From the NCBI GenBank assembly GCA_032622095.1, contig CP136062.1, positions 134,619,282 through 134,683,281 on the forward strand: a DNA stretch of 64,000 bases, given 5' to 3'. This DNA is from Siphonodentalium dalli (taxonomy: Eukaryota > Mollusca > Scaphopoda > Gadilida > Siphonodentaliidae). The translations under genes were made by a program, and so were the position numbers. Positions 1 through 64,000 of the stretch are shown here, in pieces; position 1 is the first letter of the stretch; each line of letters opens with the position of its first letter. The notes under the pieces were generated by a model, which had not been told where the DNA came from, did not search any database, and saw nothing but the letters and a program-made list of their open reading frames with translations.

Positions 1-59
1 CACGAAATACCTATACATACTCTACAAAATCTAAGCATATAAGCAGAGCGAGTTTCAGC

Positions 60-135
60 TGTTTTCTGTGTTTCGCACAGAAGTGAAGCAAACGCTCTTT
101 ATTCAATCCGTATAATAAACAGACTACATTTTGAC
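60..135 (-). repeat. Copy of the shared AATAAAGAGCG repeat core
   Basis: Read on the minus strand, this stretch carries TAGTCTGTTTATTA, then AATAAAGAGCGTTT, then CACTTCTGTGCGA. The same order of words occurs in the dispersed repeats called family A (22.9-38 kb) and family B (37.3-37.8 and 57.2-59.8 kb). Only the core is recognisable here; outside it I find no match to either family. It may be a decayed or truncated member. Confidence 0.5.
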
Positions 136-1092
136 ACCCTTTTTGTTACCAAGTTAAACATTTCAACCTACCTCCGGGTTTAGATCCCGACAACAATCCC
201 AATTCTTGGGATAAATATTCCCTTGCCCCGACGGGCCGACCCTTCGATCTATTGAAAGATTCCAAACAAGGGTTTACTTAAAGCTACTGAAACCGATCAG
301 ACGGTCCCCATATCATAAAGTTACAACAAGAACATTTCTTCAAAATACGCTTTTGTTATCAGAATCGATTAATTACAACAAAATAATGCTAACTGCTGTC
401 AACTATAGTATACAATTTTGGCCGCATTACCACTTGATTTTAGAGTTAAGCATCTTCGTCTGCAATGTTGTCCGAGACCGTCGGTTTGATGACTCTTTTC
501 TGGGCCACAAATAATTACACAATTCAAGAATCAGATATTTAATTTTACCCCCGAAGCCAAAACAAAATAGTAACTTGGGAGCGTTAATTCGGATTATGCA
601 TCTTTAATATGACTAAATAATCCCCAACTAAAGTATTAAATCGAACTGAAAGTACATGTAGGACAATATTAGACCCTTGGTCTAAAACAATAAATTTTAC
701 ATGGAATATTGGTTGGACATTTTAACTATATATAACGTAATTGTATATTTGAGCTATCATAATCTATTTTCTAAGTTTAAAAATTCCAACCGATTTATTG
801 TCAACACTCGATCGGTCTATGACTTGTAGAATCCAATTGTTGAAAATGTTACCAATGTGAGTGAAAGAAAAGCAACGTCCTCTTCCAACTGCCACCTATA
901 TAGCTCGTCCTTGATGAAAGCAACTGATTACCACGGGGCTCATCTAATCTAAATACATATTTCCAACAACCCATAACGCTAAGTATAACATAGGCCAATA
1001 ACGCGAATAACAATCTATATCATAATATCTTTTTTGTTGCAGTTGGCTCACCATACATTACCAGTCGATGTGATGAATTCTACCGGTAAAAC
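136..1092. other. No gene seen; AT-rich unique sequence
   Basis: No long reading frame or repeat structure is visible. The only notable item is positions 293-315, a 23-bp word (CCGATCAG..GGTCCCCATATCA) that recurs with one mismatch at 6369-6391, exactly where the LINE stump at 5.9-6.35 kb gives way to a tandem repeat. Confidence 0.5.
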
Positions 1093-1175
1093 AGTTTGCG
1101 ATTTCAAAACGTGTACCGGTACGGGTAGCTACCCGTACGCGTACCGGTACCCGTACCGGTTTGAAATCGCAAACT
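1093..1175. repeat. Foldback palindrome with 16-bp arms
   Basis: AGTTTGCGATTTCAAA at 1093-1108 is matched by its exact reverse complement at 1160-1175. The interior is itself largely self-complementary and built of GTACCGGTAC/GGGTA words, so the whole 83 bp can fold into one long stem. This is the size and form of a small foldback or MITE remnant. No target-site duplication is evident. Confidence 0.75.
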
Positions 1176-3659
1176 CGCTAATAGCAGACTCCATAATAAC
1201 TGGGCGGTGACTTGGCAAAAAGGTTATCATAACAACACATATTTCGATAACAACATTACCATGATGCATCGATCAGTCACTCAGTGTAATAATTGAACTA
1301 CTTGTCCGTGAACCATAGCGAACAAAGTCAAAGCATTGTATTAACATTAACAGTTTATCAGTGACTGAGTGGAATTGGATGCGTGGTCATCCATCACTTA
1401 ATTTTTATTAGTGGTGCATATTATAGTCCATGCGTATATTACGACACTATCAGTGAGTCGCAGACATTATATATATAAACGGTCAATACAATAGGCCTAC
1501 AATAGCAGACTCCGTAACGGGGCGATGACGTAAGACTTGGATGCTCTTGTGAATTATTGTGGTGTAATCCTCTTGTGTAAGTTGCTGTGTTTTGAAAGTT
1601 CAACATCAACTCATTACGCGTCAACTGCGTCTTGTCTGAACCGACTGCGCGAATACAACTCCAGTCTCCACTGCCACAATCAGTGACAATTCCGATGAAA
1701 ATATCAGTTGATTATAGCCATCGACGGGTTTTCACACAAGAACATCGTGTCCGGTTCACATAGAAACTGAAATCAGACAGTGTCAACATTATTTCAATAT
1801 TGTAGTAGTTTATAAATTAGAAGTCTCGTTTATCCCTAAAGACGAGAGCGAAAATTGACCCGAGGAATTTGATTGTCGATGAGTCTGAATTTAGAGTGTA
1901 CACAGCTAATTACTGGGCGACATGCAGAATAACGCAGCTGAAATGCATTTTACACTGCATGAATACAACCATAACTTGCCACAAATAATATAATAGGTAA
2001 ATAACTGCTGAGTATATTCTTGAGGTTATATCCATTGTTTCGCTTACCTGCATGGTCATATAGATACAGGAACACTCGCTGCATGGCTGGATTTGATTGG
2101 TCAACGATTCTCTACCAAAGCGGGAATCTCTAGCAGATTGATTACATCGTGATGTAAAATTACAACTTTTTGATGCAAAGATATATTACGTAGCATCCTT
2201 CAACAAATTGTAAGAATACGCTATTTTTCACATGCAGTGAGGTGTTTATATAGTCTTTTCTGAGTAAAACAGCTAATTAATTGAAGGGAAAAAAAAGAAT
2301 CGGGGTGTAAATTTGAATGGTGTTGGACCATAACAATGTTATAGGAAGTTGAAATTTTCATGTTCATGCAGATCTCAAAATGTTCTCATATAGGGCCCAA
2401 CGCAGTTGGTTCTGTTTTCCCCTCCGGCGAGTGTCCATAAGACTACTGATCCATTTTCATAATACGCTACCGTCGAGGACTTTGAGGGAACATTTGAGAA
2501 AGAAAAAATCAAATCCCACCCAAGGGGGGGGGGGGGCGTGCAAATGGCTAATGACGTTCCGTAAAATTGTGAGTTGGTATCACTATCGTATAAGGGGGGT
2601 GCTGTTGGAAGTTCAAAGATGGACACCCCTCCAACGGAGACCATCTTTAGCCAGGTTCCTGATTGTGGGGCGATACAAGGTTGGAATATATACCAACTAT
2701 AAATCAACCCATGCATGGAACAATTTATAGAATAATTAAATTGTATTGCAATCGTCCCTCATGCAGATTTTATAGAACATATATCCATTATTGTACGGCA
2801 TGGCCTTCCTCATTTCCAAAACGCGTGACAGTAATTATTTTGACATCTTGGCGAACAACATTCAAAACACGTAGCATTTTCTATTTTCTATCTGCGCAGG
2901 ATATGGTGCTGTTTAACCCGTTCTATACTAAATATTCATTGATGAGTAGTTATCCCTTAGGAAATGTTCAGATAATATGTACCGTTTACACAAGCTGCGC
3001 TGTCCGCCGATTATCAACCAAAGTAGGTCACACTTTACCCAGCAAAAGTTAACGTAGACCGTTTACACACCAATTGACGAGAAGTTCCATTAAGATATGT
3101 TCAGATAAGTTGAACTCATCATCTGAACATTTCCCACCATGCAATTAAAAGGAACCCTTCTGCACTTGTGTTATCTTTTCGTTAGTACGTCGTCTACTTG
3201 CATGTCTCGAACACACCGCCATATACGATCAATGGACTATTCAATGTATTCTTTCGTAACGAAATTGGAGAATCCATTTAGCAAAGCAAGGGTTAAGATG
3301 TGCAAACAGTTGGCATTTGGATGCCGTCACCCAGCGAGCCTTTTTCTTGATACGTGATATAATCGATCGTATTCACAGACTCGCGCGTCAACTTGAACTG
3401 CGCCGACCATACGTGTGACAGCGATGACAGCGTTCATACCATTACCTGTCAAGATACGGGGTTGGAGATAATCATGTCATGTTATTCTATAAAGTCGTGA
3501 ACTTCAGCCTTAATTAACACTCCCTTGATCATACCCGTGTGGATATCATTATGGGTGTCACTTCCGGGCCCGGGCGAACATGGTGCTAGTTTTGTCGCAA
3601 CATATCTCCTAGCAGGTCGTGACATAGGTCGTCTAGGTTCGGTTTCAAATTCACACGCA
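1176..3659. other. No gene seen
   Basis: Open frames here are short and mutually overlapping on both strands, with no recognisable domain. A 13-bp word AATAGCAGACTCC followed by similar sequence occurs at 1180 and 1501 (offset 321). A G-run of 13 lies near 2524-2536. The frames at 2375-3052 look like chance frames. Confidence 0.5.
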
Positions 3660-3745
3660 ACAACGTCATTCTCAACGAGTGGGCCATTTCCGCTTCGCTA
3701 GGAAATAACCTCTTCCATAAAAAGACGGCATATGTCTGCCGGACT
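3660..3745 (+). repeat. Left arm of a diverged inverted repeat
   Basis: The stretch around CATTTCCGCTTCGCTAGG and AATAACCTCTTCC is matched in reverse complement at 4985-5065, where GGAAGAGGTTATTTC is followed by GCGAAGCGGAAATGG. The core match is about 38 bp with one or two mismatches, with weaker similarity beyond it on both sides. The spacer is about 1.2 kb. It may be the terminal repeats of an old DNA transposon; no transposase frame lies between the arms. Confidence 0.65.
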
Positions 3746-4984
3746 ATTTCAATCACGTGATGGATAATGTGCGTACTATCGGGAAATATCTCTATTGACT
3801 AGGAGACTCGTCTGTAAAAATTGATCTCTAATTATTGCTATGTATTATCCATGGTCAAGTTTGGTACTACCCAGTGGAAAAGCAGACATTAATCCTAAAA
3901 TGTACACGTCCCTAGATCTGTGTTCTGTGATTCAGTTTTCATTTTTTATAGAACGATGCATGCGGCTTTCCCAAGACGACGAACAAATCGTTTCCAAACA
4001 TGGAGTGCATGTCTGGCGTAGTAAACGTAGTATTTAGTGGTAATTATAAAAAACAACAAAATGCGAAAGAATAATCCGTAATAAATATCGTTGACTGATA
4101 AAAACTTGAAGATGAAGTCTACTTAATTGCGATGAGTATAATGCATAACGAATGTGTCGCCTGCATTATGCATTCAGCTATAACATTATGTTGTGTTTCG
4201 CTATCGTGGGATTATAAGCCTTGTAACTGGTTCGCGATTTTCAAGATGGCCGATGGTTCCATATGGTCCGATTCCTAGAATTTTACCCAACCCACATGTA
4301 AAAGGTCAAAGTTAAGAAGGAGCATCCATTTGTAAACATTCGACAGCTGAGTGCGAGCATTTTTTTATCAGCATTTTATGGCTTAATTTCTGTTATTCTG
4401 AATGCAACTACGGGTTTAAGAATTGTTTTGTGGCCATGTCATCTACAGAGTTAGGATCTGGTGACGATGCGGACATTCAGACGTTTAAGCGATGGACGCC
4501 CTCTTTTGTCAACGAACGTCCCATAATTTACTGATAAATAGCGAGTATTTGCGATAAAAAAAAAAACGCAAAAACATATACGTGATACACTCACTCAATC
4601 CATCTACTGCGTGAAACCTGCGTATTGTATGTATCCAGGGTGATCGTTTAATTAGTTTTATGAAGTTGTCGCACCTGCGATTCGGTAACGAACTGTTCCC
4701 ATTTTATTTTGGGAATTCCCGGACTGGAGCCATATGCTAAAAAATAGATGCTACTTCATAACTTTGACCTCCGGAGACCAAATGGCGGATTCACCGCGAG
4801 TTAGTGATCTCACTTATTGTCATAATATCATTGACCTCTATATATATGACATATATCGGCTTTTCAAAGAGAGTGGGTACGGTACTGTCATACAGTGAAC
4901 ACATTCTACTCCGCACACATATATGACCAACAAGTCAAGGTGATAGACTTGTTACCAGGGCCGTGTATTGTATTGTAGCGTTGC
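3746..4984. other. Interior of the 3.7/5.0 kb inverted repeat; no gene seen
   Basis: AT-rich with short frames only. A 65-residue frame at 3840-4037 has no recognisable motif and is not called. Confidence 0.45.
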
Positions 4985-5065
4985 ACGAATATGGTGTCTA
5001 TTTTTGGAAGAGGTTATTTCATAGCGAAGCGGAAATGGCTGAGTCGTTTAGAATCACCACAACGT
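4985..5065 (-). repeat. Right arm of the diverged inverted repeat
   Basis: Reverse-complement partner of 3660-3745. Best-matching part is 5008-5042 (GGAAGAGGTTATTTC, GCGAAGCGGAAATGG). Confidence 0.65.
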
Positions 5066-5917
5066 ATTATACACCAAGAGTCGATTGTGTACATAATCAT
5101 TAACAATTTTAAATTATGGCGTCGATGTATACTTTGAAGTGAGAAAATTGCTTCAAATCAAATCATTAACATGCACTCCACGGTTGGTGATTATCGGCAT
5201 ACGATAGGGGAACACTCCGACGTTCGTACTCAGATTTCACCAATTTTCGTACCTTGCTTGCCTGTACCAAGTTTCACGGGAAAATGACCAATTTGATTCT
5301 ATTTGTCGTTATATATATTTATTACTCCATTTGTTATTCCTTTTCATAAAAATAAAATAAAACAAGCCGAAAATTATATGTTTAAAATGTCTTAAGCATG
5401 ATATTGTCGATAAGTTGTTATCAGAGTACGTTATACTTGAAATAGTTACGTTACGCACACGGTATTAGCAAATGTGACTCTTTCACATTGGTCGGTATAC
5501 ACAATATTTTTTTTTCGGACCGTGTTTTCGTAAACAAAGCCATGTGAATATCGACCAATCAGAAAGAGGGCATTATTTTGCCACGATTAATGGTGAATCG
5601 GCCCACTGCATGTTTATGCTTAGATTAGAAAGATTTCTAACACTTGAACGTATAAAACAGGTTTATATCGGCATTCTACAGCACTTTACATGGTAAGGAG
5701 GGTTTCTATAACTTTTGGAAGTAGCAATATACGCGACAATACCGTTTATCCGACCAAAATCGGTGCAGTGAGTCAGAAAATCGGCGCTATTCCGTACCGA
5801 ATTAATGCCCCCCCCCCTAGGCATATATATATGAGGTATATATTTCAATATGTTGTTGCTACAAGTTCCCCGTGGGTATAGGCTATAGACTGTAGGTCTA
5901 TGTGTATTTATATTTAA
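5066..5917. other. No gene seen
   Basis: AT-rich sequence with a C-run at about 5809-5817. The small frames at 5663-5881 overlap on both strands and show no motif. Confidence 0.45.
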
Positions 5918-6350
5918 AGGTACAAAACATTCGAGAGCATCCTCCTAAACAGATTTCTAGGTGATAAGTGTCTTGATGATTTCCCTAACGCACTTCAACA
6001 CGGATTTCAGAAAAACGTTAGCTGTGTGATGACATCATTTATTCTGCAGGAGTCAATAAGCTACGCCGCTGACATGAACTCTCGTGCATATGTGTGCTTT
6101 CTTGATAGTCAGAAAGCTTTTGACCGAGTCTGGCATCAAGGCCTCTTGGTGAAACTCAATGAACTCGGCTTTAAAGGCAAAATTCTACGCATTGTCTCCA
6201 ACATGCACTATAACTGCACGAGTCGAGTGATGTATAATGGCACATTATCAAAACCAGTGGATATTCTGCAAGGAACAAGACAAGGGGCAGTGACTTCCCC
6301 TTTTTTCTACCTTGTATTTATCAACGACTTGCTAGCGCGTCTCAGTTCAA
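5918..6350 (+). pseudogene. Non-LTR retrotransposon reverse transcriptase fragment (truncated)
   Basis: An open frame running from 5918 without a stop encodes the central palm of a LINE reverse transcriptase, the enzyme that copies element RNA into DNA at a nicked target. Seen in order: a QHGFQKNVSC finger motif, then VCFLDSQKAFDRVWH (motif A, with the first catalytic Asp), then LQGTRQGAVTSPFFYLVFIND (motif B). The sequence leaves RT homology after LLARLSS, before the YXDD box of motif C, and passes into the tandem repeat that follows. Upstream endonuclease and downstream thumb are absent. The frame continues to a stop at 6604 but the last ~85 residues are repeat-derived. A stop at 5915-5917 and the missing second catalytic Asp pair make this a dead stump. 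Clade (CR1, jockey and similar) is not assigned. Confidence 0.9.
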
Positions 6351-6359
6351 CGAACGAAG

Positions 6360-8030
6360 GATCTCAATCCGATCAGAGGGTCCCCATATCATCAAGATAT
6401 ATATATAATCATCCCCATAATATGAGGAATATAATGGTGTGGTTTAACTATGTCAAAAGTCGCACCGTTCGCGTCAGTGATAACTGGAAGGGGAGAGGGG
6501 CACCAAAATTTATCAAAATAATTTTAGCGCCAAATTCCACCAAAGTGATGCACATTCTTCTGAGATCTTCTCCACGATACAAGGAATCTTATTGTGTGAT
6601 TTAAAGACGCCAAATTTGTGTCGTTGGGATGAGAGATTTGGGGGCGGGCGGTGGGGGTACTAACTCTGATAAGAATTGGTTTAGTCGCCGATTGCCACGA
6701 AACTTATAAAATTCATCCCCATGGTATGAGGTGTCTAATGGCGTGGCTTAAAGCTGTCAACAGTGGCGTCATTCGAGTCAGGGGTGCACTGAAAGGGAGA
6801 GGGGCACCAAAATTGATACACAATATTTTTAGCGCCAATGTCCACCAAATTGATGCACATTCTCATGATATGAGGAATCTAATCGTGTGATTTTAAAGAC
6901 GTCATATTGGTGCTGCTTTGGTGAGAGATGTGGGTGGGGTTAAATTTTATAAAAATTTGTTTAGTCGCGGATTAGCACCAAACTTACAAATAATAATCTC
7001 CATGATATCAGGAGTCTAATTGTGTGGTTTAAAGATGTCAAACGTGGGGCCATTCGAGACAGGGGTGCCTAGAGGGTGAGAGGGACACAAACATTGATAA
7101 ACAATAGCCTATGTTTAGCGGCGATTTCCACCTGATTGATACATATTCTTCTACGTGATACGAATAATCTAATCGTGTGGTTTAAATGCGCCAAATTGGT
7201 GCCTTTTGGGTGAGAGATATGCGATGGTGGCCCTAAATTTGTATACTCGCCAATTTTCATAAATTTTATATATATTCATCTCTATAATGAGTCTAAGTGT
7301 GTGGTTTAACTATGTCAAAAGTGGCGCCGCTTGAATCCGAAATAGGGATGGGAGGGTCACCAAAAACTTATAAAAATATGTTTAGTGCCAATTACCATCA
7401 AACTCATACACGTTCTTCTCAAATGATGCAATGAATCAAATATTTGCGAATATCTGTCTGTGTTCTATATATAACTTTAAGGGTACAATCGAGATGGCAC
7501 CAAGGCGGTCTAACAGGGGTAACTTTTACGAGTAAGATAATGGTGCGGGTTAAAATTTTCTAAAGTGACGTTGTGTCAGGGGAGGTGTTATTTTTAGCAC
7601 AGATTTCGATCAAATTTATATATTATTCTTTTCCGTGATACGAGGAATGAAAACGTGTGATTTAAAGACGCGAAATTGGTGCCGTTTGGGTGAGAGATGG
7701 GGGTAATAACTATGATAAGAATTTGTTTAGTTGCCGATTACCACCAAACTTATATATAATCATCTATATAATGCATGCATGAGTCTAATAGACGTGGTTT
7801 AAATATGACAAAAATTGGCGCGGTTCAAGTCATGCATGAGGGGACTTGCACCAAAGTTGATACAAATATATTTAGCACTGATTCCACCAAATTCATGCAC
7901 GTTCTTCTCTAATGATATGATGAATTAAATCACATTTGGGGTCGTTTGGGTCATGGATGCCGAGAGGAGATTCACTAACATTTATAAGATTGTTCAATTC
8001 GCCAATATCCAACTAAGTTATATATAGTCA
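6360..8030 (+). repeat. Degenerate tandem repeat, period about 275-310 bp with ~150-bp half-units
   Basis: Two phrases recur: 'caccaaaa-ttgata' followed by 'tttagcgcc' (near 6499, 6805, 7083, 7358, 7849), and 'gatatgaggaatctaat' followed by 'gtgtggtttaaa' (near 6420, 6725, 6870, 7000, 7150, 7640, 7780). Spacing of the first phrase starts at 306 and drifts. The second phrase appears about twice per unit, suggesting an original dimer. Copies are perhaps 75-85 percent alike by eye. The array abuts the LINE stump directly. Confidence 0.8.
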
Positions 8031-8836
8031 TCTCCCAGGCCACCTCCATGTCATTCTAAGGAGTTTTTAGCATTCCAATTTCACAATCTCGACAAATGGT
8101 GACCGAATTAAGTCACTTGAACAATTATATCTTCTCAATTGTCATATTTATATGGGGATGGAAATCAGGGCATTCCTATAATGATCTAGCAACACAGATA
8201 CATAGAAGAAAGCATTAAAAGTATATTTATATCAATCAATTTAAGAGATACATATATTCATTCAAACTGAGGGATCTTGGATCGTCAGAGGATTGCATAT
8301 TAGAATGGCTCATGTATATATTATAACACGATTGAGTCTGTCCCATTCAATATAGTTTCCACAAAAAAAGTTACAATTGCCAAGAGATATGGAAATGTAG
8401 AGCAGGCCTGTTCAAAAATAGTGGTCACAGTGTGCAGTCAAATATGGTTACTAATAAAGGAAAACGCAGTCCGTAGCACATGACTTTCAGGATCATCCAA
8501 TATTGACATCTGACAAGGGTATATCTGCCCGATACAGAGGATTTCTTTCATTTTTTAGAACAGACTCATCGCCTAACATAAACAACTCAAAATCTCGCTG
8601 TGTCGGGCACATGTAGCTGCTATACAATGTACATGCATAACATCAATTCTTTTAAACTGAAAATGATTAGCCAGTATATAGCACCAGAACAGAGGAGCGC
8701 CTGGACATATCTTTAAAACATCCGAATCTTCATGAAGATATGATAAACCAGATTGATTGATTGGTACATCTCTATGTAAAACACAATTGTCGTCTTTAAT
8801 TTTTTCGAACTAATGTGTTTATGATGTTCATGTTTC
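8031..8836. other. No gene seen
   Basis: AT-rich, no repeats or long frames recognised up to the left target-site duplication of the zinc-finger-bearing element. Confidence 0.45.
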
Positions 8837-8841
8837 ATGCT
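8837..8841 (+). repeat. Left target-site duplication ATGCT
   Basis: ATGCT immediately precedes the left terminal inverted repeat and recurs directly after the right one (12788-12792). A 5-bp direct repeat at both exact TIR edges is the footprint expected from a staggered-cut insertion. Confidence 0.7.
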
Positions 8842-9570
8842 CACACTCAGTAATCGAATTTCCAAAGATCGGAGATAATTCCGGTTCCCGGTGGAAACGC
8901 GTCCGGTTCCCGGTGGAGATTTCGTTTTTTTATATACCAAGCAGACGAAATGTCATACTCAAGAAGGTAAGTAGCATTATTTCTTAGCTCCGACCAATTT
9001 ATTCTAGTAAAACGAATGTCATAGAAATCATTCGTCAAATTCCCATCGGAATCTGAAGTTTGAAATCATATGAACATAACGATACAAAATCGCAATCGCC
9101 GATGTTCCTATTGCTTTATGTGTCAACCGTCGCCTATTTTCGGTCTGTATTTGTATCTCTCGCAACAATAAGGATGTCAAACCGGTCCCGTGGTGACTTC
9201 CACCACTTTGAGCTATAATAAATGCAACCACATTGCTCTCAAAACAAACAAAAAGCATATTTGTCACTTTTCAAAATTCATTTTTGATGAAAAAATTGGC
9301 AACGCATTTATCGGGAAATGACAACTCCATCAATCGGATCGACAATATGACAGTTCTCAGATACGTATCCATTTATCCATCGATCGTGCCCTCAGACTTG
9401 CGCAACTTGGTGAATATGTGTTATTACTATTGTGTGTCCACACACTATCATGTTTTGAGGCGATCTTTTGTTTCTGATAAGTATTGCGTCGAATCATAGA
9501 TGACGAGACGCAATGCCCGTTAGAAACAGAAGTAAACCTTATAATGGTAGTTAATACATTATCGTGAATG
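8842..9570 (+). repeat. Left terminal inverted repeat (729 bp)
   Basis: Homologous along its length to the reverse complement of 12054-12787; similarity stops abruptly after CATTATCGTGAATG. Two direct copies of CCGGTTCCCGGTGGA sit near 8881 and 8903, conserved in the other arm, and could be protein-binding sites. A consensus splice donor, AAG followed by GTAAGT, lies at about 8966-8974 reading inward. In the right arm the corresponding bases read AAG/ATAAGT, so that donor is destroyed there. An acceptor-like CTTCTTCTGTTTCAG follows just inside this arm at 9671. Confidence 0.85.
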
Positions 9571-9685
9571 GACATATTTTGGTCTGGTTTATTAAGACGA
9601 GTTTGGAACGATAAAAAATCATTTGTTTGTGAATTGATATCATTTTTATGTTATTTCTTCTTCTGTTTCAGTGCTCGTAAATAGA

Positions 9686-9832
9686 GGATCTCACATGAGT
9701 TACTATTTTATACGGAATTTAACAACCGAGTTCACTAAATTCGATTTGAGCCGAGGTTTACCGAGGCTCAAATAGAATTTAGAGGACGATGTTGATAAAT
9801 TACGTATAAAATAGGACGAGTGTGAGATACCT
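9686..9832. mobile_element. Foldback/MITE-like palindrome inside the element
   Basis: The left half (ATCTCACATGAGTTACTATT, GTATAAAAT-type words) pairs with the right half (ATTTTATAC.. to GTGTGAGAT) around a short centre near 9757. Arms of about 65 bp match imperfectly: TCTCAC, TACTATTTTATACG, GAATTTA, GATTTGAGCC on the left each have partners on the right. The form is that of a MITE nested in the larger element, or of a transcript hairpin. Confidence 0.65.
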
Positions 9833-9916
9833 TTTATCACATGATCAAATAAACCCGAAGCAACGCGCAATATTCATCGAAAACAACAATCATAAACTAC
9901 AGCGATCGCAAGTTAT

Positions 9917-10288
9917 TTGAAGAACGCCGTGACGTCATCGCACGCGCTGATATTAAACGTGTCTATTACCGATAATTATGAAACTGCTTTTATGGCCAAA
10001 TTATGTGATAAAAGGAAGTATTCCTTTGCCGTGCCTGGTTGGTATAAAACAAAAAAGAGTCGACCGACAATCCCGAGGACAGCACACGCACCGGAAACGT
10101 CGCCGGCGACTGTGGCAACCTCTGATCTTCTGGAAACTCCACAGTGTAGTGAACATCAACCGACTGTTACATCCCACGCTCCCACAAAGCCAAAAGTACA
10201 ACATAACAAAACCAGGAAGAGGAGTGTTACCAGTTCGACAACACCACAGGACCGACGAATAATACGAATCTTTTCAGTTTCTAAATGA
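9917..10288 (+). CDS. Possible Thr/Pro/Ser-rich open frame, unrecognised
   Basis: A 123-codon frame beginning MKNAVTSSHALILNVS. The second half is rich in Thr, Pro, Ser and Lys/Arg, with no fold or motif I recognise and no transmembrane segment. It lies between the two inverted repeats, on the strand opposite to the zinc-finger exon. Frames of 60-95 codons exist in other phases over the same bases, so this may be chance. It is listed because an acceptor-like site at 9671 and a donor-like site in the left arm could place it in a spliced inward transcript. Confidence 0.2.
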   Translation: MKNAVTSSHALILNVSITDNYETAFMAKLCDKRKYSFAVPGWYKTKKSRPTIPRTAHAPETSPATVATSDLLETPQCSEHQPTVTSHAPTKPKVQHNKTRKRSVTSSTTPQDRRIIRIFSVSK

Positions 10289-11041
10289 TTGACACGCTTA
10301 TGTTCTGTTATGTTACAAAACACAATATACGAGTATATCAAATTGATGTATTATGAGTTGGCGTATCGGTCAAGTCCCTTCACCCCCGTTCTGTGGGATA
10401 CCGGGGTCCTGGAGAATACACCTGCAACCGGGACAAGTTGGGTGATTACATAATGAACAGGTTGCGATTTTGAAACCTGAAACTTGTAACGTGTGTTGAT
10501 GTATGAATCAAATGCGGTCACATGACGACATCTGTGATTATTGAAACAAATAAATCATAACCGATGGCAGTTAATGCATTGTGCAATGCATCATTCTGGT
10601 GTTAAATAAAAAAAAGATTCACATATCACATGCTAATACAACTTTGGTACAACAGTGCTAGTTTGGTAGGATTTAGTTATTGCATGTATATTTATGATTG
10701 AGAGATAATTGTATGCTCTATTCGTCGGAGAACTCCATCCATACAAAGCTACCTCGCAGTCAGGATTACACCCGTTACAAGTTCACAAATCGCAACCTCT
10801 TCAATTTGTTTTTAAAATCGTCGGGTTTCGAATAAAAAACTGTCCTTACAACAGGACATGCATTGTCAAAAATAATGACTAGCTTCCCACTGTGACCCTC
10901 TCCCTCTGACCATGCATGGAAGTAATAACTGACTTGTACTACAATAAAAATAAATCTTCCTCTTGAGACAAAAACAACTTAACAAAAAGTATGTTTCTGA
11001 CATAAAATAAAAAAATATACATGCATATATACATATAATAA

Positions 11042-11783
11042 TTATAGTTTATGTTTTCGGGTCTCGTGGGTCTTTAATCCACCTCGATGGGAATAGCTCT
11101 TTCCACAGCGGTCACAAACATACTTCCTGGGGGAAGTGTGGACGTGCCTGTGTTCTTTCGTATACTTTTGTGACTTAAACAATTTGCCACAGATATCACA
11201 CGGCACATCTGGTAAATTTCCGCGAGTAGTTTTGTGGAAGGCGAAGTTTGATTCTGATGCGAATGTAGAGCCACACTTGCATTTATGGGGCCTCACACCC
11301 ATGTGGGCATTCACGTGATCCGAGAATTTATGCACATAATTGAACCCTTTGCTGCAGACATCGCACTTAAACTTGAATGTGCCCGAATGTTCATTAATAT
11401 GCTCCCTAAGTCCCGCCTTAGTTTTATACTCTTTGCTACAATCCGGCTCATCGCATTTATGGCTTTTCCCCGCGTGTTCAGCGTCATTGTGTTGCTTTAG
11501 GTCGAAGGCATCGTGGAACCTGCGTGTGCAGCAGCTGCAACTTAACATTTTAGTTCTATCGTGTGTCATTTGATGGCGTTTTAAGGCCCATTTCCTTGAT
11601 AGTTTTATTTTGCATTCAGTACATTCGTAATGGACCCCGCCTGGTGTCAGAGCGATGGCGTCACCCGTCTCATCACTAACATTATCACTAGTATCTTCTA
11701 CTGGGCCGTCGTCTCTGGGCGTGGGACCACTATCTTCTTGTTCCGAATCTTCCATTGGCTCACAGCCCAGTTCTTCCAAATCA
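11042..11783 (-). CDS. C2H2 zinc-finger protein, terminal exon with seven fingers
   Basis: This exon encodes about 245 residues ending in TAA at 11044-11042. An acidic, Ser/Thr-rich N-terminal stretch (residues 1-48) precedes seven C2H2 fingers. Cys/His positions are 53/56/69/73, 81/84/97/102, 109/114/127/131, 139/142/155/159, 167/169/182, 194/197/210/214 and 222/225/238/243. Finger 5 is degenerate: only one residue separates its cysteines and the second His is missing. Linkers are not of the TGEKP type. Proteins of this class bind DNA or RNA in the nucleus; a specific target cannot be inferred. On the minus strand a pyrimidine-rich tract ending TTGTCAG lies just upstream, so the exon most likely starts at 11783 and an ATG-bearing exon lies at higher coordinates; the first in-frame ATG here is codon 9. 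The frame has no stop, unlike everything around it. It sits between two long inverted repeats, so it may be transposon-borne. Confidence 0.85.
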
Positions 11784-12053
11784 CTGACAATAGAAATAAC
11801 AGAAGTTATAGAACACCGAGAGAAATCGGGATGAGGCTAGCTGCAGTCGTGGTGAACCTGATCCCGAATAAATCAAGATAAAATCTTACATTTACATATA
11901 GAGTCGGACCCTCCCCCAACTATTTCCTTGATAAGATTACATCACATGGAACCAAACTGACAAACTGGTAAATATTTGCGCCAACAATTGTGTTTGCAAT
12001 TCTGAATTTCAATCATGATTTGTAAGATAAATTTGTTATTTACCACTATGTGT

Positions 12054-12787
12054 CATTCACGATAATGTATTAACTACCATTAAGGATTAATTCTGTTTCT
12101 AACGGGCATTTCGTCTCGTCATCTATGGCTCGACCAATACTTATCAGAAACAAAAGATCGCCTCAATACATGATAGTGTATGGACATACAATGGTAATAA
12201 CACATATTCACCAAGTTGCGCAAGTCTGAGGGCACGATCGGTGGATAAATGGATACGTATCTGATAATCTGAGAACTGTCATATTGTCGATCCGATGGAT
12301 GGAGTTGTCATTTCCCGATAAATGCGTTGTCAATTTTTTCATCAAAAATGAATTTTGAAAAGTGACAAATATGCTTTTGTTTTGTTTTGAGAGCAATATG
12401 GTTGCATTTATTATAGCTCAAAGTGGTGGAAGTCACCACGGGACCGGTTTGACACTCCTCATTGTTGCGAGAGATGCAAATACAGACAGAAAATAGGCGA
12501 CGGTTGACACATAAATCAATAGGAAAATCGGCGATTGCGATTTTGTATCGTTAGGTTCATATGATTTCAAACTTCAGATTCCGATGGGAATTTGACGAAT
12601 GATTTCTATGACATTCGTTTTACTAGAATAAATTGGTCGGAGCTAAGAAAAAATTCTACTTATCTTCTTGAGTATGACATTTCGTCTGCTTGGTATATAA
12701 AAAACGAAATCTCCACCGGGAACCGGACGCGTTTCCACCGGGAACCGGAATTATCTCCGATCTTTGGAAATTCGATTACTGAGTGTG
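12054..12787 (-). repeat. Right terminal inverted repeat (734 bp)
   Basis: Reverse complement of 8842-9570 with scattered substitutions and small indels. Its outer edge GAGTGTG is followed at once by ATGCT. If the zinc-finger gene starts here, transcription would run inward (minus strand) from this arm; the inward donor-like site reads ATAAGT instead of GTAAGT. Confidence 0.85.
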
Positions 12788-12792
12788 ATGCT
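12788..12792 (+). repeat. Right target-site duplication ATGCT
   Basis: Exact partner of 8837-8841. Confidence 0.7.
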
Positions 12793-15434
12793 ATAACGTC
12801 TGAAGTATACGCAGTTGTAAATAAATAAATACTTCTGTATTGGTGGGACGGATTAAACGCGATAAACAAAATGATAATCGCTCCGACCTGACAAAGTGAG
12901 CCACTACTTATATTACATGTGTAAGAATCATGTTTTGTGATGCCATTTGGATATACAATTTATGAGAATACGTGTAACACTTTGAGAGCAAGAGTATTCT
13001 CTATTCCCACCAAATATCCACAGAGCGTTTCACATCACTTTAACCCGGACAACGCCGGGTAACCCTGCCAGTGTTATTAATACAAAAATAGTTCAACGAA
13101 ATATCGCCGTATTATCACTTGATATCTGAGCGTTGATGGCTAGGTTCCTCGACTCGAATCAAATTGTTTTTACTCCGAAGCCGAAGAAGTAGTAATTTAG
13201 GGGTGACTAATCGGATTGAGTACCTTTAATAAGAATTTCCAATAACTATTAATATTGCAAGTGTTCGAAGTCCTATATAGTATATCTGATTTAAATTTTA
13301 ATTCCCCCACACAAATTCTAAATCAGATAGACACCAATTCGCTGACGTCCGCCTTGTTTTGTTTTTGTATTCTATTGTAGTTGTATTGTAGAGGCATGTA
13401 TATGTGATTCCCATGCCTCAATCAATTCATGCATTCTTTTGCCGTCCAAAATTATCCCACCACTCTGACTTTGATAATCAACTTGAACTTGAAAGACGCT
13501 GGACGCCATGATTTTGTGAAATAAAACATGTGATCGCCACATGATCATATTAATATTTGAATCTGATTGGCTACTTTGCATAAATCCCACGTCTCGATAG
13601 CAGAGAATCAAAATTATTTGATACCATGCGGGGCCGATCTTACTACAACATGTCGTGCGATTTTCCACCGAACATGTCTCCTAAGATTTGGCCCGAAACC
13701 GGTTCCCGATATAATTTGTCGAAAATGATATTTTATATCGCATCGTGCGCGGCGCTCTTTAGAAAATACAGACTGTGCATGTATAGTTGTTTTTCCCATG
13801 TAATGTGGTCCAGGCATTCATGCATACTGTATAAGTAAAGCCGCCAGACGACTATCTACATCGCGGTTCCTGGGACCAAAACCATACCAATGCATAATCA
13901 ATTCCCCAAGAGATCCTCAGTTCCATAGCAATTCCGTATCATGTCCAGATTTTGTAAATTTATTCTGTAATTAGGGTATGGAAGAAAATAGAATGACACG
14001 GACAGAATGTAATACAATCGCGGCCATGAAATGGCTGTCAAAACGGCCGCAACTCAAAGACATGCCACGACGAAACAACACACTGGACAACAATATGGGA
14101 GTGCACTGTCTATGGATAATATACAAGTCCGTTGTTCGATAACTTTAAAGGTACATATATCACTAAAATATATCAATCTCAATAATATATCGGTCGCTGC
14201 AACCCAAGGCACACACAATGATTTACGTCCTTAAAGTTTGGGTTTTCTGCTTTGCATACCTCCAACATTTGGGGGGGGATTAATGTTGGTTAAGCAACAG
14301 ACGAAGTTATGTTTCACCCCACAGTGTTACATTTCCTGGTCTATTCGATACATTAGCACCCATATCACCAATTCAAAGAGATTTGTTTTGTTCAGATTCC
14401 TTCAGTCCGTATATTACAAATCGACAATGCTATCACGCAATGTCCATTATTAGTTTGCAGTATATTTTTGTTTGAACATATCTTACCAATATCCCAACAT
14501 ATTAGTTCTGAATATCAGGTGATCATCGTTTAAAGCTGTTATTTGAGAGTTGCCCATTCGCTCACTGCTGTTACTTGTGATTGTGTGAAAAAACAGCTAT
14601 TATACAGAAGGGATACACAAGTTGATGCGGTTGCAGAAAACGTAGTACATATCGGGTATATGTGCCTTTGGTGAATATAATCAAATATGATGTCCAGGTA
14701 TAATCAGCCTCTGTCACAGAGTTTGCAGGCAATTTTGGTCATGTTTATAATTTATTGAAGATAGTCGATTGGTACTCCTTAGTGTTTTGATAAATTGCGT
14801 TCATAGTATACCACCATTCAGTCTTGTGATAAAATCAAAATATTCGTGTTTCATCACTTGATCGGAGCAGTCTATACCATTGTGAGAAACGGACACTAGG
14901 AACTACACATTTTGCCCAGTAATGTATGCTTATCTATCATATCGTTCTATAGCAGTGCATTTTGAGAGCTGTTGTATATTATACAAATAAATGATGATCT
15001 GCCACATTCGTGGGGCTGCTCTGAGTACATATACTTCTGTTTCTAGAAATGGTCACATATATAATTAATAATTACCTGTTAATTCCAATGCAACTGTTTA
15101 ATAACAAATCTATTACTCGATTGTAGAGGAAACAGCATAACTAAAATCGTGTTGTTTCTTGACTTATGGGTGCAAATATCCAGATTTAATCGCTGTGTGA
15201 CACCCTACTCTCACTTGCTCTCTCCCGAGATACATTATAGAGATAATTCGTGTCTCTGGTTACTAGTTTCTCTTATACTCTTAGTATAAGAGTTTCTCTT
15301 ATCATAATTGGAGTGCTTGTGTGACTAGCCTATAGGACTAGCTAATCATTCATTCGATTTTGACAACTTTGGCGGCCATTTTGGGACAGGCATTCTACAT
15401 TTAGGTCCGAATCGGCATCTCCAGTTTAGACCTA
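12793..15434. other. No gene seen
   Basis: AT-rich with only short frames (longest about 98 codons at 13372-13668, no motif). Small palindromic word CTTATACTC/..TATAAG near 15272-15292. A G-run of eight lies near 14271. Confidence 0.45.
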
Positions 15435-17277
15435 GTTTAAACTACCAGTTTAAACTGGGTTTTAGTTGTAAAACCAAGTTTTTCTCCACCGCTGGGACGA
15501 CATAGATTTGGTTGATGGCGTTACCTGTGGGCCACACTTGTCCAATTGCAAGGATAGGAGGTTTGTCTGTTTATTATCGCTACTTGTCAATGCATTGTCC
15601 GGTCACGCGACCTGTTGTAGCTATATAATCTCCTAATCAGGGGAATAACCCGTGCGCTTTGCGAAATCACGACGAATGCACGGTCTGTTATATAGCGGTT
15701 AGATATTATCTAATATCATGGACGAACATGACTTTTGGAACTCAAAACTATCTCTTGAGGGCATGAGTGGGGCCCCGCCACAAATACCCCATAGAAACAC
15801 CACCACCCGGGGGTACAATCCGGACGGGTGAAAACGGGGTATGGACCATTTTTGAGAACGGGAAGGATTTCGGCGAATTTGACGCCATGAATGGGTGGCT
15901 CGCCCAAAATACCCGATAGAAACATCACCCCTCACCCGGGATAACAGGGGTATGGACCATTTTCGAGAACGGGAAGGATTTCGGCGAATTTGACGGCATG
16001 AATGGGTGGCTCGCCCAAAATACCCGATAGAAACATCACCCCTCACCCCGGGATAACAGGGGTATGGACCATTTTCGAGAACGGTAAGGATTTAGGCTAA
16101 TTAATTTGGCAAAAGGAGTGGGTGGCACGATCAAAATACACCATAGAACCACCCCTACCCACCCCTCACTGGGGGGGGGGGTGCCACCCGAGGAGGTGGA
16201 AATTGGGTACGCCCAAATACCGAATAGAAAAACCTCAACCCTCACCCCCGGGGAAGGGTACCTCAAATAACCCATATAAACACCCCTCACATCCGGGCGG
16301 GGTGGGGTGGGTTACCACCCGAGGGGTGCAGATGGGATATGAACAGTTCGAGAACGGTAAGGATTTCGGTCAATTTGACGACAGGGGTGTGTGGCCCGCT
16401 CCAAATATTCCATATAGACACCATACCCTCATCCCTGGAGGGCACCCACACTGCTGACGTCAAATTGACCGAAATCCTTACCGTTCTCGAAAATGGTCCA
16501 TACCCCATTTTCACCTCCTGGGGTGGTTCCCCCGGCGTTCAGGGGTGGGCTGTTTCTATGGGACATTTGAGCGGGCCATCCACCCATGCCGTCAATTGGC
16601 CGAAATCCTTACCAGTCTCGAAAGTGGTCAATATCACACGTTCACCCCTCGGTGCTACCCCCCCCCCCCCCAGATGTGAGGGGTGGGGTGTTTCTATGGG
16701 TTATTTGGGGCGAGCCACCCACCCATACCATCAAATTGGCCGAAATCCTTACAGTTCTCCAAAATAGTCCATACTCCACCCCCTCAGTGTGGCCGTTACC
16801 CTCCCCTGGGTGAAGGCTCGGTGTCTTTGATGGGTATTTGGGCGGGCCACCAACCCATGCGTCAAATTGACCGAAAGAGACCTTTTTGTGAATAAGGAAT
16901 CAGTTTCAAAAGTCATGTTCGTGTCTAACGTGTCAATCTGATCAGTCCGATCCCGCCATGCTCTCAGCCGCCAAACCGACATCCGAACGAGCGAATTGCA
17001 AACAGACATATATAGCAAGAAATCATCCATCACACTGTCACATATTTTGTTAGAATTTATCTCATAAGTACCGACATCGCCTCCCCGAATTCCACTAAGA
17101 CTCTCCTGCATGTACATTGAGTGACAAACGCCCGCGCATAAACGCCTCCCCCAATTCAAAATAAACACTCCCATATACGCGAAGAAACAACATCAATACT
17201 GGGCGGAAAAAATCGGCCGAATAATTAAACCCAAAAAACTAGGTTTTAGTAAAACCTGGGGTAGGGTGGTTTAACTT
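15435..17277. mobile_element. Putative foldback element enclosing an inverted array of ~111-bp repeats
   Basis: Similar words in opposite orientation occur at the edges: 15435-15487 (TTTAAACTACC, GGGTTTTAG, AAAACCAAGTTTTT) and 17229-17277 (reading the other strand: GTTAAACCACC, AGGTTTTAC, AAAACCTAGTTTTTT). Between them sits the repeat array of 15760-16870. The outer match is imperfect and no clean target duplication was found, so the boundaries are tentative. Sequence between the array and the right edge (16880-17228) carries a 141-codon minus-strand frame with no motif that overlaps the array and is not called. Confidence 0.45.
15760..16870. repeat. Tandem repeat, ~111-bp unit, orientation inverts near 16445
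   Basis: Forward units with 'tatggaccattttcgagaac', 'aaggatttcgg', 'tttgacggcatgaatgggtgg' begin near 15841, 15952 and 16064 (offsets 111 and 112). After about 16445 the same words appear in reverse complement ('gtcaaattgaccgaaatcc', 'ccgttctcgaaaatggtcc') through about 16870. The unit is clearly homologous to the ~139-bp unit of the large array at 47.5-53.4 kb. Open frames here are repeat artefacts. Confidence 0.9.
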
Positions 17278-17285
17278 TGATGTTT

Positions 17286-17751
17286 TTTCAAAGTATATTT
17301 AAAGGTATATTTTCGAGACGAGTCGTATGGTACGTATAAATCATATACTGATGATTATATAGCCAATTCACCACTAACAATTAGTAATATTACCATATCT
17401 TTATCACGTCAATAAAACCTAGTTTCAATTGAGATCGAATTCCACAAACTTAAACTATAATAATTTCCTATTTCTATATTTCGCTGCAATTTTTATTCCG
17501 CTATTTCGATGTATTTCCTATTTCGCTTTTCCATTGTATTTCATATTTCGATAATTCGCTATATTTGACATATTATGGGAAATGGGATTATATGATATCC
17601 AATATTCTAAAATTCAATCGAACATCTCGTGCCACCTGTGGTATCGATTACATGCCAATTGCCATGTGATCGTGAATCCCGATTACATATTGTTTGCTAG
17701 ATAATCCTTGGCGTATTGGCTGCGAAATCCGATACTAGAGTGGCCGAAATC
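17286..17751. other. No gene seen; AT-rich with ATTTCG words
   Basis: Around 17465-17575 short words such as TATTTCG, CTATTTC and TTTCGCT recur irregularly, a weak low-complexity pattern. Nothing else is recognised. Confidence 0.45.
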
Positions 17752-17875
17752 GTTATGTTGGGATATCAGATTTTATGAAACTCCTTTCATAAATTTGATT
17801 CACAACTCGTCTACTACTCGATGTGAATCAAATTTATCAGACTCGTTTCATAAAATCGTACATCCCAACATAACT
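17752..17875. mobile_element. Foldback MITE with ~55-bp arms
   Basis: GTTATGTTGGGAT at 17752 pairs with ATCCCAACATAAC ending near 17874. GATTTTATGAAAC pairs with GTTTCATAAAATC, and ATAAATTTGATTCACA pairs with TGTGAATCAAATTTAT around a short centre near 17815. The compact symmetric form is typical of a MITE. The following word CGTTGGAGATCCTCTA recurs at 56689, just right of the large inverted array. Confidence 0.8.
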
Positions 17876-18096
17876 CGTTGGAGATCCTCTACTCGTATAT
17901 ATGGTAGCCAGCTAGGCGCGGACCGCCTCTCGGTAGGTGCACCGCGCCTCGAGCGAAGGCGCGCGGCGCCTCTCGCTGATTATCATCGCGCCGATCCGCG
18001 GAGCGGTCTTCGGACCTTCGTTCGTCGTCCGTTGCTTCTACTAATTACGTCCGCGCGTTCGGTTTGATTGAATTATCGAAACTAAATGTAGCTTTA

Positions 18097-18398
18097 ACCC
18101 TTTCAGTGCCAAGTCCGATGTTTGCATCAACCCATATTTCCTTGATCATTTTTCAAATTTACTGATTATAATAATGTGATACATTGATGGAATGAGCTCT
18201 TAGTTGTATACGTATACGTTTACATCGAGGTAGGTCGCTACTTTCACCCTTTCAGTGCCAAGTCCGATGTTTGTATCAACCCATATATATTTCCTTGATC
18301 ATTTTTCAAATTTATTGATTATAATAATGTGATACATTGATGGAGTGAGCTCTTAGTTGTATACGTATACGTTTACATCGAGGTAGGTCGCTACTTTC
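18097..18398 (+). repeat. Tandem duplication, 149-bp unit, two copies
   Basis: CCCTTTCAGTGCCAAGTCCG starts one unit at about 18098 and the next at about 18247; both run through GTATACGTATACGTTTACAT to GTCGCTACTTT. Copies differ by a handful of bases, including a short TA insertion in the second. Direct words ACATCAGAGGAT / ACACCAGAGGAT follow at 18402-18432. Confidence 0.9.
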
Positions 18399-20055
18399 TT
18401 ACATCAGAGGATACGTTCTTACACCAGAGGATGCAAAAAGGCAAATACGTACTTAGCGTGATTAGTTATATACCAGCTATAAAATACGATTTGTATAGGC
18501 ACATGCATGGTACACTTGAAGAGACACGGAAGTGACTGGAATTGGAATTCATTAGAATTTTTAAATTCTTCCGACTTGATCATCACTCTACATGCACATG
18601 TCTGATATGGCTATAATCCAATTCAAGGCAATCAGGGTTTACTAATGTAACTCTGCGCTTTATTTTCTATGTCAAGAAATATACCTAAATCGAGAGCGTT
18701 TCACCACACGGATAAAGACAATAAAGAGCGTTGTGTGATATTTTTTTTCGAAATAACCAACATTGGTTTCAGTCCGATATAACAATGTATAAGGCAATCA
18801 GGCTTCTCTTATCAGTTGCAGTATATCTTATTATCTCTGTTACTAGTAGTGTTAGCACAACAAAAAGAGTTATCAATAAAGAGTGTTTTGTCATATATAA
18901 AATTGATATGTATTAACCATCAACCTTCAGTGCGGTGTAACATAGTGCATGATTTTGGTCTCTTTCTTGTATCTGAATAATTGCCTTTGATGCGATGCGA
19001 TGTGTGATTTAAAATGAGATATTGGCATAGTGTGCCATCGCCTTAGTACTATCTTATCATGGGAAATAAAATATGCTGCCAAAATTAAATAAATCCTTCA
19101 TAGTCATGTCAAGTCTGTATAATAAACTATAATTATGTACTTTCTGTGTCCAATTACTCAACATATATCATGAACCGAGGGTTTTTATAAATAACAGTGT
19201 ATGTATGAAACATTCAATAACGTATATATATTTTTTTATTTTTTTTAAAACTAGTAATGGCTGCGCTGGTATTTGCTAAATAACATTAATAGCTAAATTG
19301 TTGATAGTCGATTTGCAACAGCTAAAACAAACAGTATTAACTTATTTGTATTGTGCTTCTGAATGCTTCATACACATTATAGCGTTTCTTGCATATGTTC
19401 AGATTATCCGAACACCGCAATAATGACAACTTTAAAACTGATTAATGGTATCTTTTCGTAACAGCATCAGTTTTCCGTAACATCGCATAGCAGTTAATCA
19501 TTATCCATCAGCACCATATCACATTAGCAGGACAACTTGACTAGGGTGTGTTCCTAAATTTCCACCGCGGATCGATTCGGTCATGCGTTGATGGTTCTTC
19601 GTCAGTTCGCGTCAATTGATTTATCAAGACGGGTCAAACGTGCTTAAAGTGACTGTTAACGTGTGTCTCTCAATGCATGTATGTATAATCGAGTTTGGTC
19701 ACTATGTTCTGACATCTGATGATATAACAGGCCGTTAAATACACAGCTGGATTAAACTTTTATACCAGCTATAAATATCAACTGTATTGATATAGTATAC
19801 ACGTGCATGGCAAACACAAGTATTCAGATTATAGTCTTATAAATCATTATTACAATAACAAATGTAACATTTTTTACCTATATCGTTTATTCTGTAAACA
19901 ATCTTGGTACTAAGAACAAATTATCTTGAGCCATATGTACAAGCCAAATGTAGTGAAATTAGCCGCATTTTTCAAAACACAATGCGAGAAAACATTGCGA
20001 AATGCTCAACTTCATACTAATCATATTAAATATAGTAATTAAATCATGTGCCCAA
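18399..20055. other. No gene seen; carries two short family-core words
   Basis: AT-rich. AATAAAGAGCGTT occurs at about 18719-18732 and AATAAAGAGTGTTTT at about 18876-18890, the second preceded by GTGTTAG as in the family A/B core. No coding signal. Confidence 0.45.
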
Positions 20056-20184
20056 ACGTCTTCGACGACGTTCCGAAACATCCAAATGCTTGGTCTGAAA
20101 TAACAATTGCCGAAACCCCAGGTGCCGAAACATCCTGAAAACTAGGTGCCGAAACGTCCATGTGCCGAAATGTCCTGCACCCGG
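20056..20184 (+). repeat. Short minisatellite of (G)TGCCGAAACGTCC words
   Basis: The word TGCCGAAAC(G/A)TCC and variants (TTCCGAAACATCC, GTGCCGAAACATCC, GTGCCGAAACGTCC, GTGCCGAAATGTCC) recur about five times with irregular spacing of about 15-30 bp. No coding frame. Confidence 0.8.
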
Positions 20185-21548
20185 AAAAGTTACACCATGA
20201 CGTTGTTCATCAATATTCGTTGAATGAAATCATACGAATGTAATGAACATTATGGAATTGACATGTCTTCTCCATATATATAGTATATCAGTCGCATCGC
20301 TCACCAAGCGTCAACAAATATATTGGTTAAATTCCGTAAAAATTTTCACGCTCCCCACTCGGCATGCATGGTATAATTATTTTCACTTTGGTGTTGGTAT
20401 AGTTTATACTACGTGTAGCAGACAATAAAGACTACTCGGAAATACGTTTGGTCTAATTTATAATCTAAATTATAATTGGGATCCATTCTTTCGATGAACC
20501 GTTGTGGACGAAGTGTAATTATTGATAATCAATATAGGTTATGTGAATCCGATTTGGTCTTAGGCACGTACCGACATGATGTGGGTTGTCACACTCCGAA
20601 CGAGGACCATAATTTGCATAGTTAGAAATTTCATGACTCAAATTTCAATAGTTGGAAATTAAAAGTAACAAGTGAATCGAATGATCTAAGTGTTTCAATT
20701 TCCGACTTCAAGTTCAGACTTCTATGTTTTACCGAACATTGCGTCATGGTCACTAGTCTATTAGTAATGCCAAACCTCCATATCTTTCTGATAACAGCTT
20801 TAACGATATAACATTCAGCATGCATAATTGTTACCATCATATATTGTTACTTCTTGGAATTTGAATACGTGTAACTCGTATTCGCTCATCAGCCATATTC
20901 TGATTAATAGCATGTATAATGTGCATGTTCTGCACGCAGACTGTGACGCAGTATACTCGAGACATAACATATGGATCAATGCTATGTCATGATTGTCATT
21001 CGTGTCTTTATTTACACAGTCCATGCTCTTAAACAGATTGTATGGAAACCCAAATTATGAAGCCAATATTGAAATATTGCATTACTCAAAACCAAATGCT
21101 ATATAGTTGGATATTTGATTAGACAAAAATCCTATATATTTGGAAATGTTATTAGACCAAATTCTGCGTAGTTGGAAATTGTATGGTCTCACCCACGGTT
21201 GGATCCCTTTGGAACGTCCCTATTTGGCGGGAATACCAGGTAATATATAAACCAATTTTGATTTAAAAAACAAAAGCCAGTTACCCCAATGTGAGTGGTT
21301 TAGCTTTGTTATTTAATTACGCTAACGTATGGACATATTACCATATTTATTCTTGTCGACCACGTCCATCGATAACTTATATAGTGCGTAGAAATAACCA
21401 CACGGAACATGGTGCTGTTATCCCTTACACGAACAAGTACCCTTATGATTTTTGCGATGCTTGATTAATCTGCAAGGCCAGTGTCTAGTTGAAACATTCA
21501 AAAACATATATTCTTGAACTTTATTAACGCATGCCATACTACTAGTGT
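20185..21548. other. No gene seen
   Basis: AT-rich, scattered short frames. Words such as 'atagttggaaatt' recur near 20622, 20648, 21106 and 21168, weakly repetitive. Confidence 0.4.
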
Positions 21549-21815
21549 TCGCGCTGCCACTTGCCAAATTTGCTAATGGCAAAAATAATTCAAATTTGGC
21601 AAAAAATAATTTCATTTGGCAAATCACTTTTTAATTCCTCTAGAAAAATTTAAAACAATATTGGTCAATCAACACCATTCATTTCAGGAAACGTACAATA
21701 TAATTATATTAGTGGTGTTGTATATGGTTTACGAAAAGTGAACACCTCTATTAAGATGAAGTTAAGCTGATAGCATTAATATCGATTGGTGGTGGGATTT
21801 AGTGTGGAGGTGTTT

Positions 21816-21825
21816 ACATAGCAAA
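21816..21825 (+). repeat. Left target-site duplication of the SINE
   Basis: ACATAGCAAA precedes the SINE and recurs exactly at 22110-22119 after its A-rich tail. Confidence 0.9.
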
Positions 21826-21837
21826 CCGGGGCCCCGG

Positions 21838-21849
21838 TGGTCCAGTCGG
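21838..21849 (+). promoter_or_regulatory. Pol III A box of the SINE
   Basis: TGGTCCAGTCGG fits the A-box consensus TRGYNNARNGG. Confidence 0.75.
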
Positions 21850-21901
21850 TAGAGTTCCAGCTGCATTACGCCGCCACAGACCGTCCAGCGCCGACGAAGC
21901 T

Positions 21902-21913
21902 GGTTCTAACTCC
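21902..21913 (+). promoter_or_regulatory. Pol III B box of the SINE
   Basis: GGTTCTAACTCC fits GGTTCRANNCC at all but one fixed position. Confidence 0.75.
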
Positions 21914-22109
21914 GTCATATAGAGGGTGACCGGAATCGTGTACCTGGGCAAGGTTGTCAGTTGCTTTCCGGTGTCTGTGGTTTCTACACGCAGTGGAACG
22001 ATTTCCCGGTGAAATTAAGGCTCTGTGTGGTCTTTCCTCCACCCGTAAAATTGACAACGTCGTTTGTGGCCTAGCGCTAGAACGACTATTAACCCTAACA
22101 AACAAACAA

Positions 22110-22119
22110 ACATAGCAAA
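22110..22119 (+). repeat. Right target-site duplication of the SINE
   Basis: Exact copy of 21816-21825. Confidence 0.9.
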
Positions 22120-22405
22120 TCCTCTTGTGATGCACCCTTCTGATAAGGCAACCCTTCTATCGTGTTATTGTTTGATTATTGGTGTATTATGTGGTGATAA
22201 ACTAGAGATGCGAATATAATTATTAACTACTCGCTTTTCTATCGATATCAAACGTTGTTCAAACCGCGAGTGTCAGAACATAAGACTCAAAGTTGCAGAA
22301 AATGATACTTACAAGGATAGTATTTGGCAAATTTTTAAATAATTTGGCAAACAAAAATTTCTTTTGGCGAATTATATGGCAAAGTAAATTTTGGTCCAGC
22401 GCGGA

Positions 22406-22969
22406 CCCTGCAAACTACAAAACGTTAGAGCAGATTAGAAATTTACTCCTCCTTAAAGTCAGATAAACGCGTGAAACCAGATCCAGACCAGCGACCATAA
22501 ATCGACCAACTTAGATTCCAATAATGGGGACAAGTACCGATAAGCAACCAATAAGTTTACATGTCCAATAAGTTTACCTTTCTTTGACTGAAAGCAGGCA
22601 CAATGTACCAGGGACAAACAATATCCGCATAGCGTAAGTGCTGTCGACATCCAAATTGGTATATGTACTCGTGTGTATACAGCAATAAAATGTGTCTAAA
22701 ATACTCCGTGTATCGGAGTTGAACATCAGCGTGAGTTTTCTAACAAACTTTAAAATGGACGTATCCATAACCAACGAACGTCTCTTGGTTGTGTAACATC
22801 AAATCAATTACCCCAAATCAAATTATATATTCGGTGTGGGCGCGTGATATCATGGCATCAAAGCCACATGGCGGCCCCAATCGTAATTCAAAGTAATTTG
22901 TCAGTTCTGTTAGGTCAGCATATGACATTTTGGTACGTGCTTTGAATAGATAAGTGATGTTACTTGGCA
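22406..22969. other. No gene seen
   Basis: AT-rich, short frames only. Confidence 0.4.
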
Positions 22970-23345
22970 CATGGCGGTTTGTGATTCAAAATACAGCTAA
23001 TAATGTTCACTTTCGAAATTTTACCGGTACCGAAATAGGTCGATACATACATGTACACTCTGCCGTTAAATGAGCATGCCGAGTTCCCAAAAAAGACATA
23101 TTGATGTAATGTAAAATACAACTTTAAACACGGTGTTTGGGTCCCAAACAAAAACAGAAAATTCCACGAGGTGGTTTAGAAAAGAGCGTTCAGTATTAGT
23201 CTATTCTAGATATCGCAGACATGAAGAACGTTTTTTCTTCACTTTTATGTATGTGAAAAGTAGAACATAGCTGTAAAACTGCTGTAGCCATGGCATGTAT
23301 TGCCACAGATCACGAAGCTGACATATCAACACACCATAAAAACGA
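22970..23345 (+). repeat. Family A dispersed repeat, copy 1
   Basis: Shared landmarks in order: CACATGGCGGTTTG; ACCGGTACCGAAATAGGTCG; AACTTTAAACACGGTGTTTG then GGTCCCA; GAAAAGAGCGTTC; TATTAGTCTATTC; CACTTTTATG; AAAACTGCTGTAGCCATG. The same series occurs in the other family A copies and, inverted, in every 1,456-bp tandem unit. No coding frame is conserved among copies, so this is a non-autonomous repeat of unknown class. Confidence 0.8.
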
Positions 23346-23642
23346 TGGCCAGACTAAATACATAATATACACATTGTAATGAATCTCTCTTGGTCTAGAT
23401 ATATATAAGAGTATAAATTCAGTGTGAAAGTTTGTCTATCTATCTGTCTATCTGCCCGGATTTTCTCCCTATACCGATTTCAATTACATTTGGTGTGGTG
23501 ACTCGGGGTACCCTAGCGGATGTTATCACGGTGTTAGATTTAATTAACAAATTATAAAATAAATAATAAGTGAATGGAGCAGAGCTCAATTTAAAAAAAA
23601 CAAAAGTGTTTTAAATAAAATATACATATTTTTTTTATCTCA

Positions 23643-23960
23643 AGACACATGGCGGTTTGCACTCATAAATACATCTAATAAATAATCACTTTTTAATTGT
23701 TACCGATAACGAACTGGTTTGTACTTACACGAACAACCTTTCTGCGGGCATTATATGTGTCGGGAAGAAGCATTTAATTCATACAAAATTTAACGTTTAA
23801 CACGCGGTGTTTGTTCATAAGAAAGAGCGTTTATTAAAATGAAAACGTTTATCAAATGGCTGTGACCATTGATATTATTTTTCAGAGCTAGCATATGAAG
23901 CCGGTATATGGTTCGTTTTATTTGTCAATATATCGTATACCTCATTCCAAATTACGCCGA
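23643..23960 (+). repeat. Family A dispersed repeat, copy 2
   Basis: Landmarks ACACATGGCGGTTTG, GGGCATTA, AACACGCGGTGTTTG, AAAGAGCGTTTATT, GGCTGTGACCATTG, TTTTTCAGAGC, CATATGAAGCCGGTATAT. More diverged than copy 1. A 152-codon minus-strand frame begins at 23875 within it and is considered chance. Confidence 0.7.
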
Positions 23961-24699
23961 GGCGTATAGTTTTTGAGTCTGTCATGGTCATTATTTGTTT
24001 AAATAATCTCTCATTGGGGATGTTTAACATGATATGTTCTCGTAAAATAGGGCGCGCTCGTCTGACAGAGAAATACAGTGTATAAAAAATGTCGAGGTCA
24101 AAGTACCGCCCGCTTAGTATGTTGAAATATGCCAAATAGTAATTGCCGGAAAGAATCTGGAACCCATTCATTAATGGCAAGCACGTGTCCGTATGTTGTA
24201 GCGAAGTCTTTTTCCTGCGAACGATGGATAAACGGCATCCCCCACTGTGTGGTGTCATCATCCGAGTCTTTAATGATAATATGTCATTCGTGACCACATT
24301 GTCACATAACACATGAGCGCATATATAGTACATTACATAAACATGATATGTGAATTAAACATATGAACATACAAACATATAAACAGGAAATACACATAGA
24401 TAAATGTAGTTTGTATAACACATACAAAGCTAAACCTAGAAATCGGCAGAATATAGGACATAAATATTTGACCCCCGCTGCGCTCTGTGCCAAATCATCA
24501 GGTTGTTGCACCTGTGAATCGGCGCCGTTTAAATTAGTGAGATGGATATATCTAATTACCCGCGGTGTGATGTCATTATCGAATATTCCGACTAGAGTGC
24601 TATATAATTGAGTGTCGGGTAATAAGTTAATCGCAGTCGATACCCCCCGTAGATTATCAAAAGTTTCTATCTAGGGTATTATATAACATTAATTAAAGC
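23961..24699. other. No certain gene; minus-strand frame with faint LINE-like C-terminal flavour
   Basis: The minus-strand frame ending at 23875 runs to 24333. Residues such as RARPILREHIMLNIPNE and the IRLGVIWNEVYDIL ending faintly recall C-terminal ends of invertebrate LINE ORF2, but there is no Cys/His knuckle and the last third lies in family A. Not called as a gene. Confidence 0.3.
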
Positions 24700-25107
24700 C
24701 ATATGGTGTAGTTCGCGCTTTAAAATGCATGTAATAATATTCGTATTTGAATGTTTTGCCGGTATCGATATAGGTTGATAAAAACTCGAAATACTGTTCT
24801 AACGGGCATTTTATGCAACAGAAAGGCGCACTGGAGTAACAAAAAAATCAACTTTGAACACGGTGTTTGGGTCCCAATACAAACAACATACATATGCACG
24901 TTTATTTTACTCATATGCAAAACGTTGAAAACAGAGGTAAAACTGCTGTGACCATGCCAAGTATTTTTCAGAGAATATGAATCTGATATATAAACATTTC
25001 GTGTATTTGTCAACCTATTTTATACTCCGTCTTGTCAACAGTTAATCACATCTCTGTCACCACATCACAACATCAACGACTTATTTGATAACTCAATAAA
25101 GACATAA

Positions 25108-25593
25108 CTATTTAACGATAATACTCGCAGCAAACTCCCCAGAAATAGCAACAGACGTGATCTCCCACGCAAAAAGCTTAGAACATACAGAACGTTCAAA
25201 ACAATCACTTCTTTGGATCTTGACATCATTTCCACCCCCAAACAACGAGAATCCCTCACGAAATTCAGAATTAGTTGTCACACACTGGGCATTGAGCGCG
25301 GACACTATTTCGATTTCGATGAAGCAGACCGCAAATGTGAAACCTGCAACCAAATTGATAATGAGGAGCACTTTCTCCTCCATTGTACCTCACTGTCCGA
25401 CGAGCGCGCCATATTTCACGAGAAACTAATACCTGATCTCCTAACCACCCCTAACGAGACGTTACCCACAGACCCAACAACTCTACATGCACTGGCATAT
25501 TTCGTCCACTGTGGACTGAAAAAGAAAGGTGTTTGGCGATCAAGTGACGAACTGGTTAATCGAGTACAACAAAAAAGGAACAATCAGTAAAAT
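25108..25593 (+). pseudogene. LINE ORF2 C-terminus with CCHC-type knuckle
   Basis: An open frame of about 160 residues, stop-free from 25108. Seen: a basic RKKLRTYRTFK segment, then TKFRISCHTLGIERGHY, then CETCNQIDNEEHFLLHC, a Cys-x2-Cys-x8-His-x4-Cys knuckle, and a short tail after it. This order is the usual extreme C-terminus of invertebrate non-LTR retrotransposon ORF2, downstream of the RT thumb. The frame lacks RT and endonuclease and has a stop upstream (25105-25107), so it is a truncated copy and not a host gene. The intact frame suggests the insertion is not very old. Confidence 0.85.
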
Positions 25594-25594
25594 G

Positions 25595-25690
25595 TACATT
25601 AACATAGAATAACATTATTATGTATTTGTTGCTACTTATTTTGTTCCATGCATATTCGATGTTCTTGTCCTGTTATTCTATGTTAATGTA
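25595..25690 (+). other. Perfect 20-bp stem with 56-nt loop in LINE 3' UTR
   Basis: TACATTAACATAGAATAACA at 25595-25614 is the exact reverse complement of 25671-25690. It begins two bases after the stop codon and would fold the 3' UTR into a long hairpin close to the RNA end. Confidence 0.85.
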
Positions 25691-25790
25691 AATTTGACCA
25701 TACATGGTGTAACGTACTAATAAACTTGATTGATAGAGTGATCTAAATTGCGTAAACAACACTTGGAAGCTCGGGCGATCCATGTCCGTT

Positions 25791-27154
25791 TATACATGTA
25801 TATATATTCACCAGCGAATATGGAACAATTAATATTGTATATCTTTGAAAGTGTTTTCGTCTCCCATTTGTATACAACGTCATATGGGCAAATCTTGTAA
25901 TCTGATGGTATATCGGGTTTATAGCAGACAATTTCAATTGAATTTTAATGGTCAATGACTGAGCACTGGCACTAACGTGGTAAACGAGGCTTTGGTGCGT
26001 TGATCTATTCAAAGGCTCAATTAAAGACATATTATGTACTTGTTCGGGTGTGTTAAATTGATAAGTTAGTATGCAGGCGCTATGCCAACTAAAGGAATAT
26101 TACATTCTACTAACATCGCTAAAAATTTGAACCAAATTGGCCGTAGCACTCCAAAGAAAACATCGTCATAACTACGCTCAATTGTAAATATTTACTACTC
26201 GATTCGGGACGAATCTATAGGCGACAAACTAACGAAAACAATTTCGCCATCGAGAGTCACTGCATTTAATTAATATATAAGAATGACGGTGTGTGCTGTG
26301 ACGTTTGCTACACTATTTGTAAAAAAAAATACTACATTGAACAGATTATTCTCCATTTCTATGTTATCACCATACCGGAGTGTTTTACATCACTTTAATA
26401 CAAATAGTAAAATGTGTGCATATGACTTGCTTGAAACGATTAACATTTGGATGTTTTTTGTGTGTATTTCTTGACCACCATATGATGCATTCTTCCTAAA
26501 TGTTATATGTACCAAAATGTTATATGTACCAAGCCTCTACCAATTACTGGTCAATTGTTTTGAACATTAGTACATATATTTACCACTATGGTAACTTATA
26601 CACATGCAAATGCGAGCTTTGTTGGATTTTGTTCAGTAAAGCTATCCTCATTGTTCAACTTAGATATAATGATCGGCAACATGCATGTACTGAATTGTGT
26701 CTAAGTTTGGACTTCTTCGTTTCCAATTGATCTTTAAAACTTGACACAATATGCTTGCTATATGCAATTGACGGGAGCCTGTCCGCATATGAATATGAAC
26801 TCGGTCTGCATGGTGTAATTTGTTTTCGTATAGTGTTATGGCTATCCTTAAATCCACATATCGATTTATATATATACGGTCCGCATTATGACACATGCGC
26901 TTGTACTCACGCTGGTATAGTGGTAAAGTTCTTGTTATTACATCAGACCAAATCCCCTAAATACAATTTTAATACATGTAGTCCACCTTTAAATTTGCAT
27001 CGATGCGAGTACAGGGGGAATTTGTCATAAGATGGGTCGAGTCTGGCTGTGTTTGTGTTTGCATATTCAATGTTCCCATTGTGCGCGAGTCAAGAAGAGT
27101 AATGACTCTCGATGTACAGGTTTGGCAGAACTGGGTTTCGAGTTAAAGTCACAT
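25791..27154. other. No gene seen
   Basis: AT-rich. A 16-bp word AATGTTATATGTACCA is tandemly doubled at about 26498-26530. Frames are short and without motifs. Confidence 0.4.
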
Positions 27155-27485
27155 GGCCGTTTGTCCCGCACATTAACCTCATGATGTTTGCATTTTAATT
27201 TTTCTCGGTATCGAAATAGGTCAATAAACTACTCGAAATATTATTCCGCGGGCTGTTCCTGATGCCGTAAACATAAAGAGTGTCTGTTTAACCTATATAT
27301 GTGGAAACACTTGAACCAGCTCGAGGTATATAGCTGTAGCCATGGAAATTATTTTCAATAAAAATATGAAGCCGGGATATCAGTATTTTGTGTATTTGTC
27401 AACCTGTCTTATATATACATACTTCCAAATTATGTAGACAAAAGTTGGAAGCTGGAATGATCCATGTCCATTTAAGGCATGCCAT
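27155..27485 (+). repeat. Family A dispersed repeat, copy 4 (uninterrupted)
   Basis: Landmarks CACATGGCCGTTTG, TCGGTATCGAAATAGGTC, ACTCGAAATATT, CATAAAGAGTGTCTG, AGCTGTAGCCATGGAA, ATATGAAGCCGGGATATCA, GTATTTGTCAACCTG, GTTGGAAGCTGG, GATCCATGTCCATTTAAGG. Lacks the GGTGTTTGGGTCCCA block. Provides the empty-site reference for the LINE in copy 3. Confidence 0.75.
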
Positions 27486-28030
27486 CTACGAGTGTGCAAA
27501 TTGTGAAACAACGCCCAAACAGACTCTAGAAGTCATAACTCCTGAAATAAAATTTGGACCGGACTGATTTCCGATATCATATGCAATATAGACATATAGT
27601 CATAAGTAGAAGCCACACATGGCCACAATTGGTTAACATCGAAGTTATGAACTGTTGTGCCTATATGTCGCGAAATAGACATGCGGGAAATAATTCAGGA
27701 GGTATACATCCAAATACAATTAGGATAAAATTGGTGTTCGACACATTCAAGATATTCGTGAGTATAATACATGAATATATTATATACCAATACTTTCGAA
27801 TTTTTCCCAGTATCGCAATATGTCGATAAATACTTGCACCATACATTTATATATACGGGGAATATGAAGTCACAAAAATACAACTACATGTCAACACGGT
27901 CTTTGGGTCCCAAATAGACAACATAAATGACAGTGAACGACACGGAACATAAAATAACGTTCTGTGTTAGCCTATGCCATGCAGATATGCATGGTATAAA
28001 AAAAGAGTGTTTGTTTTCACTTCTGGGCGA

Positions 28031-28973
28031 AAAAAATGAAAAATGGGTGTCACATTGGCGGACTATGTACGGACTCCTGTCCAAGGTGAGAAATCTTCAC
28101 CTATCTGCAGACTTAGCATTAAAACTTTTTGATTACCTCATACAACCCATTCTGTTATATGGATGTGAATTATGGGGCTTTGAGAATACTCGCGATATCG
28201 AGGCTGTCCATCTCAAATTCTGTAAGCTCCTAACGAACATGAAAATGAGTACTCCAAATTATATGGTTTATGGTGAGCTTGGAAGATGGCCATTTCGTGT
28301 TGAAATTGACAAAAGAATGACCTCATTTTGGAGCCGCCTAATGACGAAAAAAAAAGTAATCACCCCTTCATATTGTACAAGTTAATTTTAGCTATATATG
28401 AAAGGCGGTGGCAAAAGAATACGATACCTTGATCACATTGAAGACATTTTTGTGCGTGCGGATTGCGAAGACAACTGGAAAACACAGTTACCCGTTTCGA
28501 ATTCTAAACTTCAATATATGCACAAAAAACTACTTGGCAATTTTTTTCTCCAGTGGAATAATGAAGTTTCTCAATCGTCACGAGGAGAATTTTATCGTAA
28601 CCTGAAAAAATGTCCTTCGCTTAGTCGTTTTTATGTTGAATGTCCCTTTAATTCAATTATCTCGCTACAGAGAATTCGTACATCAAATCATAGATTAGGC
28701 GTTGAAACTATGAAGTGGGCAAAATCTAAGAACCAAAAGAAAGGGATATCTGGAATTGGCTCATGTCAGTTATGTGGCGCCATCATGTGCGATGAATATC
28801 ATTTTGTAATAGTTTGTCCAAATTTACGTGAATACCGCATGAAATATATTGACGAATCGATCTGGAAAAATCCATCGCGAGAGTCTTTTTATGGCTTATT
28901 AAATTCTTCTGACACACTGAAGCTAAACAAACTTTCAAACTTTATAAAAATCGGATTGAAACAATTTAAATAA
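28031..28973 (+). pseudogene. LINE ORF2 C-terminal half, frameshifted
   Basis: First block: KWVSHWRTMYGLLSKVRNL, LALKLFDYLIQPILLYGCEL, VYGELGRWPFRVEIDKRM, the conserved stretch just after the RT palm. Second block (to 28973): RTSNHRLGVETMKWAK, then CQLCGAIMCDEYHFVIVC, a Cys-x2-Cys-x8-His-x4-Cys knuckle, and a short tail ending in TAA. Between them a run of nine A at 28357-28365 shifts the frame: the phase after it continues sensibly as HPFILYKLILAIYER, and a second shift near 28400 restores the original phase. Palm motifs A-C and the endonuclease are missing. This is a decayed, 5'-truncated copy from a different LINE family than the one at 25.0-25.7 kb. Confidence 0.88.
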
Positions 28974-29179
28974 CTATTCAAATATTTGGCGATCGTGGTG
29001 CTTATATGTGTGTGCGTCTGCATGTGTGAACATGCAGACATACATATATGTGAAGATCACGTCGTAGATTCCTTATTCATAGTACAACTATGCATATTAT
29101 GTTACTATTTGTATGGTTTCCACGTGTTTTAGATATGCAAAATTCCATAACGAATATCGAGTGTGCCATAATACAATGT

Positions 29180-29470
29180 CTATGTGTATGTGTTTATATG
29201 TGTATATATATATGTATATATATGTATGTGTGTGTATGTATGTGTATATATATATGTATATATATGTATGTGTGTGTATGTATGTGTATATAGCTATATA
29301 TATATATATATATTGTATATGTATATGTGTATATATATGTATATGTGTGTATGTGTATGTATGTGTTTGTATGCATGTATACTTATACATATGTATGTAT
29401 GTTTGTGTGTGTAGGTATATGCATGAGTATGTATACGTATATAATATGTGCGTATTTATAAGTGTGTGTA
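29180..29470 (+). repeat. Microsatellite, TATG/TG/TA mixed
   Basis: Nearly 300 bp of TATG, TGTG and TATA words with an internal repeat of about 50 bp (near 29205-29250 and 29250-29295). It produces spurious Tyr/Val/Cys and Tyr/Ile/His/Thr frames on both strands. Confidence 0.95.
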
Positions 29471-32400
29471 AACATTATATGAGTCAATTTAATTACAGAT
29501 AATAATCATGTACGTAATATTGGAACATCATTATTTACAACAACTTGGTTTCCAAAAAGAAAATGAGAAAACAGTACTATATATACTAACCATGATGTAT
29601 AATTAAGTAATTTCTTCTTCTTTTTTTTCCCGGAATCTTTAAATAAGTCTATCGAGATCTGTATTGTTCTATTCCGGACATGTTAATTCAATATTGGACC
29701 GTAACTGATTATTATCTGCATTGTATTCTGTCTATGTATACCCCGGAAAGTTCTAATTTGTATATAGTGTATATATGTTTTCTCATGTACCATGTATTAT
29801 AATGGCTGAGAATAAAGCATTACTTACTTGCAAGTATTTTGTTTCAGAGCGTATGAAGCCGGTATATCAACATTTCGTGTTTTATCAATTTATCATATAT
29901 ATATATATATACCTCATTTCAAACTGTGTGGGCAATATTTGGAAGCTTGGATGAGCTATGTCCGTTTGAGGTAACTCCGTCACACCAAGTGTTATCAATG
30001 CATTTGGGGCAGTAATGTTGGCTGAAATATGTCAAACTGTGCAGCTTGGCAATCCACATTACATAATTATATAGTTAATTTGGGATATGAGAAAGACACT
30101 CTCTACACATATATTAGCTGCATGCACGATAACACTTATTGTTTTCTAACCAAAAATAACACAGATTATAACATACCGTTATATATTCTAGGCTGAATAA
30201 AATCAAAGCGTGTTAAACTTCTTTCAAAAGTTTACATCTGGCCATGCACGACAACCTCTCACTAATGAGTCCATATGCCCAATCTAATTATTTTCTGGTC
30301 AATGTAGGACATACCCATGACGGTTGTAGTGTCAAATCGGACAAGGCAACTTTATTGTAATTAGAACTCGGAAATGTAACATGGGACCAATACTTTAACA
30401 CATAATACTGCATTTTTTGTGAAATTTCACCAGCGCCTGTGTACCCGAGTATTATGAAACCCACTTATTAGTAAGAATGTCCGGAATCGGGCGATTAGTT
30501 GTAACTATACATACTTTATTAAATCGTCAAAAGGGTAAATTGGCGAGCACGAATTAATGTTATGCTGGCTTCATATGCTCAGAAAAAATCATGTTCATTA
30601 TCACCGTCATTTCGCAGTCGTTTTCAAGTTATCGCACAAAAGTGAAATAAAACGCTCTTTATTATTACCAATCAGGAATAGACTAACACGGAACGCTCTT
30701 TTCTGTTCCATGCCGTGCATATGGCTGTTGTTTGGGAACCAAATGCCGGGTTAAAAGTGTGTTTTGTTTACTTCAATGCGACATGCAGGCACAGGCAATG
30801 CCTACAGAAATGTAGTTCAAGCATTTATAGACCTATTTCGATACCGGGAAAACTTAAAAAGGGAAACATGTATTTTGAGGTGCAAACCGCCATATGGCTT
30901 TAAATTAAAACAAAAATTGGAATTAATTTTTTTTTCAGGACTGAGCTATGCTCCAGATAACGTTTATTTTATTCTGGTAAATAACTATATTCCAATGCTC
31001 TGACCAACTTAGAGCACCACACCCAATGGGTTAACTGGAAAATCCAGTTGGGCGTGTGTTGACCAAGAAACACAACCCGTGCGCTGTACGACATTGAACA
31101 CTCTTGACAATGGATGTGCTTTACAAATAAAACGGGAAACTATTGTTACAAGAGATGGAGCTAGATCTCTCCAGATCGAGAACAGAATCTAACTCTCCCA
31201 ACAGATATAGGCGCTGTCTTGCTAGATCGAGAAAAGAATCACAACTCTATCAACATATGTGGTAACGTGAGCCAATATATAATCTCGTTGCTGATAAGAT
31301 TGCATAATTCAACGATTCAACCATATGCGTAAGTGTGCCCCATCCGATATTGTAGACTGGCACTCCAATAAACACTTATGGTATACAGTGTTTGTGGTTT
31401 AGTTGCACATTAATGAATATTTAAGAGCATGATTAGTGAAAAATGTAATTAGTGACCCATTTGAGATACTCATGTTGGCTGAAATAAGTAAAAATGTGCA
31501 GCTTGGCAATCCACATTACATATTTGTATAGTTCATTTGGGATATGAGAAAGACACTCTCTATACATAGATTAGCTGCATGCACGATAACACTTATTGTT
31601 TTCTAACCGAAAATAACACAGATTATAACATACCGTTATATATTCTAGGCTGAACAAAATCAAAGCGTGTTAAACTTCTTTCGAAAGTCCACATCTGGCC
31701 ATGCACGACAGCCTCTCACTAATGAGTCCATATGCCCAATCTAATTATTTTCTGGTCAATGTAGGACATACCCATGACGGTTGTATAGTGTCAAATCGGA
31801 CAAGGCAACTTTATTGTAATTATAACTCGGAAATGTAACATGGGACCAATACTTTAACACATAATACTGCCTTTTTGTGAAATTTCACCAGCGCCTGTGT
31901 ACCCGAGTATTATGAAACCCACTTATTAGTAAGAATGTCCGGAATCGGGCGATTAGTTGTAACTATACATACTTTATTAAATCGTCAAAAGGGTAAATTG
32001 GCGAGCACGAATTAATATTATGCTGGCTTTATATGCTCAGAAAAAAATCATGTTCATTATCACCGCCATTTCGCAGTCGTTTTCAACTTATCGCACAAAA
32101 GTGAAACAAAACGCTCTTTATTATTACCAATCAGGAATAGACTAACACGGAACGCTCTTTTCTGTTCCATGCCGTGCATATGGCTGTTGTTTGGGAACCA
32201 AATGCCGTGTTAAAATTGTGTTTTGTTTACTTCAATGCGACATGCAGGCACAGGCAATGCCTACATAAATGTAGTTCAAGCATGTAAAGACCTATTTCGA
32301 TACCGGGAAAACTTAAAAAGGGAAACATGTATTTTGAGATGCAAACCGCCATATGGCTTTAGATTAAAACAAAAATTGGAATTAATTTTTTTTCTGGATT

Positions 32401-34723
32401 GAGCTATGCTCCAGATAACGTTTTTTTATTCTGGTAAATAACTATATTCCAATGCCATGACCAACTTAGAGCACCACATCCAATGGGTTAACTGGAAAAT
32501 CCAGTTGGGCGTGTGTTGACCAAGAAACACAACCCGTGCGCTGTACGACATTGAACACTCTTGACAATGGGTGTGCTTTACAAATAAAACGGGAAACTAT
32601 TGTTACAATAGATGGAGCTAGATCTCTCCAGATCGAGAAAAGAATCTAACTCTCCAACAGATATAGGCGCTGTCTTGCTAGATCGAGAAAAGAATCCCAA
32701 CTCTATCAACATATGTGGTAACGTGAGCCAATATATAATCTCGTTGCTGATAAGATTGCATAATTCAACGATTCGACCACATGCTTAAGTGTGCCCCATC
32801 CGACATTGTTGACTGGCACTCCAATAAACACTTATGGTATATAGTGTCTGTGGTTTAGTTGCACATTAATGAATATTTAAGAGCATGATTAGTGAATATG
32901 TAATTAGTGACCCATTTGAGATAGTCATGTTGGCTGAAATAAGTAAAAATGTGCAGCTTGGCAATCCACATTACATATTTATATAGTTCATTTTGGGATA
33001 TGAGAAAGACACTCTCTACACATAGATTAGCTGCATGCACGATAACACTTATTGTTTTCTAACCGAAAATAACACAGATTATAACATACCGTTATATATT
33101 CTAGGCTGAACAAAATCAAAGCGTGTTAAACCTCTTTCGAAAGTCCACATCTGGCCATGCACGACAACCTCTCACTAATGAGTCCATATGCCCAATCTAA
33201 TTATTTTCTGGTCAATGTAGGATATACCCATGACGGTTGTATAGTGTCAAATCGGACAGGGCAACTTTATTGTAATTAGAACTCGGAAATGTAACATGGA
33301 ACCAATACTTTAACACATAATACTGCCTTTTTGTGAAATTTCACCAGCGCCTGTGTACCCGAGTATTATGAAACCCACTTATTAGTAAGAATGTCCGGAA
33401 TCGGGCGATTAGTTGTAACTATACATACTTTATTAAATCGTCAAAAGGGTAAATTGGCGAGCACGAATTAATATTATGCTGGCTTTATATGCTCAGAAAA
33501 AAATCATGTTCATTATCACCGCCATTTCGCAGTCGTTTTCAACTTATCGCACAAAAGTGAAACAAAACGCTCTTTATTATTACCAATCAGGAATAGACTA
33601 ACACGGAACGCTCTTTTCTGTTCCATGCCGTGCATATGGCTGTTGTTTGGGAACCAAATGCCGTGTTAAAATTGTGTTTTGTTTACTCCAATGCGACATG
33701 CAGGCACAGGCAATGTCTACAGAAATGTAGTTCAAGCATGTAAAGACCTATTTCGATACCGGGAAAACTTAAAAAGGGAAACATGTATTTTGAGGTGCAA
33801 ACCGCCATATGGCTTTAGATTAAAACAAAAATTGGAATTAATTTTTTTCTGGATTGAGCTATGCTCCAGATAACGTTTTTTTTATTCTGGTAAATAACTA
33901 TATTCCAATGCTCTGACCAACTTAGAGCACCACATCCAACGGGTTAACTGGAAAATCCAGTTGGGCGTGTGTTGACCAAGAAACACAACCCGTGCGCTGT
34001 ACGACATTGAACACTCTTGACAATGGATGTGCTTTACAAATAAAACGGGAAACTATTGTTACAAGAGATGGAGCTAGATCTCTCCAGATCGAGAAAAGAA
34101 TCTAACTCTCCAACAGATATAGGCGCTGTCTTGCTAGATCGAGAAAAGAATCACAACTCTATCAACAGATGTGGTAACGTGAGCCAATATATAATCTCGT
34201 TGCTGATAAGATTGCATAATTCAACGATTCGACCACATGCTTAAGTGTGCCCCATCCGACATTGTTGACTGGCACTCCAATAAACACTTATGGTATACAG
34301 TGTTTGTGGTTTAGTTGCACATTAATGAATATTTAAGAGCATGATTCGTGAAAATTTAATTTGTGACCCATTTGAGATAGTCATGTTGGCTGAAATAAGT
34401 CAAAATGTGCAGCTTGGCAATCCACATTACATATTTATATAGTTCATTTGGGATATGAGAAAGACACTCTCTACACATAGATTAGCTGCATGCATGATAA
34501 CACTTACTGTTTGGTAACCGAAAGTAACACAGATTATAACATACTGCTATATGTTCTAGGCTGGAAACAAATCAAGCGTATTAAACTTATTTCGAAAGTC
34601 GACATCTGGCCATGCACGACAACCTCTCACTAATGAGCCCATGGACCAATCTAATTATTTTCTGGTCAATGTAGGACATACCCATTACGGTTGTATAGTG
34701 TCAAATCGGACAAGGCAACTTTA

Positions 34724-35292
34724 TTATACCCCCCCCCCGCAACGAAGTTATGGGGGTATACTGGAGTCAGCTCGTCCGTCCGCCCGTCCGTCCGTCGTCC
34801 GTCCGTCGTCCGTCCGTCCGTGGACACAAATTTGTCCGGAGTTTTTCTCAGTCGTTTTTTGATCAATTTCCGTGAAACTTGGCACAGACTTGTCGGACTT
34901 TTTTGATGGAGTTATCCCCCCTTTTTCGCAACATATATACTTTTGTCCGAGCTTTTATTCCTACATTTTTAGGTCAATGTTTTTTAATCTTGGTGCTGAT
35001 ATTTAGTACCATGGGAACCTGTGCACCTGCGATTATGACGTCTGTCCGACATTTTTTGTATGGAGTTATTCCCCTTTTTCGACTTAGAAATTTTTTCGCA
35101 ACATGCATAATTTTGTCCAAGCTTTTATTCCTACATTTTTCGGTCAATATGTTTAAGATTAGGGTTATGGTTGTACACCTGCAATGGGAACTGTTATTTT
35201 ATTATTTTAACTAAATGTTTACTGACATGTGAAACATCTTAGTATTTTAAAAACAGGTATCCGTAGTCCCATTGGGACAGTCACACCTCTAG
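34724..35292 (+). mobile_element. Helitron/Helentron-like non-autonomous insertion in tandem copy 4
   Basis: Copies 1-3 read ..AACTTTA/TTGTAATT..; copy 4 has 569 bp between A and TT with no clear target duplication. The insert begins TTATACCCCC with a hairpin (ATACCCCC.. pairing with ..GGGGGTAT) and carries a GTCC/GTCGTCC microsatellite near 34766-34820. It contains two related blocks (ATGGAGTTAT, TTTTTCGCAACAT, CAAGCTTTTATTCCTACATTTTT) and ends with a GTCCC/GGGAC hairpin about 10 nt before a terminal CTAG. A/T insertion, 3' hairpin and CTRR end fit rolling-circle elements; the 5' hairpin and microsatellite fit Helentron-associated short elements. No Rep/helicase is present. The class is inference; the insertion itself is direct observation. 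Confidence 0.75.
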
Positions 35293-35711
35293 TTGTAATT
35301 AGAACTCGGAAATGTAACATGGGGTCAATACCTTAACACATATTGAAAATAATATTGTAATACTGCCTTTTTGGGAAATTTGACCAGCGCCTGTGTACCC
35401 GAGTATTATGAAACCCACTTATTACGAAGAATGTCCAGAATCGGGCGATTAGTTGTAACTATACATACTTTATTAAATCTTCAAAATGGTAAATTGGCTA
35501 GCACGAATTAATGTTATGCTGGCTTCATATGCTCTTTAAAATATAATGTTCATTATCACCGCCATTTCGCAGCCGTTTTCAACTTAGCGCACAAAAGTGA
35601 AAAAAACGCGCTTTTTTATTACCAATCAGGAATAGACTAGCACGGAACGCTCTTTTCGTTTCCATGCCGTGCATATGGCTATTGTTTTGGTAAACAAATA
35701 CCGTGTTAAAA

Positions 35712-37127
35712 CAGGGGGATGGGTCAAAGAAAAAAAAATAACGGATACAAGGTGGAAATTTTGTGTTTTTCAGTTTTGGGGACCCACTACACCTGGAGCG
35801 TAAGTTTTTTCCACCCAGGTCTGGGACACCCACCCCCACTATTGATGAAAACCTTGTAAATTCTACTAAATAATGTGTTTTTGGCAGGGTAAGGGTATCT
35901 CATTGTGTCTGCACCGGAACTGAGAGAACGCTGATCAAGTACACCCACAACAAATAAACAAACAAAGCACATGCCTGAAAAATATGCCAACAAAACCTTT
36001 AAAAACTCAAATATTTATGGTTATAAATGTCAAATTACACACTTTAACAGGATAGATGTGTCCCTTATTAGCAATAGGTTAAAATATGTGCATGTGTAAA
36101 GTATAAACACCATCAATTTGATTAAATAAACACAGTTCCAGTCCTCTCCATGTGGGAAATCACTGGTGAGCAATGATGAGCTCCCCTTAAAACCATTCTA
36201 GGCGAGTGGCGAGTAGCTCTCATACAAAATGTCAAGGCGAGTAGTATCTCACGAAGGCCTGAGGGGGAGTACGGGAGGTGGTCAGGGGGCCTCCCCGGAA
36301 CATTTTGAAAATTAGATGCTCTGAGATTGGATCTGGAGCCTTTTAATGCTCCAATCACTGTTCAAATAACGATTTTGTGTCAATAAGAGACAAAAATGCA
36401 ATGCCACATTGCTAATAGTACACAAGCAAGTAAGTTGGTATATTTGAAATAAAGGTATCTGATATATTACGCACATTTGAAGCATGTGTATTCTGAGTTA
36501 TCTGTTGTGCAGAAATTGTATTGCCGATGTGATCGGAATCGGTTCGATTTTGAATTGATTCCTCAATCTATTTTAGTAAATAGCGCATATAATAAAAAAA
36601 AAAACCTTCGTGTTTTGAGTGAATACCATAATTACCCCATTCGTGGTCACAGTGAGATACTGGAATCATCACTGGTGGCCTTTAGCCACTCGTGATGATT
36701 CCAGTATATCACTGTGACCACTCATGAGATACTTCCAATATTCACTCAAAACACGCAGGTATCCTCCATTTATAATACTTTAAAAAAAAAGCCATGATAA
36801 ACTATGAGAAAAGATGAGAATGGATTTTTTTCATTGCAATTGTTTTCCTCGACCAAAACCGGACCCACCCCATGATTTCAACTGTTAAAGGGAGAAATTG
36901 TGGACAAATAAATAAATATAGAGCCCCCTCACTTGTATAAGGCTATAGCATGCACTACTACATGAATCTGATTGTTTCAATGATTCAATTCATTTTGAAG
37001 CTGTAATTTGTCTTAGAAATGATTTTGGAAAAAAATTGCATGACATCAGAAAAAATCTGCATTCCGGACTCTGGGATACCCACCCACCCGGTCCTTGTAT
37101 CCTGCAATTTTTTCCGACCCCCCCCCG
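35712..37127 (+). mobile_element. hAT-like TIR element (1.4 kb) inserted in tandem copy 4
   Basis: The tandem copy is interrupted after GTTAAAA (35705-35711) and resumes with the same GTTAAAA (37128-37134), a 7-bp duplication (8 bp with one mismatch). The insert begins CAGGGGGATGGGTC and its other end, read inversely, is CGGGGGGGGGTCGG; both termini share GGATACAAGG about 25-30 bp further in (35743-35752; inverse at 37093-37102). CAGGG-type ends and a 7-8 bp duplication point to hAT, with modest certainty. No transposase frame is seen. A foldback element (36604-36760) is nested inside. Confidence 0.75.
36604..36760. mobile_element. Foldback MITE nested in the hAT-like element
   Basis: Almost perfect ~70-bp arms: CGTGTTTTGAGTGAATA at 36609 pairs with TATTCACTCAAAACACG ending 36755, and GTGGTCACAGTGAGATACTG, GAATCATCA pair with TGATGATTC, CAGTATATCACTGTGACCAC. 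The centre is near 36685. Outer edges ACCT/AGGT extend the match. Flanked on both sides by runs of A or A/T. Confidence 0.9.
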
Positions 37128-37290
37128 GTTAAAATTGTATATTTTGTTTACTTCAATGCGGCATGCAGGCACAGGCAATGCCTACAGAAATGTAGTTCAA
37201 GCATGTATAGACCTATTTCGATACCGGGAAAACTTAAAAGGGGAAGCATGTATTTTGAGATGCAAACCGCCATATGGCTTTAGATTAATA

Positions 37291-37777
37291 GCATGGGAGG
37301 CCTTTGTTGTCGAAATATTCATATTTGTTCCAACCACACAAACAGAGAGACTATTACAATGTACATAGTTTTGTATATACCACAATCATCGCGTAAATAG
37401 CATGCTACCATCCAGATCTACTATGTATTATCTAAACAAGAACCTGACTGCGTTACAGAGGACAGCGCAATTCTATCGGATAATCACACAAAAAGTATAT
37501 AAACGCTCTTTATTATTTCCATATCAGGAATACACTAACGAAGAACGCTCTTTATGTGTATCATCATAATATAAACAAACGCCAGAAAAGGTAACTTTTT
37601 TGTACACTTGTTTACATAACAATGGGTAAACATCTGACAATAACATAATGTTTATGCGATATGTCTAATTGCTATACGAACAAAGTCTGTCTATATTTGA
37701 ATATTCTTTCTGTTTATGGCGGTTTTCAACGGAGGTGAGTATTTTACCAGCATACCCACCACCAAGGCCTCCCGTGC
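37291..37777 (-). mobile_element. Family B TIR element (487 bp), complete, inserted in tandem copy 4
   Basis: Ends GCATGGGAGGCCTTTGTTG (37291) and, inverted, GCACGGGAGGCCTTGGTGG (to 37777). It interrupts the tandem unit after GGCTTTAGATTAA; the unit resumes near 37795 with some bases lost. On the minus strand the interior contains AAAGAGCGTTCTTCGTTAG, TATTCCTGATATGG, AATAATAAAGAGCGTTTA and CTTTTTGTGTGAT, the core shared with family A. A second family B element is split across 57232-57464 and 59571-59840. Confidence 0.8.
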
Positions 37778-38297
37778 CTTTAAAAATTTTTTTGTTTTGA
37801 TTGAGCTGTTTTTTTTTTATTCTGGTAAATAACTATATTCCAATGCCATGACCAACTTAGAGCACCACATCCAATGGGTTAACTGGAAAATCCAATTGGG
37901 CGTGTGTTGACCCAGAAACACAACCCGTGCGCTGTACGACATTGAACAATCTTGATAATGGATGTGCTTTACAAATAAATCGGGAAACGATTGTTACAAA
38001 AGGTGGAGCTAGATCCTTCCAGATCGAGAAAAGAATCATAACTATCCCAACATATAGGCGCTGTCGTGCTAGATCAAGAACAGAATCCCAACTCTATCAA
38101 CAGATGTGGTAAGGAGAGTCAGTATATAATCTCGTTGCTGATAAGATTGCATAATTCAACGATTCGACCACATGCTTAAGTGTGCCCCATCCGACATTGT
38201 TGACTGGCACTCCAATAAACACTTATGGTATACAGTGTTTGTGGTTTAGTTGCCCATTAACGAATATTTAAGAGCATGGTTAGTGAAAATTTGTGTG

Positions 38298-38640
38298 AAA
38301 TCGGACATAAGCGAGCGATAATTTTAAACGCGCCAAAATCGTGACAGATAAACAAACACACACCCTCGCTATCTCACCCCACATATAGAGCCTCACACAC
38401 ACACACAAACGCATCCCATACGTGTGCAAGGGGGGTCTCTGGGGACTTTGACATAATCCCGGGAAATGGGGACTCGGAGATAGATGTGTTGGAATCATTC
38501 CATTCCGTTGTACATTTGACACATTGGTCCGTGTCCTTATAGCACTGTCGAACTGTTGACATGTTGCCCGTTGCGACATTTTAAAAATAATGCCATAGAA
38601 TGGGGACTTCAAAATGGGGACCTTGTCAACCGGATGTGCA
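38298..38640. other. No gene seen; ACAC-rich tract and TGGGGAC words
   Basis: CA-rich stretch near 38393-38407 and several TGGGGAC words (38466, 38602, 38616), the same word as in the 87-bp minisatellite that follows. The 135-codon minus-strand frame across it has no motif. Confidence 0.5.
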
Positions 38641-39349
38641 TGTGAATGTAACTGGGGACGTGCGTTTATCTTTTCGATAAAGCACACCTAACCATCCATA
38701 TGGGGACCTTTGTCATACATGTATGCGTGTGAATGTAACTGGGGACGTGCGTTTATCTTTTCGATAAAGCACACCTAACCATCCATATGGGGACCTTTGT
38801 CATACATGTATGCGTGTGAATGTAACTGGGGACGTGCGTTTATCTTTTCGATAAAGCACACCTAACCATCCATATGGGGACCTTTGTCATACATGTATGC
38901 GTGTGAATGTAACTGGGGACGTGCGTTTATCTTTTCGATAAAGCACACCTAACCATCCATATGGGGACCTTTGTCATACATGTATGCGTGTGAATGTAAC
39001 TGGGGACGTGCGTTTATCTTTTCGATAAAGCACACCTAACCATCCATATGGGGACCTTTGTCATACATGTATGCGTGTGAATGTAACCGGGGACGTGCGT
39101 TAATCTTTTCGATAAAGCACACCTAACCATCCATATGGGGACCTTTGTCATACATGTATGCGTGTGAATGTAACTGGGGACGTGCGTTTATCTTTTCGAT
39201 AAAGCACACCTAACCATCCATATGGGGACCTTTGTCATACATGTATGCGTGTGAATGTAACTGGGGACGTGCTTTTATCTTTTCGATAAAGCACACCTAA
39301 CCATCCATATGGGGACCTTTGTCATACATGTATGCGTGTGAATGTAAAT
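38641..39349 (+). repeat. 87-bp minisatellite, eight copies
   Basis: ACTGGGGACG starts at 38651, 38738, 38825, 38912, 38999, 39173 and 39260, with the sixth unit (39086) reading ACCGGGGACG: period exactly 87. Units are almost identical; the sixth has two substitutions and the eighth one (GTGCTTTTATC). Each unit contains the hairpin TTATC-TTTTC-GATAA and the word ATGGGGACC. The high identity implies recent expansion or homogenisation. Confidence 0.98.
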
Positions 39350-40435
39350 ATTATTTCCAAATTCACAACACACACCGTCATTCTTATATATTATTGAAAT
39401 GCAGTGACTTTCGTTGGCGGAATCATTTTTGTAAATTTATCGTTGCATCCCGAATCTAGTCATAAATATTTACATTTGAGTGTAGTTCAGGCGATGTTTT
39501 CAATGGAGTGGTACGGTCGATTTGTTTCATATTTTTGGCTCTGAGCCTCTGATAGTAGAATGCTACATTCTCCCAGTTGGCATGGTGCCTGAATACTAAA
39601 TTATCAGTTTCACGAGCCCGAACAAGTCCATAATATGTCTTTAATATATTAACTTTATAATGTTTAATAATAAAGGTTGTGTTAAACATGCTGCCTCATT
39701 ACATTATTAACAGTGGATTACCCGTATATGTCTGCCCGAGTCTCAATGATCTAGTCATTTGGACAGACATTTGTTTACTACAGTTCCTTATGCCAAATTT
39801 CTAATTTGTTTATGAATAGAACCTGGTGTGAAATTGTCTACAATGGAGGTTACGAGCAGTTTACCTCATCAAAATACAAACCATTAATAGAACCATGCAT
39901 ATATAGCATCAGTTCTGACCGTCGCTCGCAGACGAGTATGATTCGCCACACCGTAGCAGTTCAACCAGGCTCTGCTCAATGCTCATAATTAATTTTGACC
40001 AAATGTATATTTGTTTTCAATATTTAATAATTTGTGCAATAATAGCAAATAAGTCTCAATAGAAATATGCATTTTTTCAAGACTGAGTTGACAATAATGA
40101 AATTGATCATCTGGACGATACAGACACCGTGAAATAACATCAACCGAAAGAACCAACAAAGAACATCAACATATTTAGCATATATGTACAACCCAACTAA
40201 TAGAGCTATAAATATGACTTGTACGTTAAATACCGTAACGAATCAACACAGATATATATCTATTGGCCTATCATATATGTAAAGATAAGTTTATTGACAA
40301 TCAAGTCACCTTCGTGAAGATTGGATGAGAAATGCGACATGCAGCCTGAACGGAAGAAATTGTTGACAGACAGACATACTCACAGACTTCTGCTCGATCG
40401 ATGACAATGGGGATATCATTTAAGTCCGTTTGTTT
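39350..40435. other. No gene seen
   Basis: AT-rich with short frames. Positions 40315-40415 (GGATGAGAAATGCGACATGC, CCTGAACGGAAGAAATTGTT, GACAGAC, CGATCGATGACAATG) match 42625-42710, a dispersed repeat. Confidence 0.5.
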
Positions 40436-40495
40436 GAGGTCCCCAGTCAGTGTAAAGTGACTAAAGTATAAAATCACATTGAAGTCCCCAGTTTG
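40436..40495 (+). repeat. Paired GTCCCCAG module, copy 1
   Basis: GAGGTCCCCAGT and, about 45 bp on, GAAGTCCCCAGTTTG, joined by AGTGTA-A-AGT and ATCACATTG. The same arrangement is found at 45388-45446 and in looser form at 46160-46206. Confidence 0.8.
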
Positions 40496-41149
40496 CACCC
40501 ATATAGTCTTATATAATCAAATTACATGGTTACATCGCAAGTTGATTCTTTTGATATCGATAGAAAGTAGAAACCGACCGGTCTCCATGACTTGCATTTG
40601 TTATAAAATTATGACGTGATTAACTGTATTGTTATATCACCCATTACATTGTGTATTGAGACTGTGGTCGGTTATGGTAGGTGATATTCGGTATTCGTAC
40701 GGATCACATTTGACATGTCAGATCGTGTGACTATATTTTCTACTTTCAATTTGAGGTGCGTCTGCGATGTGTTCAAATTGGAAGCTTTGTTTATTGTTCT
40801 GTGGATTACTTTTACACCCGATATGGATAGTCATGTGCATTTATAATAATACCGACAGGTCACATATCATATTCAAGGTAAATAGTTTCGTTTAACGACG
40901 CCTGTAAATGGCTGTATGTAATAAACTGGCTGATAATCATGCATTTATGGAGGTCACTTTTTGCTACCAAATTTTGTAGGGAATCTGCGATAATGAAAAA
41001 TAGGCCCACTACATGAGCAGATGTGAACCCACATATAGGGTCTACTACAAGAACAAATTGAGACCACCACCGATTCAGGTACAGTGGTCCACAGTAATAT
41101 CAAGAGTAGAGTTATTCCTCTTAGCTATATACAATAATTTTATTATCCA
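40496..41149. other. No gene seen
   Basis: AT-rich; nothing recognised. Confidence 0.4.
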
Positions 41150-41590
41150 GAATTAAGCACTGGTCAGCTATATAGCATATAAGCACTTGAATTGGTAGAT
41201 TTGGGTATTTGACCTTCAATCGACCAAATTTCAAGGTCAAGGTCATGTCGGCCAACTGTGTGGACATTCCCAAGTTAGTCCTCATATGATAGTAACCATA
41301 TATACAATTTTTCTTTAAAATCCAGTGATATTTGGGCATTTGACCTTGATATGACCAGATTTCAAGGTCAAAGTCATATCGCACAGCGCTCATATTCGAA
41401 CTTGACCAGCCTATGGACGAGACCTAACCACATACCAAATATACAGTTCATATCTCAAACGGTTCAAAAGTTATCGTCTTTCGTACAGACGGACAGACAG
41501 ACGGACGGACGCCGTGACACACGACATATCACCAACTCAGATGCCGACATTACGTGGACCCACTAGGGTGGGTGCACATAAAAATGGAGT
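41150..41590 (+). repeat. Dispersed repeat with AGGTCA words and GACG tract
   Basis: Two units about 126 bp apart carry TATTTGACCTT, GACCA, ATTTCAAGGTCAA and GTCAT (41206 and 41332). Downstream lie TCAAAAGTTATCGTCTTTCG, a GACGGACAGACAGACGGACG tract (41489-41511) and a terminal hairpin (GGACCCAC..GTGGGTGC). Repeats with this order, AGGTCA words, then a GACG tract, then a hairpin, are familiar to me from mollusc genomes; class not assigned. Confidence 0.65.
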
Positions 41591-42385
41591 ATTTGTATCA
41601 ACTAAAGCTGAACGTAGATAGGCCTATACTATAGTAGTATGGACAACGGTAGTGCAACATGACTAGAATACTACCGCTCACAAAGTTTCTCTACCGAAAT
41701 CTATATAACTCGTCTTCGGTACGTTTCGAACTAGGACTACGGTATAAAAAATCCAAATATAAATTATAAATCATATTTAATAAATGGGCCTACTTTTGCG
41801 AGAGGTTGCGATCAAATCATGTCCGCCTGAAGACACCCTAAACAGGCAGATCACGTGATCAGACAGTAACAGTTGTGACTAGGCAATAAATGATTTTTTT
41901 ATCACTTTATTATTATATTATAATTTAATTTATATCACTTAGCCTATCACTTAACACAATTTCGGCGGTTTAATACAAAATTCAGTTTTCTGTCATGTTT
42001 CAGGGGACAAAATCTGCTTTGGGGGAGGGGTAGATCCGAGGTATCTCTGAATCTGATCGGTGGCTAGGCGAGTAATCACAGCCTGACCCCGGGCTAGGGG
42101 AGTTGTAGCTAAATTTCAAAGTATCAGGTAGGCCTATCACTAGTGCAACATGACTAGAATACTACCGCTCACAGAGTTTCTCTACCAGGTCCTGGTCAAC
42201 GCTCAATCGATCTAGTCCCAAATATGGTCCCGTTTTATACCGGGAGATATCGTTATGTTCCGTCTCCAACACACACATACAGCAACGGCGGAATATACCG
42301 TGATTGGCCGATGTAAATTATCGTCTGCAAACGATGTTATTTCGTTCTAAATGACGCACACACCATTCCGATAAATGAATACAGC
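41591..42385. other. No gene; contains two 46-bp direct repeats
   Basis: TAGTGCAACATGACTAGAAT and the following 26 bp at 41650-41695 recur with one mismatch at 42141-42186, offset 491. Both are preceded by AGGCCTAT words. The intervening 445 bp is AT-rich with no frame. Confidence 0.7.
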
Positions 42386-42720
42386 ATGAAGTTAGACATG
42401 TCAAATGTCAATAAACGTTCTCACCTAGGCATTGAGATGAACAAATATACAAAATTTGGTGATGATAGGATGAGAAATCTGGCATGCAACCTGAACAAAA
42501 CAAATATAGTGATACAAAGAACAGGAAACCAAAGATGGCTCAATGGCGGCCATTTTGGAACGGAACCAAAAGGGGACGCTAATCACTTAGGCATTGAGAT
42601 GAACATAAATACAAAATTTGGTGATGATTGGATGAGAAATGCAGCCGGTAGCCTGAACAGAACAAATTGTTGACAGACTCAGACTGACAGACTTCCGCTC
42701 GACCGATGACAATAGCTTAG
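42386..42720 (+). repeat. Two-unit tandem repeat, ~170 bp, of a dispersed family
   Basis: GGCATTGAGATGAACA, ATACAAAATTTGGTGATGAT and GGATGAGAAAT occur at about 42427-42480 and 42591-42640. The second unit continues into GACAGACTTCCGCTCGACCG. The same tail occurs at 40315-40415. The 95-codon frame across both units is repeat-derived. Confidence 0.75.
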
Positions 42721-42767
42721 ATTGACTTTGTCAAGATAATCTAAAAAGCGGAAGAATCAAATTATTC

Positions 42768-42775
42768 ATACAAAG
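42768..42775 (+). repeat. Left 8-bp target-site duplication ATACAAAG
   Basis: Exact partner at 43184-43191. Confidence 0.9.
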
Positions 42776-43183
42776 TAGGGCCCTGCGAAGCTTCGAATCG
42801 ATGTCGACATCGGCGATCTGGCTGAATCGGGATCGACATAGAATCGGCTGTCGGCCCGTGTTGGGTATTTTTCTAATCGGGTAACATGCGATTTTGTCGG
42901 GAGATTTGCACATATATTAATATATATTAATATTGCATTGATAGGCCTATATGGTTGGTTACGTTCAATACGTTGAAATAAAACAAACAGAATAGATAAT
43001 AATGGATAATAAGTCCGAAATTGGCATCCAAATATACGTGAATACGATAATAAGTTTGTCATTTTCCGGATTTTGTCCCGACTTTTACTTTTTATCCCGA
43101 TTCGTATTCGATATCGATGTCGACATCGGGCAGCCGATTCGATTCGAGATTCGAGGATGTAATTACCAATTCGCAGGGCACTA
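42776..43183. mobile_element. hAT-type MITE (408 bp)
   Basis: Begins TAGGGCCCTGCGAA and ends TTCGCAGGGCACTA, terminal inverted repeats differing at one position in 14, with an exact 8-bp direct repeat ATACAAAG on each side. An 8-bp duplication and this terminus are diagnostic of the hAT superfamily. Longer subterminal inverted similarity continues inward (CGATGTCGACATCGG near 42800, again near 43115). At 408 bp it cannot encode a transposase; frames across it are not called. Confidence 0.93.
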
Positions 43184-43191
43184 ATACAAAG
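43184..43191 (+). repeat. Right 8-bp target-site duplication ATACAAAG
   Basis: Exact partner of 42768-42775. Confidence 0.9.
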
Positions 43192-45387
43192 TATTACACA
43201 ATCAACTAAATTATACATTGACATACTTGAAATACACAATCTCTTAAAGGTGCACAATGCAATGTTTTGTATGAAACTATGAATCCCAAGCATCTTATTG
43301 AGTTTTCTCGACTTGTCGACTGGCAGATTTCAGGATCGACTTTCCTGAAAATCCAGTTGAGGTAACCATTTCAAACAAATAAAGAATACAACTTTGAAAT
43401 GAAAACCGAAGAAACTTATTAATAAAAGGTGTAATGTCAGTTTGTGGCTAGAGAACTTCTTCAAATAACAGAGTTTTGGCCAAAATGAGTTTTATAAACG
43501 GTTTAACCTTGATGTAGACCATTATATATTGTCAACATTGAAGAAAGCCACCCCTTTTAAAAGAAATCAGAGAAAAAGTGGGTTTTTTTTTAAGTCGACC
43601 CTTGAAATATTGAAGAATTCATGAAAAGTCTGTGGGTGACGTGCAATGTGGGCGTTATGAAAACTTGATATCTTTCCTCTGTCGATTAATATCCCAATGC
43701 TCTGCAAACTGTAGCATAGCTCAGATATCTGTATCGTACCTATTTTTGACAATTAATGTTGTACATACATCTTTAATTATGCGCATTATCTTCACATAAC
43801 GTCGGCTCAGTGCAATCTTGTTCTAACTTCTAAGTCCATAATGGCGGCAAAATGAGTTATTGGTACTCGTCGAGTCGTCATATGATTAGCCATCTTATGC
43901 ACACTTGACATGGTGCAATATTGTGCACCAAATTTGAATGAGATGCCATGCAATCTTGTTCCAAGACCGAAAACCCACATTTCGGTAATGCTATAATGTC
44001 CTATGTCATTTTAGCCATTGAAAAGGGCGAGCGCTACCATGTGACAACTACACAGCGAATGACCATACACAAAACAACTGCACTTAGTAGCTAAATATAG
44101 CACAAGTTTACACCGTTAATTCTATAATGTTCTAAGTTCATGTATAGTGCTGTATATATACCGGTATGGCTCTAAATTGACGGCTTCATTGCTCTAATAC
44201 TATTGCACATATGTATGTAATGTATAATCGTTTAGAAATAAATAATATACAGAGACGTGAATGTCGACATATTCGATCATTTATAATCGCTATAATAAAA
44301 CAGAGATGGGTACGCAAACGTTGCAAAACGATTGGGTGCATTTGTGGAATAAGACAATTCGATTGGTCGGCAGCTTATAGGACATTATAGCATTAACGCG
44401 AACAACTAAATGTAGATGAAATCGGTCGCAAATTGTTCTATCTCCAAACACATTTTGTGGAATATATTATGCAGACTACTGACATATATCACGTTGTGTA
44501 GATGCTTTGATTTTGTGAAAGGTCATTGCTTAAATGAAGCCTTGTGTTGACATAAAACAAGGAAGTAGTGACACTGCCAAGGTCATAATATGCATATTTA
44601 AATAATATATATTTATACCTAGTCCGATTTTGCCTGACGCTCCTGTTTTAAAATCTGATATTTATCTGGGAGCATCAGATTTCGCTCCATAGGCCTGGCC
44701 GCCTCTGTGTTTTATAGCTAGGAATTTGTTTGCCAAACGTTATATCAGTTATATCATCGACACATCCATACATCAGCATTAATCTGTGCTGTGCGACATG
44801 TGCTCAGTGTGATGTTATGTATCTATAAATAGCGTTGATGCATGACTCCGTAAAGCAAGCCGAAAGGTAAATGACTAATATTGGTCTGAAAATTGCGCTA
44901 TCTTCGTCTATCCACTATCGATTTGCAACTTATAATTTCGATGGCCCGATGACCTCCTATGGCCCGATGACCAGGATGCACCCCGTGGCTTTTCAAGGAA
45001 GAAGAAGTTGGTAGCCTAGTACTAGGCTACACCTACAGAAACTGAGAAACTTCAGAAAGGACTTAATTCTGTAGCAGAATTTATTATTCAATTTATTGCA
45101 TAAATACTCGAGTGTACACACCTACTGACCTAGTATTGTTCTAAATTAAATGAGACACCCATTAGCTGCACACAACCACAACAGAAAGAAGAAATAATCG
45201 CGATTAAAAAAAATCCAAGAGTTTTTCGAATTCCATTGCATCTTCGGCAGTGAATATATGTCAGGGAAAATTTACTGATTTTCTTTTTTACGGTCACGAA
45301 ACGTAACCGGAATATAAAAAAATGCCTGGATAATTAATCATTCGGGCGGCCCATGATGTGGGGCTGCAACTCTGCATGCAGTTTGTT
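43192..45387. other. No gene seen
   Basis: About 2.2 kb with short frames and no repeats beyond GGCCCGATGACC doubled at 44942-44972. Nothing else recognised. Confidence 0.45.
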
Positions 45388-45446
45388 GAGGTCCCCAGTG
45401 TTAGTGTAGAGTATAATTAATATCACATCGAAGTCCCCAGTTTGAC
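45388..45446 (+). repeat. Paired GTCCCCAG module, copy 2
   Basis: GAGGTCCCCAGT, AGTGTAGAGT, ATCACATCGAAGTCCCCAGT, TTG: aligned with 40436-40495 over its whole length with few differences. Confidence 0.8.
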
Positions 45447-46089
45447 ATGGTGATGTTATTTAAAATATCAACTAATTGCGAAGTTGCGAACGGAAATCAG
45501 GGCGATACATTAACATTTCCTCCACGTTCTTTTAACTTTAAGGTCGTCGATTTACACGACCCGCTGTAGGCCTACATATGTTCGCAATCAGAAATTTAAG
45601 AAAGCATAAAAAGAGAATTTTCTATCTTTTCTGAGTTATAAATTTTTGGCCACAAGATCGAAATGCCAACACCTCGAATTTTAATTTTAACACATCGGGG
45701 GTTTAAATATCTAATCTATAGACCTAAACGCTTATTGAAAATTATATTAATGGACACATTCGACTCTAGTCTAAATTCAGTCAGGCTAATTAAATGTATA
45801 AAAGTAACAAAACTTACCGAAATGGCATCCTAATATGATAAATATCCGAAAATTCACCGAGCGCGCCAAGACAACATTGAGAAATCGTCGTGACGTATCA
45901 TCATAGGCATCTAGGTGCGCATGCGCAGTCATTTGACATGTAGGCCCTATGCGCATGCGTAGTAACTTGACACGTGTGTGAATGCGAACTGTGCTAGCGA
46001 GACACACTCCCAGCGTGAGGATGGAGTCTGAAGGTGTCTGACTGAAATCATAAACTGGGGACTTTTTTAATTTTAGTTTTTTCTTGTTC
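45447..46089. other. No gene seen; two NRF1-like palindromes
   Basis: TGCGCATGCGCA at 45916-45927 is a perfect match to the NRF1 (nuclear respiratory factor 1) binding palindrome; ATGCGCATGCGT at 45949-45960 is a near match. A CRE-like TGACGT lies at 45890. Such a pair is typical of CpG-containing animal promoters, but no downstream gene is recognised here. Confidence 0.35.
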
Positions 46090-46206
46090 AAGGTCCCCAT
46101 TTGTGTATTTCAAAGTGGGCAAAAAAATGGGGACCTCATTTAGGTCCCCATTTTTTTTTAGGTCCCCAGTGCAAGGCATAAAATCAGGTCGACGTCCCCA
46201 GTTTGA
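46090..46206 (+). repeat. GTCCCCA cluster including paired module copy 3
   Basis: GGTCCCCAT at 46091, ATGGGGACCT at 46128 (inverse), AGGTCCCCAT at 46142, AGGTCCCCAGT at 46160 and GACGTCCCCAGTTTG at 46191. The last two form a shortened version of the modules at 40436 and 45388. The inverse word allows a hairpin. Confidence 0.75.
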
Positions 46207-46226
46207 CGTAGTCGCGTACGCATCCC

Positions 46227-46260
46227 CTCACACACACACACACACACACATCTCACACAC
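46227..46260 (+). repeat. CA microsatellite
   Basis: CTCACACACACACACACACA followed by a short interruption and further CA units. Confidence 0.95.
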
Positions 46261-47523
46261 TTGTTATATAGTTTATTTGGTGTATATACAAAATATTGAT
46301 ATCCGAATAAAATAAAATACCATAAAATGTATAATTTTATTACATCATTCCTACTGTTATTCCATTCGTTGTCATAATATATAAATATCAATCACCGATA
46401 TACATGTACAAACAAAAGATGACCCTACCTTGCCAGTCTAATCCGAAAAAACTACCGGAATGTCACATTCGAACTATTATTATATGATTTTGACTCGCTA
46501 ATAGTGATATATTGTTAATATTATTATACTACTTGGTCAGTATGTTATCGACCAAAATATATCGGACCTAGGAATACTCATAAGAACCTTATTTCGCACT
46601 CCGCGTATACTGTGCCGCATTTCTTGGTATACAGTGGGACATGGTCGTTTTATTTATAGAAACCTGAATTTTTTGAGAGGAAAAGAAGTCGAACTGCGAC
46701 CCGGAGGCCGAGTCCGGTAAAAGATGTGGTTGGGAATTATGGTGATATGCATGAGAAACCTTCAGTGATAAGCCTTATATAGTTGTCATAATTTGAAGGA
46801 TTAGTTGTTTTAACGGAATTATGAGTTGGTCATTCGTGAAACCAAAATATGTTATATTCCATAATTGCAATCATGGGTATATAATATATGATCTGGAATG
46901 CGTTGCAATTTCTGACAGTGCTATTGCTCGTCAGTGCCATACTTCACACCGATACGACGTTACGGTCGTTACCTCGGGCTCATATCGCAGTCGATATCAA
47001 ACTAACCAGGTAATAGACTGTAATAGCCCAATAATTATTATTGGAGACTGCCCATCAATCATACTCCTTGTCATACTTGATTATGGCTAGGCACAGTTTC
47101 ATAAAAGCAACTGACATAGTTGGGACGTAAGATGGTCTTAAGTTCAAACTTCAGTCGTAAGTGCGTTTCACGACAAGTGTCTTACTTAATATAGTCTTAA
47201 TTTTGGTCTTAACTTATTTAGTCTAACGTGAGGTTCTTAAGAAAAATCCTAAAATTAAGACATAAGTTATGGTCCTCCTTTTGTCGGAAATATAGATGGG
47301 ATCTGGTTCGTGTATGTTATTATAAATAAATTTAAATGAATAACATCTTACGAACACGGAGGGATGTTTCGGAAATTGTGGTCTATAGTTAATAGCCAAC
47401 TGGTACGCTGTAGCAGGGACGTGACCTGCAATGGTTGCGCGATTGGCGGGGTGTGATGCAGTGTCCATTCCCAATACTAACTGGAAAAAGCCAAGACCTA
47501 ACTATACAGTTCTCATTGTTGTT
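46261..47523. other. No gene seen
   Basis: AT-rich. A frame of 89 codons at 46821-47090 has no motif. The stretch 47130-47270 has TTAAG/CTTAA words in both orientations (TGGTCTTAAG, TAGTCTTAAT, GGTCTTAACT, AAGAC), weakly inverted. Confidence 0.4.
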
Positions 47524-50500
47524 ATGGGCGCGTGGCACACCCAAATACACAATATAAACACCCCTCGCCCCTCAACATCACTCCCGGGGGTACAACCCGA
47601 TGGGGCGAAAATGGGAACGGACCATTTTCGTGAACGGTAAGGACATCGACCGATTTGACGGCATGGGTGGGTGACCCGCCCCAAATAAACCATAGAAATA
47701 CCCGAACCCCACCATCACCGGGTGGGGGGGGGGGGGGGGGTAACACACCGATGGGTAAACATTGGGTATGGACCATTTTCGAGAACGGTACGGATTTCGA
47801 CCGATTGCTGGCATTTGGGTGGGTGGCCCGCCACTATACACCATAGAAAAACCCCATCCCACCTGTCAGCTGGGGGTACCTCCCAAGGGGGTGAAAATGA
47901 GGTACATGTATCGACCATTTTCGAGAAGGTAAGAATTTCGACCGATTTGACTACATGGCAGGGTGGCCCACCATAACACCACCCTACAAACACTCCGACC
48001 CTCCAATCATCCGGAGGTACCACCCTGAGGTGTGAAAATGGGGTATGGACCATTTTCGAGAACGGTAAGGGTTTCGACCGATTTGACGGCATGGGTGGGT
48101 GGCCCGCTCCAAATACACCCTAGAAACACCCATTCCCCCATCCATCACCACGGGGGTACCACTCCGAGGGGGTGAACATGGGGTATGGACCATTTTCGAG
48201 ACGGTAAGGATATTGACCGATTTGACGGTATGAATGGGTTGCCCTACTAACACGCCCTAGAAACGTCCCGACCCCCATCATCACCCACGGGAGGTATGCT
48301 ACCACCCGAGGGGTTAAAATGCGGTATGGACCATTTTCGAGAACGGTAAAGATTTCAACCAATTTGACGGCATGTGTGGGTGACCCGCCCATAATAGACC
48401 ATGGAAACACCCCGATCCCCATCCATCACCCCGGCGGTACCACCCCGAGAAGATGAAAATGGGGTATGGACCATTTTTGAGAAAGGTAAGGACTTCAACC
48501 GATTTGACGGCACGGGTGGGTGGCTTACCCAAATACACCATAGAAACACACGATCGCACACCATCACCACCGTGGGTACCACCCGAGGGGGTGAACATGG
48601 GGTATGGACCATTTTCAAGAACGGTAAGGATTTCAACTGATTTGACGGCGTGGGTGGGTGGCCAGCCACAAATATACACTAGAAACACACCTACCCCAAC
48701 CATCATCCCCTGTGGTACCACCACGAGGGGGTAAAAATGGAGTATGGACAATATTCTAGAACGGTAAGGATTTCAACCGATTTGACGTTATGGGCGGGTG
48801 GCACACCCCAAATACACAATAGAAACACCGCACAACCGGGGAGTACCAATTTCAACCAATTTGACGGCATGTGTGGGTGACCCGCCCAAAATAGACCATG
48901 GAAACACCCCGATCCCCATCCATCACCCCGGCGGTACCACCCCGAGAAGATGAAAATGGGGTATGGACCATTTTCGAGAAAGGTAAGGACTTCAACCGAT
49001 TTGACGGCACTGGTGGGTGGCTTACCCAAATACACCATAGAAACACACGATCGCACACCCATCAGCACCGTGGGTACCACCCGAGGGGTGAACATGGGGT
49101 ATGGACATTTTCGAGAATGGTAAGGATTTCAACTGATTTGACGGCGTGGGAGGGTGGCCAGCCACAAATATACACTAGAAACACACCTACCCCAACCATC
49201 ATCCCCTGTGGTAACACCACGACGGGGTAAAAATGGAGTATGGACAATATTCGAAAACGGTAAGGATTTCAACCGATTTGACGTTATGGGCGGTTGGCAC
49301 ACCCAAATACACAATAGAAACACCCCACAACCGAGGAGTACCACGTCATGGGTGGGTGGCCCGCCCAAAATACAACCTAGAAACACCCGAACCCCACCAT
49401 CACCGGGGGGGGGGGTAACACTCCAAGGGGGTGAACATTGGGTATGGACCATTTTCGAGAACGGTAAGTATTTCGACCAATTTGACGGCATTTCGGGTGG
49501 GTGGCCTGCATGAAATACATCACAGAAAAACCACACCAACCTGTCAGCTGGGGGTACCACGCAAGGGAGTGAAAATGAGGTATCGACCATTTTCGAAAAG
49601 GAAAGGATTTCGACCGATTTGACTAGATGGGAGGGTGGCCCGCCAAAACCACACCCTCGAAACACCCCGACACCACCAATCACCACCGGAGGTACCAGCC
49701 CGAGGGGGTAAAAATGGGGTATGGACCATTTTCGAGAATTGTAAGGATTTCGACCGATTTGACGGCATGGATCGGTGGCCACCCCGAGATTAAAATGGGG
49801 TATGGACCATTTTCGAGAAAGCTAAGGACTTCAACCGATTTGATGGCATGGGTCGGTTGCCCACCCCAAATACACCATAGAAACACCCCGACCCCACCAA
49901 TCATCCCGGATGTTCCAGCCCGATGGGGTGAAAATGGGGTATGGAACATTTTCGAGAACGGTAAGGATTTCGACCGATTTGACGGCATGGTCGGTGGCCA
50001 GCCACAAATACACCATAGGAAACCAACGACCACACCAATCACCCCGTTGGTACCCGTCCGAGGGGGTGAAAATGGGTTATGGAATATTTTCGATAACGGA
50101 AAAGATTTCGACCGATTTGACGCCATGGTTCGGTGGCCACCCCGAGATGAAAATGGGGTATGGACCATTTTCGAGAAAGCTAAGGACTTCAACCGATTTG
50201 ATGGCATGGGTGGGTGGCCCACCCCAAATAGACCATAGAAACACCCCGACCCCACCAATCAGCCCGGGGGTACCAGCCCGATGGTGTGAAAATGGGGTAT
50301 GAACATTTTCGAGAACGATAAGGATTTCGACCGATTTGACGGCATGGGTCGGTGGCCAGCCACAAATACACCATAGGAAACCCCCGACCCCACCAATCAC
50401 CCCGGTGGTACCCGCCCGAGGGGGTGAACATTGGGTATGGACCATTTTCGCAAACGGTAAGGATTTCGACCGATTTGATGTTATGGGCGCGTGGCACACC

Positions 50501-53430
50501 CAAATACACAATATAAACACCCCTCGCCACACAACATCACTCCCGGGGGTTCAACCCGATGGGGTGAAAATGGGAACGGACCATTTTCGAGAACGGAAAG
50601 GACATCGACCGATTTGACGGCATGGGTGGGTGACCCGCCCCAAATAAACCATAGAAATACCCGAACCCCACCATCACCGGGTTGGGGGGGGGGGGTAACA
50701 CACCGATGGGTAAACATTGGGTATGGACCATTTTCGAGAACGGTACGGATTTCGACCGATTGATGGCATTTGGGTGGGTGGCCCGCCACTATACACCATA
50801 GAAAAACCCCATCCCACCTGTCAGCTGGGGGTACCTCCCAAGGGGGTGAAAATGAGGTACATGTATCGACCATTTTCGAGAAGGTAAGAATTTCGACCGA
50901 CTTGACTACATGGCAGGGTGGCCCACCATAACACCACCCTAGAAACACTCCGACCCCTCCAATCACATGGAGGTACCACCCTGAGGTGTGAAAATGGGGT
51001 ATGGACCATTTTCGAGAACGGTAAGGGTTTCGACCGATTTGACGGCATGGGTGGGTGGCCCGCTCCAAATACACTCTAGAAACACCCATTCCCCCATCCA
51101 TCACCACGGGGGTACCACTCCGAGGGGGTGAACATGGGGTATGGACCATTTTAGAGACGGTAAGGATATTGACCGATTTGACGGTATGAATGGGTTGCCC
51201 TACTAACACGCCCTAGAAACGTCCCGACCCCCATCATCACCCACGGGAGGTATGCTACCACCCGAGGGGTTAAAATGCGGTATGGACCATTTTCGAGAAC
51301 GGTAAAGATTTCAACCAATTTGACGGCATGTGTGGGTGACCCGCCCAAAATAGACCATGGAAACACCCCGATCCCCATCCATCACCCCGGCGGTACCACC
51401 CCGAGAAGATGAAAATGGGGTATGGACCATTTTTGAGAAAGGTAAGGACTTCAACCGATTTGACGGCACGGGTGGGTGGCTTACCCAAATACACCATAGA
51501 AACACACGATCGCACACCATCACCACCGTGGGTACCACCCGAGGGGTGAACATGGGGTATGGACCATTTTCAAGAACGGTAAGGATTTCAACTGATTTGA
51601 CGGCGTGGGTGGGTGGCCAGCCACAAATATACACTAGAAACACACCTACCCCAACCATCATCCCCTGTGGTACCACCACGAGGGGGTAAAAATGGAGTAT
51701 GGACAATATTCTAGAACGGTAAGGATTTCAACCGATTTGACGTTATGGGCGGGTGGCACACCCCAAATACACAATAGAAACACCGCACAACCGGGGAGTA
51801 CCACCCGATGGTTGAAAATGGGGTATGGACCATTTTCGAGAAAGGTAAGGACTTCAACCGATTTGACGGCACTGGTGGGTGGCTTACCCAAATACACCAT
51901 AGAAACACACGATCGCACACCCATCAGCACCGTGGGTACCACCCGAGGGGTGAACATGGGGTATGGACATTTTCGAGAATGGTAAGGATTTCAACTGATT
52001 TGATGGCGTGGGAGGGTGGCCAGCCACAAATATACACTAGAAACACACCTACCCCAACCATCATCCCCTGTGGTAACACCACGACGGGGTAAAAATGGAG
52101 TATGGACAATATTCGAAAACGGTAAGGATTTCAACCGATTTGACGTTATGGGCGGTTGGCACACCCAAATACACAATAGAAACACCCCACAACCGAGGAG
52201 TACCACGTCATGGGTGGGTGGCCCGCCCAAAATACAACCTAGAAACACCCGAACCCCACCATCACCGGGGGGGGGGGGGTAACACTCCAAGGGGGTGAAC
52301 ATTGGGTATGGACCATTTTCGAGAACGGTAAGTATTTCGACCAATTTGACGGCATTTCGGGTGGGTGGCCTGCATGAAATACATCACAGAAAAACCACAC
52401 CAACCTGTCAGCTGGGGGTACCACGCAAGGGAGTGAAAATGAGGTATCGACCATTTTCGAAAAGGAAAGGATTTCGACCGATTTGACTAGATGGGAGGGT
52501 GGCCCGCCAAAACCACACCCTCGAAACACCCCGACACCACCAATCACCACCGGAGGTACCAGCCCGAGGGGGTAAAAATGGGGTATGGACCATTTTCGAG
52601 AATTGTAAGGATTTCGACCGATTTGACGGCATGGATCGGTGGCCACCCCGAGATTAAAATGGGGTATGGACCATTTTCGAGAAAGCTAAGGACTTCAACC
52701 GATTTGATGGCATGGGTCGGTTGCCCACCCCAAATACACCATAGAAACACCCCGACCCCACCAATCATCCCGGATGTTCCAGCCCGATGGGGTGAAAATG
52801 GGGTATGGAACATTTTCGAGAACGGTAAGGATTTCGACCGATTTGACGGCATGGGTCGGTGGCCAGCCACAAATACACCATAGGAAACCCCCGACCCCAA
52901 CAATCACCCCGGTGGTACCCGCCCGAGGGGGTGAAAATGGGGTATGGACCATTTTCGCAAACGGTAAGGATTTCGACCGATTTGATGTTATGGGCGCGTG
53001 GCACACCCAAATACACAATATAAACACCCCTCGCCCCTCAACATCACTCCCGGGGGTACAACCCGATGGGGTGAAAATGGGAACGGACCATTTTCGAGAA
53101 CGGTAAGGACATCGACCGATTTGACGGCATGGGTGGGTGACCCGCCCCAAATAAACCATAGAAACACCCGAACCCCACCCATCACCGGGGGGGGGTAACA
53201 CTCCGAGGGGTAAACATTGGGTATAGACCATTTTCGAGAACGGTACGGATTTCGACCGATTGATGGCATTTGGGTGGGTGGCCCGCCTCTATACACCATA
53301 GAAAAACCCCATCCCACCTGTCAGCTGGGGGTACCTCCCAAGGGGGTGAAAATGAGGTACATGTATCGACCATTTTCGAGAAGGTAAGAATTTCGACCGA
53401 TTTGACTACATGGCAGGGTGGCCCACCATA
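47524..53430 (+). repeat. Large ~139-bp satellite-like array with 2.5-3.0 kb higher-order blocks
   Basis: About forty units carrying GGGTATGGACCATTTTCGAG, GGTAAGGATTTCGACCG, ATTTGACGGCATGGGTGGGT and GGCCCGCC, an ACACCATAGAAACACCCC word and a GC-rich variable segment. Unit spacing is mostly 138-140 bp (for example 48042 to 48182; 49441 to 49579), with some deleted units of about 81 bp. Higher-order repetition: ATGGGCGCGTGGCACACCC occurs at 47524, 50483 and 52990 (offsets 2,959 and 2,507), and the segments between are nearly identical between blocks. Within a block, 48354 onward is re-duplicated at 48851 (offset 497). G/C homopolymer runs vary between copies. All frames are repeat artefacts. 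Confidence 0.96.
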
Positions 53431-56350
53431 ACAACGACCCCCCCCCCATTTCGGGGATGGTGGGATGTAATTATGTGTATTTGAGGAGGCCACCCACCCT
53501 CGCCGTCAAATCACCGATCCGAAAAAACCCGTTCAAAAAGGACCTATTATTCCGATTCCGCACGAATACTAAATTCGAGAAAATCCCCAATGTGACAAAA
53601 ATGCATCCCATATTTATAGAACCAATCTATATAGTCACACGGGGCGATCACAAATGTCACCGATACTTCCGCACATATGTTCACAAATACGATATGGCCA
53701 AATAACCTCACGATTAGCGCTAATATGTGAGTTATTATTTCAATTTCCCACCAAAACTAAACCCTAGGTAGCTACCATATATAGGAGTCAATCTTACGCG
53801 ATATTGGGGAATTTGTCGTGTTTCGTTTCAATGGGAAATCGATTGGTGTGCCCTCTATTCTGGACAATTATTAAGTTAAATGGACGCTATTGTATTGTGC
53901 AGCCTTGCTTTTGCAGTTATTGATAATTTTAAGTGGGGTTTTGTCCCATTAAGGGCGCACAGAGAGCAGTACAGTTCAATCATTTCTAAACTGGCTACCA
54001 TATATACGAGCCAATCTTACGCGATATTGGGGAATTTGTCGGGTTTCGTTTCAATGGGGAATCGAATGGTGTGCCCTCTATTGTGGACAATTGTTAAGTT
54101 AAATTGACGCTATTGTATTGTGCAGCATTGCTTTTGCAGTTATTGAAAGGACCTATTATTCCGATTCCCCACGAATACTAATCCGAGAAAATACCCAATG
54201 TGACAAAAAATGCATCCCATATTTATAGAACCCATATATAGTCACATGGGGTGATCACAAATGTCACCGATACTTCCGCACATATGTTCACAAATACGAT
54301 ATGGCCAAATAACCTCACGATTAGCGCTAATATGTGAGTTATTATTTCAATTCCCCACCAAAACTAAATCCTAGGTAGCTACCATATATAGGAGTCAATC
54401 TTTTGCAATATTGGGGAATTTGTCGGGTTACGTTTCAATGGGGAATCGATTGGTGTGCCCTCTATTGTGGACAATTATCAAGTTAAATGGACACTATTGT
54501 ATTGTGCAGCCTTGCTTTAGCAATTATTGATAATTTTAATTGGGGATTTGTCCCATTTAGGGCGCACAGAGGGCACTACAGTTCAATCATTTCTAACCTG
54601 GCTACCATATATGCGAGCCAGGATTCAGCAAAACCGATCGCGATTTTACGTAAAACGCTGTCACTGCGAATTCTTTGGACATTGCGACACCAAATTATGA
54701 GTGGACGTTTATATGGCCACCGTCCACCTTATGTAGTCGACCGATCCATGAAATCTCGTTAGGAAGAACCCGGATTAGGCCGGATATCATCGCTTTTATT
54801 ATGATATAGAGAGTAATCAATTGGGTGGGACCCCCCCCCCCCCCCATTTCTTTGAGGGTGGGGTGTATCTATGGGTATTTGAGGCGGCCACCCACCCTCG
54901 TCGTCAAATCGCCGATCCGAGAAATCCCGTTCAAAAAGGACGTGTTATTCCGATTTCTCACGAATACTAAATTCGAGAAAATCCCCAATGTGACAAAAAT
55001 GCATCCCATATTTATAGAACCCATCTACAGTCACACGGGCGATCACAAATGTCACCGATATTTCCGCACATATGTTCACAGATGCGATATGGCCAAATAA
55101 CCTCACGATTAGCGCTAATATCTGAGTTATTATTTCAATTCCCCACCAAAACTAAACCCTAGGTAGCTACCATATATACGAGTCAATCTTTTACGCGATA
55201 TTGGGGAATTTGTCGGGTTTCGTTTCAATGGGGAATCGATTGGTGTGACCTCTATTGTGGACAATTATTAAGTTAAATGGACACTATTGTATTGTGCAGC
55301 CTTGCTTTAGCAACTATTGATAATTTTTATTGGGGATTTGTCCCATTAAGGGCGCACAGAGGGCACTACAGTTCAATCATTTCTAACCTGGCTACCATAT
55401 ATGCGAGCCAGGATTCAGCAAAACCGATCATGATTTTACGTAAAACGCTGCCACTGCGAATTCTTTGGACATTGCGACACCAAATTATGAGTGGACGTTT
55501 ATATGGCCACCGTCCACCTTATGTAGTCGACCGATCCAAGAAATCTCGTTAGGAAGAACCCGGATTAGGCCGGATATCATCGCTTTTATTATGATATAGA
55601 GAGTAATCAATTGGGTGGGACCCCCCCCCCCCCCCATTTCTTTGAGGGTGGGGTGTATCTATGGGTATTTGAGGCGGCCACCCACCCTCGTCGTCAAATC
55701 ACCGATCCGAGAAATCCCGTTCAAAAAGGACATGTTATTCCGATTTCCCACGAATACTAAATTCGAGGAAAATCCCCAATGTGACAAAAATGCATCCCAT
55801 ATTTATAGAACCCATCTACAGTCACACGGGCGATCACAAATGTCACCGATATTTCCGCACATATGTTCACAGATGCGATATGGCCAAATAACCTCACGAT
55901 TAGCGCTAATATCTGAGTTATTATTTCAATTCCCCACCAAAACTAAACCCTAGGTAGCTACCATATATACGAGTCAATCTTTTACGCGATATTGGGGAAT
56001 TTGTCGGGTTTCGTTTCAATGGGGAATCGATTGGTGTGCCCTCTATTGTGGACAATTATTAAGTTAAATGGACACTATTGTATTGTGCAGCCTTGCTTTA
56101 GCAATTATTGATAATTTTAATTGGGGATTTGTCCCATTAAGGGCGCACAGAGGGCACTACAGTTCAATCATTTCTAACCTGGCTACCATATATGCGAGCC
56201 AGGATTCAGCAAAACCGATCGCGATTTTACGTAAAACGCTGTCACTGCGAATTCTTTGGACATTGCGACACCAAATTATGAGTGGGCGTTCATATGGCCA
56301 CCGTCCACCTTATGTAATCGACCGATCCAAGAAATCCCGCTCGAAAAAGC
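53431..56350 (+). repeat. ~790-bp tandem repeat joined to the array in inverted orientation, four copies
   Basis: Homologous points lie at 54487, 55277 and 56068 (offsets 790 and 791) and at 54829 and 55619 (poly-C tract, 790). The leftmost pair is shortened (53880 to 54487, offset 607). Each unit contains GGCCACCCACCCTCGTCGTC then AAATC..CCGATCCGA, the reverse complement of the ~139-bp unit core, plus about 600 bp of extra sequence, and a second diverged core (GGCCACCGTCCACCTTATGT). The flip occurs near 53440. Confidence 0.93.
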
Positions 56351-57231
56351 CCGGATCAGGCCGGATCAGCGTCGCTCGCTCCGGGGATTGGGGAATAATT
56401 TTGAACCCGCAATTTTTGAGTTCTCAATTTTTTCCCCATTTCGGGTCCTAATAATTTTTGCAGGAATGACATCGTAAGGTCTCGAAACGCGTTTTAAACA
56501 AACTTTTTTTTTTTTTGTAACCGGCGGATCGGATTTTAGGATCCTAAAAACAGAATTCCCCGATTTTCGTGATTTTCGGATTCGAAAAAAACCCGGAAGG
56601 CGTCTTTTGCCGGCAAATCGGTTTCTCATCCCCGAAAGAGCTATCGAAACTCTTTCGAATGACGCTTTGACCTGAATTTATAGGATCCGTTGGAGATCCT
56701 CTATATACACAACATATTCCATACATGTTTACAGTTTATTCGACCGGATAAGTTGATAATATAATGTTTTGGAACTTCCCCTTCCAGATGGTATATAATA
56801 TGGAATATTTTGTTTATAATATGACCTGGTGATTCAAAAATTAAGTGGGCCTTTAGCTAATTTCCCCTTATTCTGTCGTAGATTTGCAATAGTTATTAGG
56901 AAAACACGAAGAATGATCAGTTGTCGGTCGGGCGTGTAGTAGACACAGAACCGGAAATATGTGTTACTGGTTGATATTTTAGGGCACTATTGCAATCGTG
57001 GAAGGATGACACTTTACGCCAGTGGGTTGTATGGAGTCGAGACTGTGTTTGGTTGTATTGTGTGTGGCCGTGCAATTGCGGTCTCTATTATAACAAACCA
57101 GGTTTTCTCTCTCTTGTTTTGGGTCGGAAATCTTGACCGCGTGTAATATTGTCTCGTTCTAATAAATGCTCATTTGATCGAATATTGTCATCTGTGTTTG
57201 TTACCCGACTATGTAACTACTTAAAGATACG
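56351..57231. other. No gene seen
   Basis: GC-moderate transition (CCGGATCAGGCCGGATCAGC, a T-run at 56503-56516) then AT-rich. CCGTTGGAGATCCTCTATA at 56688 matches the word to the right of the MITE at 17879. Frames at 56961-57146 lack motifs. Confidence 0.4.
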
Positions 57232-57464
57232 AGCGGCGTTGGCGGTAGGTATGCTGTTAAAATATTCACCTCCGTCAAAAACCGCCATAAATAGAAAGAA
57301 TAGTAAAATATAGACAGGCTTTGTTCTTGTACCAATCAGAAATATGGCATAAACAGTATGTTATTGTCAAATGTTTTTTCCTTTGTTATGTAAACAAAAG
57401 CAAAAAAACCGTTACAGATCCTGGCTTTTGTTTAGATCAGGATATGGTAAACATAAAGAGCGTT
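57232..57464 (+). repeat. Left half of a split family B element
   Basis: GGTATGCTG-TAAAATA-TCACCTCCG, AAAACCGCCATAAA, AGAAAGAAT, ATATAGACAG, GCATAAACA-TATGTTATTG, TTGTTATGTAAACAA and CATAAAGAGCGTT follow the same order as the minus strand of 37291-37777. Homology stops at the core and resumes at 59571. Confidence 0.8.
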
Positions 57465-57649
57465 ATTACCGCCACGAAGTGGGTGGACACTGGTGTACAG
57501 ATTTGTATAGACTCATGGTCGTATGGAGGAATGTATTCTTGTTTCGTACTAGAGTATAAATCGTACAGATAATTACGATAGTACGACAAAGATTAGCACA
57601 TGTGTGTACGTCACCGGTGTAATTGTGGGGACATGTTTCTATTATGAAG

Positions 57650-58440
57650 ATTTGCTATCCCGAAGGTCCGCTATTCCGAAGGTTTTTGTTATTTTTAGGT
57701 TAATTCTATATTCTAAAGTATTGAGACTAATTTGAGAGGGTTCATTTTCACAAAGATTCTTTTTATGGAGTGTGCGCTCACATCCGAACTGATCCTGCGC
57801 GCACACCGATACAGATACAGGAGGAAATAACTTAACTTAGAACATTAAATGTTATTTTGTTTTGTTTTCGCGGGTTTTCATGAGATTTAATGTCATTACG
57901 TGGGCCCATACCGTTGAATTCTTGGCATATAATATGAATGTTGTGGTATATATGGACCCTCCCGCATTGGGACATGACACAGGTACAGTTGACTTAAGTG
58001 ATGTTCTGTGTGGGCTCCAATTTGGAGTTCAATATTTTAAGGGCCAAGTTTAGAATGTTATGGGTCCATAGCTTTGAACTCTGGGCATATAATATGAATA
58101 TTGGGGGGCATGTCTCTATTCCGAAGGTTCACTATTCCGAAATTTCTCTGAATGTTCGCTATTCCGAAGGTTCACCAATCCGAAGGTTCGTTATTCCGAA
58201 TGTTCACCAATCCGAAGATTTTTGTTATTTTAAGGTTAATTCTATATTCTAAAGTATTGAGAGGGTTCAATATCACGAAGATTCTTTTTATGAAGGAAAT
58301 AACTTAAAACATTAAATGTGATTTTGTTTTGTTTTCGCGGGTTTTCTTGAGTTTAATGTCATTACGTATGACCTTATTTCTCATTACATATTCACGCCAA
58401 GCAGCCCACACAATTGCTATGTTTCCATGCGATTTAATGT
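57650..58440 (+). repeat. ATTCCGAAGGTTC minisatellite and a ~537-bp direct duplication
   Basis: GCTATTCCGAAGGTTC words occur near 57655, 57670, 58107, 58128, 58150, 58166, 58182 and 58199. TTTTTGTTATTTTAGGTTAA followed by TTCTATATTCTAAAGTATTG occurs at about 57682 and 58219, and GATTCTTTTTATGGA, TTTTGTTTTCGCGGGTTTTC also recur downstream of both. Confidence 0.85.
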
Positions 58441-58808
58441 GATTACGTGTGACCTAATATCTCAATAATCTGAGGCAAGAGTACGCCTGCTAAAGGCGAA
58501 TTATAACAGTTGGGGCTATAACGCTCAATGAATAATGGAGGCTATAACAAACTGCGCAGCAGAATATCGCTGAGTGGACGAGTATGAGATGAGCCTAACT
58601 GCAATTGTGACTTTGTTTATAGGCCCACTTAACTTTCGAGTCATTCATTTTTTATAGTATATACGGTTTTAATAACAATTTATGGCATAAAATTTGAATA
58701 AAATACTATAATTCATCATACTTCTATCTCCTAGTTTGAAACACCTTTAAAATACAGCGTCGTATATCTAGCAATTAGCAACCAACATGTCCTCCTCGGC
58801 TTTTCATA

Positions 58809-59318
58809 GATTTCAACGTAATTTGATACTTATGAGTATTTATGCACGGGAAGTGTTTTGGACGGGTCAAATCGTGACCCCGACTTGACCTTGACCTTTA
58901 AAACTGTCAATGCAAGGTCAATTTGGGTAAAACGGACAAATTTCGGCGAAATTTGATACCTAGGGATACTTTTGTCCGGGGAAAGTTTTGAACTGGTCAA
59001 ATCGTGACCTCGTCCTGACCTTGACCTTCAATGTGGTCAACCAAAGGTCAAATCGGACAAAACGGATGGATTTCGACGAAATTTGATACCTATGGGTACT
59101 ATTGTCGGGGGAGTGTTTTGGACGGGTCAAATCATGACTCCGACATTACCTTGACCTTCAAAATTGTTCATTAAAGGTCAAGTGGGGTAAATCGGACGGA
59201 TTTCGACGAAATTTGATACCTAGGGGTACTTTTCTCCGGGTGGGGGTGTTTTGGACTGGTCAAATCATGACCCTGACCTGACCTTGACTTTCGAAATAGT
59301 CAATTGAAGGTCAAATCG
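58809..59318 (+). repeat. 130-bp tandem repeat with TGACCTTGACCTT, four copies
   Basis: GAC(G/T)GGTCAAATCGTGAC starts near 58861, 58991, 59121 and 59254 (offsets 130, 130, 133). Each unit carries TGACCTTGACCTT, the inverse of AAGGTCAAGGTCA, and further AAGGTCAA words, plus ATTTCGACGAAATTTGATAC. Copies are about 85 percent alike. Confidence 0.92.
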
Positions 59319-59570
59319 CGTCTTTCACCGGAAATCAGATGGGAAACAGCCCGGGCGAAGTCGGGCCCATCAGCTTGTGTAACAAAGAAGACAGTTTGAA
59401 GAAAGTAACGTATGACACGAGAAACGGGAAAACTTGAAATATGGAAGTATGCAAATTTCCCGCATCAAATTTGAAAGCTAGTTTATAGAATAATTGTATT
59501 ATAATTTATATTTATGGCTAATAATATGATATTGGTGGCGTTACCATTTCTGACTATGGTTTTCTTGTTT

Positions 59571-59840
59571 GTTACTGTTTTCCTGATATGGAATTAATAA
59601 AGAACGTTTATATCATGTGTGTGTGATTAACCAATAGAATTGAGCTGTGTTATGTAAACAGAAGCAAAACTTCTGTAACATGAGCAGGCTCTTGTTTACG
59701 GACGTCTCGACGACAATATACTATTTACGCGCTGATTATGTTTGGTATATGAACAAAACTATATATTTTTTAATATCCCTTCTGTTGATGACGATTTGAA
59801 CAAATATGAATATTTCTGCAACGAGCGCCGCCCCGCCTTT
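59571..59840 (+). repeat. Right half of the split family B element
   Basis: Begins TTCCTGATATGGAATTAATA, AAGAACGTTTATAT, GTGTGATTA-CC-ATAGAATTG, then GAACAAATATGAATATTTC and an end GCGCCGCCCCGCC that matches the GGCCTCCC end of 37291-37777 on the minus strand. Confidence 0.75.
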
Positions 59841-60376
59841 AAGTAATGGCGTGGTGGCAGCGTTGATATAAAACGTTCGTCTCCATTACATTGAACAAGG
59901 AAGATTCAACAAGTCGGAGTTGGGTGAACAACATTGCATATTTTCGACGCAGCAGCTGACAGACGGGGAAATTCCGCTGAAAAGTATTCTTTCATTTGGG
60001 CGTTTCATTTTGGAACTGAAACGCGGTCCGACTTTCGCGACGTACCAATAAAGAGCGTGGCTCTAGCACCCTTTATAACACCGTGGTGTTTGACAAACAC
60101 AGAGACGGTAGCTTCAGTTAGTGAGTGGCGAAGTACCATCGTACGATCACTGTCAATGGACAACAATTTCGAATCATTCTTAGTTGAAGCCACTACGTGG
60201 TTGATGAAAACCAAGGCCTAGCCACTCAGAGGCTTTGTCGCTGATGATGATAGCGTGACAATAGACATTCGTCGAAGTGCGAGCCAGAAGGCCACTCTCC
60301 TAGAATTCATTCTGGGCCAGATCGCAATATATTGTCCTGTGATTGCTCGCTACTCAATCAATAAAAGTCAACGTCT
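59841..60376 (+). other. No certain gene; 95-codon frame 59934-60221
   Basis: The frame starts MHIFDAAADRRGNSAEK and ends WLMKTKA. It contains AATAAAGAGCG (60047) and no recognisable domain. It could be an exon but an overlapping minus-strand frame of 69 codons exists. Not promoted to a gene. Confidence 0.25.
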
Positions 60377-60730
60377 ATGGAAAGTATTTGGGAGATGATC
60401 CAGGTGCATTTTGGATTTTACACGGCTGAACAAAAATGTTTAGAGCCATATGGAGAAGAGAAATTGGCTGCGCACCATGGTGAAATAAATGTCTCGTGTA
60501 AATATGTTGCAGCTAATGGTCTCAAGCAATCTATCGAGAAAAATCAGAGTACCGGTACATGCTTTCATACAACATATTTATTGCCATCGTCTGCACATGG
60601 GCAGACAGGAGAGAAAGAAACAGTTGATGGTATGAGCTCGGACCAGATTTCACGAGACACTGCAATCATATCTACTGGAGGGAGTGATATTTATGAATGT
60701 GACAGAACTGATTTGCTCCTGGACAGATAG
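60377..60730 (+). CDS. Unrecognised 117-residue frame leading into a 69-bp coding-like repeat
   Basis: Frame begins MESIWEMIQVHFGFYTAEQK and ends YECDRTDLLLDR. I do not recognise the fold; no signal peptide or membrane segment is visible. Its last 9 codons enter the first unit of a 69-bp (23-residue) repeat that runs to 61048, where stops now interrupt the frame. The whole looks like the remnant of a protein whose C-terminus was a tandem of 23-residue Cys-containing units. Whether it is a live exon or a pseudogene fragment cannot be told from this window. Confidence 0.3.
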   Translation: MESIWEMIQVHFGFYTAEQKCLEPYGEEKLAAHHGEINVSCKYVAANGLKQSIEKNQSTGTCFHTTYLLPSSAHGQTGEKETVDGMSSDQISRDTAIISTGGSDIYECDRTDLLLDR

Positions 60731-61048
60731 TGTGATCATTCGTATGTGATATGTGCACAGGGGAACAATTTCAGAGCTGACTTGTTATCTGACAGAGGCA
60801 ACGACCGTTAGAGCATGAGCTGTTCGCGGGGTCATACACACAGAGCTGACTTAATATCTGACAGATAAAAAAGACCATATGAGTGTGAAATGTATGCAGC
60901 ATAACATTTTCAGAGCTGACGTGTTATCTGACAGAGGCAACGACCTTTCGAGCGTGACCTGTCCGTTGGATAATACCCACAGAGCTGACATAATAGCTGA
61001 CGGAGAAAAGGACCATATGAGTGTGAAATGTATGCAGAGTAATACTTT
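60703..61048 (+). pseudogene. 69-bp (23-codon) tandem repeat, five units, coding-like but broken
   Basis: CAGAGCTGAC or CAGAACTGAT begins units at 60703, 60772, 60841, 60911 and 60980 (offsets 69, 69, 70, 69). The last two units translate as FRADVLSDRGNDLSSVTCPL and HRADIIADGEKDHMSVKCMQ plus three residues each, in one open frame from 60879. Units alternate between two types (a 138-bp dimer). Stops in the earlier units (TAG at 60728, TGA and TAG further on) and a one-base offset break the series. Each unit has one conserved Cys. Confidence 0.6.
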
Positions 61049-61500
61049 CGGAAAAATACCATGCACATGTGAGATGCAATGCTCGTTAACGTTTCCCCGC
61101 GGATAGACTTGTACTACAACAATAACATCGTGTGTGTGGCACTTACATGTAAGCCAGGTCAGGAAATAAACTTAATTGATCGCTCGCTCGATCGCTCAAG
61201 ACGTGGATGTATCTATCGACAAAGCACAACAGACCACTGTACAGGTGGAAGATGGATCGCTGGTTTCTGTTGTTGGTCACACAAATCTAACACTAACTCG
61301 CGGTGGCTCTCTGAAATGTACTCAAATATACCAACAGTTGTCTAAATACTAGTTATTCCGCCAGTCAGTCTCGTGGTGTCCTTTTGGGTGACAATTGCAG
61401 AAAGTTCACGCATGTAAACAGGAGGACATCTGCCAACAGTGGAAATAATAATGTGACATTGTCGACGACGCCAAATTCTGACCACATGCAAATATGGGTG
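61049..61500. other. No certain gene
   Basis: An 88-codon frame (61079-61345) follows the repeat and contains several Cys (CVALTCKPGQE, CIYRQSTTDHCTGG). No domain could be named. It may be part of the same decayed locus. Confidence 0.25.
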
Positions 61501-62240
61501 GAAATCACGTAACAATAACGTCCATTTTGGAAACTTTTTTTCTTAATGCGACATAAGGACAATACTTCACTTCAGCGTTCCAACTGACCACAATAAGCAT
61601 GTATGGAGTTGTCGTGACAATAACGTTAACTGGTGGGAAAATCAGTGATTTTCGACGATTTTTCAATTTCTGGCCGCTATTTAACCGCCATCTTGGATTT
61701 GGGTGAATATTTCTCATATATAATTGGGATCCTCACCTGGATATCTCATACAAACGTATGCATATGCATGGGTAGAGTTACATTTGTTAATAACACACAC
61801 TGATTCGAAAGAGTCATTGCGTTATTATCGTCGGTTCGGCTTTTATCGGATTATACCGGTATTTGAAAAATACGTGATATCGGGCGAAAATATTCGGCCA
61901 GGAATGTGTAGTATGGTACCAAAGTTTTCCTAAATGACTCTTCTATAATATGAATTTATCAAATCACGCCAAGATGCACATGTTGTCATACAGAGACAAA
62001 TCATATGTCCTGAAATGACGAACATTTTGATAATTTTTACGTTTCGGTCGCCATCTTGGCCGCCATATTGGGTTTTCTTGTCCAATTTTTTGCCACAACG
62101 AATCGAGTGGAAAATAAAACCGCTTGTGATATTATATTAACTATAATAGTGACCAAGAGACCTGGTGCATTTCACGGAAACTGGCCGCCATGATGGATGC
62201 CATTTTGTCTGGAGTCTGTGCGGCCATTTTTTATCTAGCT
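61501..62240 (+). repeat. Degenerate ~370-bp repeat with GCCATCTTGG words
   Basis: ACCGCCATCTTGGATTTGGG (61684) and GTCGCCATCTTGGCCGCCAT, ATTGGG (62049) follow similar AT-rich blocks (GACGATTTTTCAATTTC-like and TTTTGATAATTTTTACGTTTC). CTGGCCGCCATGATGGATGC at 62184 and GCGGCCATTTTTTATC at 62220 continue the series. No frame is conserved. Confidence 0.6.
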
Positions 62241-62719
62241 GACAACCGAAAAATGTTATAGGAGACCTTATGGAAGAAAACGAGCGGGCTTATGTTGAGT
62301 CTCAGAAGTGCAAAGGTCGACCAATATCTCCTGGACTACAATCTTGGTGGCTATTCGGGAGACTTCTGGGTGACCCTGACCTTCCGAGTGCCGCCAGTTT
62401 GGGCCGTATATAATAAACCAATCACGTAAATAAATCAGCTCTATTTCGCTATGTTAATTGATTAAAATTATATTTGTTCAGCATATCCCAATTATGTAAA
62501 ACCACATGAGTTCCCACGTTTCCGCAGAAATGCCATCAACACTATTGTCTGGGCCCATTTTACACATCTAGAATCTGGACTTTTACTAATCAAACAACTC
62601 CAAACACATTGGGATATCTATTTACACAAGGACATCACAAGATTAGACAGGCCATGGAGCCATACATTTTTGTACATAAAATAGAGCATTGTGTGTGAGA
62701 TATTGTGATATTGCAAATA
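62241..62719. other. No gene seen
   Basis: Includes TGACCCTGACCTTCCGAG at 62371. Possibly the upstream part of a LINE 3' UTR whose end is visible next. Confidence 0.4.
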
Positions 62720-62872
62720 CTTATAGTGATACTTGTTTTAGGGGGTAGCAGGAAGACATCCCGATAGGGCTAGGCTAACCCCCAATAATATATACAGCAT
62801 TTATATTATTATATGTTACTGTCATTGTATTATTCATGTGTATATTGTAAATAAATTATCCTATCCTATCCT
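62720..62872 (+). mobile_element. LINE 3' end: hairpin plus (TATCC)n tail
   Basis: A GGGGGTAGCAGGAAGACATC.. stem region pairs with GGCTAGGCTAACCCCC (62740-62783). It is followed by AT-rich sequence and the end GTAAATAAATTATCCTATCC, TATCC. A short hairpin followed by AATAAA-like and a pentamer tail is the form of CR1/L2-like LINE 3' termini. No coding part of this copy is seen. Confidence 0.6.
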
Positions 62873-62880
62873 TGTGATTG

Positions 62881-63148
62881 TGAACCAGTCCGTCGCGATG
62901 ACAAACATGCACTGCTGGTTGTGATTCAAGCCAAGCCTTATAGTAGCATCCATGCCGAGAATTACACGCATAAAGGATATACATATAGGGCTATTACGGG
63001 TTTCATAATAACCGCGCTATCATGCTACTCTTTCGTCTGCGATACTAATACAAACCTAACACCTAAAACTGGTTTCATACAGATAACTATGTTTCTGTTG
63101 GATGTTTTGGCTGAAAGAGCGACTCATATTCAAGAGATTGAATTTTAA
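62881..63148 (+). CDS. Possible exon, unrecognised protein
   Basis: A stop-free frame reads EPVRRDDKHALLVVIQAKPY, HAENYTHKGYTYRAITGF and a hydrophobic stretch IITALSCYSFVC, ending ATHIQEIEF then TAA at 63148. There is no ATG near its start, but GTGAACCAG at 62879-62887 could be an acceptor. AT-rich sequence follows. No domain recognised. It reads more like protein than neighbouring frames, but this is an impression only. Confidence 0.3.
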
Positions 63149-63498
63149 ATAATTTTTGTTTTTAATATTTGTATTGAATAACACTTGAACATATGTTGAC
63201 GTCAGCCAAAGGTAACGGAAACAGCAAAATTTCTGTGCTCTAAAAAATTTGGAACAAAAAGTTGATTAAAATTCTAAATCCAGAAAAATTCTTCTCAGGA
63301 TTACTAGGATATATGGAGGTGATAATAATTGGTATAAACCGAAACGGTTCGGAAGAAGAATTGATTGAGACAATTATTTAATATTTTGACCACATTCTTG
63401 GACTGTTACCTACCTTGTATACTGTGTGTTAATGAGTATTGTTAATAATCTGATTTATGAGTACAATCTAGCAAGTACACACAGTATTAACCAAATCA
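63149..63498. other. No gene seen; upstream region or intron of the next exon
   Basis: AT-rich. CAAGTACACACAG at 63473-63485 is a possible acceptor just before the ATG cluster of the next frame. Confidence 0.35.
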
Positions 63499-63930
63499 AT
63501 GTCAATGGCATCAAATATGGAGCGAAGGAGCAATAGGTTGCAACAGAAGAACATAGAGAATAGCAATGGAAAGGACAAGCCGTATCAGTTGAATGATCAT
63601 AGGGCTAAAAAGAAGGAAAGCAATGCCCGCAAAAGGCCAGAAGAAATAACTCATATTGATAAAATGGGAAATCGAATCTTCATACTAAACAATAAGTTTT
63701 TTGACATCTACTTGGAGAATGCTTTGGATTATTTTGAAGACATCAAAATCCAAGATTGTGCTGTATATAAAATCATGATGGAGGAGAGGAATGACAAAAG
63801 CAAAATGCAGAAGTTGACAGAGTATAAACTCCAAATATATAACTGTACAGTGTACAGGACAGAACAGGAGATAATGCCTCCGCTACATAATAATGTTCTA
63901 CCCTACAAAATGCAAATTTATGGTCAATGG
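63499..63930 (+). CDS. Candidate first coding exon with splice donor, unrecognised protein
   Basis: The frame opens at ATG 63499 (further Met codons at 3 and 7), and encodes about 143 residues. A basic, Asn/Lys/Arg-rich start (residues 8-50: MERRSNRLQQKN, RAKKKESNARKRPEE) looks like a nuclear-localising or nucleic-acid-binding tail. A mixed alpha/beta-like segment follows (MGNRIFILNNKFFDIYLENA, LDYFEDIKIQDCAVYKIMME, YKLQIYNCTVYRTEQ). The frame stops at 63931 only because the sequence reads ATG/GTAAGC, a good splice donor, so the true exon probably ends at 63929-63930 and continues beyond the window. I do not recognise the family. Codon usage is AT-rich like the surroundings. A transposon ORF1 start is the alternative. 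Confidence 0.5.
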
Positions 63931-64000
63931 TAAGCACTCTGGCCTATTTTTCGAAGATCACATCGCCATTTGCTCTGAGATTCATCTACATAAACACTAA

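Follow-up and report, generated by a model that had tools for sequence, protein, structure and literature searches.

A probable two-gene DNA transposon of apparently undescribed type in Siphonodentalium dalli, with convergent genes predicted to begin inside its terminal repeats

Several described DNA transposons share individual traits with the element analysed here. RAG-like elements carry two convergent genes and, in protostomes, retain 5′-CAC and 5-bp duplications at repeats with a consensus of 13-15 bp, according to the sections of PMC7204232 that describe them. Members of the P superfamily duplicate 8 bp and hold an insertion domain after beta5 (passages of PMC7776569), with a [C/D](2)H signature set out in part of PMC8230255. 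PHIS/ISL2EU elements, in the portion of PMC4482050 that treats them, combine a DDE/THAP gene with a separate YqaJ open reading frame, insert at A|AT|T targets with a 2-bp duplication and have repeats of 6-259 bp, usually with GG tips. MuDR of maize Mutator has convergent transposase and partner genes with promoters in its terminal repeats, as an extract of PMC3440606 presents it.

We analysed a stretch of 64,000 nucleotides (the window) from S. dalli, in which positions 8842-12787 very probably constitute an internally deleted copy, mobilized in trans, of a two-gene DNA transposon. This is apparently a shortened copy of an undescribed type of mobile DNA element: a search of the open literature, to which Repbase and subscription papers do not belong, found no description of the type, and a literature search on YqaJ, transposase and target-site duplication together found PMC4482050 alone. 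The features read from the window copy are as follows.

8837..8841, no strand: target-site duplication ATGCT, left; exact match to 12788-12792
8842..9583, plus: left (transposase-side) terminal inverted repeat, starting CACACTCAGTAATCG; 94.5% identical to the right arm
8881..8917, plus: two direct copies of CCGGTTCCCGGTGGA with a 22-bp period, near the tip; read from the sequence
8931-8936, plus: TATATA upstream of the left first exon; read from the sequence
8950..8966, plus: predicted 17-nt first coding exon ATGTCATACTCAAGAAG in the left repeat, then GTAAGT; exon search of the arms
9672..9681, plus: predicted 5′ end of transposase exon 2, preceded by splice acceptor TTCTTCTGTTTCAG; sequence comparison
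9682..10012, plus: 331-bp insertion with a palindrome at 9685-9814 and TAAA at both borders; common to the window, L009 and L010
10013..10211, plus: remnant of transposase N-terminal coding sequence; comparison with L011
10210..10260, plus: residual part of the final transposase exon (..RGVLPVRQHHRTDE..); sequence comparison
11042..11783, minus: zinc-finger exon, 246 residues from the splice site, after acceptor TTATTTCTATTGTCAG; open reading frame listing, Pfam and family comparison
12042..12787, minus: right (zinc-finger-side) terminal inverted repeat; arm comparison
12664..12680, minus: predicted 17-nt first coding exon in the right repeat; donor at 12663-12662 is AT, not GT
12788..12792, no strand: target-site duplication ATGCT, right; exact match to 8837-8841

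The two arms (8842-9583 and 12042-12787) align as reverse complements with 94.5% identity over 751 columns, and their outer 90 bp are identical. Both read CACACTCAG at the outer edge and adjoin ATGCT, a duplication that is exact at 5 bp and does not match at 6 bp, so the first-pass annotation was right about the arms, their common tip and the flanking ATGCT. A blastn search of the window with the arm returned the two arm copies only. Across the 2.23-Gb host genome, the arm (query 8842-9570) has 30 matches, and all 11 copies for which both ends were found, nine of family 1 and two of a second family, are flanked by an exact 5-bp duplication; that of a 34-kb copy was read by eye from its ends. 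The duplication TATAT of L012, which sits in an AT repeat, carries little weight alone. Fixed-length target duplications thus occur at many sites, as they do for cut-and-paste DNA transposons with terminal inverted repeats. The window copy, L009 and L010 share one deletion junction and one 331-bp insertion at three sites with different duplications. Judged by these insertions, the copies show the window element to be mobile in the host genome. The first-pass annotation had read the locus as a non-autonomous or cargo-carrying DNA element and had suggested looking for multiple insertions with different 5-bp duplications and for an autonomous relative with a transposase; the insertions are there, and the longer copies carry a transposase-like gene. 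IS481EU was considered and set aside, its duplications being about 4, 15 or 25 bp in the part of PMC10045372 concerned with them, against 5 bp here.

A second family follows the same plan: its transposase is approximately 50% identical to that of family 1, its ends read CACAC...GTAATC, its copies are flanked by 5-bp duplications, and its zinc-finger gene is colinear with that of family 1. The tips of the two families are identical at 34 of 50 positions, where the average across 24,704 50-mers is 12.7, and TCCGGTTCC lies at the identical offset in family 2 when the tips are compared; the CCGGTTCCCGGTGGA pair near the tip is a candidate protein-binding site. Repeats measure approximately 540-745 bp across the families, and the tip heptamers are CACACTC and CACACCC. 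A third group (L032/L055) also pairs transposase and zinc-finger genes; a search for its terminal repeats at L032, L055 and L057 found none. A 510-bp inverted match at the third group was rejected as a terminal repeat because, relative to the zinc-finger gene, it is on the wrong side.

We found a predicted 17-nt first coding exon in 14 arms, from seven family-1 copies, the same in both repeats and placed behind a TATA-like box. Its donor is GT in 13 of the 14; the sole exception is the AT on the zinc-finger side of the window copy. The pattern was not found in L013 or L015. In family 2, a GTAAGT donor likewise follows a predicted first coding exon of 17 nt in both repeats; this exon differs in letters and is equal in length and phase. 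By eye, the joined frames continue into exon 2, giving MSYSRSDLEELGC in family 1, MARISSTDLDDLGC in family 2 and MERISRPPHKRK for the family 2 transposase. Because each repeat holds this exon and a donor, the two convergent genes are predicted from sequence to begin inside the terminal repeats, in two families. The joining of the arm to 11783 foreseen in the first-pass annotation thus has a plausible basis, as the arm does hold a first exon that would join there. Since both genes start from near-identical repeats, transposase and zinc-finger protein would be co-expressed. If this is right, the terminal repeats would provide both genes with promoter and first coding exon while also being the recognition site. 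The layout of two convergent genes starting at terminal repeats is shared with MuDR as described, with the difference that the repeat here also holds the first coding exon. The MuDR transposase belongs to another superfamily, and Mutator elements duplicate 9 bp rather than 5 bp.

In the longer copies, a gene of at least about 1,000 residues is largely present and runs towards the zinc-finger gene in convergent orientation. The 1013-residue open frame of L011 matches YqaJ (E 4.7e-7) and a RecE-like PHROG (9.2e-11); in family 2, Pfam finds YqaJ (1.4e-8) and TNP-like RNase H N (1.7e-4) in L031, in which the nuclease lysine is replaced by threonine, and TNP-like RNase H N (4.4e-5) in L030. Both RNase H matches fall just below the curated cut-off and come from family 2 only, with no such match in L011, L032 or L034; the match covers profile positions 60-127 of 137, and YqaJ precedes the matched part. 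The C-terminal transposase exon has no Pfam match at E ≤5. The single 1173-residue frame of L032 presents the motif order DGKK - YqaJ - FDG - DGHH - LENETFFG. The exon bearing DGHH and LENETFFG is absent from L011, and a relative of it is held by the 34-kb copy on C2, whose transposase match has seven stops. The protein thus reads, at the level of sequence, as a YqaJ-type nuclease domain set between two segments with candidate catalytic aspartates, and these segments probably belong to an RNase-H-like transposase. A PDB sequence search with the transposase returned nothing useful, and a search of viral contigs with transposase alignment A2 yielded no confirmed relatives.

A YqaJ-type nuclease together with a transposase is what ISL2EU, as described, also brings to a DNA transposon. 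The 5-bp duplications, CAC tips, repeats of approximately 540-745 bp and YqaJ domain within one fused frame all differ from that description, and an ISL2EU identity is very improbable. CAC tips, 5-bp duplications and two convergent genes are likewise shared with Transib/RAG-like elements, and the first-pass annotation had raised that comparison; in a kinship of this sort, a RAG1-type transposase would make such ends. Pfam scans of the long proteins gave no RAG1-type match, though a very distant relation could escape them; the partner is a zinc-finger gene and not RAG2-like; the repeats exceed the short ones of protostome RAG-like elements many times over; both heptamers differ from CACWRTG, the consensus given in that annotation; and weak similarity points instead to P/THAP9. 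We consider a RAG-like origin highly unlikely, and see no sign of the same proteins in those scans.

A P-superfamily element with additional domains deserves more weight as a reading. Beyond the RNase H N matches in L031 and L030, DGHH fits the [C/D](2)H signature, LENETFF resembles by eye the LENFF of P-like proteins in the host genome, the candidate motifs (D, D, D(2)H and E-like) come in the same order as in P/THAP9, and internally deleted derivatives occur in both. A profile of the D2 part matches four host-genome P-like proteins weakly (E 0.0011, probability 21%), whereas a C-terminal profile against the same four reached E 0.13, out of register. Host-genome P-like proteins match the 137-position model near-completely, and family-1 and family-2 loci are absent from its 97 rows. 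Unlike P/THAP9, the element duplicates 5 bp and not 8 bp, has repeats of 540-745 bp and a zinc-finger partner, and places YqaJ between D1 and D2 rather than a domain after beta5. No THAP domain was found in L011 and L031, exon-2 N-termini included, or in L032 as scanned without its N-terminus. We therefore regard outright membership as unlikely, and the comparison weakly suggests a distant relation of the large protein to P/THAP9. In the two-gene transposon that we favour, the large protein would use an RNase-H-like DDE site, remotely of the P/THAP9 type, to cut and join the ends, and the YqaJ domain may trim or cut the other strand. If so, a nuclease inside an RNase-H-like transposase would be a new transposase architecture, in which the mode of second-strand cutting would become directly testable.

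The window copy has lost most of this gene. The 331-bp insertion interrupts the transposase frame, and an internal deletion of approximately 4.16 kb relative to L011 directly follows the 10013..10211 remnant; the copy would have moved using proteins from other copies. Its own zinc-finger gene is probably now silent, since its splice donor is mutated. An Rfam search of the window returned no match at gathering scores.

The zinc-finger frame runs on the minus strand from 11782 down to the stop at 11042-11044 and matches Pfam C2H2 models (E 1.4e-15). The first base of the exon is 11783, after a regular 3′ splice site, and it is therefore predicted to belong to a spliced gene, downstream of the first exon. 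Of the seven C2H2 fingers previously counted, six are regular by eye and the seventh (HKCKCGSTFASESNFAFHKTT) lacks its last histidine. The first-pass annotation allowed for the gene being cargo, and a captured host exon would be easy to imagine in a genome rich in C2H2 genes (at least 263 matches, with 150 scored of 10,864 candidates). However, the zinc-finger proteins of families 1 and 2 are colinear, with 40% identity over 271 columns; a transposase match lies within 25 kb of 10 of 33 high-scoring zinc-finger rows and 0 of 40 lower-scoring ones; all ten nearby pairs are convergent; and the repeat supplies the first exon in two families. Capture as cargo is accordingly a slim prospect. Because of the colinear, convergent partner in family 2 and this linkage, the gene looks like a standing component of the element. 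By the same count (10 of the 33 best rows), some C2H2 genes of this genome may be transposon genes, a point that bears on annotation. A PDB sequence search with the partner returned ordinary zinc-finger proteins, and viral contigs gave no confirmed relatives. It is plausible that the putative zinc-finger protein binds the element's own ends at the repeat tips, as accessory or regulator.

Among eight family-1 copies compared, the frame is uninterrupted in two, the window and L011; L015, a ninth, holds just a piece of the exon. Among young family-1 copies, dN/dS ranges from 0.25 to 3, mostly 0.4-1.3, with one pair undefined. Given these values and the two intact frames of eight, selection on the gene is suggested by the between-family comparison only. 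The frame had been called the only long intact one in the first 60 kb; it is the longest of 12 open reading frames of at least 150 residues, and others are present. Elsewhere, the window holds a reverse transcriptase fragment at 6026-6604 and frames in a satellite at 48-53 kb.

Re-reading the sequence bore out the first-pass annotation's description of the window copy (8842-12787) as an element with inverted arms, CACACTCAG edges and an ATGCT duplication. Its two arms share 94.5% identity over 751 aligned columns and do not differ anywhere in the outer 90 bp. That annotation also held that transposition would be supported by many arm insertions with differing 5-bp duplications, and such insertions were found: a search of the source genome (2.23 Gb, 9 contigs) with the arm returned at least 30 matches. 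Twenty of 30 form ten inward pairs; the other ten, single arms or fragments, were left out of the duplication count. One pair (L015) has no left tip, and all nine remaining paired copies carry exact 5-bp duplications, as do two copies of a second family, giving 11 of 11:

Family 1 (window-type arms): ATGCT, ACACT, ATATA, GTTAC, TATAT (L012, within an AT repeat), AGTAT, GTTTT, AAGGT and TTATT (34-kb copy, read by eye, as was the altered tip of L013)
Family 2 (L031/L030 type), two copies: AATGA and ATATT

For copy comparison, 19 stretches of the source genome were extracted. An internal deletion junction and the following insertion are common to the window copy and to loci L009 and L010:

9682-10012: 331-bp insertion within the transposase exon remnant, a palindrome with 55-bp arms and TAAA at either border

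The identical junction and insertion at three sites indicate that what spread was an already deleted copy, presumably mobilised by proteins from elsewhere. A pattern search found the insertion missing at the corresponding point in L011, L012, L013 and L017 (L014, L015 and L018 were unmatched by the pattern). A separate copy, L016:907-4899, has good tips and the duplication AAGGT. Its interior is internally repetitive, and blastn matched it to neither the zinc-finger nor the transposase parts; it is another non-autonomous form. L017 and L018, two loci on contig C3, have a common flank and an apparently LINE-like insertion within the transposase gene, and are probably duplicated copies of one insertion.

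The zinc-finger frame of the window copy begins right at a regular 3′ splice site, so its start must be in another exon. Each window arm has a TATA-like box. Some 108 bp inward of the tip, each also has ATGTCATACTCAAGAAG, which in the left arm is followed directly by GTAAGT. Splicing the letters by eye joins ATGTCATACTCAAGAAG to the zinc-finger exon in frame as MSYSRSDLEELGCEPM. The right-arm donor of the window copy reads AT instead of GT, and 13 of 14 arms have a GT donor (seven copies in which the first exon was found; the pattern search did not detect it in L013 or L015). The predicted start exon borne by the repeats thus holds at the family level, and the zinc-finger gene of the window copy is probably silent.

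The first-pass annotation had called for a search for a transposase-bearing relative between similar arms, and longer copies do carry a transposase-like gene. L011 (7,746 bp) has the repeats and zinc-finger exon of the window copy together with a 1013-residue open frame convergent with that exon, but is incomplete, without the C-terminal exon bearing the motifs DGHH and LENETFFG that is present in family 2. The frame contains a nuclease domain, matching YqaJ (Pfam, E 4.7e-7) and RecE-like exonuclease (PHROGs, 9.2e-11), and its protein has 53 matches in the source genome (45 scored of 1601 candidates). A 34-kb family-1 copy on contig C2 carries a relative of the C-terminal exon in three pieces, 57-68% identical to family 2, and has seven stops in its transposase match; no undamaged full family-1 copy occurs among those looked at.

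The L031 transposase is about 50% identical to that of L011 and also matches YqaJ (Pfam, 1.4e-8). TNP-like RNase H N, the P/THAP9 RNase H, matches slightly below its curated Pfam cut-off in L031 (1.7e-4, profile positions 62-127 of 137) and in L030, of the same family (4.4e-5, positions 60-127). Pfam gave no RNase H match in L011, L032 or L034, and none of any kind for the C-terminal exon at E 5 or less. In L032, one 1173-residue frame holds, in order, DGKK (87), YqaJ (275-429), FDG (628), DGHH (983) and LENETFFG (1145); we read the sequence as placing YqaJ between the candidate catalytic aspartate segments D1 and D2. The YqaJ lysine motif GCEFKCP has threonine in L031:1330-4341 (GCEFTCP) and keeps its lysine in L030.

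Family 2 follows the same plan. Its 11.36-kb element has 543-bp repeats, CACACCCTGTAATC tips and the duplication AATGA. Inside lie the transposase with its C-terminal exon and, convergent with it, a zinc-finger gene, and each repeat bears one 17-nt exon (ATGGAACGAATATCCAG and ATGGCACGCATTTCGAG) of equal phase followed by GTAAGT. Aligned over 271 columns, which take in the DLEELGC/DLDDLGC start, the zinc-finger proteins of the two families share 40% identity. At the element tips, 34 of the outer 50 positions agree between the families, a level reached by two of 24,704 50-mers in the family-2 stretch (mean 12.7), equal to its number of tips; in the adjoining 50-bp blocks the agreement is 14 and 17 positions.

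Linkage of the two genes was assessed genome-wide. The zinc-finger search gave 263 matches (150 scored of 10,864 candidates), and from the matches listed we took 33 entries of at least 105 bits (31 places), a line set after the list was seen. These were compared with 61 transposase places, a set that leaves out adjacent exons at a single locus and some of the weak matches. Ten of the 33 lie within 25 kb of a transposase place, all ten convergent, against none of 40 lower-scoring entries (73-104 bits, a subset of the matches listed) and a chance expectation of about 0.14% for a random site. Family assignment covers five of the ten: L011 and the 34-kb copy belong to family 1, and the tips of L031, L030 and L056 place these three in family 2. 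Eight of the 23 unlinked entries were looked at and are family-1 deletion copies.

P transposase has the catalytic residues D230, D303 and E531; its second D is followed by a [C/D](2)H motif, and beta5 by an insertion domain (PMC7776569, PMC8230255). In profile comparison with four P-like proteins of the source genome, two of them near-identical, the D2 part aligned in register (E 0.0011 in one comparison, probability 21%), whereas the C-terminal part did not (E 0.13); the sequence link to P is thus a partly supported lead. The P superfamily makes 8-bp duplications, in contrast to 5 bp here, and no THAP domain was found in the L011 or L031 protein. The P/THAP9 RNase H domain has 97 matches in the source genome, several within frames of more than 800 residues; P-like elements or genes coexist there with the new kind. 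One match (G000:C3:91532629-91532975) has a zinc-finger/transposase pair (C3:91538624, 91539366) about 6 kb away and is on the opposite strand to that transposase; it may be a P-like element nested there or may have another origin.

MuDR has convergent genes with promoters inside its repeats (PMC3440606), a layout like that here; ISL2EU shares YqaJ but differs in duplication, tips and gene layout (PMC4482050); and RAG-like elements share CAC and 5 bp (PMC7204232). A search of the open-access literature, with Repbase outside its scope, found no earlier description of such an element.

We propose that the large protein would cut and join the ends by RNase-H-type chemistry, quite likely of the DDE kind, and that YqaJ would have a strand-processing role. 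The zinc-finger protein may bind the repeat tips, where a candidate site, CCGGTTCCCGGTGGA, occurs twice with a 22-bp period and TCCGGTTCC lies at an equal offset in family 2; we lean slightly towards such an accessory tip-binding role.

Elsewhere the window contains:

27927-28973: LINE-like frames by eye, with no Pfam match
6026-6604: reverse-transcriptase fragment (Pfam RVT_1)
38614-39347: tandem repeat, 87-bp unit, 8.4 copies, 98% matches
47524-53424: long satellite of complex structure, periods of ~140 bp and larger, G+C ~0.5, many open frames
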